Part shown: positions 1-44,574 of the stretch, piece after piece
Layout of the letters: every line of letters starts with the position of its first letter
Numbering within the stretch: position 1 is the first letter of the stretch
Assembly (NCBI GenBank): GCA_025059375.1
Contig: JANXDO010000001.1
Coordinates: 1-44,574, forward strand
Length of the DNA stretch: 44,574 nt
Direction of reading: 5' to 3'
From: Candidatus Nezhaarchaeota archaeon
GTDB lineage: Archaea > Thermoproteota > Methanomethylicia > Nezhaarchaeales > WYZ-LMO8
Notes under the pieces: generated by a model
Databases searched by the model: none
Seen by the model: only the letters and a program-made list of their open reading frames with translations
What the model was told of the DNA's origin: nothing
Translations under genes and position numbers: made by a program

Positions 1-2
1 AG

Positions 3-79
3 GGGCCGGTAGATCAGCCTGGTGGATCGCCCGCTTGGCATGCGGGAGGTCGCGGGTTCAAGTCCCGCCCGGTCCACCA
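3..79 (+). tRNA. tRNA-Ala (GGC)
   Basis: The sequence folds into a complete cloverleaf with a 7-bp acceptor stem (3-9 with 69-75), a D stem GATC/GATC and an anticodon stem CCCGC/GCGGG. The loop carries GGC at 37-39, and the T arm has loop TTCAAGT at 57-63. The acceptor stem contains the G3:U70 wobble pair (g5 with t73), the known alanine identity element. The discriminator is A76, and CCA is encoded at 77-79. There is no intron. Confidence 0.97.
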
Positions 80-236
80 TTTTAAGTAAATACTTAAGTG
101 AAGGGGGCCTCCTCCTAAATTGATGAAGGTTAAAGGCTAAGCATTCTTATTCACTTGAAGATGTCAGATGCTAGTTCAATGAATTTCGCATCCATTCTCA
201 TCTAAGGCTCACTTTGATGTGCTCCATTCATCAATC

Positions 237-386
237 TCACCACCCTTCTATGCAAAAAAATTGTTTAAACAACGCCATTGAGAAACAGTCTATTAACCTA
301 AAGTGGTCTCCAAGCTCCCTTCTTATTAATTCATGGGTCACCTCATCCGTAATCACTAGGTCAACAGCTTTCTCTCCCTGTATTCT
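237..386 (-). pseudogene. possible remnant of a decayed gene
   Basis: The 600 bases between tRNA-Ala and the next gene hold no intact gene. On the minus strand one frame reads 49 residues to a TGA at 237-239 with a protein-like composition, including VITDEVTHELIRRELG and a following RLIDCFSMALF. A stop codon lies directly upstream in the same frame. Upstream DNA shows short plausible stretches only in other frames, for example a KGKTAALSAM-like peptide around 475-505. This could be the C-terminal end of a frame-shifted gene, but I do not recognise the family, and a chance open frame cannot be excluded. I see nothing else in 80-680. Confidence 0.25.
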
Positions 387-680
387 TTAGGTCACTTCAT
401 CTTTTTAGCTCTAAGGGAAACCTAGCTCTGTTGAGAGACTTCTCCATTCTTTTTTAGATAACACACCATTGAGTCATAGCGGACAATGCAGCTGTCTTAC
501 CTTTGGTTGCCTCTTTCCTTTCATGATTACTGAAACTTACTGAGTATGAGGGCCAGTGAGAGCAGGCATAGGACCTTTTTCAACGTTGATATAACCTAAA
601 CTGCTTTCAACTTGAGTGATCCTAATGCCATGATAGCATAAGAGATTTTTCGTTGCAAGTCAATAAATGAAAAGGTTGAA

Positions 681-1616
681 TTGAAGGGTTTAGGGCTCTG
701 TAAGCGCTGTCATGTGAAGAAGGCAGTAATTAGGCTTGAATATGCAAGACTTAACCTATGTGAAGATTGCTTACCTATGTTCGTTGAACGTAAAGTTGAG
801 AGGACTATCAAGAAGTACCACATGATCGAGAAGAGCGATAAAGTCCTAGTAGCTCTTTCAGGGGGTAAAGATAGCTCAGCATTGCTACACATACTCAGAA
901 AGGTTGTACCTGACGTCAAGATTTTATGTCTACACATAGACTTGGGCATCCTTGGATTCTCGCAAGCATGTAGACGAAAGGTGGAGGAACTAGCATCACA
1001 TGAGGGGGTTGAGCTTGAGGTAGTAACTTTAAAGGACTTCTTGGGCCACACATTGAATGAGTTAGCATTAAGAAGCCAAAAGGTTTGTTCGATGTGTGGT
1101 TTGCTTAGACGCTACCTCTTAAATTACCATGGTCTCATTCACGGTGCAACAAAGATAGCAACCGGTCATAACCTAGACGACATTGTAGCCATAATATGGG
1201 ACTTCTACGTTAGAGGCGACCTACTGGAGGCTTTAAAGCTACAACCATTAACACAGTCCATTCACCCCAAGGCACTGCCAAGGATTAAGCCTTTAATAGA
1301 GCTAACGGACTCTGAACTTAAGGTCTATGTAGAGGTTAAAGGACTACCTCACACCCCCATTAAGTGTTCTTTTGGTCGTGAATCAAAGTTGAATAGAAGG
1401 AAGAAACTCATTGATAGCGTAGAATCCATGTACCCTGCATTTAAGCACACGTTCTTAAAAACACACATAAAGAGGATAACGCCATTACTCTCAAACTTAG
1501 TCATTGACAAGATGAGAAACTTAAAGACATGTGTAAAGTGCACCATGCCATCCAAGGGAGCCGTCTGCAGTGTTTGTAGGCTTAAGGAGAGGTTAGGGCT
1601 TCACAAGCCCTCATGA
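681..1616 (+). CDS. TtuA/NcsA-type tRNA 2-thiouridine synthetase
   Basis: This is a PP-loop ATPase that thiolates a uridine in tRNA, either U54 (TtuA type) or U34 (NcsA/Ncs6 type); the sequence does not decide which. Visible in 311 residues are an N-terminal zinc ribbon (C7, C10, C27, C30) and the adenylation PP-loop SGGKDS at 60-65. CSMC (C136, C139) and C229 match the three ligands of the catalytic [4Fe-4S] cluster in TtuA. A C-terminal zinc site has C284, C287, C296 and C299. The start is TTG; no in-frame ATG occurs between the upstream stop and this codon, and AAGGT precedes it. The gene stands alone between tRNA-Ala and cdc6. Confidence 0.88.
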   Translation: MKGLGLCKRCHVKKAVIRLEYARLNLCEDCLPMFVERKVERTIKKYHMIEKSDKVLVALSGGKDSSALLHILRKVVPDVKILCLHIDLGILGFSQACRRKVEELASHEGVELEVVTLKDFLGHTLNELALRSQKVCSMCGLLRRYLLNYHGLIHGATKIATGHNLDDIVAIIWDFYVRGDLLEALKLQPLTQSIHPKALPRIKPLIELTDSELKVYVEVKGLPHTPIKCSFGRESKLNRRKKLIDSVESMYPAFKHTFLKTHIKRITPLLSNLVIDKMRNLKTCVKCTMPSKGAVCSVCRLKERLGLHKPS

Positions 1617-1642
1617 GCATCATGGACATTGCATGACTTTAG

Positions 1643-1693
1643 GGTGTCACCTTACAAGCTTAATCTCCGTGTTAAGGGTTATTAAGGTGTCAC
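1643..1693 (+). promoter_or_regulatory. GGTGTCAC direct repeat upstream of orc1/cdc6
   Basis: The octamer GGTGTCAC occurs twice in the 119-bp gap before the Orc1/Cdc6 gene, at 1643-1650 and 1686-1693. The first copy extends to GGTGTCACC, a small palindrome. Repeats beside cdc6 can be origin recognition boxes or autoregulatory sites, but these do not match the published ORB consensus well and no clear AT-rich unwinding region is visible. The repeat is real; its function is a guess. Confidence 0.25.
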
Positions 1694-1735
1694 GTACAGA
1701 TAATAGTGCACTTCTGCTCTGCAGTGGTGTAGAGC

Positions 1736-2950
1736 TTGTCTATTGATGAGATAATACGCAAGGTCTTAGCAGCACGGATTTTTAAGGATAGAGAGAAGTT
1801 AAGACCAGACTACGTACCTGAAACTCTACCTCACAGAGAGGATGAAATAAATAAGCTTGCCAAGATACTTGCGCCGGCAGTAAAGGGTACAAGGCCCTCT
1901 AACATATTTATATATGGCTTACCGGGTACAGGTAAAACTGCTGTAACTAAATACGTTTTGAGAAGAATCGAAGGATACTCAGGAAGTTACGCAGGCAATG
2001 TTAAGTTAAAGGTTGCATACATAAATTGTCGAAATGAGAACACTAACTATAGGGTACTATTCAACCTATGCAATTACCTAGACGAGAAGGTTCCTTTTAC
2101 TGGTCTTTCAACGGCTGAGCTTTTTAGGAGATTTATTAGGGCCCTCGATAGAGATAAGATCCTCCTATTTGTGGTCTTAGATGAAGTCGACTTCTTGGTT
2201 AAAGCTAGTGGAGATGACGTGCTCTACAAATTAACTAGGATAAATCCTGATCTCCATATTGCAAGAGTATCCATAATTGGAATAACGAACGACTTGAACT
2301 TTATTGAATACTTGGATCCAAGGGTTAAGAGCGCCTTAAGTGAAGAGGAACTAATATTTAGACCCTATACAACTGAAGAGCTGGCAGACATCTTAAGCGA
2401 GAGAGCGAAGTTAGCCTTTAATGATGGCATCCTTGACGAAGCAGTTATACCCTTATGCGCAACATTAGCTGCAAGGGAGCATGGAGATGCCAGAAGAGCC
2501 CTTGATTTGCTCAGAGTAGCTGGCGAGATAGCTGAAAGAGAGGGTGCACCGAAAGTTCTTGAGGAACATGTCAGGAAGGCCTACAAGGAGATAGAGAAGG
2601 ATAGAGTCGTTGAAGTGATGAGGTCGATGCCCCTTCACTCAAAGCTCGTAGTAATGGCCGTTTACTTAATAAAGAGGAAAGAGAGGGAAGCCACCACGGG
2701 AGAAATATACGAAACATATAGAGGTCTATGTAGGAAGCTCATGATAGATGAATTAACTCAACGAAGAGTAAGCGACATAATAAATGAGCTAGACATGCTA
2801 GGGATAGTTAATGCTCGGGTTACGAGTAAGGGAAGATATGGCAGGACAAAGCTGGTGAGGCTGGCGATAAGCGAAAGAGCGTTAATTGAGGGCTTAAAGA
2901 CAGATCCAAGACTAACACATCTATTGATTAATAAGTTTGAAGAGCTGTGA
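1736..2950 (+). CDS. cdc6: Orc1/Cdc6 replication initiator
   Basis: This AAA+ ATPase binds origin DNA and helps load the MCM helicase. The 404 residues match the family length. Walker A is GLPGTGKT at 61-68, Walker B ends in LDEVD at about 148-152, and a sensor-1 region is ITNDL at about 183-187. A C-terminal winged-helix DNA-binding domain covers about residues 300-400. The start is TTG with GTGGTG about 7 nt upstream. The stop overlaps the GTG start of the next gene in GTGA, so the two are probably translationally coupled. Archaeal origins often lie next to this gene, but I could not identify one. Confidence 0.95.
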   Translation: MSIDEIIRKVLAARIFKDREKLRPDYVPETLPHREDEINKLAKILAPAVKGTRPSNIFIYGLPGTGKTAVTKYVLRRIEGYSGSYAGNVKLKVAYINCRNENTNYRVLFNLCNYLDEKVPFTGLSTAELFRRFIRALDRDKILLFVVLDEVDFLVKASGDDVLYKLTRINPDLHIARVSIIGITNDLNFIEYLDPRVKSALSEEELIFRPYTTEELADILSERAKLAFNDGILDEAVIPLCATLAAREHGDARRALDLLRVAGEIAEREGAPKVLEEHVRKAYKEIEKDRVVEVMRSMPLHSKLVVMAVYLIKRKEREATTGEIYETYRGLCRKLMIDELTQRRVSDIINELDMLGIVNARVTSKGRYGRTKLVRLAISERALIEGLKTDPRLTHLLINKFEEL

Positions 2951-3528
2951 GTTTAATGAGGCTGCTGGGGGTAGAGGACGGCTCATTCAGCCCTCAAAAG
3001 CTTCAGAGGAGAGGTAAGACAATTCTGTGTGGCGTGCTAATGAACTTCCTCCGCATAGAAGACGTAGCCTTTAGGTTAATAGATGTCGACGGTCTTGATG
3101 CCACCGAGAAGCTTTTAGATATGGCCGAGAAGTTTCTACCATTAAATGCTGTGATATTAGGCGGAATTACCTTTGCAGGGTTCAACATCATTGACCCTCT
3201 AACAGTATACTCCAAGCTTAAGACTCCAATCATAATAGTTACAAGTGAGAGGCCAAACAATCAAGCTGTTCTTGAAGCCCTAAGGAAGCACTTTAATGAC
3301 TGGAGAGAGCGTTATGAAATCTTCGAGAGACTCGCTAAAGTAAGCCCTGTATACGGAGCTAAGTTAAATCCTAAAGAGAACCAAACATACATCGAGCTGG
3401 TAGGTATAGACTTCCACGAGGCGCTAGAGATACTAAGAAGGGTAACAGTTAGGGGCAGGATCCCAGAGCCTGTTAGAGTGGCAAGCAGGATAGCTAAGGC
3501 AATCTCAAAGGCTCTCTTAGAGTGTTAA
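2947..3528 (+). CDS. DUF99 (UPF0215) protein, predicted endonuclease dU family
   Basis: The protein has 193 residues, typical for this archaeal family. It begins with the family-like LLGVEDGSF segment, followed by IDVDGLDAT and LGGITFAGFN near the centre. The family is named from a predicted structural relation to endonuclease V, which implies action on deaminated or uracil-containing DNA; that role is a prediction, not shown here. The GTG start overlaps the cdc6 stop by 4 nt, so it is the second gene of a replication-linked operon. This fits a role in DNA maintenance. Confidence 0.82.
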   Translation: MSLMRLLGVEDGSFSPQKLQRRGKTILCGVLMNFLRIEDVAFRLIDVDGLDATEKLLDMAEKFLPLNAVILGGITFAGFNIIDPLTVYSKLKTPIIIVTSERPNNQAVLEALRKHFNDWRERYEIFERLAKVSPVYGAKLNPKENQTYIELVGIDFHEALEILRRVTVRGRIPEPVRVASRIAKAISKALLEC

Positions 3529-3576
3529 AGTCTAAAAGTAGGATTAACCAGTAAGATCTTGCTAGGTGCCGCGAGA

Positions 3577-4578
3577 ATGCCGAAACTCCAGCTAAGAAAG
3601 GTCTTAGGCACTAAGAGTGGAAGCTTCCTACTTGCACTACCAAAGGAATGGGCTTTAAGAATGAACATTAAGGGTGGAAGTCAAGTAGCGGTAGAGGAGC
3701 TCGATGACGGGCACCTCCTCATAAAACCTCATGTTGAAGCTGAAGGTGAGGGTGAAAGACTTAGCGAGACAGTAATAGAGTACGGTGATACCATTGATAG
3801 GGATTTACTCGGTAGGTACCTGTTGGGCTACGACATCATTAGGATAACGTCGCCTACGAAGTTAACTTTAGAGCATAGGGAAAGAATAAAGAAAGCTATA
3901 AGTCCACTAATAGGTGTTGAAGTTGTAGAGGAGAAACCCAATGAGATAGTTCTTCAGTGTCTCCTCTCGCCCCTAGCCGTTCCATTGAGAACTCTCTTTA
4001 AAAGGGCTGACGTTATAGCTCAACAAATGCACAACGACTCAATTAAGGCACTAATCGATCGAGACGTGGAGTTAGCCCAGAGTGTAATTAAAAGAGATGA
4101 GGATTTAAATAGGATATACTTCTTGATAGTCAGACAATTACGAGCGATGATAAGAGATCCACGCTTAGCCAGTAAAACTGATATAAAACTCTATGAATGT
4201 CTAGACTTTAGGTTAGCCGCCAAGTCTATTGAGAGCATAGGAGATGAAGCAGTCTCAATAGCTACAAACATTGTGAAACTGCTACCCTGCAATTTTAAGC
4301 TTGAAGTTGAGCCCGAAGTAACTGAACTTAGTAACCTTGTTGATAGGATGCACAGTGAATCCTTCAAAGCCTTCATGAAGTCGGATTACCAATTAGCACT
4401 AGAGATCATAAAGTTGAGCGATAGAGTTCAAAGCATGGCTGACTCCATATATGTTAAGACTCTGAAGTTGCCAACCAAGATAGCTTTCCACATGAACTCA
4501 ATAGTAACAAGCTTAAAGATCATAGGAGACATAAGTGTCGATATAGCGGACTTAGTTATTAGGCCTTCAATGCCTTAA
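3577..4578 (+). CDS. AbrB-domain PhoU-like regulator
   Basis: The N-terminal region (about residues 1-45) is a SpoVT-AbrB-type swapped-hairpin domain (RKVLGTKSGSFLLALPKEW). The rest is helical and PhoU-like, in two repeats, with conserved-looking SIGDEAVSIA and RVQSMADSIY segments. This architecture is common in archaea and is usually annotated as a phosphate uptake regulator. No Pst transporter genes are nearby, so the signal it senses is unknown. I place the start at ATG 3577 because AGGTG lies 8 nt upstream; a TTG 18 nt earlier is possible. The 3' end overlaps the convergent mutase gene by 20 bp. Confidence 0.83.
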   Translation: MPKLQLRKVLGTKSGSFLLALPKEWALRMNIKGGSQVAVEELDDGHLLIKPHVEAEGEGERLSETVIEYGDTIDRDLLGRYLLGYDIIRITSPTKLTLEHRERIKKAISPLIGVEVVEEKPNEIVLQCLLSPLAVPLRTLFKRADVIAQQMHNDSIKALIDRDVELAQSVIKRDEDLNRIYFLIVRQLRAMIRDPRLASKTDIKLYECLDFRLAAKSIESIGDEAVSIATNIVKLLPCNFKLEVEPEVTELSNLVDRMHSESFKAFMKSDYQLALEIIKLSDRVQSMADSIYVKTLKLPTKIAFHMNSIVTSLKIIGDISVDIADLVIRPSMP

Positions 4579-5929
4579 GTATAAGTCTCCTCCCTCTTTC
4601 AGCAAGCTCTTTAAGCTCCACATGATCTCTAGCTTCAACATAAAGCCTTATCTTAGGCTCTGTACCCGAAGCCCTAATTAAGATCCAAGCACCACTATTA
4701 CGATTTACCCTTACCCCATCATATCTCCAAGCTTCACGCACATCACCTACAACCCCTTCAAGCTCCTCCTCAATAATCATCATTACCTTGCTCTTCTTCT
4801 CCTCTGGACACGGATAACTTTCTCTGATTTGAGGGTAAGCTGGTATATCACTTAATAGATCGTTAATGGTGGATTTGCTCTTAGATATATCGTGGATTAA
4901 TATGGCCGCGGTTAGAATGCCGTCAGCCCATGGACCCCACCGTGGATTTATTATCTTCCACGGCTCAGCTGCTATAGCAACATTACTGCGTTTGTAGAGT
5001 TCTACATGCGTCTTCCCCAGCTTTGTCCTAATAACTTCGCCGCCAAGCTTTTCAACAACCTCATCAACGCACATAGACGTGTCTATGGTCGTGACTATAG
5101 TCCTCCCTTCTCCTCGCGATATGGCTCTTTTGGCCATGTATGCTATTATCCTGTCGTTGTACACAAAACTTCCATCAGCATCAATTACAGCCACTCTATC
5201 AGCATCACCATCATGCGCTAAGCCGACCTTAGCGCCTATGTTCCTCACGTATGAACTCAACTCGACCAGTACATCAGGTCGAGGCTCTGGCTCCCTACCA
5301 GGGAAGAAACCGTCTATGTTAGCATTCAGTGCTACAACCTCGGCACCTAGCAATGATAATACCTTGGGAGTGACAAGCGAGGCAGGACCATTACAGCAAT
5401 CAACTATCACCTTAAAGCTAAGCGTGCTTTTAGCTTCACCATCCATGGTAAAGGCCACGACGTCATCTATGTACCTACTCAACAGTTCACTATAATCAAT
5501 GCATAAACCTACATCGCACCAAGAACCCATTGAATACTCATTCATCAAAAGTTTCTTTTCTATCAGCTCCTCCTCATCGGGCATGAGCTCCCACCCACCT
5601 TCACGATATATCTTAAAGCCATTATAGTTAGGAGGATTGTGACTAGCAGTAATCATAACCCCAAATTTTGATCCAGTCGCCTTAACCGAGTAAGCCAGCG
5701 TGGGTAAAGGTGCTAACCCCAGCCTCTTTACATTACAACCGCAAGACAGAAGGCCAGATAGCAGAGCATGTTCAAGAACCGGGGATGAAGTCCTACCATC
5801 AATAGCAGTAACGCACTCGGAACCAAAGACTGAAGGCAGCAGGCACCCAAGTTTAAAACCCGTTACTGGTGAGATATCAGAAGGATAAATACCCCTTATA
5901 CCGCTGGTACTAAAGAGCCTCTTCAACAT
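4559..5929 (-). CDS. phosphohexomutase (GlmM / phosphoglucomutase / phosphomannomutase family)
   Basis: This enzyme interconverts 1- and 6-phosphates of hexoses or glucosamine. All four family motifs are present in 456 residues: the catalytic phosphoserine loop TASHNPPNYNG, the metal-binding DGDADR, the sugar-binding stretch around AAEPW, and the C-terminal phosphate-binding RASGTEPK. Motifs alone do not settle whether glucosamine, glucose or mannose phosphate is the substrate. The chosen start is ATG 5927-5929, with GGAGGG 4 nt upstream. A longer reading to 6061 would run through the tRNA-Ser gene on the other strand and is unlikely. Confidence 0.88.
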   Translation of the reverse strand: MLKRLFSTSGIRGIYPSDISPVTGFKLGCLLPSVFGSECVTAIDGRTSSPVLEHALLSGLLSCGCNVKRLGLAPLPTLAYSVKATGSKFGVMITASHNPPNYNGFKIYREGGWELMPDEEELIEKKLLMNEYSMGSWCDVGLCIDYSELLSRYIDDVVAFTMDGEAKSTLSFKVIVDCCNGPASLVTPKVLSLLGAEVVALNANIDGFFPGREPEPRPDVLVELSSYVRNIGAKVGLAHDGDADRVAVIDADGSFVYNDRIIAYMAKRAISRGEGRTIVTTIDTSMCVDEVVEKLGGEVIRTKLGKTHVELYKRSNVAIAAEPWKIINPRWGPWADGILTAAILIHDISKSKSTINDLLSDIPAYPQIRESYPCPEEKKSKVMMIIEEELEGVVGDVREAWRYDGVRVNRNSGAWILIRASGTEPKIRLYVEARDHVELKELAERGRRLILKALKA

Positions 5930-5981
5930 TAGCCCTCCTTCACTTAGAAATATAAGCATCCTCATAGAAATAGCTTCACGA

Positions 5982-6086
5982 GCCGGGGTGGCTGAGTGGT
6001 CAAAGCGCCGGCCTCGAGATCTAAAAGTGGAGGCCAGAAAGCCGGTGCCCCGTGGGGGCACGCGGGTTCAAATCCCGCCCCCGGCG
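5982..6086 (+). tRNA. tRNA-Ser (CGA) with 21-nt intron
   Basis: This is a type II tRNA. The acceptor stem GCCGGGG pairs with CCCCGGC (6079-6085), the discriminator is G6086, the T loop is at 6067-6073, and the long variable arm has a GCCCC/GGGGC stem. The anticodon stem is CCGGC (6008-6012) with GCCGG (6041-6045). Loop bases 6013-6018 give anticodon CGA at 6015-6017. An intron of 21 nt (6019-6039) separates position 37 from 38. The predicted central helix CTCG/CCAG has one C-C mismatch, so this bulge-helix-bulge is relaxed and the boundaries could shift by a base. CCA is not encoded. Confidence 0.93.
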
Positions 6087-6136
6087 CTACTATTGAATTT
6101 AGTCTACACGGCATTCAACTCAACAATACATATCAG

Positions 6137-6460
6137 TTAAGACGTCTCTTCGTTCTGCTGTACTTCAAAACTTATTATGCATACTTTCTTCTTACCACTC
6201 AACTTACCATAATGCCTCTTAAGGGCCTTCATCAATTGATTTAGATTTTCAAAACCATCCTTTCTGGCATCTTCATCAGTCAACTCTTCAAACATCTTTC
6301 TCTCTACCTTCACTATCTTAGCTATGCCGAGAACCTCCTTGCCAGCAACTATTTGAACCTCATCTCCTTCCTTCAAGTTCGTACTAAGCCTTATCGTCTG
6401 TTTCTTAACCCCCTTCTTTATCTTCCCCTTGTACCTCCTCGAAAAGTTAAGCCTCTTCAA
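6137..6460 (-). CDS. ASCH-domain protein
   Basis: This 107-residue protein is a single ASCH (PUA-like) domain, with the family-like KGKIKKGVKKQTIRL at the N terminus, KEGDEVQIV and a later ELTDEDARKDGF. ASCH domains are predicted RNA-binding modules, and some act on modified nucleosides; no activity can be assigned here. Its ATG lies 14 bp inside the end of the upstream TmcA gene on the same strand, so the two are very probably co-transcribed. The pairing with an RNA acetyltransferase supports an RNA-related role. Confidence 0.8.
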   Translation of the reverse strand: MKRLNFSRRYKGKIKKGVKKQTIRLSTNLKEGDEVQIVAGKEVLGIAKIVKVERKMFEELTDEDARKDGFENLNQLMKALKRHYGKLSGKKKVCIISFEVQQNEETS

Positions 6461-8777
6461 CTTTGTAACCCTCCCAGAGCCTTGCTACAACTCCACGAAC
6501 TGCACTTTTAATTCTTGATGGAGGAAGTCCAACAGCCCTAGCTGCATCACTCCAACCCCTACCTTGAAGACACTTAGCTAGTAACAGCTCTTCATCTTTT
6601 TCATCGAGCTTAACCTTCTTATCACCCTTGAGAGCAAAATGAGCTTTAACTAACTGCTTTATAGCATCGTTAGCCGCCTCATAAGTTAAAATCCCATTAA
6701 CATACGCCTTAAGCCTTGCATGCTGGCTTTTAGTCAAATTTAGCTTCACATCCTTTGCCCCGTAGGGTGAAGTAAGTAGTAGCCTTGCAACCTCAACCTC
6801 TAAGTCGAAGTATGTATCGTAGAGGCTCTCTATGAACCTCACTTTAAACTCCTTACTTATGGACTCTATCAGCTTACTTGCCCCTCTACTTAGAGGTTTG
6901 ACAACAAGTACACTATACTCACCAGATGCAGGGTTCCTTGTTGGGCTTATGTGGATGGGGACGAAGTCGTTCTTGATCCAAAAGTTAAGTAGCTCCTTTG
7001 TTGCACCAAAGCCAGCTCCAATCCAATCCATGCCCTCACATCTAGCTTCATCACATAACTCCTGCAGAGCAAGGCTACCCAAACCTTTACCTAGAAGGTT
7101 AGGGTGTACAGCTATCCTCACTATCCTCCAACCAACATACTTGGCGAAGTATCGAAATGAAGGGTAATACTTAACTACAATTGATGGTACGACGTTTCCC
7201 GAGAGCCCATAACCCTTCGACACCTCTTCCACCTCTTCATCCCCTAGCCCCCCTTCTCTCGCTAAGTGCATAGCTGTAACTATCGATCCGTCAACCCCCC
7301 TCAATAACCTCGCGAAGTGGTGTGGAGCCTCCCCCAGTATTGCAACATCATCGGGTCTATTCCTATAATGAGCTAAAATGTATATCCCTATAAATCCCCT
7401 TAACTCATGCTCGTGCTCCAAAAACCACTTCTCTAAATCAGCCTTTTCATAGATCAACTGTCTAGGTTCATCCTCTATCTTATCTGGTTCAGCGTCAAGT
7501 AATAAGGAGTCATAGAGCCACCTCTCAATCGGATCATTAGGTGCATAGCGTATAGGATCTCGAAGAGATATCTCAAGTAGTGGAGTGTAACCTTCTTTTC
7601 GAAGTGCCGAGAGAAACCTAACGTTAAACCCTCTCCCTGAACCCTCGTACCCATGGACAGTTGATGAGAAGATCGCTTTTTTAAAGTTCTTCTTTATCCT
7701 CAATAGTAGGTGTACTGGTATACCTGCAGCCTCATCAACCACTACCATTCTCGCTTTTGAAGAGCTCGCGTCCCAAGGATCCTCATACTTAACCTTACTT
7801 CTATTACAGTATATCGCTCTTATCAATCCATGCTTCTCCTCAACTTCACATGGTAAGTTTAATCTCTGGAGGGCTTTACTCAAGAACTCAAAGAGCACCT
7901 GAACATTGTGGAATGATGGCGCGGTCACTACAGCACTGAACTTACCTCTAGTTACGTGTATTAAGCCAGCCAATCCTAAACCTAAAACTGCGCTCTTCCC
8001 TCTACCCCTATTAGCTGTCATGACAAGGATGCACTTCTTCTCCCTGGCGAAGGCCTCCATCAACATAAGGGCTCTGACCTGGTCATTGGTCTTGGACATT
8101 AAGTAGAGCTTCTCTGGAAACAGAGTTGTTGATGGGACCTCTACTTTAACCTCCTGTGCTTTAACCTCAGGAGGTTTATTGTAGTTCACAAAGCCTGTGT
8201 CTAGATCTATGAGCCACACGCCTTCGTGTTCTCTCAACTTATTTATGAACCTCCTCATAAATAACTTCTTAAGGTTATTAGGTGTATACGGTGGTACCAC
8301 GAGTTTCTTCTGGAATCTAGTAATATTGTCAATCCATGAATTGAGCGAAGGGGCTAACAGAATTATGAACCCTCCACCTCTTACAGTCTCTACAAGCCTC
8401 CCTAAGTCATTAGGCCTCAACTCTTCAATGCAATCTAAGATTAGGATATCGTAAGTCAACCCCATAACCGTCTCACTGTCTAGATAGGATATCACCTTAA
8501 ACTCGACCTTGTTCGTAAGGGAATCATTAAACTTCTTAAGCCCCTCAACCCCAAGCGTCCCCTCATCTAGAGAGTCGACAGCGTAGAGTATCGATGGAGC
8601 TCTATTGATGTTATTAATGTACGAATCAATAATTTGAGCCATCGCCATAGCTCTCTTAGTAACCTCAGAGCTACATATAACTACCATTCTCCTCTGAAAA
8701 CTCCTTATTCCATCTGCTATGCTCTCAATTACCTTATCTACTAGCTCTCCACTCAAAGCCATAACATTCATCTTCAA
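6447..8777 (-). CDS. tmcA: TmcA-type tRNA/RNA cytidine N4-acetyltransferase
   Basis: This fused helicase-acetyltransferase makes N4-acetylcytidine in RNA using acetyl-CoA and ATP. In 776 residues I see an N-terminal DUF1726-like domain and a RecD-type helicase domain with Walker A ANRGRGKS (255-262) and Walker B VVVDEAAG (345-352). A GNAT domain follows, with acetyl-CoA loop around GKGLGS (563-568), then a C-terminal RNA-binding region. Bacterial TmcA acts on C34 of elongator tRNA-Met, while archaeal enzymes can act on many sites. The start is TTG overlapping the upstream stop as TTGA; an ATG two codons later is an alternative. It is the middle gene of a three-gene operon. Confidence 0.93.
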   Translation of the reverse strand: MKMNVMALSGELVDKVIESIADGIRSFQRRMVVICSSEVTKRAMAMAQIIDSYINNINRAPSILYAVDSLDEGTLGVEGLKKFNDSLTNKVEFKVISYLDSETVMGLTYDILILDCIEELRPNDLGRLVETVRGGGFIILLAPSLNSWIDNITRFQKKLVVPPYTPNNLKKLFMRRFINKLREHEGVWLIDLDTGFVNYNKPPEVKAQEVKVEVPSTTLFPEKLYLMSKTNDQVRALMLMEAFAREKKCILVMTANRGRGKSAVLGLGLAGLIHVTRGKFSAVVTAPSFHNVQVLFEFLSKALQRLNLPCEVEEKHGLIRAIYCNRSKVKYEDPWDASSSKARMVVVDEAAGIPVHLLLRIKKNFKKAIFSSTVHGYEGSGRGFNVRFLSALRKEGYTPLLEISLRDPIRYAPNDPIERWLYDSLLLDAEPDKIEDEPRQLIYEKADLEKWFLEHEHELRGFIGIYILAHYRNRPDDVAILGEAPHHFARLLRGVDGSIVTAMHLAREGGLGDEEVEEVSKGYGLSGNVVPSIVVKYYPSFRYFAKYVGWRIVRIAVHPNLLGKGLGSLALQELCDEARCEGMDWIGAGFGATKELLNFWIKNDFVPIHISPTRNPASGEYSVLVVKPLSRGASKLIESISKEFKVRFIESLYDTYFDLEVEVARLLLTSPYGAKDVKLNLTKSQHARLKAYVNGILTYEAANDAIKQLVKAHFALKGDKKVKLDEKDEELLLAKCLQGRGWSDAARAVGLPPSRIKSAVRGVVARLWEGYKVEEA

Positions 8778-9283
8778 CTTTGAATTATCGTAACGCTCTT
8801 AACATTAGGCACCTTCAATATATCAGGTATAACCTCTCCAGGTACAGGCCTCTCGGTTATAACAATCAATTTAGGATCGGGGTTTAAATCAGGGTCTTCT
8901 GCGTGTATCTGTCTTATACTTATACCAGCTTTAGCTAAAGCTCCTGCTACGCCAGCTATTATCCCCACAGCACTAGGCTCAGCTCTAATCTCTAACACTC
9001 CGTAATTGAATAGCGTAGCAACATCCCTGAGAAGAGCTCCTGCAGGTTTTAAGCGAGTAAATATCTTCTTTAGCACATCATCATTCATAATGTACTTCAC
9101 TGTCTCTCTTACAACGCGTCTATCTACGTCTAAAACTCTAGCTATCTTAGTATCAGGAACCTCCACATCCCCACAATATACTTTACCATTATCCCCTATT
9201 CTGAACCCATACTCAACTAGCAACTTAGCAACCCTTAGCTTTGCAGGAGCTTCCTCAAACTTCTTGGCTATACTCCTCCACAT
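8774..9283 (-). CDS. ACT-domain regulator of amino acid metabolism (COG2150-like)
   Basis: The 169-residue protein starts with a helix-turn-helix-like region (about 1-70, including TKIARVLDVDRRVVRETV). It ends in an ACT-type ligand-binding domain (about 95-165: VGIIAGVAGALAKAGISIRQI). This matches the archaeal family described as a regulator of amino acid metabolism, presumably sensing an amino acid. It is the first gene of the operon with tmcA and the ASCH gene, and its stop overlaps the tmcA start. The ligand and target genes cannot be told from the sequence. Confidence 0.8.
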   Translation of the reverse strand: MWRSIAKKFEEAPAKLRVAKLLVEYGFRIGDNGKVYCGDVEVPDTKIARVLDVDRRVVRETVKYIMNDDVLKKIFTRLKPAGALLRDVATLFNYGVLEIRAEPSAVGIIAGVAGALAKAGISIRQIHAEDPDLNPDPKLIVITERPVPGEVIPDILKVPNVKSVTIIQS

Positions 9284-9328
9284 AACTATATCCTAGAGGA
9301 GGGGGTACGTAAAATGCTTTAGCTTATC

Positions 9329-9594
9329 TTAAATCTCAATAATTAATTTAGTAGCATAGTCTACTCTAATCTGGACTCCTTGAGCATACAATCTTAACGG
9401 CAGCTCCACCAATTCAACGTTTCAAGTACCTGTAGAACCACTCACCTTATTAAGTGAGGTATTGACTAAACTCCATCTCCACGCCTTGAGCATGAAATGT
9501 CGAGGACCCCTTACTTTAGCTTCTCAGTTATTTGGACTTCCACATAGCTAATAACTTTCCTTAAGGCCCGTTTCAACTTAATTCCCTCATCCAT
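9329..9594 (-). pseudogene. possible decayed gene in the 9284-9744 gap
   Basis: This 460-bp gap has no intact gene, but the minus strand carries coding-like pieces in different frames. One piece at 9511-9594 is 27 residues (begins MDEGIKLKRALRKVISY). A piece reading EWFYRYLKR lies near 9417-9443. A last piece (9329-9421) reads ELPLRLYAQGVQIRVDYATK and runs to a TAA. The last two are one frame apart with a stop between them, as expected after a frameshift. A small inverted repeat CTCAC/GTGAG lies between them, near 9442-9459. I do not recognise the family, and chance cannot be ruled out. Confidence 0.25.
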
Positions 9595-9744
9595 AACTAC
9601 TCAGGACTAGCTATTACTTAGAGAGCAGAAACTATGCTCTTCTTAACTCTACACAACGCAATAACGAGGAAATTGGTGTTTTCTTAAGATTTCGTGAGCC
9701 AAAATCGATGTTTAAATAGTCTAAAAACGTGTGGTAAACAAAGT

Positions 9745-10470
9745 TTAACTTCGTTCTTCAGCCCCCTCCTTCGTCTCAGCCCTCCCTACAGCGTAGGCTT
9801 CTACGAACTTAACGATGCTTATCCCTGGTATGTATCGTGCAACGTCGAAGGCTATTCCTCGCTTAGCGTATTGAAGGCCTTCATACGTGAAGGCCTCCGG
9901 TGGCAGCTCTACTGTCAATACTCCATCGCTAGAAAGACTTATCTTAAACTTCTCCTTATCTATCCTCTTCATCCTCCTGTGGATGAGCTCTCTTATTTTC
10001 TCGTTTATGTCCTCAACCTTCTTTACCACCTTGACCTCACACACTATGGTTCTACCAGCTAAAGGGTGGTTGAAATCCAATATTACCCTCCCGCCCTCCG
10101 CCCTCCTTATTGTTGCAACACTGCCATTAATCTCAACTCTCGAACCAACACGCGGTGTAATCCCCCTCTTCGTTAAATCTCTAGCATTGACTATCTTAAC
10201 CTTACTAGGATCTCTAATGCCAAAAGCTTTGTCTGACGGTATCTCGATGACCCGGCTCTCTCCAACTTCCATCTTATAAAGTTCTTCCTCTACACCCTTA
10301 AGGATCCATCCCTCCCCCAAAATTACGAGTATTGGCTCGTATATGCCATCTTCCCTGTAAACCTTCTCCTTCTTGGCCACCTCCTCAATGGTTAAATCAA
10401 CCACCTCATTTGTATCCTTAACCCTCATCACATAATCTATTAACACAAAGTCTCCTTTCTGCAAGGGCAT
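9745..10470 (-). CDS. FKBP-type peptidyl-prolyl isomerase (SlyD-like)
   Basis: This 241-residue protein catalyses prolyl isomerisation and acts as a folding helper. The N-terminal FKBP core is visible (KGDFVLIDYVMRVKDTNEVVD, then ILGEGWILKGVEEELYKMEVGE). An inserted IF/flap-like domain follows (about residues 88-140), ending in DFNHPLAGRT, the usual signature of SlyD-like archaeal FKBPs. An extra C-terminal domain covers about 150-230. The ATG has GAGGGG 6 nt upstream. It is divergent from hypC and may share a TATA element with it. Bacterial SlyD assists hydrogenase nickel insertion, so a hydrogenase link is possible, but this protein lacks a histidine-rich metal tail. Confidence 0.88.
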   Translation of the reverse strand: MPLQKGDFVLIDYVMRVKDTNEVVDLTIEEVAKKEKVYREDGIYEPILVILGEGWILKGVEEELYKMEVGESRVIEIPSDKAFGIRDPSKVKIVNARDLTKRGITPRVGSRVEINGSVATIRRAEGGRVILDFNHPLAGRTIVCEVKVVKKVEDINEKIRELIHRRMKRIDKEKFKISLSSDGVLTVELPPEAFTYEGLQYAKRGIAFDVARYIPGISIVKFVEAYAVGRAETKEGAEERS

Positions 10471-10518
10471 CGTGACCCCTCAGCCGTTATTTTAGACAGG
10501 AAGTGGAAAACGGCTACA

Positions 10519-10526
10519 TTTATAAG
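10519..10526 (+). promoter_or_regulatory. TATA box of hypC, possibly shared with the FKBP gene
   Basis: TTTATAAG lies about 27 bp before the hypC ATG at 10550, the spacing expected for a leaderless archaeal transcript. The element is nearly palindromic. On the minus strand it reads CTTATAAA about 50 bp before the FKBP start, which leaves room for a short leader with the GAGGGG site. One box could therefore serve both divergent genes. Confidence 0.6.
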
Positions 10527-10549
10527 TTCTCCTCTTGAGCTTTATCTTG

Positions 10550-10783
10550 ATGTGTTTAGCAGTACCAGCTAAGGTTTTAGAGGTTAAAGGGGACAAGGCA
10601 ATAGTTGACTTTGGAGGAGTGAAGAGGGAGGTCATACTGAGCTTACTGAGTGACGCGGTACAACCAGGGATGTACGTCCTAGTTCACACAGGCTATGCAA
10701 TTCAAGTACTAGATGAAGAGGAGGCTCAGGAAACTTTAAAATTATGGAGAGAAATCGCGAAATCCATGAACATCGAACTTTAA
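10550..10783 (+). CDS. hypC: HypC hydrogenase maturation chaperone
   Basis: HypC binds HypD and carries the Fe(CN)2CO group during assembly of the [NiFe]-hydrogenase active site. The start is fixed at ATG 10550 because the family needs Met-Cys at its N terminus, and the protein here begins MCLAVPAKV. The remaining 77 residues show the usual small beta barrel and the VLVHTGYAIQVLDEEEA segment. The upstream TATA spacing suggests a leaderless message. hypD lies 650 bp downstream on the same strand beyond an opposing phosphodiesterase gene. No hydrogenase structural genes are in this window. Confidence 0.95.
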   Translation: MCLAVPAKVLEVKGDKAIVDFGGVKREVILSLLSDAVQPGMYVLVHTGYAIQVLDEEEAQETLKLWREIAKSMNIEL

Positions 10784-10815
10784 GCTTGGGCTAAGGTGAA
10801 CAGTCACCTTCAACT

Positions 10816-11373
10816 TTAAAGTTCAAATTCGTGTTTTATAACCCTAACACTTGAATCTTCAACTTCTTTTATCTGAATCTCAATTCTCCTTCCATCAACG
10901 TTCATGACTACAAAGCTTGGTATTAGAGTTGCCCTCTCATCACCACCCCAGGCACCAGTCGCAGAGCCTGGGTTTACTATCACTACCTTCTGCTCCTTAA
11001 TGATAACAGCCTCAGGATAGTGAGTGTGCCCTGTAGCTAGGATGTCAACCCCCAACTGCTTAGCTTTCAATGCAAGTTTGGAAACATCACCTCGAGGGTG
11101 AATTCCGGCACCATGGTACACGCCAATTTTCAGCCGCTCTACTTCAACAATTGCGTAGGGTGGAAGTTTAATATAATCCATGTTTCCTCTAACAACATAA
11201 ACCTTCCCCCCAAGTCCTTCTAGCCAAGCTATAACATCTTCGCTCGTTAAATCACCAGTACAGAGAATAACGTCATACCTGTCCTTCTTAACTTCAAGTT
11301 CTAGAGCCTCAGGTATCCAGTAAGCCCTTGATGGTATGTGGAAGTCACCTAAAATCAGTATCCTCGTAGCCAT
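10816..11373 (-). CDS. YfcE/MJ0936-type metallophosphoesterase
   Basis: The 185-residue protein has the motifs of the small two-metal calcineurin-like phosphodiesterases: GDFH near the N terminus (D10, H12), TGDLT, RGNMD, YHGAGIHPRG, GHTHYPE and NPGS. Relatives such as MJ0936 hydrolyse phosphodiesters in vitro, and the physiological substrate is unknown. The start is ATG (cat at 11371-11373). It sits on the opposite strand between hypC and hypD and has no obvious functional tie to them. Confidence 0.88.
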   Translation of the reverse strand: MATRILILGDFHIPSRAYWIPEALELEVKKDRYDVILCTGDLTSEDVIAWLEGLGGKVYVVRGNMDYIKLPPYAIVEVERLKIGVYHGAGIHPRGDVSKLALKAKQLGVDILATGHTHYPEAVIIKEQKVVIVNPGSATGAWGGDERATLIPSFVVMNVDGRRIEIQIKEVEDSSVRVIKHEFEL

Positions 11374-11433
11374 ACAGAGTTAGCATAAAGCTGAAAAGTT
11401 AAATTAATTTTTAGCTCAAAAGATAGCTAAGTT

Positions 11434-12582
11434 ATGACACAAATCATTGAAGCCTTTAGAGATGAAAAGGTAGCACTAGCTTTATCTAAGAAGATAGAAT
11501 CGCTCTTTAGCGAGCTTTCCATTGATAGGTTAATATTGATGCATGTGTGCGGCACACGGGACTAAACCCGGCCGACTCACGAATGGACCATATCGAGATT
11601 TGGACTTAGGAGTCTTCTTCCCAGGGGTCTTGAGGTGAGAGCTGGACCTGGATGCCCGGTCTGTGTGACGAGTGTAGCTGAAATTCAAGCTGCAATAGAC
11701 CTCGCCCTATCAAAAAAGGTTGTGTTAACGACCTATGGTGACATGTTTAGAGTCCCAGCCGCTAAGGACTCATCTCTCATGAGGGCTAAAGCTATGGGGG
11801 CTGATGTGAGGATAGTCTATAGCGTAGCGGACTCAATTAAAATAGCTGAAAAGTTAAGTGACAGGGAGGTTGTGCACTTCGCCATAGGATTTGAGACGAC
11901 AGCACCAACAACGGCTATAGAGCTAATTAAAGGTCCCCCGAAGAACTTCAGCATAATAGTTAGCCATAGATTAATACCACCAGCCATGGAACACTTGCTT
12001 AGAAGTGGTAATGTGGCAATAGGGGGCTTCATCTGTCCAGGCCACGTCTCAACAATAATAGGCTCAGAACCCTACGAGCCGATAGCTAGAAGGTACAGAA
12101 GACCCATGGTAATAGGAGGCTTTGAACCCCTCGATGTTCTAGCCTCAATACTCATGCTCCTTGAACAGATAAGAGATCGTAGATTCGATGTTGAGATAGA
12201 GTACTCAAGAAGTGTAAGGAGGGAGGGAAACGTGAAGGCTAAGAAGATTATGTGGGAGGTTTTCGAAACTTGTGATGGCGATTGGAGAGGTATCGGAGTG
12301 ATACCTAGCTCTAAACTTAGGTTAAGGAAGGAGTTTGAGGATTACGATGCACTCAAGCGCTTCAATATAGAGCTATCGGCTAGAGAAGAGATGCCTAAAG
12401 GCTGTAGGTGCGCCGACGTCCTAAAGGGCATAATTTACCCTTGGGAATGCCCTCTATACAATAAGGCATGTACACCAGTAAACCCTGTAGGTCCCTGTGC
12501 AGTCAGCATAGAGGGAGCCTGCCACATAGCCATGAAGCATGGAATAAGAGGAGCTGAAGACGTATTCTCCTCGGGACTTTAA
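11434..12582 (+). CDS. hypD: HypD hydrogenase maturation protein, split by a 21-nt mRNA intron
   Basis: HypD is a [4Fe-4S] scaffold that, with HypC, builds the Fe(CN)2CO group of [NiFe]-hydrogenase. Read without splicing, the frame from ATG 11434 runs 38 codons to Val38-Cys39-Gly40, then meets TAA at 11563-11565. The open frame that carries on begins only after this. Removing 11556-11576 joins ac (11554-11555) to t (11577) as ACT (Thr) and restores MHVCGTHEWTISRFG and a 375-residue protein, the normal family length. Other family residues follow: GPGCPVC with C67 and C70, and the C-terminal cysteine-rich cluster (CRCADV, ECPLYNKAC, GAC). The only defect in an otherwise well-kept gene is this insert. 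The 3' end overlaps the convergent aminotransferase by 4 bp. Confidence 0.93.
11556..11576 (+). other. predicted bulge-helix-bulge intron in hypD mRNA
   Basis: The outer exon helix is TGTG (11546-11549) with CACG (11578-11581). The central 4-bp helix is CGGC (11550-11553) with GCCG (11571-11574). The 5' bulge is ACA (11554-11556) and the 3' bulge is ACT (11575-11577). The inner intron helix is CGGG (11557-11560) with CCCG (11567-11570), closed by a 6-nt loop (11561-11566) that holds most of the TAA stop. Every base pair is Watson-Crick except one G-U at the outer end. Cutting after the second base of each bulge, as in archaeal tRNA splicing, releases 21 nt and rebuilds the conserved Thr codon. 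Confidence 0.88.
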
Positions 12583-13724
12583 GATGAAGAGAACACCTTT
12601 AGGGCAGCCTCAATTCCGGCCCCTACTTCAAGGTTATGTCCAAGCTCCTTAAGTGTACATTCAAGCGCACTTATGGTCGTCATAACGATAGATTGATCTA
12701 CAATCCCCATTGATCCTATCCTGATTATCTTGCCTCTCAGATCAGCCATGCCACCAGCTATATATATGTTGTACTTCTCCCTCATGATCCTTCTGATGTC
12801 CTCCTCTCTTAACCCCTTGGGTACTTCAAATGCTATTACAGTCCTAGACCTAAACTCTGGCTTCGCGTAGCAAGCTAAGTTCATGCTCTCAATTGCCTTG
12901 TAGAAAGCCTCAGCACATACCTTATGTCTCTTAATCCTATTCTCCAAGCCCTCTTCTTTAAGGAGTTTAAGAGCTTCATTAACTGCAGCAAATATTTGTA
13001 CTGCTGGTGTGAATGGTGTCTGCCTCCTTTCAAGGAAGAACTTTTTGTGGTACATGAGGTCGAAGTAATGGCTTCGTGGCCTCATCGACTTTATAACCTC
13101 CCATGCACGATCGCTTACTGAAACCATGCTCACACCTGGAGGTGCAGCTAAACACTTTTGACTTGCGGAGATGCAGAAGTCTATCTGCCACTTCCCTACT
13201 GGAAGTTCATCACCACCTAATCCCGATATCGCATCAACTGCTATCAGCGCTCCATGCTCATGAACTATCTCAGAGATTTTCTCTAAGTCCCTTACAACAA
13301 CCCCAGTTGATGTCTCATTGAACACTACGAAGACCAGCTTCACCTTCTCCCGAGCTAAGGCCTCCTCAATCTGCTCAGCTGTAACAGCTTCTCTCTCAGG
13401 TACCTTTATCGTAACGGTCTTCCCCCCATAGACCTCTACTACATCCTTTATCCTGTTAGTGAAGTTACCATAGAGCGGGACCAAGACCTTATCTCCTGGT
13501 ACTATCGTATTGCTAATAACACTCTCTATAGCACCTGTACCAGATGCGGTGAAGGGTATTACATCCCAGCTTGTTTGAAAATAGTACTTTAAGTTCTCAA
13601 GAAGCTCAGTATAGAGAGCTTCAAATTCTGGACCTCTATGATCTACTATAGGTCTGTTCATGGCCTCAAGGACCCTTGGGGGAACATTCGTAGGACCAGG
13701 TATCATTAATAGCTTGCTCATCAT
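12579..13724 (-). CDS. class V aminotransferase (serine-pyruvate / alanine-glyoxylate type)
   Basis: This PLP enzyme of the serine-pyruvate/alanine-glyoxylate aminotransferase group shows MIPGPTNVPPRVLEAM at the N terminus, FTASGTGAIE for cofactor phosphate binding, VDAISGLGGDELPV, and the Schiff-base lysine in SASQKCLAAPPG. Archaeal members can serve serine, glycine or phosphonate metabolism, so the exact substrates are unsettled. I place the start at ATG 13722-13724 because GGTG lies 6 nt upstream; two GTG codons 9 and 12 nt further upstream are alternatives. It converges with hypD with a 4-bp overlap. Confidence 0.88.
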   Translation of the reverse strand: MMSKLLMIPGPTNVPPRVLEAMNRPIVDHRGPEFEALYTELLENLKYYFQTSWDVIPFTASGTGAIESVISNTIVPGDKVLVPLYGNFTNRIKDVVEVYGGKTVTIKVPEREAVTAEQIEEALAREKVKLVFVVFNETSTGVVVRDLEKISEIVHEHGALIAVDAISGLGGDELPVGKWQIDFCISASQKCLAAPPGVSMVSVSDRAWEVIKSMRPRSHYFDLMYHKKFFLERRQTPFTPAVQIFAAVNEALKLLKEEGLENRIKRHKVCAEAFYKAIESMNLACYAKPEFRSRTVIAFEVPKGLREEDIRRIMREKYNIYIAGGMADLRGKIIRIGSMGIVDQSIVMTTISALECTLKELGHNLEVGAGIEAALKVFSSS

Positions 13725-13765
13725 GTGCGGCACCACACTTAACCGGCGCTATATTAGGACAATTT

Positions 13766-14416
13766 TTATGCTTTTCTCTTTCCACCAAAAATTCCCTCTG
13801 CAGCTTTCTTAGTCAGCTCTCTTAGCTTATCAACCCCCAAGAAGTGGGATGGCAACACCCTACCTGTCAGGGTTATAGCTACACCCTCCACCTTAAGTAG
13901 CCTCTTCTTAAACTCAATCCCCACTCTATAACCGCCAAGACTTAAGTCACTTCTAATAACTCTGTGGCATGGTACTAGGATTGGCCACGGATTTCTGGCT
14001 ACAGCATTACCGACAGCCCTATAAGCTTTCGGATTACTGATAACCTCAGCTATGCTCCCATAACACGTGACCAGGCCTCTCGGTATTACACTGACCACGG
14101 ACAGGACCTTCCTCATGAACTCAGTAAGACCTTCAGCGTTCAAGCTAAACTCGGATTTCGGACTTTCACCTTTAAGGTATAGGCTGATAAACTCGATTAA
14201 TTCTCTACCAACCCTCCTAATGAACGGAGTCATCTCAGATCTAAATCCGTAGCTTACCTTAGCTAAAACGAAGTCCTTAGCTTCTCTAACGGCCTCTCTT
14301 TCACTATCTCTGGGGAAGCTGAGGGATAGTACCATTTCATTCTCGTCAATAACAGTGGCAATCCACTTTTCAGCAACTCTACCAACGTATATGAACCCCC
14401 TCACCACTCTTGCCAC
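13766..14416 (-). CDS. ogt: O6-alkylguanine-DNA alkyltransferase (MGMT/Ogt)
   Basis: This suicide repair protein moves alkyl groups from O6 of guanine to its own cysteine. The active-site motif PCHRVI is present in a typical context (AVARNPWPILVPCHRVI), preceded by the DNA-binding helix region (GLVTCYGSIAEVISNP) and followed by GGYRVGIEFKKRLLKVEG. Its 216 residues include a normal variable N-terminal domain. The start is GTG at 14416. It lies just downstream of the aminotransferase start on the same strand but is probably transcribed independently. Confidence 0.93.
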   Translation of the reverse strand: MARVVRGFIYVGRVAEKWIATVIDENEMVLSLSFPRDSEREAVREAKDFVLAKVSYGFRSEMTPFIRRVGRELIEFISLYLKGESPKSEFSLNAEGLTEFMRKVLSVVSVIPRGLVTCYGSIAEVISNPKAYRAVGNAVARNPWPILVPCHRVIRSDLSLGGYRVGIEFKKRLLKVEGVAITLTGRVLPSHFLGVDKLRELTKKAAEGIFGGKRKA

Positions 14417-14540
14417 TGTTATACCCTCATAACTGTCTTAACATAGCTTGCACAAAAACATGGGTATTACCGTAAAAGCTTCCTTAACTTACCTGGAAAA
14501 TCTATTTTAAGTGGCTTAAGGTAACTCTTAACGAGTGAAT

Positions 14541-14631
14541 GGGCCCGTCGTCTAGTTGGTTAGGATACCCGCCTGACGAAGTCTATTCAGAACGCGGGTG
14601 GTCCCCGGTTCAAGTCCGGGCGGGCCCACCA
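14541..14631 (+). tRNA. tRNA-Val (GAC) with 14-nt intron
   Basis: Acceptor stem GGGCCCG pairs with CGGGCCC (14621-14627), the discriminator is A14628 and CCA is encoded at 14629-14631. The anticodon stem is CCCGC with GCGGG (14594-14598). The loop gives anticodon GAC at 14575-14577. An intron of 14 nt (14579-14592) follows position 37. The bulge-helix-bulge is canonical: central helix CTGA (14573-14576) with TCAG (14587-14590), and 3-nt bulges 14577-14579 and 14591-14593. A TATA-like TTTTAAG lies about 35 bp upstream. Confidence 0.95.
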
Positions 14632-14699
14632 CATAAGGTTTATCTCATCCTTTGGCAGTACTCATTTAGGTCACGATAGACCCCTAAGCAGTGGGAATC

Positions 14700-14948
14700 A
14701 TGAAGTTTAAGGTTCACGTAGAGGTTAAGCTAAAACCTGGCTTCTTCGACCCTGAAGGTGAAGCAACCAAGGAGGCTCTTAACGACCTAGGATATGAAGT
14801 ATATGATGTAAGGGTGAGCAAGGTGTACACAATTGAGCTTAAAGCCTCCTCAATAGAAGAGGCAAAGCGTTTAACTGATGAAATGTGTAGAAGGTTGCTT
14901 GCTAATCCGACAAAGGACACGTACCAAGTTGAGGTGAACCCTATCTGA
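14700..14948 (+). CDS. purS: PurS, small subunit of FGAM synthase
   Basis: PurS bridges PurL and PurQ in the multi-subunit phosphoribosylformylglycinamidine synthase of purine biosynthesis. The 82 residues match the family: FKVHVEVKLKPGFFDPEGEA, then ALNDLGYEVYDVRVSKVYTIEL and the C-terminal EMCRRLLANPTKDTYQVEV. I chose ATG 14700; a GTG 9 nt earlier is possible. It is the first gene of purS-purL-purQ, whose spacing (17 and 7 bp) indicates one operon. It begins 68 bp after tRNA-Val. Confidence 0.95.
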   Translation: MKFKVHVEVKLKPGFFDPEGEATKEALNDLGYEVYDVRVSKVYTIELKASSIEEAKRLTDEMCRRLLANPTKDTYQVEVNPI

Positions 14949-14965
14949 TCAATCCATATAGGAGA

Positions 14966-17320
14966 TTGGAGCTGCCATTCGAAGTCTATGAGGCAAACGT
15001 CCTTGAAGCTGACGATAATACACTATTAAAAATAAGCCTTGACTTAGGAATAGGTCTAAACATAGATGAGATGAAAGCTGTTAAAGCATACTTTAAGAGT
15101 GAGGGAAGAAACCCAACGGACGTTGAGCTCCAAACAATAGGTCAAACATGGTCAGAGCACTGCTACCATAAGACTTTCAAGGGCATCATAAAGACGATCG
15201 ACGGAAGGACGGTAGACAACATGTTCAAGACCTACATAGCCTCAGTGGTCAAGGAGCTAAACCCAGACTGGTGCCTCTCTGTCTTTGAAGATAATGCTGG
15301 CATAGTCGATTTCGCTGATGGGTACGCAATAGCTGTTAAGGTCGAGACCCACAACCATCCATCAGCGATAGAACCTTTTGGAGGAGCAGCAACGGGCATA
15401 GGAGGAGTTATAAGGGATATACTTGGAGTCTGGGCAGATCCCATAGCGAACATAGATGTTTTGTGCTTCGGTCCATTAGACTACGAGTACTCGAAGCTCC
15501 CGCCAGGCATAAAACACCCCAAGTACCTATTCAAGGGCGTTGTTGCTGGGATAGGACACTATGGAAACAACATGGGGATACCGACCGTCGCTGGAGCAAT
15601 ATGTTTTGATGAGGGCTATGTAGGTAATGTGGTTGTCTATTGTGGTTGTATTGGAATACTACCCAAGGACAAGTACATAAAAAGAATTAGGCCAGGTCAC
15701 TCCATAATCATAGCTGGAGGTAAGACGGGTCGAGATGGAATTCATGGCGTGACGTTTGCTTCAGCAGAGTTAACTGAAGAATCAGAGGAGACATCGAGGT
15801 CTGCCGTTCAAATACCAAATCCAATCGAAGAGGAGAAGTTAAGAAGGGCTATAATCAAGATAAGGGACGAAGGTTTAGGTTCCGGCATAACAGACCTTGG
15901 TGGTGGAGGATTATCCAGCGCGACGGGAGAGATGGCCAACAAGTATGGTTGTGGAGCAATAGTTGAGCTTTCAAAGGTCAAGCTCAAGGACAAAGACATG
16001 AAGCCTTGGGAGATATGGGTCTCAGAGTCCCAAGAAAGGATGTTCATAGCTTGCCCTCCCGAAAACGTCGACAAAGTACTTGAGATATTTGAAGAAGAGG
16101 ATGTAGAGGCGGTTGAGATCGGTAGATTTACTAATGATCGTAGACTCAAGGTACTCTACAAAGGCTACGTTGTGGCTGACCTATCATTAAGCTTCCTCTT
16201 CAACCCACCAAGAGCCGTTAGGATAGCTGAGGTCAAGGAAGACTTAGAAGTGGAAGTTGACTTCGAAATGCCCAGAGACCTCAATGAGATATTGCTACAA
16301 CTTTTAAAGTCGCCAAACATAGCAAGCAAGGAAGCCATCATTAGGACATATGACCATGAAGTCAAGGGGATGACATCCATAAAGCCCCTTCAAGGTTGGA
16401 GAGCAGGTCCAAATGACGCAGTAGTAATGAAGCCCTTGCCATCGTCATGGGCCGGCATAGTAGTATCATGCGGTATAAAGCCAAGCTATGGGAAGATAAG
16501 CCCTTACTGGATGGCTGCTTCAAGCATTGATGAAGCCGTAAGAAACAATGTATGCGTGGGCGGTAGGAGATGGTCACTACTCGATAACTTCACGTGGGGC
16601 AACCCCGAAAAACCGGATAGAATGGGCTCCTTACTTAAAGCTGTTGAAGCGTGTTATCATACAGCTAAAATGCTTAGAGCTCCATTCATATCAGGTAAGG
16701 ATAGCCTCTATAATGAATCTCCATTAGGCCCTGTCACTCCAACACTTCTAATAACAGCCATAGGCATAATACCGGATATTAGGAAGGCCATCACTGTTGA
16801 CCTTAAGGACCCAGGCAACCCAATATACATAGTCGGCTTAACAGGAAGAGAACTGGGCGGCTCTGAATACTATAAACTATTAAAAATAAAGGGGGGTATT
16901 GTGCCAAGGGTCCATGGTCGAGCTAAGGAAATCTTCGATAAGGTAATAGAAGCAATAGATATGGGCATGATAAGGGCTTGCCACGACCCATCAGAAGGCG
17001 GAATAGCTGTGTCCATAGCTGAGATGTGCCTAGCTTCAGGTTATGGGGCTGAAGTATATATATCCAAAGTACCGTTGAGTGAAACCATGAGGAGCGATCT
17101 AGTGCTTTTCTCAGAGTCCAATAGCAGGTTCATCGTTGAAGTGAATGCTAATAGAGAAAGTGAATTTCTAGAGTTAATGAAAGGTGTTCCTCACGCAAGA
17201 ATAGGTAGGGTCATCAAAGAACCAAGTTTAGTGCTACGTAGTCCTAGCGGTGAAGCTCTAATAGATATTGATGTTAATGTGCTTTGGAAAGCGTGGAGAG
17301 AAGCCTTGCCGCTAAGGTGA
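14966..17320 (+). CDS. purL: PurL, FGAM synthase large subunit (synthetase)
   Basis: This catalytic subunit converts FGAR, ATP and ammonia to FGAM in purine synthesis. It is the shorter PurL form (784 residues), as expected with separate PurS and PurQ. Seen are GQTWSEHCYHKTF near residue 60, the ATP/Mg-binding VKVETHNHPSAIEPFGGAATGIGG, a glycine-rich GLGSGITDLGGGGLSSATGEM, and the second AIRS-like half with ISGKDSLYNE and ACHDPSEGGIAV. The start is TTG; GGAG ends only about 2 nt before it, which is unusually close. No better start is visible nearby. Confidence 0.96.
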   Translation: MELPFEVYEANVLEADDNTLLKISLDLGIGLNIDEMKAVKAYFKSEGRNPTDVELQTIGQTWSEHCYHKTFKGIIKTIDGRTVDNMFKTYIASVVKELNPDWCLSVFEDNAGIVDFADGYAIAVKVETHNHPSAIEPFGGAATGIGGVIRDILGVWADPIANIDVLCFGPLDYEYSKLPPGIKHPKYLFKGVVAGIGHYGNNMGIPTVAGAICFDEGYVGNVVVYCGCIGILPKDKYIKRIRPGHSIIIAGGKTGRDGIHGVTFASAELTEESEETSRSAVQIPNPIEEEKLRRAIIKIRDEGLGSGITDLGGGGLSSATGEMANKYGCGAIVELSKVKLKDKDMKPWEIWVSESQERMFIACPPENVDKVLEIFEEEDVEAVEIGRFTNDRRLKVLYKGYVVADLSLSFLFNPPRAVRIAEVKEDLEVEVDFEMPRDLNEILLQLLKSPNIASKEAIIRTYDHEVKGMTSIKPLQGWRAGPNDAVVMKPLPSSWAGIVVSCGIKPSYGKISPYWMAASSIDEAVRNNVCVGGRRWSLLDNFTWGNPEKPDRMGSLLKAVEACYHTAKMLRAPFISGKDSLYNESPLGPVTPTLLITAIGIIPDIRKAITVDLKDPGNPIYIVGLTGRELGGSEYYKLLKIKGGIVPRVHGRAKEIFDKVIEAIDMGMIRACHDPSEGGIAVSIAEMCLASGYGAEVYISKVPLSETMRSDLVLFSESNSRFIVEVNANRESEFLELMKGVPHARIGRVIKEPSLVLRSPSGEALIDIDVNVLWKAWREALPLR

Positions 17321-17327
17321 CCTCTTT

Positions 17328-18122
17328 ATGACTAGTGTAAAGGCCTGCGTATTAAGGGTTGGTGGCACCAATTGCGACATGGAAACAAAAATAGCTCTTG
17401 AAGACCTAGGCTTAAGCACAGACATTATCCACATGAACCAGTTACTTAAGGGGCGCAAGAGACTTGAAGACTATCACCTCCTAGTGATTCCAGGGGGATT
17501 TTCCTATGGAGACTATGTTAGGGCTGGAGCAATATGGGGGAAGAAGCTAGCATCAAAGCTTAGGAAGGATCTTGAAGTCTTCATAGAGGAGGACAAGGCA
17601 GTTGTGGGTATATGTAATGGCTTCCAAGTACTGGTCGAGTCAGGAATATTACCTAACTCTAATGGTTTAAGTGATTACCCTAAAATTACACTCACGACAA
17701 ACGTTTCCGCTAGATATGAGTGTAGGTGGACGTACATCAAGTATCACTCCTCCTGCAAGCTCCTTTCAAAATTAAAGGACGGGACGGTACTGCGAATACC
17801 CGTAGGTCATGCTGAGGGTAGGTTCATGGCTCCAAAAGAGGTCGTAGACTATCTTGTGAAGAGTAACCTCATAACGTTCACATATTGTAAACCGGATGGC
17901 TCACCAGCAAATGGTGAATACCCGTATAACCCTAATGGCTCAATACTTGACATAGCCGGGATCTGCAATTTAAGGGGGAACGTAATGGGAATGATGCCTC
18001 ATCCTGAAAGAGCCTATTTCGGATGGCAGATGCTAGACTGGACTCGTAATAGTGAACCACCACAATATGGTGACGGTAGGCTGATACTTGAATCGATAGT
18101 CGAATACGTCAAGAAACTTTAG
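17328..18122 (+). CDS. purQ: PurQ, FGAM synthase glutaminase subunit
   Basis: This class I glutamine amidotransferase supplies ammonia to PurL. The nucleophile cysteine is in GICNGFQVL, the catalytic histidine and glutamate in MMPHPERAYF, and the oxyanion region is VIPGGFSYGDYVRAG. The 264 residues include the insertion expected for archaeal PurQ. It starts 7 bp after purL and is last in the purine operon. The 75 bp beyond it, before the convergent desulfurase, hold a repeated GCAACTTA but no gene. Confidence 0.96.
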   Translation: MTSVKACVLRVGGTNCDMETKIALEDLGLSTDIIHMNQLLKGRKRLEDYHLLVIPGGFSYGDYVRAGAIWGKKLASKLRKDLEVFIEEDKAVVGICNGFQVLVESGILPNSNGLSDYPKITLTTNVSARYECRWTYIKYHSSCKLLSKLKDGTVLRIPVGHAEGRFMAPKEVVDYLVKSNLITFTYCKPDGSPANGEYPYNPNGSILDIAGICNLRGNVMGMMPHPERAYFGWQMLDWTRNSEPPQYGDGRLILESIVEYVKKL

Positions 18123-18197
18123 CAGCCCCCATGCATACCATAATTGACTAATGCAACTTAGCAGTCTACTTTAATGTTGCAACTTAAGTTACTCTCA

Positions 18198-19397
18198 TTA
18201 GCCCTTGATAAGCTTAATAACCTCTTCTAGGATGCTCACAAACCTCACAACCTCATCCATAGTGTTGTAAAGATAGAGAGATGCTCGCACAACACCAAGC
18301 TTTTCGCCAAGCACGTCTCGAATCAAGGGAATAGCACAATGGAAACCAGCTCTAACACATACGTTTAAGTTACCTAACGCTAGTGCTACGTCCTCCGCTT
18401 TAACACCATCAACGACAAAAGATACTATGCCTGATTGAAGCTCCTTTGGTCCCAAAACCCTGACGTGGGGTACACCGGACAAGAGACTCTTTAACCTTCG
18501 AGCCAACGTAATCTCATGCCTCATTATATTCTCAAGGCCTAGTTTGGATAGATACTCTATGGCAGCCCCTAGCCCTATGACATCACTTATGGGAGGGGTT
18601 CCAGCCTCAAAGACGTGAGGCTTTTTGACAAGCTTGTAATCATTTATTGAGACATCCACCACTATTCCACCACCAACTTCGAGGGCATCAAGCTCAACGT
18701 CGTCCTTGACGTAGAGAACGCCAACACCTGGTGGACCGCACATCTTATGTGCTGAGAAGGCTAGAAAGTCACATCCTAACTTCTTAACGTCTATAGGCAT
18801 GTGGGGGGCTGATTGAGCAGCATCGACCAGCAACAATGCTCCATGCTCCTTAGCTATCTTAGCTACCCCATCAATTGGGGCGATGGTTCCAAGAACGTTA
18901 GATATGTGTGCAATAGAGACAACCCTAGTGTTATCATCAATTAATCGCTCAAATTCTTCAAGTGATAGTGAGCCATCGCTATTAGGCTTAACAACCCTAA
19001 CTTCGAGGTTATGGATCCTGCTGACCTTAATCCAAGGTAGCATGTTTGAGTGGTGCTCTAGAGCTGTTATGACAATGTTATCACCTTTACGCCAATTAAT
19101 CCCCATGGATACTATGTTTATGGCCTCTGTAGTATTTTTGACGAAGGCAACCTCATCATCCTTCGCGCCTATAAACCTAGCAACCTTTTTTCTAACTTCT
19201 TCATACATGCTTGTTGCCTGCTGAGCAATAGGGTATGTCGCTCTCCCAACATTAGCTCTACACTCTAGAAGGTATAGGTTCATGGCCTCAACAACCTGTC
19301 TTGGGGTTAACGATGTCGCAGCATTATCGAAGTATATTATGTTCTTAGCAAGCAGTGGAAAGTCCTTCCTAACCTCATTAACGTCGTAGCCCACCAT
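18198..19397 (-). CDS. SufS-type cysteine desulfurase
   Basis: This PLP enzyme releases sulfur from cysteine as a persulfide for Fe-S clusters or thio-modification. Group II (SufS/CsdA) features are visible in 399 residues: YFDNAATSLTP, TALEHHSNMLPW, VDAAQSAPHMPIDV, the PLP lysine K218 in SAHKMCGPPG, and the catalytic C354 in RAGFHCAIPL. Most family members have RxGHHCA, so phenylalanine replaces the first histidine. The ATG overlaps a hypothetical early start of the divergent HTH-CBS gene. It neighbours SepCysS, ThiI and thioredoxin reductase, forming a sulfur-handling block. Confidence 0.9.
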   Translation of the reverse strand: MVGYDVNEVRKDFPLLAKNIIYFDNAATSLTPRQVVEAMNLYLLECRANVGRATYPIAQQATSMYEEVRKKVARFIGAKDDEVAFVKNTTEAINIVSMGINWRKGDNIVITALEHHSNMLPWIKVSRIHNLEVRVVKPNSDGSLSLEEFERLIDDNTRVVSIAHISNVLGTIAPIDGVAKIAKEHGALLLVDAAQSAPHMPIDVKKLGCDFLAFSAHKMCGPPGVGVLYVKDDVELDALEVGGGIVVDVSINDYKLVKKPHVFEAGTPPISDVIGLGAAIEYLSKLGLENIMRHEITLARRLKSLLSGVPHVRVLGPKELQSGIVSFVVDGVKAEDVALALGNLNVCVRAGFHCAIPLIRDVLGEKLGVVRASLYLYNTMDEVVRFVSILEEVIKLIKG

Positions 19398-19473
19398 GCC
19401 CTCTCAAAAGGAAATTTCATTAACACAGCTACTATTATTTACGCTAGAAGCCCTCTCAGCTAGGTCGCAGGAC

Positions 19474-20058
19474 ATGAGCCTCCCGACACCTGAAGAGCTT
19501 AGAAGATTAAGGCTCATGGCTGGCTTGACGCAGAAGGAGCTAGCTGAAAGAGCTCGTGTAAGCCAGTCACTCATAGCTAGAATCGAATCCGGGACTGTTG
19601 ATCCTAGACTCTCAACACTGAGGAAGATAATGCAGGCCTTAATACCCTCGATTGGAGGGCTAAGAGCGGAGCAAGTAATGCACAGCCCCGTGATATGGGT
19701 TGAAGCCGATGAACCAGTTAAGAATGCCGTTGAGCTTATGGAGAAGTACGGTATATCACAAATACCAGTCTTGAAGGGTGGGAATGTTGTGGGAACAGTT
19801 CACGAGTCTACACTGTTAAGACACTTCTTAAAGACAAAGAACCCTGTCTCAATTTTTACTAAGCCTGTCCATGAGATCATGGACGAAGCTCTACCAATAA
19901 TCTCATCTTCAACGTCAATAAGTGATGTAATTGCATTACTTACTGGAGATAAACCAGCAGTACTAGTCATGGAGGGAGGTAAGCTTTTAGGGATCATAAC
20001 GAAGATAGACATAATATCTGCTATTAAGCCAAAGAGTAGGGGTACTCATGAGGCTTAG
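19474..20058 (+). CDS. HTH-XRE regulator with paired CBS domains
   Basis: The protein starts with a lambda-repressor-like helix-turn-helix (PTPEELRRLRLMAGLTQKELAERARVSQSLIARIE) followed by two CBS motifs (about 60-185). It resembles archaeal transcription regulators that sense adenosyl ligands such as AMP or SAM. I chose ATG 19474 (194 residues), where the conserved domain begins. An ATG at 19396 would add 26 atypical residues and overlap the divergent desulfurase start. Its stop overlaps the SepCysS start by 11 bp, so it probably heads the SepCysS-ThiI operon and may control it. An AT-rich TTATTTA near 19431 could be its promoter. Confidence 0.85.
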   Translation: MSLPTPEELRRLRLMAGLTQKELAERARVSQSLIARIESGTVDPRLSTLRKIMQALIPSIGGLRAEQVMHSPVIWVEADEPVKNAVELMEKYGISQIPVLKGGNVVGTVHESTLLRHFLKTKNPVSIFTKPVHEIMDEALPIISSSTSISDVIALLTGDKPAVLVMEGGKLLGIITKIDIISAIKPKSRGTHEA

Positions 20059-21253
20059 CAAGGATAAGTTGAGGAAGTACCTGAACATTAGGAGGGAGTT
20101 CTCTGAATCTAACTATATAAACATTAACCCCATACAACGCGGAGGTGTACTAAGTAAGGAAGCTAGATTGGCACTGCTTGAGTGGGGTGATGGCTACTCA
20201 GTATGTGACTTCTGTCCCCCAAAGATGGCTAGGCTCGATAAGATTACGAATCCACCCATAAGTGACTTTTACCAAGACCTCGCCACCTTTATAGGCATGG
20301 ATGAAGCACGGGTTGTAACTAGGTGCAGAGAAGCTAAGCTAATAACATTCATGATGCTTAGAGAACCAGGAGGCTACGTAATTCTAGACAGCTTAGCACA
20401 TTACAGCAGCTATCTGGCAGCTGAGTTTGCAGGTCTACGAGTAAAGGAGGTTCCAAACTCTGGTTATCCAGAGTTTAAAGTCAATGTTGACGCATACCTC
20501 TCGAAGATAGAGGAGGTGATTAAAGAGACAGGTAAACCGCCATCGCTGGCTCTCGTGACTCATGTTGACCATCAATATGGAAATTTAGTTGATGTCACCA
20601 AGGTTGCTAAGATATGCCATGAGTACGGTGTGCCAGTTGTACTTAATGCAGCATACACAGCTGGTGTAAGTCCAGTTAACGGTAAAGAGCTCGGAGTTGA
20701 TGTGATAGTAAGTAGTGGTCATAAGAGTTGGGCTGCATGTGCTCCCACAGGTATCTTGGCTATGACGAGCGAGATGGCCAAGAAGATACTAAGGCCATCA
20801 AGTATTGAGGGGGACGTAACGAAGAAGAGGTTCGTGGTGAAAGAGCTAGCTTTACTAGGCTGCACCGTGATGGGTGCACCACTAATGACCCTCATGGCCT
20901 CCTTCCCATACGTTGTTGAAAGGGTTGAGAGGTGGAGTGAGGAGGTGGAGAAGGCTCGCTACGTTGTCAGAGAGCTTGAGAGGATAGATGGATTCAGACA
21001 GCTTGGCGAGAAACCAAAGATGCATACATTGATCCACATGGAGTCCACTAGCTTCCATAAAGTCTCACTGAAGCATAAGCGTAGAGGCTTCTTCCTGCAT
21101 GATGAATTGAAAACTAGAGGAATAGTGGGGATTCAACCAGGCTTAACAAAACACTTTAAATTCAACGTCTACGGCTTATCTTGGAGCCAGATCGAGTACC
21201 TTGTCAGGAGCTTCCATGAGATAGCTAGAAAGTACGAGGTCGAAATTAAGTAA
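20048..21253 (+). CDS. pscS: SepCysS, Sep-tRNA:Cys-tRNA synthase
   Basis: This PLP enzyme converts O-phosphoseryl-tRNA(Cys) to cysteinyl-tRNA(Cys), the second step of tRNA-dependent cysteine synthesis. Family features in 401 residues are INPIQRGGVL, WGDGYSVCDFC with C53 and C56, the PLP lysine K226 in SSGHKSWAAC with C231, and THVDHQYGN. The pathway is known from methanogens, Archaeoglobus and several uncultured archaeal lineages, so it is a useful lineage marker. The SepRS partner is not in this window. It overlaps the HTH-CBS gene upstream and the ThiI gene downstream by 1 bp. Confidence 0.96.
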   Translation: MRLSKDKLRKYLNIRREFSESNYININPIQRGGVLSKEARLALLEWGDGYSVCDFCPPKMARLDKITNPPISDFYQDLATFIGMDEARVVTRCREAKLITFMMLREPGGYVILDSLAHYSSYLAAEFAGLRVKEVPNSGYPEFKVNVDAYLSKIEEVIKETGKPPSLALVTHVDHQYGNLVDVTKVAKICHEYGVPVVLNAAYTAGVSPVNGKELGVDVIVSSGHKSWAACAPTGILAMTSEMAKKILRPSSIEGDVTKKRFVVKELALLGCTVMGAPLMTLMASFPYVVERVERWSEEVEKARYVVRELERIDGFRQLGEKPKMHTLIHMESTSFHKVSLKHKRRGFFLHDELKTRGIVGIQPGLTKHFKFNVYGLSWSQIEYLVRSFHEIARKYEVEIK

Positions 21254-22434
21254 TGAACTTGAGGTTTGATACCGTAATAGTTAGACATGGAGCTGAGATT
21301 GGGGTCAAAAGCTCAATTACGAGATTAAGGTACTATAAGCTCCTTATGAAGAGTATAGTCGCCAAGATCAAAACCGAAGGCCTCAGTATTGATGGTATAG
21401 ATAGGAGATCTGGAAGAATATACATTAAGACCATCATGCCAGAAAGAGTTGCTGAAGCTCTATCTAAGGTCTTCGGGATATCTTCCACTTCACCGGCCAC
21501 CTCATGTAAGGCTGATTTAGATAGCATAGCTGATGTTGCGGTCAAATTAGCTGAAATGAGGGGGGAGAAGGGGGTGAAGTTTGCTGTTCAATGTAGGAGG
21601 GTCGGTCAACATCCATTCACTAGCATCGATGTGTGTAAATATGTGGGTGCTAAGGTGCTTGAAGCGAGGAGAAGTGATGGGTGGCGAGTCGACCTCAAGA
21701 AGCCTGATTACAAGATATACGTCGAAATAAGAGACCAAGATGCTTTCCTGTATACGGACATCGTAAGGGGTGTTGGAGGCCTCCCTCAAGGCTCTCAAAA
21801 AGGTTTACTATGCTTACTGAGTAGTGGCATCGATTCTCCAGTAGCTTCATGGCTAGTTATGAAGAGGGGGTGCACAGTTACACTAATACACTTCAACTTA
21901 CAACCTTTTTCAGGCGAAGAGACGCTTAAGAAGGTTGTTGACTTGGCAAAGTGCTTGGCGAGCTGGTCACCAGCATACAAAGTTAAGCTCCTTATGGTCC
22001 CCTTCGGCAAAATACTGGAAGAGATTGTTGAGAAGCATCCTCGAAAGCTTACGTGCATCTTATGCAAGAGGATGATGTTAAGGATATCAGAGAGGATCGC
22101 TCTTAAAAGGGGACTAATGGGAATTGTAACGGGAGACTCCATTGGTGAGCAGGCCAGCCAAACGCTGGAGAACATGGCTGTAATAAGCGAGGCCGTCAAA
22201 AGACTGCCGATTTATAGACCACTACTAGGCTTCGATAAGCCTGAGACAGAGAAAATAGCTAGAGAGATAGGGACCTACGACATCTCAGCTAGACCTGACG
22301 AGGGGTGCAAGGCGTCTCCTCCAAGACCATCAATATCAGCTAAACTAGATGAGGTCCTTGAGGTTGAAAGGACTTTAAATGTTGATGAGCTGATTGAAGA
22401 CGCTGCACATAGGGTCGTGGAACTAAAGGTTTAA
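21253..22434 (+). CDS. thiI: ThiI-type tRNA 4-thiouridine synthetase (methanogen type)
   Basis: The enzyme thiolates U8 of tRNA and may also feed thiamine synthesis. The 393 residues hold a ferredoxin-like/THUMP N-terminal half (about 1-170) and a PP-loop domain with LLSSGIDSP (188-196). There is no rhodanese domain. C268 and C271 (TCILC) and C352 (EGCKASPP) correspond to the cysteines of the methanogen enzyme that carry an Fe-S cluster and use sulfide as sulfur source. Coupling to SepCysS, which also needs a reduced sulfur donor, suggests a shared sulfur supply. It ends 4 bp inside the convergent thioredoxin reductase gene. Confidence 0.94.
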   Translation: MNLRFDTVIVRHGAEIGVKSSITRLRYYKLLMKSIVAKIKTEGLSIDGIDRRSGRIYIKTIMPERVAEALSKVFGISSTSPATSCKADLDSIADVAVKLAEMRGEKGVKFAVQCRRVGQHPFTSIDVCKYVGAKVLEARRSDGWRVDLKKPDYKIYVEIRDQDAFLYTDIVRGVGGLPQGSQKGLLCLLSSGIDSPVASWLVMKRGCTVTLIHFNLQPFSGEETLKKVVDLAKCLASWSPAYKVKLLMVPFGKILEEIVEKHPRKLTCILCKRMMLRISERIALKRGLMGIVTGDSIGEQASQTLENMAVISEAVKRLPIYRPLLGFDKPETEKIAREIGTYDISARPDEGCKASPPRPSISAKLDEVLEVERTLNVDELIEDAAHRVVELKV

Positions 22435-23369
22435 GATCTCAAAGCTTTAAGGTACTCGTAAGCCGACAGAGCAGCCTTAGCCCCCTCACCCGCAGCTATC
22501 ACAATTTGCTTATAAGGTATCGTAGTAGCATCACCAGCAGCAAAAACACCTCTTCTGGAGGTCCTGCAAAGAGGATCTACGATTATCTGTCCTTGTTCGT
22601 CAAGCTCCACAAACCCCCTGAGGAAGTTGCTGTTAACTCTCCTTCCAACCTCCACGAACACCGCGCTAACATTTATCTGCTCTTCCACTCCGCTAGTAAC
22701 GTCCCTTATTTTAATCCACTCAACCGAGCTTCTTCCACCAATCTCCACTGGAACCTTGTTAAGTTTCTTTATGATGTTGCTTCTCTCATTAACCTTATCA
22801 ACTAATGCCTTGGCAGCTCTAAACTCACCTCTTCTGTGTATAAGGTATGTGGTCTTAGTTAAGGAGCTTAAGTAAAGGGCTGCATCGAGGGCGGAGTTAC
22901 CACCACCTATCACAGCTACATCCTTACCCTTAAATAGAGGGCCATCACATGTAGCACAGTAAGATACTCCTCTCCCCCTAAACTCTTCCTCACCCTTAAT
23001 GCCCATCTTGCTCGGCTCAGCACCAATGGCCAAGATCAAAGCTTTACACCTGAAGTCGCCACTCCAAGAAGTCTTTACCATGAATACATCTCCATGCTGC
23101 TCCACACTTACAACCTCGTCGTTTAATATCCTAACGCCCAGAGCCTCAACCTGCTCAACAAGCTTACTCATTAATTCAAAGCCCGTAATGTGTTTGAAGC
23201 CGGGATAATTCTCAACAAGTGAACTCTCAGCAGCTTGACCACCAATAACCTTCCCTATAACGTAAATACTCAAGCCACTTCTAGCACAATATAAAGCAGC
23301 AGTTAACCCGGCAGGTCCAGCACCAACAATAATTACATCAAGAACACGGTTCGCCAACACCACCACCAC
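22431..23369 (-). CDS. thioredoxin reductase (TrxB-like)
   Basis: This flavoprotein disulfide reductase shows the FAD-binding GAGPAGLTAALY near the N terminus, the redox pair C138-A-T-C141 in SYCATCDGP, the second dinucleotide fold IGGGNSALDAALY, and the C-terminal FAD motif FAAGDATTIPYKQ. The reductant could be NADPH, NADH or F420H2, because the archaeal family includes all of these; the HRRGEFRA stretch after the second fold is suggestive of NADPH but not decisive. The start is ambiguous among four consecutive GTG codons and a TTG (23357-23369), since GGTG repeats precede several of them. It is convergent with thiI. Confidence 0.9.
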   Translation of the reverse strand: MVVVLANRVLDVIIVGAGPAGLTAALYCARSGLSIYVIGKVIGGQAAESSLVENYPGFKHITGFELMSKLVEQVEALGVRILNDEVVSVEQHGDVFMVKTSWSGDFRCKALILAIGAEPSKMGIKGEEEFRGRGVSYCATCDGPLFKGKDVAVIGGGNSALDAALYLSSLTKTTYLIHRRGEFRAAKALVDKVNERSNIIKKLNKVPVEIGGRSSVEWIKIRDVTSGVEEQINVSAVFVEVGRRVNSNFLRGFVELDEQGQIIVDPLCRTSRRGVFAAGDATTIPYKQIVIAAGEGAKAALSAYEYLKALRS

Positions 23370-23451
23370 GGGTTAAGATTCGGTTTAGCAAACACTTACA
23401 TATGTAACAGATAGAAAAGTAGTACGCGCTGCTTCGCGGAGGTGGTGAAGC

Positions 23452-23679
23452 TTGATAACAGCTTACATTTTACTAAAGACAGTCATAGCTAAAGAACATG
23501 AAGTAGCGCAAGCTATACAAAGAGTAAAGGGGATAATTGAGGTTAAAGTAGTGTTTGGAGAGTACGATGTAGTGGCAAAAGCCCAGGTGGGAAACGTAAA
23601 GGAGCTCGACGACATAGTTACAGCGATAAGAAAAATCAATGGTGTTGCAGTAACATCAACTCTCATAGCGCCGGATTAA
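23452..23679 (+). CDS. stand-alone Lrp/AsnC ligand-binding (RAM) domain protein
   Basis: The 75 residues form a single RAM/AsnC C-terminal domain (AYILLKTVIAKEHEVAQAIQRVKG, then VVFGEYDVVAKAQ), without the helix-turn-helix part. Such small proteins are common in archaea. They may bind amino acids and form oligomers with full-length Lrp regulators, or act alone. The start is TTG with a near-perfect ribosome binding site, GGAGGTGGTGA, ending about 3 nt upstream, so initiation here is convincing. It is divergent from the thioredoxin reductase gene and is followed by tRNA-Leu. Confidence 0.88.
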   Translation: MITAYILLKTVIAKEHEVAQAIQRVKGIIEVKVVFGEYDVVAKAQVGNVKELDDIVTAIRKINGVAVTSTLIAPD

Positions 23680-23724
23680 GAACACCTTTAAATTGCTCTC
23701 TGAACACATCATAGGATGGATTAT

Positions 23725-23840
23725 GCGGGGGTGCCCGAGCTAGGTCAAAGGGGCGGGACTCAAGACTAACCCGCGTATTAAGCTGGTGAGTCATCCCGTG
23801 GCGTAGGCCTTCGTGGGTTCAAGTCCCACCCCCCGCACCA
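23725..23840 (+). tRNA. tRNA-Leu (CAA) with 28-nt intron
   Basis: This is a type II tRNA. Acceptor GCGGGGG pairs with CCCCCGC (23830-23836), the discriminator is A23837, and CCA is encoded at 23838-23840. The anticodon stem is CGGGA (23754-23758) with TCCCG (23794-23798), and the anticodon CAA is at 23761-23763. The intron is 28 nt (23765-23792). Its bulge-helix-bulge is canonical: central helix CTCA (23759-23762) with TGAG (23787-23790), and bulges 23763-23765 and 23791-23793. A TATA-like TTTAAATT lies about 35 bp upstream. Confidence 0.96.
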
Positions 23841-24288
23841 AACACTAATGCTAATGAATTCTCTCGTTTAATGGTCTCAAGAACTTGAGCAGTAAATGTT
23901 GAAGAAGTATGATGCTAAATCGCGAAGTGAGAAGAGAATGCCTCAGTTTTATGTTGAGTAAGAAACCCCTAAGTGTGACTATTAAGGGCGAGGCTCTACG
24001 CTGAACTATTTGCAAGACCCTTAGAAAAATCGCTTGCCCCCTCTTCAATAAGCTAAAGATGTGACCCTTGGAAGAGGGGCGGACTTGACGGTAAGGCTAA
24101 GAGATAGGAAGTATAGCATTACCTTTAGCGGCCAATCCTGCTTCGATACCATAGTAATTCGAGGAACCTTATTATCTTTAACACGATCAGATTGCCCTAA
24201 ACATTTACATAGTGAGAACTGCATTCACTACTTCACGTCAGTAATAATTAAGTTGCTCTTCCGGATAAATAAGTTCAGGTCGTACGCC

Positions 24289-24948
24289 TTGCCTCGAGTA
24301 ATAATCTTTTCAACAACAACGATAGATGGCAGGATTGCTAGTAAGACTAGGTTTAGCCAGCTTAGTTGCCCCCACGACTTAAGGAGACTTCATGAGCTCA
24401 GAGCTCAATGTGATGCGGTGATGGTTGGTGCTAACACAGTTATAATTGATGACCCATCCCTACGCTTAAAGTACGTTGAGGGTAAAAATCCTGATAGAAT
24501 TGTTGTCGATGGACTTCTTAAAACACCACTAAATGCCAGGGTCTACGACTTGAGAATAGCAAGAACCATCGTGCTAACGACAAGAGCTGCTCCTGCTGAG
24601 AAAATTGAAAAATTGAAGTTTATGGGCGTTAAGGTTTTATGTCTAGCTGATAACCCTCCAATAGACATGAAGGTAGCTATGAAGGCTCTCGACGAGGAAG
24701 GCTATAAAACCGTCCTAGTTGAAGGTGGAGGAGAGCTCTTGTGGCACTTATTTAAGGATAGAGTTGCAAACGAGCTAAGGGTCACGATAGCTCCATACAT
24801 CTTCGGAGGCAAGGACTCTGTAAGCCTGGTTATGGGGGAGGGCTTCTCAACTACAGCTGAATCGCCCATCTTTAAGCTTAAATCCATTGAGAGATGTATG
24901 TGTGAAGATGAGGTTCACATAGTGTACGACGTTAGGTATAGGTCGTGA
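24289..24948 (+). CDS. arfC: ArfC / RibD C-terminal-type pyrimidine reductase of riboflavin and F420 synthesis
   Basis: This reductase converts the ribosyl side chain of 2,5-diamino-6-ribosylamino-pyrimidinone phosphate to ribityl, the archaeal order being reduction before deamination. Visible are STTTIDGRIA near the N terminus, RLHELRAQCDAVMVGANTVIIDDPSL, the NADPH-binding VEGGGELL, and a C-terminal IAPYIFGGKDS. I chose TTG 24289 (219 residues, the usual length), with AGGTCG 7-8 nt upstream and a TATA-like GATAAATA before it. An open frame to 24061 would add 76 residues unlike the family. The next gene starts 9 bp after it. Confidence 0.88.
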   Translation: MPRVIIFSTTTIDGRIASKTRFSQLSCPHDLRRLHELRAQCDAVMVGANTVIIDDPSLRLKYVEGKNPDRIVVDGLLKTPLNARVYDLRIARTIVLTTRAAPAEKIEKLKFMGVKVLCLADNPPIDMKVAMKALDEEGYKTVLVEGGGELLWHLFKDRVANELRVTIAPYIFGGKDSVSLVMGEGFSTTAESPIFKLKSIERCMCEDEVHIVYDVRYRS

Positions 24949-24957
24949 GGGTCCACC

Positions 24958-26088
24958 TTGATCATCAACGTAGGCTATGCTTTAATCGGTCAAGAGCTTG
25001 AGCTTCAACGAGACGTAAGCATAGAAATTGAGGGTCACTTAATAACGTCAATAAAGAGAGGATTTAGAGATAGAGGCTTAACGTTTAAGCACGGAATAGC
25101 AATGCCGACTCTTGTTAATGCGCACATGCACGTTCTGGATTACACTTTTCAAGAAGTTGGCTTGGACCTCGAAATAGGCGACCTCGTGAGTGAACCTCAT
25201 GGCCTTAAGCACAAACTCATATCAACATTGAGCGAACATGACATCCGCGCCTCAACTTCAAGGCTATTCAGTAGACTGATAGAGCAGGGGGTCCATCAGG
25301 TAGTGATCTTCTGTGAGAGGATAGAGGCTCTAAAACCTCTTCGTGATGCGGCTGAAGCACTTGGCTTAAATGCTATCCTCCTAGCTAGGCCAAAGAGAAT
25401 CGGAGACACTATCACGCTTCATGGTGCCCTAGAGGGAGCTGATGGCTTAGGCCTAGACTCGCCCCTACGATATTCCGTCGTGGAGCTCGAGGTCATGCGC
25501 GGCATGTGCTCTCAAAGGGGGTTATTGAAGGCATCACACATCTCTGAAACGCGTGGGGCACATGAACGTGGTGACTTAAAGCTAGCACTGGAGCACTTTG
25601 ACCCCGACATGATAGTTCACGGTGTGCATCTAGAAGAAGACGAAATTAAAGAGTTGGCGGATAAGGGCATAAGCCTCGTTCTATGTCCGAGATCAAACAT
25701 GTGGTTCTCATCAGGACTACCGCCATTAAAACTTTTCTTAAAACATGGCATTAACCTGCTCGTGGGTACAGATAATGCTGCTTGGGTTAATCCAGATTTG
25801 TGGAGAGAGCTTGAAGTCCTCTACAACCTATCTAGACTCCAAGGTCTTAAGTTAGATCCTCGAGAAATACTCAAAATCGCCACCGTAAATGCACATAGAG
25901 TCAAGAACATGAAGGTTAAGAATAACGTACTGGAAGAGGGCTTAGAGGCAAACTTCATAGTACTAGATGGTGAAGAGCTTGACATAATGTACTCTCACAA
26001 CATTTATGCTTCAATAGTCAAGAGAGCCTCGCTAAAAGCGGTAGTGCACAGGGTATTTAGTAGTCCTAGTCGTCAAAGAACCTTATGA
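24958..26088 (+). CDS. amidohydrolase of the cytosine-deaminase-like subgroup; candidate riboflavin-pathway deaminase
   Basis: The 376-residue TIM-barrel hydrolase has HxH (H56, H58) in NAHMHVLD, H194 and E197 in an H-x-x-E (HISE), H221/H224 in VHGVHL and D272 in GTDNA. HxH, HxxE, a further His and Asp form the set used by mononuclear-metal aminohydrolases such as cytosine, guanine and SAH deaminases, rather than by binuclear amidases. It begins 9 bp after arfC, so the two are surely co-transcribed, and it ends 23 bp inside the convergent cofH. The arfC product must be deaminated before it can be used by RibH or CofG/CofH, and this position fits that step. The substrate is inference. The start is TTG with GAGGGT upstream. 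Confidence 0.82.
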   Translation: MIINVGYALIGQELELQRDVSIEIEGHLITSIKRGFRDRGLTFKHGIAMPTLVNAHMHVLDYTFQEVGLDLEIGDLVSEPHGLKHKLISTLSEHDIRASTSRLFSRLIEQGVHQVVIFCERIEALKPLRDAAEALGLNAILLARPKRIGDTITLHGALEGADGLGLDSPLRYSVVELEVMRGMCSQRGLLKASHISETRGAHERGDLKLALEHFDPDMIVHGVHLEEDEIKELADKGISLVLCPRSNMWFSSGLPPLKLFLKHGINLLVGTDNAAWVNPDLWRELEVLYNLSRLQGLKLDPREILKIATVNAHRVKNMKVKNNVLEEGLEANFIVLDGEELDIMYSHNIYASIVKRASLKAVVHRVFSSPSRQRTL

Positions 26089-27223
26089 TCTCGTAAGTAG
26101 TCGTTCTCTGTGCTGGTCTTCGACCTACTCCTTTAATTAACCTCACAAACTCGGTAACCTCCATTTGAGTACCATAGATGGCTCCAGCCTCTCTAGATAT
26201 GTTCTCCTCCATGAGAGTGCCACCCAAGTCATTAGCTCCAACATTTAACATCATTTGAGCCATCTTAGGGCCAAGCTTAACCCAAGATGCTTGAATGTTC
26301 TTAATGTACCCAGCAAAGAAGAGCCTCGATACGGCGTGGACTTTTAAATCTTCAATCCAAGTACTACCTGGCCTACTTAACCCTTCTCTATAGAGTCTAG
26401 TCTTGTAGTGGACGAATGGTAGTAGAACAAACTCTGTGAACCCATGTGTCTCCTTTTGTATGTCCCTTATTATTTTCAAGTGCTTAGCCCTATGCCTATT
26501 CTCATCAACGTGTCCATACATCATCGTGGCGGTTGTTGGTATTCCAAGTCCATGGGCCTTTGTTATTATCTCAATCCACTGCTTTGTTAAAATCTTCCTT
26601 GGTGCTATAATTTTTCTAACTTCATCGTCGAGTATTTCAGCTGCAGTTCCGGGCATGCTATCAAGACCTGCATCTCTAAGCATCTTCAATGCCTCTTCGT
26701 ATGAAATCTCAAGCTTAGCTGCAATGTAATGGACCTCCTGAGGAGAAAAGGCATGAATATGAACTTCAGGAACCTTCGACTTTATACCCCTCAGAACCTC
26801 AAAGTAGTAGTCAACCGGGATACTGGGATTAATTGCTCCTTGAATGCAAACTTCAGTTGCCCCTCTTTTTCGGGCCTCATAAGCTCGAGACACAACCTCA
26901 TTTACTGGGAGAGTGTAAGCGTCATGACTCCCTACGGGTCTTGAGTAAGCACAAAATAAACATCTAATGGAACACTCATTTGTGAAGTTTATATTCCTGT
27001 TAACAACAAAGGTAACTACATCACCAACACACCTTTCCCTAACATAATCAGCTACTATGGCTAATATTAGGGCCTCATGAAAGCTAGAGTTTAGAAGTCT
27101 TAAGGCCTCCTCTTCATGTAACTCTCTGCCAGATAGAGCTTTATCTATGATCTCTGAAAATTGAGAATCAAGATTCTTCAAGCTGCCCTCAATAACCTTT
27201 AAATTAATTAAATCAGTAAGCAT
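26066..27223 (-). CDS. cofH: CofH, FO synthase subunit 2 (radical SAM)
   Basis: CofH joins tyrosine-derived hydroxybenzyl to 5-amino-6-ribitylaminouracil in F420 chromophore (FO) synthesis. The radical SAM cluster motif is C84-x3-C88-x2-C91 in NECSIRCLFCAYSR, after the usual FVVNRNINFTN. Further family segments are AFSPQEVHYIA and PGTAAEILDDEVR. Menaquinone enzymes MqnE and MqnC are close relatives, but pairing with cofG makes CofH the better call. The ATG lies in the last 11 bp of cofG and has a strong AGGAGG-type site upstream. Confidence 0.93.
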   Translation of the reverse strand: MLTDLINLKVIEGSLKNLDSQFSEIIDKALSGRELHEEEALRLLNSSFHEALILAIVADYVRERCVGDVVTFVVNRNINFTNECSIRCLFCAYSRPVGSHDAYTLPVNEVVSRAYEARKRGATEVCIQGAINPSIPVDYYFEVLRGIKSKVPEVHIHAFSPQEVHYIAAKLEISYEEALKMLRDAGLDSMPGTAAEILDDEVRKIIAPRKILTKQWIEIITKAHGLGIPTTATMMYGHVDENRHRAKHLKIIRDIQKETHGFTEFVLLPFVHYKTRLYREGLSRPGSTWIEDLKVHAVSRLFFAGYIKNIQASWVKLGPKMAQMMLNVGANDLGGTLMEENISREAGAIYGTQMEVTEFVRLIKGVGRRPAQRTTTYEIIRFFDD

Positions 27224-28382
27224 CCTCCCCCCTCCTGACTAAACCCCTTTCATCCGTAAGTAACTCAACCCTACTCCTAATGCTATCAGGTACCCATCCT
27301 AAAGCAATGTATTTGGGGTATACTGGAAGCCTTTCTCTAAGTTCAAACCCCATAACCTCCGTAGTCTTCTTAATTTCGCTTATTCTTGGCCAAGGATAAG
27401 CCATGTTTACGAAGTCTGGGGTTAACGGCGATATCCCACCCCAATCATTTATCCCAGCTAAGAGGTATGTTGCGTAAACTTCTGGATTTAAATTCGGTGG
27501 TGCCTGAACCGCTACATTACCCCCAAATATTAACCTAGCGATAGCTATGGTCTTCAATATGTCAAGCAACTTAGGTGGAGGGCACTTCTCCATAGGTGTT
27601 TCAGGTTCAGGCATGAAGTTCTGGATTATAACTTCTTGTATGTGTCCGTACTCCTCATGGACCTTCTTTATGGCGAAGAGTGACGCCATCCTCTCTTCCC
27701 AAGTCTCTCCAATACCTATTAATATGCCCGTCGTGAATGGAATTCTTAGTTCACCTGCTTCCCTAATCATTTTTAACCTAACTTTAGGATCTTTAGTTGG
27801 CGACTTCTCGTGGGGCATCCCCCTTTCCATTAGCCTTTCACTTATTGACTCAAGCATGAGCCCCATGCTTGCATTAAATGGTTTAAGTTCAGCCATTTCG
27901 CTTTTAGTTAAAACACCTATATTTGTGTGAGGCATCATGATCTTAGTTTCATTTATGACCTTCTCCTCAAAATCCCTTACATACTCTACTGTGGAGCTAT
28001 AATTCATGGACTTGAGAGCCTTTTTAGCCTCTTCATAAACTTCTTCAGGTCGATCCCCAGTGCTAATTAAAACTTCCTTAGCCCTAAGCAACTCACCATC
28101 CTTAACCACCTTCATTGCCTCGTCGATCCCCATGTATGCCTTAGTAACGCCAACTCTAAAGCCACAGTATGAACATTGATTTCTACATAACCTCGTTAGA
28201 GGGACGAAGACCTTCCTTGAGTACGTCACAACTTTACCGTAGTGAGAAACTTTAACGCTTAATGCTGTAGCTAAAAGCATTAGAACTTCATCAGCATTAG
28301 CCTTAGCAAGGACAATGACGTCATTAAGTGTTAGTTTTCCCTCAAAGCCCTTAACCAAAGCCTCAAGGAACTCACCCCTCAT
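27213..28382 (-). CDS. cofG: CofG, FO synthase subunit 1 (radical SAM)
   Basis: CofG completes FO, the deazaflavin of coenzyme F420, from the CofH product. The radical SAM motif is C66-x3-C70-x2-C73 (LCRNQCSYCGF) after YSRKVFVPLT. TGILIGIGETWEER and NFMPEPETPM are also family features. I chose ATG 28382 (389 residues), with a GGGGAT-like site upstream; a TTG two codons earlier is possible. cofG and cofH overlap by 11 bp and form an operon facing the arfC-amidohydrolase pair, so four neighbouring genes serve flavin and deazaflavin synthesis. Confidence 0.95.
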   Translation of the reverse strand: MRGEFLEALVKGFEGKLTLNDVIVLAKANADEVLMLLATALSVKVSHYGKVVTYSRKVFVPLTRLCRNQCSYCGFRVGVTKAYMGIDEAMKVVKDGELLRAKEVLISTGDRPEEVYEEAKKALKSMNYSSTVEYVRDFEEKVINETKIMMPHTNIGVLTKSEMAELKPFNASMGLMLESISERLMERGMPHEKSPTKDPKVRLKMIREAGELRIPFTTGILIGIGETWEERMASLFAIKKVHEEYGHIQEVIIQNFMPEPETPMEKCPPPKLLDILKTIAIARLIFGGNVAVQAPPNLNPEVYATYLLAGINDWGGISPLTPDFVNMAYPWPRISEIKKTTEVMGFELRERLPVYPKYIALGWVPDSIRSRVELLTDERGLVRRGEDAY

Positions 28383-28505
28383 CAGCAATCCCCTATCACA
28401 TCAGCTGCACTATCATCCCATCATTTCAACGTCTTAAAGCAGATGCTATAGGGCGTGTGTGACAACCAGCTATAAATAATCAATCAAAGGCCTCAGAGAT
28501 AAGCG

Positions 28506-28618
28506 TTGCCTAAGCTAAAGCTAGCACTACTTAACGGGGAAGGGAAAGAGAGCCTCTGAAGGGTGGGGATGATGTAATGATAGGGAGCCTCATAATTGAT
28601 AATGCTGCTGAATCTTAA
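28506..28618 (+). pseudogene. short coding-like stretch in two frames behind a TATA box
   Basis: In the 28383-28764 gap a clear TATA element (TATAAATAAT, 28471-28480) precedes a TTG-started frame reading MPKLKLALLNGEGKESL, which stops at 28557-28559. The next frame continues at once with LKGGDDVMIGSLIIDNAAES to a TAA at 28616-28618. Together they look like one short protein broken by a single-base shift. I do not recognise it. A sequencing or assembly error, a decayed gene, or chance are all possible. Nothing else is evident in the gap. Confidence 0.25.
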
Positions 28619-28764
28619 AGAATCCATGTTAAACCCTAAAGCTTAAGCTCTCTATTAAGGTGGGGTGCATTGTCATAAGGCTTAGACAGGCGATTTAAAG
28701 CGAGATAACACTTTAACCCTGCTTAAGATGACTCGAGCTACAATAGGAAAGATTATTTTCGTAA

Positions 28765-28837
28765 TGCCCCGGGTGGGACTTGAACCCACGACAATCCGGT
28801 CTTCAGCCGGACGCTCTCCCAGCTGAGCTACCGGGGC
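28765..28837 (-). tRNA. tRNA-Phe (GAA)
   Basis: On the minus strand the acceptor GCCCCGG (from 28831-28837) pairs with CCGGGGC (28766-28772), and the discriminator is A (28765). The anticodon stem TCCGG/CCGGA encloses loop CTGAAGA, giving anticodon GAA. The T loop is TTCAAGT. There is no intron and no encoded CCA. It follows the CAU tRNA by 16 bp and is probably co-transcribed with it. Confidence 0.95.
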
Positions 28838-28853
28838 GTCATGTTGAGCTTAT

Positions 28854-28927
28854 TGGGCCCGGTGGGATTTGAACCCACGACCACTCGGTTATGAGCCGAG
28901 CGCTCTACCTGGCTGAGCTACGGGCCC
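28854..28927 (-). tRNA. tRNA with CAU anticodon: elongator Met or Ile2
   Basis: Acceptor GGGCCCG pairs with CGGGCCC, the discriminator is A (28854), and the anticodon stem CTCGG/CCGAG encloses loop CTCATAA with anticodon CAU. It lacks the A1:U72 pair and the three consecutive G:C pairs next to the anticodon loop that mark archaeal initiators, so it is not the initiator. The sequence does not decide between elongator Met and the isoleucine tRNA whose C34 becomes agmatidine. There is no intron and no encoded CCA. A TATA-like element (CTTAAATCC on the minus strand) lies near 28951-28960. Confidence 0.9.
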
Positions 28928-29146
28928 TAAAGAAAGCCAGCACATAAGGAGGATTTAAGGTTTATCTTGCACATCCTAAGACTTGAAACAGCTCTAGAAT
29001 TCAGGGCATGTGGTCACGAATTTCATGAACCTCTTCATACAATAAAGCTAACTTCCAACGATTCTTCTAGCAATTTTAGATAGACCGCTTGATTTATAAA
29101 AAATGCTCAGGAATAACACTTTAGAGCTAAGGATCATCAGGTGTCC

Positions 29147-29200
29147 ATGGATTATGAACACCTCAGAGAAGAACTCGATTTATATGAAGGCTGGAAGTAG
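29147..29200 (+). other. possible short leader ORF before tfrA
   Basis: An ATG at 29147 opens 17 codons (MDYEHLREELDLYEGWK). AGGTG lies about 3-4 nt before it, and a TATA box TTTATAAA (29093-29100) lies about 50 bp upstream. The proximal tfrA TATA box lies inside this frame. It may be a leader peptide, a gene remnant or chance. I see no other gene in 28928-29221. Confidence 0.25.
29179..29186 (+). promoter_or_regulatory. TATA box of tfrA
   Basis: TTTATATG lies about 40 bp before the TTG start of the flavoprotein gene. This spacing predicts a transcript starting near 29207, just at the AGGGGG ribosome binding site. A second TATA box at 29093-29100 could give a longer leader. Confidence 0.5.
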
Positions 29201-29221
29201 GACAATAGGGGGTACTAAGTA

Positions 29222-30922
29222 TTGAGTTATGAGACCATAGAGACAGACGTCCTAATTGTGGGAGCTGGTGGTGCCGGCCTTAGAGCTGCAATAGAGGCTG
29301 CTAAGTACAACGTCGATGTAACTGTGGTGTGCAAGGAGCTTCTTGGGAAGGCACATACAGTCATGGCTGAGGGTGGAATCAACGCTGCTCTAGGGAATGT
29401 AGATCCAAACGACAATTGGATGGAACACTTCCTCGACACGGTTGAGGGGGGCGTATGGCTTAATGACCAGGATTTAGCAGAGGTCTTAGTTAAGGAAGCT
29501 CCAGACAGAATATTCGACCTTGAGGAGTGGGGTGCAGTTTTTGACAGAACACCCGACGGGAAAATAGCACAACGACCCTTTGGAAAGTCTAGACACCCTC
29601 GAACCGTCTTCGTATCCGACTATACAGGCCATGAGATCATGACCACTCTGTGTGATGAGGTTAGGAGACTAGGTATTCGAATCATGGAAGAAGTCTTTGT
29701 TAGCAAACTACTTACAAGTAGCAATACTGTAACCGGGGCATTCGCCTTCGACTTTAAGTCTGGAGACTTCATAGTTTTCAGAAGCAAGGCCATAATCTTA
29801 GCTACGGGAGGGGCTGGACGTATGTACGAAAGAACCACAAACCCTGCATCAGCCACAGGCGATGGGAAGATCCTTGCTCTCGAAGCTGGTGCCGAGCTCA
29901 TGGATATGGAGATGTTTCAATTCCACCCTACAGCGATGGTATGGCCACCTTCATGTAACGGAGTCCTCGTGACGGAAGGTGTTCGAGGTGAAGGTGGGAT
30001 CCTACTCAATGTTCAGGGTGAGAGGTTCATGAAGCGCTATCATGAACTATTGGAGCTAGCTCCTAGAGACGTCGTTGCACGCGCCATATGGAGAGAAATC
30101 GAGGAGGGGCGAGGAACCAAACATGGCGGTGTCTATCTAACGGTGGCCCACCTACCCCCTGAAAGGATACGTGAAAGACTTAAGACCATGTACAAGCAGT
30201 TCCTACTGACAGGCGTAGATATAACTAAGGAGCCCATGGAGGTCGCTCCAGCTGCACACTACTATATGGGCGGTGTCCGTGCAAATGTACGTACAGAAAC
30301 TTCAGTTAAAGGTCTCTTTGCAGCCGGTGAGGAAATGTCTGGTGTTCATGGAGCCAATAGACTTGGGGGGAACTCACTTCTAGCCACGCAAGTCTTCGGT
30401 AAACGAGCTGGTGAGAATGCAGCCATATTTGCTAGAGAGAACTTGAAGGGGTCAATCAACAAGTCACAAGTGGAGCTCGAAATGCAGAAATTTAGTAACC
30501 TCCTTAAACCCAATAATGATAGGCTGTCTATTGCCGAAGTCCGTAAAAGACTTTGTAAGGTCATGTGGGAGAATGCAGGCATTGCACGAACTGAAGAAGG
30601 CCTTACAAAAGTTGAGAATGAAATCGAGTGGATGAAAGCTAACATGCTTCCAAAAATTGTACCAGTGGAATCAAGCACGCTACACTATAACAAGGAGATA
30701 GTCGAAATCTTGGAGACTTTCAACCTCATAAGGGTTGCAGAGATACTCGTCAAAGCTGCTAGAATAAGGAAGGAAAGCCGTGGTGCTCATTGGAGGCTTG
30801 ATTATCCAAAAAGAGATGACGCTAACTGGCTGAAGCACATAACCTGGTATCTAGATGGAGGGGTCCTCAAGTACAGGTTTGATCCCGTGATTATGACCCT
30901 CATAAAGCAACCTACAAGCTGA
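29222..30922 (+). CDS. tfrA: fumarate reductase / succinate dehydrogenase flavoprotein subunit (TfrA-like)
   Basis: This FAD subunit reduces fumarate or oxidises succinate. In 566 residues I see the N-terminal FAD fold (VGAGGAGLRAAIEAA), H45 in KAHTVMAEGG where family members can bind FAD covalently, FQFHPTAM, the catalytic-arginine region RGEGGILLNVQGERF, HYYMGGVRAN and GANRLGGNSLLATQVFGKRAG. The gene just downstream fuses Fe-S and HdrB-like modules, as in methanogen thiol:fumarate reductase, so the electron donor is probably a thiol pair or another soluble carrier. No membrane anchor genes are present. The start is TTG with AGGGGG upstream. Confidence 0.88.
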   Translation: MSYETIETDVLIVGAGGAGLRAAIEAAKYNVDVTVVCKELLGKAHTVMAEGGINAALGNVDPNDNWMEHFLDTVEGGVWLNDQDLAEVLVKEAPDRIFDLEEWGAVFDRTPDGKIAQRPFGKSRHPRTVFVSDYTGHEIMTTLCDEVRRLGIRIMEEVFVSKLLTSSNTVTGAFAFDFKSGDFIVFRSKAIILATGGAGRMYERTTNPASATGDGKILALEAGAELMDMEMFQFHPTAMVWPPSCNGVLVTEGVRGEGGILLNVQGERFMKRYHELLELAPRDVVARAIWREIEEGRGTKHGGVYLTVAHLPPERIRERLKTMYKQFLLTGVDITKEPMEVAPAAHYYMGGVRANVRTETSVKGLFAAGEEMSGVHGANRLGGNSLLATQVFGKRAGENAAIFARENLKGSINKSQVELEMQKFSNLLKPNNDRLSIAEVRKRLCKVMWENAGIARTEEGLTKVENEIEWMKANMLPKIVPVESSTLHYNKEIVEILETFNLIRVAEILVKAARIRKESRGAHWRLDYPKRDDANWLKHITWYLDGGVLKYRFDPVIMTLIKQPTS

Positions 30923-30932
30923 GGTGAAGTTT

Positions 30933-32573
30933 GTGAGTGGAAGGATAACCCTTAAGGTCTTCCGCTACAATCCGGCCAAGGACGAAGAACCCCACTACGA
31001 CACCTACGAAGTCCCCTTTGTTGAAGGGGCGAGGGTACTAGACCTTCTAAACTACGTTAAAGAGAACTTAGATAGTACACTGGCCTACCGCTGGGAGTGT
31101 AGAGCAGGTCAGTGTGGAAGTTGTGCGATGATGGTTAATGGAAAAGCAGCATTAGCTTGCCAAACATTAGTCTCTCCTGAGGATAAAGAGATTACTTTAG
31201 AGCCACTTCCCATCTTCCCAGTCATTAAGGATTTAGTCGTAGACGTGGAGAAAGGCGTTAAGAAGATTCTTAAAGCCAGACCATACGTCCATAGAGGATC
31301 ACCCTACAAGAGGCCCGAGATAGTCTATAGCTGGGAGATTGAGGAGGTCAAACCTTTAAGAGAATGCATTGAGTGTTGGTGCTGCATATCCATGTGCCCT
31401 GTTGTGAAGGTTGCTTGGGATGTTTATGGGGGTCCTATAGTTATGAACAGTGTGGCTAAGGTGGCTCTTGACCGTCGAAATGTATTCGACCATGTACTCT
31501 TAGCTTATTTAGATGGTTTAAATGCGTGCACTCAGTGTGCTATGTGTTATGAAGTGTGCCCTAAGGAGATAGAAATACCAGAGAAGGCTGTAGGTCGAAT
31601 GCGCTACATAGCTTACAATAAACGCAACCTCATAAGGCCAGATCATCGACTCATAGTTGAAAGCATGAAGAGGGATTACAACCCACTCATGGAGCCTGCA
31701 ATGAGCAGAGCTAATTGCTTTGGTGAGTGGGCTGGTCTTCCAGCCTTAGACACACCAATAGCTAGAGAGGATGCTGAAATCCTCTACTTCGTTGGTTGCA
31801 TGGCTAGTTGGAGAGAACAGGCAGTTGCCAGAGCAACAGCTACTTTACTTAAGCTTGTAGGAGCAAACTTTACAGTTCTAGGTCCCTATGAGCATGATTG
31901 TGGCTCGGTTCTCTTCAGGTTAGGGGATTTAGAGCTCGCCAGATCCTTTGCCCTGTACATGAAAAATTCACTTAAAAGGTACAATAAAATACACACAATA
32001 GTAACTTCATGTGCAGGGTGCTATAGAACTTTTAAGCGTGATTACCCGGAAAAATTAGGCATAGATCTTGGAGCCCAGATACTGCACTCGTCCGAACTAT
32101 TTAACCAGTACTTAAAGGATGGAAAGCTAAACATTAGAGAGGAGCTAAACCTAAGGGCAACATACCATGATCCATGTCACCTTGGAAGACACGTAGGGGT
32201 CTTTGATCCGCCTCGAGAGATAATCAAGGTAATAGGCGTCGATCTACAGGAAATGCTTAATGGAAGATATCGAGATAAGTCACTATGCTGTGGAGCCGGT
32301 GGGGGAGTAAGGTCAGGTTTCCGTGAAGTTGCTAGAGAAGTAGCAGCTTACAGGATACGCATGGATGTACCCAAAGAAGTACCCATGACCGTTCATGCAT
32401 GCCCCTTCTGCCACTTCAACTTCGAGGATGCTGTTAAAACTAAAGGCTTCAAGCTAATCAATGTAGACTTAACAGAGCTACTTCTCACAGCAGTGATGGG
32501 GCCCGATGCATCTAAAGTAATTGGAAAAGAAAGATACGAAACAATAATACATCTTTCACATAGACAAAGATAA
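30933..32573 (+). CDS. tfrB: TfrB-like Fe-S subunit with C-terminal CCG (HdrB-type) domains
   Basis: The electron-transfer subunit of the fumarate reductase. Numbering from this start: a plant-type [2Fe-2S] site (C56, C61, C64, C76), two [4Fe-4S] sites (CIECWCCISMC and CTQCAMCYEVC, about 145-209), and two cysteine-rich CCG domains as in HdrB/HdrD. The second CCG domain is intact (DPCHLGRH, LCCGAGGG, ACPFC). The first reads HDCGS, with aspartate replacing one of the paired cysteines. This layout matches thiol:fumarate reductase, which couples CoM-SH and CoB-SH oxidation to fumarate reduction; similar fusions exist outside methanogens. I chose GTG 30933 because AGGTGA lies 5 nt upstream; GTG 30924 is the alternative. 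Confidence 0.88.
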   Translation: MSGRITLKVFRYNPAKDEEPHYDTYEVPFVEGARVLDLLNYVKENLDSTLAYRWECRAGQCGSCAMMVNGKAALACQTLVSPEDKEITLEPLPIFPVIKDLVVDVEKGVKKILKARPYVHRGSPYKRPEIVYSWEIEEVKPLRECIECWCCISMCPVVKVAWDVYGGPIVMNSVAKVALDRRNVFDHVLLAYLDGLNACTQCAMCYEVCPKEIEIPEKAVGRMRYIAYNKRNLIRPDHRLIVESMKRDYNPLMEPAMSRANCFGEWAGLPALDTPIAREDAEILYFVGCMASWREQAVARATATLLKLVGANFTVLGPYEHDCGSVLFRLGDLELARSFALYMKNSLKRYNKIHTIVTSCAGCYRTFKRDYPEKLGIDLGAQILHSSELFNQYLKDGKLNIREELNLRATYHDPCHLGRHVGVFDPPREIIKVIGVDLQEMLNGRYRDKSLCCGAGGGVRSGFREVAREVAAYRIRMDVPKEVPMTVHACPFCHFNFEDAVKTKGFKLINVDLTELLLTAVMGPDASKVIGKERYETIIHLSHRQR

Positions 32574-32597
32574 AAAAATGAATTTCAACTAAGGCCA

Positions 32598-33980
32598 CTA
32601 GGGCTTATACGTTGTCAGGATCTCTTCTTCAGGCGGTGGCGGTTTAATAAGCCCTGCTTTCATGAGTGTTCCAAGAGTCTCTCTAGCCTGCTTAATTATG
32701 GTTACAGCCTTCTCCCATAACTCCTCTCTACTAGGCTTTATCCTAGCTACCCCCTGTTTTATGGACTCCAAAGCGCAAGCGACAGCCTCTCTTGGATATG
32801 CCTCCCAATCTTCCATAGTTGGCACTATATACTCCTCATGAATCCCCTTCTCCTCAGCATATTCTGCTAGTGACTTAGCTGCTGCTATGCACATTTCATC
32901 CGTTATTGTCCTAGCTCTAACATCGAGCACTCCTCTAAATATAGCTGGGAACCCTAAGCTGTTGTTCACTTGATTGGGGAAATCAGATCTACCAGTAGCA
33001 ACTATCTTAGCCCCACCCTCCTTTGCCTCCCAAGGCCATATCTCCGGTATTGGGTTAGCACAAGCAAACACTATAGCGTCAGTCGCCATCTTAGCAACCC
33101 ACTCCTTCTTAATAACGCCTGGTCCAGGTTTAGACATGCCAATGCATACATCTGCACCCTCTAAAGCTTCAGGTATACCTCCAGTCTTACCTTCAGCATT
33201 GCTCTTCAATGCCCACCTCCACTTCCAAGGATCCTTCTCCTTCTCAAGTATGTCCTTCCTGTCTGGCGTTAATATGCCCTTACTATCAACCATGATTATA
33301 TTGCCAGCTTTAGCCCCTGCAAGTTCAAGCACATCAGCTATCTTAATGTTAGCAGCTCCAGCACCTATCAAAGCTATCTTGACTTCACTAAGCTTCTTAC
33401 CAACTAACTTCAAAGCATTTATAAGCCCTGCAAGCACAACCGTTGCGGTGCCCTGCTGATCATCATGCCAAACCGGTATCTGTAACCTCTTTCTTGCCTC
33501 CTCTAATATGTAAAAACACTTAGGTTTTTCTATATCCTCTAAGTTCACCCCACCAAAGGTGGGCTCTATCATTTCAAGGAATCTTATGTACTCGTCGACA
33601 TCTCGAACTCTAATAACCAACGGGAAAGCATCAACTCCCCCTAAGTACTTAAACAAGAGAGCCTTACCCTCCATGACCGGTAAACCGGCCTCAGGACCTA
33701 TGTTGCCCAACCCTAAAACTCTACTTCCATCGCTAACGACGGCTACGTAATTCCACCTATTCGTGTACTCAAAACTACTATCAGGGTTGTCCTTAATTAT
33801 CTTGCAAGGCTCAGCTACTCCAGGAGTATACCACACATCGAAATCACTTAGTGCTCTTACAGCACACTTAGGGGCTACCTGAACCTTACCACCATAAAAC
33901 TTGTGGTAAGCTGGTGCTAGTTTAGCAGGTTTTGCAGCTTTTGCTAGAAGTTCTTCAACAGTCACCCTTCTCATGGACAT
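32598..33980 (-). CDS. malic enzyme (oxaloacetate-decarboxylating malate dehydrogenase)
   Basis: The enzyme interconverts malate and pyruvate plus CO2 with NAD(P). Visible in 460 residues are YTPGVAEPC, VSDGSRVLGLGNIGPEAGLPVMEGK with the catalytic lysine region, the metal-binding WHDDQQGTA, the nucleotide fold IGAGAANI, and FACANPIPEI with GRSDFPNQVNNSLGFP. The chosen start is ATG 33980, since GGTGGTGA lies 8 nt upstream; two codons before the GTG repeats a TTG is open but less likely. It converges with tfrB and, with fumarase and fumarate reductase, links pyruvate to succinate. Confidence 0.94.
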   Translation of the reverse strand: MSMRRVTVEELLAKAAKPAKLAPAYHKFYGGKVQVAPKCAVRALSDFDVWYTPGVAEPCKIIKDNPDSSFEYTNRWNYVAVVSDGSRVLGLGNIGPEAGLPVMEGKALLFKYLGGVDAFPLVIRVRDVDEYIRFLEMIEPTFGGVNLEDIEKPKCFYILEEARKRLQIPVWHDDQQGTATVVLAGLINALKLVGKKLSEVKIALIGAGAANIKIADVLELAGAKAGNIIMVDSKGILTPDRKDILEKEKDPWKWRWALKSNAEGKTGGIPEALEGADVCIGMSKPGPGVIKKEWVAKMATDAIVFACANPIPEIWPWEAKEGGAKIVATGRSDFPNQVNNSLGFPAIFRGVLDVRARTITDEMCIAAAKSLAEYAEEKGIHEEYIVPTMEDWEAYPREAVACALESIKQGVARIKPSREELWEKAVTIIKQARETLGTLMKAGLIKPPPPEEEILTTYKP

Positions 33981-34030
33981 TCTTAAGCTCACCACCAAAA
34001 CTCGACTTCAAAATTCTACCTTCAAAGAAA

Positions 34031-34040
34031 ACTATATAAG
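34031..34040 (-). promoter_or_regulatory. TATA box of the malic enzyme gene
   Basis: On the minus strand CTTATATAGT lies about 55 bp before the chosen ATG. It predicts a leader of roughly 28 nt that contains the GGTGGTGA ribosome binding site. The rest of 34041-34456 holds no recognisable gene. Confidence 0.5.
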
Positions 34041-34456
34041 AATTTCCAGCCTGATGTCCCCTAAGCTTCTTACTATCATAAAAAGAAACTCGTCAAATTA
34101 TGAAAGTCAAAGCCAAGAAAGTAAATCAATTAACAAGTAAATCAAGTTTTAATCATCACTTGGCAGAAAGAGACACGGTGACATCCGACAATGAGTAATT
34201 TGAGGAATAGCTAATATCACATGGTCCAGGTAAGCACGTAACGCCACAAATTTAGAAGCATTAAGAGCATACATGATGTCGATTGGCATGAAGCAGCTTA
34301 AAGACCACTAAACCTTGTGCAAGGGCGTTAAAGCAACATCCATTAATTGTTCAACTACTAAACGAGTCATTAATGAGGGCAATCGAGGATAAACTGATAA
34401 CTAAGGCATCCTTAAAGCACTACACTTAAATAAAACCTCAAGAAAAGCAGACCTAG

Positions 34457-34531
34457 GCCCCGGTGGTGTAGCCCGGTCTAGCATGTAGGCCTGTCGAGCC
34501 TGCGACCCGGGTTCAAATCCCGGCCGGGGCG
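34457..34531 (+). tRNA. tRNA-Asp (GTC)
   Basis: Acceptor GCCCCGG pairs with CCGGGGC (34524-34530) and the discriminator is G34531, as expected for Asp. The anticodon stem TAGGC/GCCTG (one G-U pair) encloses loop CTGTCGA, giving anticodon GTC. The T loop is TTCAAAT. There is no intron and no encoded CCA. A TATA-like CTTAAATAAA lies about 25-32 bp upstream. The following stretch to 34704 holds no gene. Confidence 0.95.
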
Positions 34532-34704
34532 CTAGCCTTAAGCTTCCCTCCTATAAAGGTAGAGTTTTAATGTGGTAAGTAAGGTCTATGACTATGAAAA
34601 TATGCTTAAGTGATGTATTTGTCTCATAGCTAGCCTCCAGTTAATAGTAAAAATGCTACGATTTCTGCTAGACAAAGATGTATAGCGTTATCTTCATAGG
34701 AGTT

Positions 34705-35505
34705 TTAATGGAGGGTTAATGGAACCTTTTCTCCTGGTCTAGGCGGTGTCAAAGTGTAGGCCTCGCTTACATTAATAACCCCCACTCGTCCAAGTAATGT
34801 TCTCTCCTCTCCTTCATAAACCCCTTTGACTTGATATGCAGTAGCATCCATTGTGAGGACCGATGCGGCTACTCGCTCCCCCGCCTTTAACCCATAGATC
34901 TCCGTTGAAGAGATGCCAAAAACCAGTTTTGACCCTGCTGCAGCAGCCCTCATGGACATGGTTGGAACTACGATCGGTTGTGCCCTCTCAAGATACGCTA
35001 AAACCTTAACCGCGTTGATCCTATTGAACTTTTCAGCTATGAGTGGATGTAGATGCCTCTCTCCTTCTCTTAGAGACAGAAACTTCGTAGCAAATACATC
35101 AATCAATGTCTTCAACTTAGATTTAGCCCTTTCAACTTGCCATACTTCCTTAACCTTAATGACGCCAGCAGCTCTAGCCCCCATATAGGGATTGTATTTG
35201 AAGAGCGGAACTTCCGATATGAAATTATAGTATTTCCCCACTCTCTCAAATCCTTCAAAAATGCCTGTGGCTATGTAATTTTCAAGCCTATCCGTTACGA
35301 CACAAACACATACACTGCACCCTTTAATGAGATTTTTCTTAGTCTTGAGCATCATGAGCTCGCCGAAGACAAGGGTCTCTTCATCAAATGCCCTTAAAGA
35401 AAGAATGGGCACAACATTGGGCTCCTTGTCTTCACTGATCGTTGCCAGGAACTTTCCTGCTCTCTCAAGATTAAAAGCTTCAATAGCACTACGAGGAAGC
35501 CCCAT
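34705..35505 (-). CDS. flavin-reductase/PNPOx-like split-barrel protein
   Basis: The 266-residue protein appears to contain a pyridoxamine-oxidase-like FMN-binding barrel. It begins near the N terminus with RAGKFLATISEDKEPNVVPI, LVFGELMMLKTKKNLIKG and CVCVVTDRLENYIATG, with a second barrel-like half after residue 170. The start is the second of two adjacent ATGs (35505); GAGGTGA lies upstream and the preceding gene's TGA overlaps it as ATGA. It is the last gene of a three-gene operon with the glycyl-radical enzyme and its activase. It may supply reducing power or handle the product, but its substrate is unknown. Confidence 0.7.
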   Translation of the reverse strand: MGLPRSAIEAFNLERAGKFLATISEDKEPNVVPILSLRAFDEETLVFGELMMLKTKKNLIKGCSVCVCVVTDRLENYIATGIFEGFERVGKYYNFISEVPLFKYNPYMGARAAGVIKVKEVWQVERAKSKLKTLIDVFATKFLSLREGERHLHPLIAEKFNRINAVKVLAYLERAQPIVVPTMSMRAAAAGSKLVFGISSTEIYGLKAGERVAASVLTMDATAYQVKGVYEGEERTLLGRVGVINVSEAYTLTPPRPGEKVPLTLH

Positions 35506-36431
35506 CATTTCACCTCTCTCACCATTCCACTCCATGTAACATTAAGTACTCCTTCCTCCTTAGCTACTTGAACCAATTTCTCCATCTCTTCCCGCTTCAT
35601 GAGCCTAGCATGTTCTAATGGAAACTTTAAGCCTAGGCGTTTGTACTTTGATATGCAGAGGTTATTGAAAGCGAGTAGTTCGTAGCGCTCAACGGTAGGC
35701 AATCTCTCAACTATGAAGCGAGCTATGGCTCTAACGTTTTCCTCGTTATCAGTCATTCCAGGTATGATTGGTGTTCTAATCCACATGCGTGCACCTTCTT
35801 CAGCTAGCTTAACCGCGTTTTCCCATATAAGTCCGGGATCCACACCTGTAAACTCTCTATGCTTAACAGGGTCCATTATCTTGAGGTCGTAGAGAATGAG
35901 ATCAACATAGCTTAACAATTTCTTGAATTTATCCCATGGAGCGAAGCCACTAGTGTCTAAAGCTACATGGATGCCAAGCCCCTTAAGTTTTGGAAGAACT
36001 TCAGCTAAAAAGTCAGCCTGCAACATAGGCTCTCCTCCTGAAAAAGTGACTCCACCACCTGATACCCTGTAAAACGGCGTATCACGTACAACTTCGTCTA
36101 TCAGCATATCAACACTATACTCAACGCCTATGATCTCCAGTGCACCTGTTGGACAGGCCCTTACACACGATTCACACGTCATACACTTTAACCTATCTAT
36201 GCGAATACCACTTACTTCCAGCTTAATTGCCCCCACTTTACATGCTTTGATGCATGCTCTTGCACCAATACACCTCACATCATACCACACAAGTTCCGGC
36301 TTAGGGTTAATGCCTTCAGGATTCTGGCACCAGATACACCTTAGGGGGCACCCTTTCATGAAGACCGTAGTCCTTATGCCAGGGCCATCTTCTGTAGAGA
36401 ACCTTTGAATGTTAAATATTATTCCCTTCAA
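35505..36431 (-). CDS. glycyl-radical enzyme activase (radical SAM)
   Basis: It installs the glycyl radical on the upstream-encoded enzyme using SAM. The radical SAM site is C28-x3-C32-x2-C35 (GCPLRCIWCQNPEG), followed by a ferredoxin-like insert (about 50-100). The second insert site is complete (C83, C86, C89, C93). The first shows only C54, C60 and C64, with alanine at 57 where a cysteine is expected. GGGVTFSGGEPMLQ is the SAM-binding region. Such two-cluster inserts are typical of activases for dehydratase, decarboxylase and fumarate-adding enzymes, not of the short pyruvate formate-lyase activase. It begins 12 bp after its partner. Confidence 0.93.
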   Translation of the reverse strand: MKGIIFNIQRFSTEDGPGIRTTVFMKGCPLRCIWCQNPEGINPKPELVWYDVRCIGARACIKACKVGAIKLEVSGIRIDRLKCMTCESCVRACPTGALEIIGVEYSVDMLIDEVVRDTPFYRVSGGGVTFSGGEPMLQADFLAEVLPKLKGLGIHVALDTSGFAPWDKFKKLLSYVDLILYDLKIMDPVKHREFTGVDPGLIWENAVKLAEEGARMWIRTPIIPGMTDNEENVRAIARFIVERLPTVERYELLAFNNLCISKYKRLGLKFPLEHARLMKREEMEKLVQVAKEEGVLNVTWSGMVREVK

Positions 36432-36443
36432 GAGAACTCACTC

Positions 36444-38840
36444 TCATAAGCCATGACAGGTCCTGGCTATTATCTCCTCTTGCTGCTCTCTTCCTAGAGT
36501 TACAAAGTAAGCATTATAGCCTGTTACACGAACAAGAAGGTTCCTATACTCATCAGGTCTTCTTTGAGCTTCTCTCAATATCTCTGGAGATATCATGTTT
36601 ATTTGAAGGTTTGTTATTCCGATCTCACAGCATGCAAGCAAGAAAGCTGCCAATTTCTCTAAGTGCTCGTAGTCTCTTACACATGAAGGATTTAATGAAA
36701 TTACAAGCGAGGCCCCATTGGGGGCCGTTTCAAGCCCCAGCTTCCCAACAGAGCGTACAACAGCTGTTGGACCTTTACGGTCCATTCCCTGGACAGGCTG
36801 GACACCATTCGACAGAAACCTGCCTCTAGGTCTTCCATCTGGTGTAGCTGCAGTCTTGGGTCCAAAGTCTATGTAGTAGTTCCAAGAAAGGTAACCCCCT
36901 CTAAACCTCCTTTTAGTCAGTGGCGAAGTATACTTGAATACCTCTTGAGTCCAGAATCTTGATACTTTTCTAGCGATCAGATCCACGTAGTCATCATCGT
37001 TTCCAAATTTTGGTGCCTTAAATAGAAGCCTCCTCTGGAGCTCATCAAAGCCCTCGAAGTTCCTATTTATGGCTTCTACTAGCTCCTCCATGGTAACTTC
37101 CCTTTGCTCGAAGACCAGCTTCTTCACCGCAGCTAAGCTGTCAGCAACTGTTGCTAATCCCACGCCTTCAACTGTAATGAAATTGTATACTGCTCCTCCT
37201 TGCCTCACATCAATCCCTTTCTCAGCACATCCTTCTATCAAGGCTGATAAGTAAGGCACCGGCTCCCAACGTGCCCTTATCGCATCCGCCTCTGATGCAA
37301 GCTTTAAGGTTATTTGAATACATTTTTTGAGTTGAGCAAAGTAAGTCTCCTCAAACTCCTCGTAACTCTTAAACCTCTTCGGGTCCTTGGTCCTCACTCC
37401 TATCATCTCACCAGTCTTTAAGTCACGTCCCATACCAAAGACTAGCTCCAAGGGCTTGGCTAGGTTTATGTTGACGTCTACCGTCCCAGATCTATCTTTA
37501 CCTTGAAGTGTATTCTCAAGGCATCCAACACACGCATAGTCCCAAACCTCGTTTTCTGAAATCCCTTCCCATATTAGTCCCTTCATTGATTGTTCGTCAA
37601 AATTTAACAGGAATGGCGAGCCTTGACTACGAGCTAAGACTTGACACACTCGAAGGAGAAATGCTCTAGAGATTCCTTTGTGTAACCTAATGTTTAATTT
37701 GGGTTCAAGCATGTTCATTTCCTCGGTAACCTCAAGAATTAGCCACGTAAGCTCATTCACAGCATCACTTCCATCTTCCTTTATTCCTCCTATCGTTATA
37801 AGCTGGCCAAAGCCCGAGTTAATTCCTTGATTTCCTATCTTTCCCATGTAATCATAGGCGTAGTTGTGCTTTATCCAGAAGCAGCATAGAAGCTCTTTTG
37901 CAAACTCCTTTGTTAGCTTGCCCTCCCCTATGTCCCTCTTAAAGTATGGGTATAGGTACTGGTCGAGTCTTCCATAAGATAGCCCTGGTCCTGGATAGCT
38001 TTCAGCTGCCATTACGAGCATGTGTGTAAACCATAGTGCTTGGAGAGCCTCCCAAAATGTCTCCGGAGGCTCCCACGGAACCTTCCTGCAGATTCTAGCT
38101 ATTTCGAGGAGCTCAGCCCTCCTCCCATCATCCTCCTCCTTCTCAGCTAGTCTATCAGCTTCCTCAGCATATCGCTCGGCAAACCTCTTTACCGCCTCAA
38201 CTGCTATTATCATGGCCCTAACGTAATCCTTCCTTTCTTTATTCTTATGTTTGTCCATCCATTGAAGCAGCTCATCTCTTATCCCTTTAAACCCCTTCTC
38301 AAGGACCTTCTTGTAGTTAGGTATTATATGTCCGGGAATTGCACCACAATTCATGACACCTAGATCTGAGAGCTTAACCATACTCCTAAACCAACGTTCT
38401 TCAACCTTCCTCCATCTCTTGGCTTCCTTCTTCGTGAAGCACTTTGATAGTGCAGTGTTAAAGTGAAAACCCACTATGAGTTCGCCGTCAAGTATTCTTA
38501 CCGGAAGATACTCCTCTATGACCTTCTTAAAGAATATGGCCCTCCTAATGGGTAGGCTCTCTTTCCAGAAGTCCTCTGGAAGATTGACCTTAATGGCTAG
38601 CACTTTCAGCGAGTCCCTCATTGCAGGGAGGAAGGGAAACATCTCGGGAACCACTCCCCAGTCATGGTATGAGAAGACTTCATCCCACGGCATGCCTGTA
38701 GTGTAGGCGATAACCTCATTGGTAGGACGCCTTTCAAAGGAGAAGTACTCATCTCTAAGCTTCTTAATCCTCTTAGAGAGCTTCTCAGAAAAAGACCAAA
38801 GCTGAACTACTTTAATGAGTTCCACCCTCCTTGTTAACAT
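36444..38840 (-). CDS. glycyl-radical enzyme of the dehydratase/eliminase type, substrate unknown
   Basis: This 798-residue enzyme has the C-terminal glycyl-radical motif RVTGYNAYF with G774 and a following REQQEEII. The active-site cysteine is C440 in ACVGCLEN, with E442 two residues on: the Cys-x-Glu arrangement of glycerol/diol dehydratase, CutC-like and decarboxylase members. Pyruvate formate-lyase has two adjacent cysteines there, so it is not PFL. The usual GCVEP reads GCLEN here, which may reflect an unusual substrate. It is followed by its activase and a flavoprotein gene. The start is ATG at 38840. Confidence 0.9.
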   Translation of the reverse strand: MLTRRVELIKVVQLWSFSEKLSKRIKKLRDEYFSFERRPTNEVIAYTTGMPWDEVFSYHDWGVVPEMFPFLPAMRDSLKVLAIKVNLPEDFWKESLPIRRAIFFKKVIEEYLPVRILDGELIVGFHFNTALSKCFTKKEAKRWRKVEERWFRSMVKLSDLGVMNCGAIPGHIIPNYKKVLEKGFKGIRDELLQWMDKHKNKERKDYVRAMIIAVEAVKRFAERYAEEADRLAEKEEDDGRRAELLEIARICRKVPWEPPETFWEALQALWFTHMLVMAAESYPGPGLSYGRLDQYLYPYFKRDIGEGKLTKEFAKELLCCFWIKHNYAYDYMGKIGNQGINSGFGQLITIGGIKEDGSDAVNELTWLILEVTEEMNMLEPKLNIRLHKGISRAFLLRVCQVLARSQGSPFLLNFDEQSMKGLIWEGISENEVWDYACVGCLENTLQGKDRSGTVDVNINLAKPLELVFGMGRDLKTGEMIGVRTKDPKRFKSYEEFEETYFAQLKKCIQITLKLASEADAIRARWEPVPYLSALIEGCAEKGIDVRQGGAVYNFITVEGVGLATVADSLAAVKKLVFEQREVTMEELVEAINRNFEGFDELQRRLLFKAPKFGNDDDYVDLIARKVSRFWTQEVFKYTSPLTKRRFRGGYLSWNYYIDFGPKTAATPDGRPRGRFLSNGVQPVQGMDRKGPTAVVRSVGKLGLETAPNGASLVISLNPSCVRDYEHLEKLAAFLLACCEIGITNLQINMISPEILREAQRRPDEYRNLLVRVTGYNAYFVTLGREQQEEIIARTCHGL

Positions 38841-39118
38841 TGATTATAACATCAACACTTAAGCGTAGCGTCTCGCTAGCCTTACCTGATAGACATCGTG
38901 TTCCTCAAGTAAGTCTTTTTAGGCCTTTAAAGAATTTAACTTGTATAACACCATAATCGCATGGCGTAGTTGAGCCCTCTATCCAATTATCAGCTAAATG
39001 TTAGTTCTGCTTCAAAGTTCTGCCTCAAACATACTTAACCCTTGAAACATAAATAATCAAGCCCATCTTGGTCATGAGCCCTACTAATGTGCTAAGATTA
39101 CTAACCATGAGGTGAGGA

Positions 39119-39125
39119 TTATAAG
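39119..39125 (+). promoter_or_regulatory. TATA box of the ThDP enzyme gene
   Basis: TTATAAG ends 31 bp before the ATG at 39157, predicting a very short leader beginning near the GAGG ribosome binding site (about 39149). The 315-bp divergent gap 38841-39156 holds no gene. A TTATAAT on the other side is too close (about 3-9 bp) to the glycyl-radical enzyme ATG to be its TATA box. Confidence 0.5.
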
Positions 39126-39156
39126 GTTAGAAGATCTAACTTATTGTTGAGGTTTT

Positions 39157-40923
39157 ATGGCTCGTTTAACTGGTGGAGAAGTTTTAAAACGTTGCCTCGT
39201 GCAGGAAGGCGTTCGTTACGTATTTGGTGTGCCAGGAGATCAGCTTTACCCACTATTAGATGCTATTTACAAGGACAAGCGGATTGAGTTCATAACCATG
39301 CGTCATGAGGCTGCAGCTTCACACGCAGCTGATGCTTGGGCTCGAGTGACAGGTCAACCTGGAGTGTGCGTTGGGACTGTTGGTCCTGGTGCTGTAAACC
39401 TAGTTAGCGGGGTTTATCCAGCTTTCGCCGACGGCGTGCCGATGATCGTTATCACTGCCCAGAATCAGACTTGGCGTTCATACCCAGATCAGGGTGCTCA
39501 GCAAGGCTTAGATCAGCTCACTCTATTCAAGGCTATCACCAAGTGGAATGCTGTTGTCTCTACTTGGAGGCGTATTCCCGAGCTCGTTCGATGGGCTTTT
39601 AGAGTAGCTACATCTGAGAGACCTGGACCTGTCCACCTAGATTTTCCATCTGATGTTCTCTTTCAAACCGGCGATGAAGTAGGTGTTGAAATCTTACCTC
39701 CAGAGAGCTATAGAGCCACCTTAAGACCTGTTGGAGAGCCAGCACTAATAGAGAGGGCTGCAAAGATGCTTATAGAAGCTGAGAGACCTCTTATTCATGC
39801 TGGGCAAGGGGTCCTAAGGTCCAATGCCTCAGAAGAGCTGATTGAAATAGCCGAGTACCTTCAAGCTCCAGTTACAGTCTGTCCTGGTGCTAGGGGTGTG
39901 ATTCCAGAGGATCATCCGCTATGCCTTATTTCAGCAGCGCCAGGAAATGGAGCTATAGTTGCTCAGGTTGAGGCTGACATAGTTCTTCTAGTTGGCTGTA
40001 GACTTGGAGCTTTAGACATGTGGGGCAGACCACCAGCCTGGGGAGAACCAGCAAAACAAAAGGTTATTCAAGTTGACATATCTGGTGAGATGATCGGCTT
40101 AAATAGACCTGTAGATTTAGGCATCGTTGGTGATGCAAAGCCAACGCTTAAGGCCTTGTTAGAAGCAATTAAGCGGTACGCCTCGCCGAGAAGGGAAAAC
40201 CCATTAATCCAAGAATATAAGCACTTAGAAAAAATGTGGCTTGAAAAATTTGAAGAGCTATCGAAGTTAGACACCACCCCCATCCATCCACTACGTGTTG
40301 TTAGAGAGGTTAGAGAGTTCTTCCCAAGAGATGCTATTGCGATTGTTGATGGTGGGAACACATCCGTTTGGTGCTTCTACCTTCATAGGGTGTACGAACC
40401 CAACACGTTCATCAGCTGTGTTAGTGGTAACTCTGGTCATTTAGGTGCAGGTATACCATACGCCATAGCAGCTAAGCTTGCTCATCCATCGAAACAAGTA
40501 TACTGTATTAGCGGTGATGGAGCATTCGGCCTTAACATCCAGGAACTTGAAACTGCAAGTCGTCTTAACTTACCAATAGTATTCGTCATATTAAATGACT
40601 GTGCTTGGGGGATGATAAGGGCCGGACAAACCCTCTACTATTCAAGGAGATACGTTGGTGTTGACTTTTCAGATATACGTTATGACGTAATCGCAAAGGG
40701 GATGAACTGTTACGGTGAGAGGGTAGTTGAGCCCTCACAGATAAGACCAGCATTGGAAAGAGCCGTTAAGTCAGGAAGACCGGCTGTCTTAGATGTAAAG
40801 ATCGATAGGGAGGCCATCCCCCCAGACTTCGTCACCTTAGCTTTAATATGGCTTGAAGGGTGTGAACTTCCTGAAGAGGAGGTAGCAGAGAAGAAGGAGG
40901 TTATGGTTCCACAAATAGTCTAA
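39157..40923 (+). CDS. ThDP-dependent enzyme, acetolactate synthase-like, substrate unknown
   Basis: This 588-residue three-domain thiamine-diphosphate enzyme belongs to the acetolactate synthase/decarboxylase superfamily. The N-terminal domain shows GVPGDQLYPLLDAI and the catalytic glutamate E51 in MRHEAAAS. The central domain is about 190-340. The C-terminal ThDP motif runs from GDGAFGLN (453) to N480. No regulatory small subunit is next to it. Candidates are acetolactate synthase, a 2-oxoacid decarboxylase, oxalyl-CoA decarboxylase-like or sulfoacetaldehyde acetyltransferase-like activity; motifs do not decide. It is divergent from the glycyl-radical operon, so the two may act on connected substrates. 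Confidence 0.82.
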   Translation: MARLTGGEVLKRCLVQEGVRYVFGVPGDQLYPLLDAIYKDKRIEFITMRHEAAASHAADAWARVTGQPGVCVGTVGPGAVNLVSGVYPAFADGVPMIVITAQNQTWRSYPDQGAQQGLDQLTLFKAITKWNAVVSTWRRIPELVRWAFRVATSERPGPVHLDFPSDVLFQTGDEVGVEILPPESYRATLRPVGEPALIERAAKMLIEAERPLIHAGQGVLRSNASEELIEIAEYLQAPVTVCPGARGVIPEDHPLCLISAAPGNGAIVAQVEADIVLLVGCRLGALDMWGRPPAWGEPAKQKVIQVDISGEMIGLNRPVDLGIVGDAKPTLKALLEAIKRYASPRRENPLIQEYKHLEKMWLEKFEELSKLDTTPIHPLRVVREVREFFPRDAIAIVDGGNTSVWCFYLHRVYEPNTFISCVSGNSGHLGAGIPYAIAAKLAHPSKQVYCISGDGAFGLNIQELETASRLNLPIVFVILNDCAWGMIRAGQTLYYSRRYVGVDFSDIRYDVIAKGMNCYGERVVEPSQIRPALERAVKSGRPAVLDVKIDREAIPPDFVTLALIWLEGCELPEEEVAEKKEVMVPQIV

Positions 40924-41078
40924 CACCTAAGACACTAGCTTGTATTGACATCTCTTCCATTTTTACCATAACTTATTTCCCATCTAAATTAACTACTCAA
41001 CCCTAACTGTACCTCTAAGCGACTTTGATGATGGATCATAACCTAATCAATCATCTAAACTCTAGCTGTAAGCATGGC

Positions 41079-41096
41079 ATGGCAGTCAGCTGCCAT
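41079..41096. repeat. intergenic hairpin between convergent genes
   Basis: ATGGCAG and CTGCCAT form a perfect 7-bp stem with a 4-nt loop (TCAG). The hairpin lies in the 257-bp gap between the ThDP gene and the convergent ferredoxin-like gene. It could be a terminator or transcript-end structure for either, but archaeal terminators are usually U-tracts rather than hairpins. The rest of 40924-41180 shows only T-rich patches (for example near 40958-40963). Confidence 0.35.
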
Positions 41097-41180
41097 TAAC
41101 AGTTCATGGGCATTACACGATGTGGGCTTTGCTTAAAGCTCTTAATCCAGGTTTTTATGAAAGTAAGAGGTACAAAATAT

Positions 41181-42215
41181 TTATGGTGGGATGTGCTCTG
41201 GTGGTCGAATGACTTTAAGCTTTATAGCTCCTTGTTTGCAACCAAGTACACAGACACCACAGCCGAAACACTCTTCTTCGTTAACTTTTGCAACTTCGTC
41301 GATTGTTATCGCATTGAAATGACAACGAGCAACACACGTACCACATGCTATGCACAAGTCTCTATCAACATATGCCACGTACCTGCTTTTCTCCAGAATG
41401 CTAGACATTGGGATGTTAGCGAATCTTGCAGATAGGAAGAACTCACAGCAATCACGACAGCAATTACAGTTAACTGTAACTCGCCTATCAACTATCTTTG
41501 CCGTATTTGGCCATGTATGGACTAAACCATCCTCTTCAATCCTATGAATTAACTCTATTGCCTCCTCCTTTGTTAACTCTCTTCCGGAGCCACGAGCAAT
41601 AACGTATTCAGCCCCTCTTCCCACCTGGATGCAGTGCCACGTCTCCTCCTTTTCCGGGTGTTCCTTCGTGAACCTACAACCAATGCCTACTAAGTGAGTA
41701 ACGTTCCTACACGAACATGGAACGACGGCTATCCTATCTTGAGTCTTAATCATCTCCAACATGTTCTCATGAGGCAATACACCGGGTAGATCTCTTATCG
41801 CCTCATATGCTGGAACTACACGCCAGACCTTCACTCCCATCATAGAATTGAGCATGCCAATTGCTGCGTAAGCTTCCTTCTCGCCAAATTCCTTCCATAG
41901 CCCTGCGTAAACAGGGTCCCTCATACGTCTTGAGGCTAGCGTAGCATCATGAAGTTGCACGATGTCACGAACGAATCTATAGTGGTCCCTCTTCCAGAAA
42001 TCTCTAGGAATCACGACACCCTTTACAAATAAACCTTCAAGTATCTTCTTCACGTAATCTCTACTTAGACCCTGCTTTTCAGCTATTTCATCAATTTCTC
42101 CTGGAAGCGCCACGACAACTCTTAATTCTTCCTCATTCATTAGGTACTCCAAGATCCTTCGCAATAGCTGTGAAGTTGGAAAACCTAGCTGCTGCATTAA
42201 TACCTCATAGCTCAT
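41181..42215 (-). CDS. winged-helix and ferredoxin fusion protein with extra cysteine clusters
   Basis: The 344-residue protein begins with a helix-turn-helix-like region (about 15-95, including EIAEKQGLSRDYVKKILEGL). A middle part follows with VPCSCRNVTHLVGIGC and VNCNCCRDCCEFF. It ends with two complete [4Fe-4S] ferredoxin motifs (CIACGTCVARC and CFGCGVCVLGC). Similar proteins occur in anaerobic archaea and bacteria without an assigned function. It may be an Fe-S electron carrier whose N-terminal part has a regulatory or structural role. The start is ATG 42215 with a TATA box close upstream. It lies between the ThDP enzyme and fumarase genes. Confidence 0.75.
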   Translation of the reverse strand: MSYEVLMQQLGFPTSQLLRRILEYLMNEEELRVVVALPGEIDEIAEKQGLSRDYVKKILEGLFVKGVVIPRDFWKRDHYRFVRDIVQLHDATLASRRMRDPVYAGLWKEFGEKEAYAAIGMLNSMMGVKVWRVVPAYEAIRDLPGVLPHENMLEMIKTQDRIAVVPCSCRNVTHLVGIGCRFTKEHPEKEETWHCIQVGRGAEYVIARGSGRELTKEEAIELIHRIEEDGLVHTWPNTAKIVDRRVTVNCNCCRDCCEFFLSARFANIPMSSILEKSRYVAYVDRDLCIACGTCVARCHFNAITIDEVAKVNEEECFGCGVCVLGCKQGAIKLKVIRPPEHIPP

Positions 42216-42243
42216 GTGCTACCAACACATCAACCGCCAGCCT

Positions 42244-42251
42244 CATATAAA
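42244..42251 (-). promoter_or_regulatory. TATA box of the winged-helix ferredoxin gene
   Basis: On the minus strand TTTATATG lies about 30-35 bp before the ATG at 42215, so the leader is only a few bases. A second TATA-like element on the plus strand (TATAAATAAT, near 42351) faces into the 42360-42660 gap, where I find no gene. Confidence 0.5.
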
Positions 42252-42665
42252 TACTTAGCCAGCTCTTGCCATCTTGACTATCAGCACCCTGCTTGCATGA
42301 TGATGTGTAGGACTAGGAGGCTGAACATTACTTTCACCAGACACTTCTATAAATAATGAGGCTTTATTAGCAAATACCTAACCTGCTCTCTTATCATTGA
42401 AGGCTCAGCTCAAGCACTAACATAGCGAGTGTATTGAGGGCCTCACATGAACCTAATGCGAGCAGCTCGTTAGGATTGATTAGCATGAATGTGCTAAGTC
42501 GACACACTGTGCTAGGCAACTATGTAGACCGCTTAACCCTACACACCACAGACAAGGTAGCTTATCATGATGCATCTAAAGCCATCGTAGACTTAGACAC
42601 TTAAGTTAGTCTGCATTGAGAGGAATCATAACCATTACCTTTGGAGGATATCGTTAGACAAAAAC

Positions 42666-42673
42666 TATATATG
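42666..42673 (+). promoter_or_regulatory. TATA box of the fumarase operon
   Basis: TATATATG precedes the TTG start at 42730 by about 57 bp. A transcript starting near 42697 would include the GAGGAGGGTG ribosome binding site at 42714-42723. In the rest of 42252-42665 I see only small inverted repeats, such as TTAGCA/TGCTAA near 42478-42496. Confidence 0.55.
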
Positions 42674-42729
42674 TATTATGGTGGCTTGAAGTGATTAAAG
42701 GACAAGTCACATTGAGGAGGGTGTGTAGG

Positions 42730-43614
42730 TTGAGTATCTCAAAAGTCATCGAGAATGCTGCCTTTAACTTGATAAAACAGGCCGTAATATACCTCCCCGA
42801 CGACATTAAAGCCTCCCTAAGGAAAGCCTATGAAGAGGAGACAAGTGAGGCTGCAAGAACTCAGCTAAAGGCTATACTCGACAACATAGAGTTAGCAGAG
42901 AAGTACCAAGCCCCAGTATGCCAAGATACCGGTACAATCATCTTCTACGTCACTGCTGGCGCTGAGGTGGAAGGTCTAGACAAAATTGAGCCAGCACTAG
43001 TAAGTGCCACTCGAAGAGCTACGAAAGAAATCCCCCTAAGGCCAAATGCAGTAGACCCCTTAACTCAGAAGAATAGCGGTGACAACACCGGTAGATACAT
43101 CCCACACATAAATTGGGAGATAGTCTCAGGGAACACGCTAGAGATGACCGTTATGCCGAAGGGGGGTGGTTCTGAGAACATGTGTATCGCTAAGGCAATC
43201 CCCCCTGGAGATGGAATCAATGGCATAAAGAAGTTTGTCATTGATGCCATAGTGGAAGCTGGTGCTCAACCTTGCCCCCCAACCGTGGTGGGTGTGGGTA
43301 TAGGTGGCGGTGTCGACATAGCCATGAAGCTCGCTAAAAAAGCTCTTCTCAGACCACTCAGCGTCTCAAATCCTGATCCAATTCTAGCTAAGCTCGAAAA
43401 GGAGCTCTACGAGGCTGCGAATAGATTAGGTATAGGACCTATGGGCCTTGGTGGAAAAACCACAGTCTTGGGGGTCAATGTTGACTACGCCTTTAGACAT
43501 CCAGGCTCATTACCAGTGGCAGTTGCTTTTAACTGCTGGGCTGCTAGAAGAGCTTCAGCCAAGATTTATGCCGACGGGAGGATTGAATATTTAACGCATA
43601 GAGAGGTGGTGTGA
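42730..43614 (+). CDS. fumA: class I fumarate hydratase, alpha subunit
   Basis: This Fe-S subunit of two-part class I fumarase interconverts fumarate and malate. The three expected cluster cysteines are present, numbered from this start: C64 in APVCQDTG, C182 in [11 protein letters not shown], and C269 in FNCWAARR. The [10 protein letters not shown] loop is also typical. I chose TTG 42730 (294 residues) because a strong GGAGGGTG lies 6 nt upstream. A GTG at 42691 would place the start before that site. The beta subunit begins 1 bp after the stop. It supplies fumarate to the reductase encoded about 12 kb upstream. Confidence 0.95.
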
Positions 43615-43615
43615 A

Positions 43616-44221
43616 TTGCCCGTTTATTACCTTAAGACCCCAATATCAGAAGAAGAAGTTCGAAAGCTAAAAGTTAATGATACAATATACCTAACTGGAG
43701 ACATAGTAACAGCAAGAGATCAAGCTCACGTAAGAATGTTGAAGTATTTCAAGGAAGGTAAAGCCTTACCGATAAGCTTAGAGGGGTTAGCTATCTACCA
43801 TTGTGGTCCTGTTATCAAGAAAGAAGGGGATAAGTGGATAGTTGTGGCTGCAGGTCCAACAACTAGTACACGCATGGAACAATTCGAGGATGAAGTTATA
43901 AAGAACTTCAAGGTAAGGATCGTCATAGGGAAAGGCGGCATGGGCAAGAAGACTACAGAGGCTATGGCTAAGTATGGCGCTGTCTACGCTGCCTTCACTG
44001 GAGGGGCTGCAGTGCTGGCTGCGAGAGCGATAAAGAACGTTAAAGCTGTTGAGTGGCTTGACTTGGGGGTGCCTGAGGCACTATGGGTCCTTGAAGTAGA
44101 GAACTTCGGTCCATTAACAATAGCAATAGACTCGCACGGCAACAACCTCTACATGGATACCTCTAAAGTTGTTGAAGATAATAAGAGGAAGATCTTCGAG
44201 GAACTTGGTATACCTACGTAG
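43616..44221 (+). CDS. fumB: class I fumarate hydratase, beta subunit
   Basis: This second subunit of the heteromeric fumarase has 201 residues. Visible are LTGDIVTARDQAHVRM, IYHCGPVIKK, AAGPTTSTRME, the catalytic-loop stretch IGKGGMGKKT and AFTGGAAVLAARAI. The TTG start is preceded by GAGGTGGTG at the end of the alpha gene, so translation is coupled. Succinate dehydrogenase-like TfrA/B, malic enzyme and this fumarase together form a malate-fumarate-succinate branch. Confidence 0.95.
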   Translation: MPVYYLKTPISEEEVRKLKVNDTIYLTGDIVTARDQAHVRMLKYFKEGKALPISLEGLAIYHCGPVIKKEGDKWIVVAAGPTTSTRMEQFEDEVIKNFKVRIVIGKGGMGKKTTEAMAKYGAVYAAFTGGAAVLAARAIKNVKAVEWLDLGVPEALWVLEVENFGPLTIAIDSHGNNLYMDTSKVVEDNKRKIFEELGIPT

Positions 44222-44229
44222 CTTTGCTG

Positions 44230-44248
44230 TTTTTATCACATTTTCTTT
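44230..44248 (+). terminator. U-tract terminator after fumarase
   Basis: T5 (44230-44234) and T4 (44241-44244) tracts follow directly after the beta-subunit stop. This is the usual archaeal termination signal and fits the end of the two-gene operon. The remaining 44249-44574 shows no recognisable gene. Confidence 0.45.
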
Positions 44249-44574
44249 ACAGGTTGTGAAAGAAGATAGATTAAACGAATGGATATGATGGGGATCTTGC
44301 ACGTCCCACAGCTTGTTAAGGCTTACTGAACTACTTGACAAACATATACGATGTTTCTTGGACATTATCTAAATAGCCGATTTTACTCGATAACTTTCCA
44401 CGTTAAACTTCTAGTCTTGAGAGAGTGATTGTAATTGCCACTAAAGCGCTTTGCCCATCCTCAGTGCGACTCTCTCATAGGTCATAAGGTTCTGTGGTAA
44501 AATCGTATAAAAATTGATTGAAGAGAATATTTCATATCTTTAAAAGTTTCTTGAAGAACTCGCTCTCACTCATT

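Follow-up and report, generated by a model that had tools for sequence, protein, structure and literature searches.

Archaeal riboflavin and F420 synthesis has been described as a pathway with three gaps left, for two of which candidates have been put forward (PMC8305020). The slot between arfC and the phosphatase gap is given to MJ0699/HVO_2483 (PMC8305020 Table 6); HVO_2483, which is 34% identical to MJ0699, was predicted by Rodionova et al. in 2017 (PMID 28073944, as relayed in Table 6 of PMC8305020). Two other papers treat the deamination as RibD- or Rib2-like (PMC8256712, PMC9478397), and in a 2026 review the later steps are presented as conserved between archaea and bacteria (PMC13028884). 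Outside this pathway, there is an amidohydrolase precedent for the deamination of isocytosine, the enzyme Vcz (PMC6186785). A sequence-only reading of the DNA studied here had held the archaeal deaminase to be unassigned. That statement must be narrowed: a candidate has been in print since 2017 (PMID 28073944, via PMC8305020), and what stands of it is that our literature search found no report of activity for the archaeal deaminase step.

Here, we set beside these systems a gene in the window, by which we mean the whole stretch of 44,574 nucleotides that was analyzed, from an archaeal genome of 1.47 Mb. The product of this gene is very probably the pyrimidine deaminase of archaeal riboflavin/F420 synthesis, acting straight after ArfC as a mononuclear-metal amidohydrolase, for which we infer both substrate and reaction. 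It is a strongly linked, putative member of a family that has already been predicted, and the idea as such is not new. The features on which the argument draws are these:

24289..24948, + strand: arfC, 2,5-diamino-6-ribosylamino-4(3H)-pyrimidinone 5'-phosphate reductase (TIGR01508, ORF residues 78-287)
24947..24952, + strand: GAGGGT, read over the arfC stop codon, 5 nt before the TTG; putative ribosome-binding-like motif
24958..26088, + strand: amidohydrolase (COG0402/PRK07213-like), proposed 2,5-diamino-6-ribitylamino-4(3H)-pyrimidinone 5'-phosphate deaminase
25123..25131, + strand: codons of H56-x-H58, invariant; two metal ligands, a role assigned by homology to mononuclear amidohydrolases
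25537..25548, + strand: codons of H194-x-x-E197, invariant; predicted metal ligand and proton-shuttling Glu
25618..25620, + strand: codon of H221, invariant; predicted catalytic His
25690..25692, + strand: codon of R245 (CPR-S/A-N motif), subfamily-specific; candidate substrate/phosphate contact
25771..25776, + strand: codons of D272-N273, invariant in the family; predicted metal ligand/general base Asp and subfamily-specific Asn
26066..27223, - strand: cofH, 5-amino-6-(D-ribitylamino)uracil--L-tyrosine 4-hydroxyphenyl transferase (TIGR03551)
27213..28388, - strand: cofG (TIGR03550)

The gene is an ORF of 376 codons for amino acids at 24958-26088 on the + strand, with a TTG start. The sequence-only reading placed it 9 bp behind arfC and facing cofH-cofG, and both statements hold. 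The arfC stop codon occupies 24946-24948, leaving a 9-bp gap; cofH-cofG run convergently towards the amidohydrolase gene, whose 3' end overlaps that of cofH by 23 bp. NCBIfam models name all three neighbors above their cut-offs: the upstream one is a true archaeal ArfC (TIGR01508, 213.6 bits vs 186.45), and the downstream two are CofH (TIGR03551, 508.8 bits vs 374.1) and CofG (TIGR03550, 435.7 bits vs 213.35). The arfC ORF is open from 24061, yet its ArfC domain begins only at residue 78; the domain boundary and the lengths of homologs make the TTG at 24289 the likely start. The N-terminal 76 residues of that ORF were rejected as coding sequence and are probably non-coding.

Two further gene pairs in the window deserve mention in their own right. 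At 20048-22434, a SepCysS gene (O-phosphoseryl-tRNA:Cys-tRNA synthase, 527 bits vs a cut-off of 365) is directly followed by ThiI, placing a methanogen-type enzyme of tRNA-dependent cysteine synthesis beside a tRNA thiolation enzyme in a Thermoproteota archaeon. At 29222-32573, an ORF for a fumarate reductase-type flavoprotein precedes a TfrB-like iron-sulfur subunit, which reaches 384.2 bits against the cut-off of 385 of the CoM/CoB-dependent TfrB model.

The window protein can be classed, on its sequence, as a deaminase-type amidohydrolase. Pfam finds Amidohydro_1 (PF01979) at residues 47-357 (E=1.2e-23) and matches the protein neither to PF00383 (dCMP_cyt_deam_1) nor to PF02633 (the creatininase family). 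The best NCBIfam model is PRK07213 (NF005552), named “chlorohydrolase”, which covers residues 2-366 at 211.6 bits (E=1.6e-62); the remaining COG0402 models cover chiefly the C-terminal half. Because 211.6 bits lies under the PRK07213 cut-off of 294, the window protein appears to be a divergent relative of that family and no formal member of it. The cut-off is passed by syntenic thaumarchaeal and Asgard relatives that lie next to arfC (L078, L082 and L044). The name “chlorohydrolase” is an automatic one, for which the present analysis offers no support.

An AlphaFold2 model of the protein (mean pLDDT 91.3) matches solved structures in Foldseek with E-values down to 2.8e-24 and TM-scores by query of 0.77-0.85. 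The best of these matches are MTA/SAH and adenosine deaminases, the isocytosine deaminase Vcz, triazine hydrolases and guanine deaminases. The residue set named in the sequence-only reading survives in all but one position: H56, H58, H194, E197, H221 and D272 are invariant in family alignments of 15 and of 32 sequences, the latter taking in Asgard and bacterial sequences. H224 is present in the window protein, but it is not conserved across these alignments, and we rejected it as an active-site residue.

That reading had also suggested looking for synteny and co-occurrence with arfC, and both were observed. At 70 of 80 named homologous loci, the gene and arfC share a strand, with gaps of -44 to +37 bp between them. 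These loci come from public genomes, the genome scan having used a four-sequence alignment; the sample is rich in Nitrososphaeria and takes in Bathyarchaeia, Hecatellales and two Asgard lineages. Among relatives from the same phylum, L031, L032, L033, L039, L041, L044, L045 and L046 have the gene directly adjoining or overlapping arfC, and several of them also carry cofG-cofH. Most lineages have the amidohydrolase gene ahead of arfC, and the family of the window (L031, L032) has it behind arfC, which indicates that the linkage has been kept through rearrangement. In two Asgard lineages, the amidohydrolase gene sits inside riboflavin operons: Jordarchaeum (L078) has ribB, archaeal ribC, ribH, GTP cyclohydrolase IIa, amidohydrolase and arfC, and Helarchaeota (L082) has ribB, ribC, ribH, amidohydrolase and arfC, the last recognized by BLAST. 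The conserved linkage places this arrangement far beyond chance. By itself, however, linkage cannot tell a deaminase from the other unassigned steps of the pathway.

At L067 (5989-7206), the amidohydrolase sequence is divided between two ORFs and the wider match contains a single in-frame TGA; no RibD_C protein was found in that genome. We read the split as a decayed gene or an assembly error.

Across 61 relatives, the subfamily and RibD_C occur together in 15 genomes and are both missing from 42; two genomes have the amidohydrolase only and two have RibD_C only (Fisher's exact p=2e-10, a value that ignores phylogeny). The two amidohydrolase-only genomes are MAGs that are 75-76% complete. The RibD_C match in G034 was rejected as an arfC, as it scores 45.5 bits against 150.15 for the domain model and does not match TIGR01508. 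This leaves one clear exception, G028 (91% complete), which has a true arfC and no match to the amidohydrolase family anywhere in the genome; incompleteness could explain it. The arfC of G028 (L174 2716-4057, on G028:C90) lies beside a gene for a membrane protein resembling a vitamin transporter (ECF S-component).

The genome of the window itself contains candidates, as judged by sequence, for the remaining steps of the pathway up to the phosphatase. A ribB-ribC-ribH-arfA cluster is found at G000:C1:52257-54580, and a separate creatininase-family protein (PF02633, 154 bits) is a candidate ArfB, although no NCBIfam equivalog certifies it as such. An established riboflavin deaminase elsewhere in the genome would have told against the gene in the window, and we looked for one. 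The sole PF00383 protein is dCMP-deaminase-like: its best model is ComEB/dCMP deaminase, at 130.5 bits under a cut-off of 219, and its neighborhood showed no flavin gene. Two of the control genomes, those of M. jannaschii and S. acidocaldarius, match RibD_C, GCH_III and Creatininase, as well as PRK07213 at E<=1e-40, and neither matches PF00383. At that same threshold, PRK07213 is found in 4/4 archaeal and 0/10 bacterial control genomes.

The family to which the window protein belongs is set off from other amidohydrolases. With a 15-row profile run over the 61 relatives, full-length family members score at least 385 bits and other amidohydrolases at most 146; lower-scoring pieces in G001 and G005 are members truncated at contig ends. 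In a maximum-likelihood tree, ordinary COG0402 proteins form a separate clade (100/100). Six residues hardly vary among 45 family homologs: K84, R144, R245, N273, E284 and R356. They are all but missing from 11 ordinary archaeal COG0402 proteins, one of which has E at 284 and two of which are partial and poorly aligned. Position 245 is R in 45/45 homologs and in 0/11 generic proteins; position 273 is N in the family and G, S or K in the generic proteins. Because four of the six are basic, they would fit a phosphorylated substrate.

Relatives were also seen in two other settings. In Acidimicrobiia and a Gemmatimonadetes MAG (L092 270-1535, L106 221-1492 and L110 5992-7257), they retain R245, D272, N273, E284 and R356; in L092 and L110, the two that were aligned, K84 is replaced by R and N247 by H. 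Their neighbors resemble MmgE/PrpD, an aminotransferase and, in L110, a hydantoinase, and there is no arfC nearby. These proteins probably run a different reaction in a catabolic-looking context, which raises the possibility that the wider family does not have a single function. PRK07213-like proteins of 339-350 aa are also found on haloarchaeal megaplasmids (L173 5878-6897 and L172 5881-6933; 245-270 bits), with no flavin genes nearby.

Taken together, the linkage to arfC, the riboflavin operons, the co-occurrence, an active site of the deaminase type and the fact that no other convincing candidate, CDA-fold or otherwise, turned up point to the deaminase step, in support of what the sequence-only reading had proposed. 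In the mechanism that we envisage, ArfC would first reduce the ribosyl side chain and the amidohydrolase would act next. The metal would be held by H56, H58, H194 and D272, with D272 and H221 activating a bound water. This water would attack C2 of the 2-amino-4-oxopyrimidine ring in 2,5-diamino-6-ribitylaminopyrimidinone 5'-phosphate, and E197 would protonate the ring nitrogen, so that ammonia leaves and 5-amino-6-ribitylaminouracil 5'-phosphate is formed. K84, R144, R245, R356, N273 and E284 may hold the ribityl-phosphate arm and the ring substituents. The dephosphorylated product would be common to RibH (for riboflavin) and CofH/CofG (for F420), which would explain the place of the gene between arfC and cofH-cofG.

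It is unlikely that the enzyme is a deaminase of this pathway acting on another intermediate, either the ribosyl compound before its reduction or the dephosphorylated ribityl compound. Such a variant draws on the fact that the order of steps is established in few archaea, and the phosphatase is likewise unassigned (PMC8305020). Against it, archaeal reduction is reported to come before deamination (PMID 11889103, as cited in PMC8305020 and PMC13028884), and the invariant basic residues would favor a phosphorylated compound.

That the gene serves the ArfB step seems very unlikely. It could in principle encode the formamide hydrolase that takes the formyl group off the product of GTP cyclohydrolase III: amide cleavage is within the reach of amidohydrolases, the gene adjoins a GTP cyclohydrolase in Jordarchaeum, and the creatininase-family protein of its own genome lacks equivalog support as ArfB. 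We take ArfB to be a creatininase-like protein, however, and this genome already has one, while M. jannaschii carries both the creatininase and the PRK07213 families. The HxH/HxxE/H/D set also fits deamination, as do the closest folds, most of which are ring deaminases, and the characterized ArfB is described as an Fe(II) enzyme (PMID 19309161, as cited in PMC9478397).

We consider it highly improbable as well that the protein deaminates S-adenosylhomocysteine, methylthioadenosine, 5'-deoxyadenosine, guanine or the like, and that its proximity to arfC is incidental. The nearest solved structures are indeed MTA/SAH/adenosine and guanine deaminases. But an incidental neighbor would hardly be tied to arfC at so many loci and sit within whole riboflavin operons, and the gap in profile scores, the separate clade and the family-specific residues absent from generic enzymes all set this protein apart from ordinary COG0402 proteins. 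It is extremely unlikely that the step belongs in Archaea to a RibD/Rib2-like protein of the CDA fold, which reviews are inclined to suppose, and that the amidohydrolase gene is an accessory: the genome does hold one PF00383 protein, and some papers have Rib2 or RibD act in archaea (PMC8256712, PMC9478397), yet that one protein looks like a dCMP deaminase, with no flavin gene seen next to it, and M. jannaschii and S. acidocaldarius match RibD_C and the amidohydrolase family rather than PF00383.

Our preferred reading, in which the amidohydrolase is the pathway deaminase, can be extended from this locus to Archaea more widely. The family is likely a general archaeal riboflavin/F420 deaminase that shares no ancestry with RibD/Rib2 and has been passed on together with arfC in Thermoproteota, Asgard and euryarchaeal lineages, with the Acidimicrobiia relatives having taken up a different reaction. 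We found in the literature no experimentally assigned enzyme for archaeal flavin/F420 deamination, and papers still assume RibD or Rib2. If our proposal is true, the pathway has no gap left before the phosphatase, the many proteins now labeled “chlorohydrolase” can take a new name, and Archaea rely on a fold that has no relation to that of the bacterial and fungal deaminases. The documented linkage also offers syntenic targets, some of them in cultivable groups.

How, then, does the window protein compare with the systems already described? MJ0699/HVO_2483 was predicted for the same slot that we propose for it. The genomes of M. jannaschii and H. volcanii match PRK07213 at E<=1e-40, a genome-level result that makes it likely that MJ0699/HVO_2483 and the window protein are of the same family. 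What the present analysis adds to that prediction is the documented linkage to arfC in Thermoproteota and Asgard lineages. PRK07213 (NF005552), an archaeal COG0402 subfamily, is the best full-length match, with the window protein under its cut-off. Fungal Rib2 has the same substrate as the one proposed here (PMC8256712), and the chemistry proposed for the window protein is that of Rib2 and of the deaminase domain of RibD/RibG. These are, however, zinc enzymes of the CDA fold (cytidine deaminase superfamily) with HxE/PCxxC motifs, whereas the window protein is a predicted TIM-barrel amidohydrolase of unrelated fold. That fold is shared, at TM-scores by query of 0.77-0.85 and about 15-22% identity, with the isocytosine deaminase Vcz (7ww2), guanine deaminase (6ohb, 2i9u) and MTA/SAH deaminases (4dyk, 1p1m), with which the window protein presumably also has its metal and catalytic residues in common. 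Two of these enzymes, Vcz and guanine deaminase, have a 2-amino-4-oxopyrimidine ring as their target; the reacting substructure in the proposed substrate is isocytosine, and this makes Vcz a precedent for an amidohydrolase as its deaminase.
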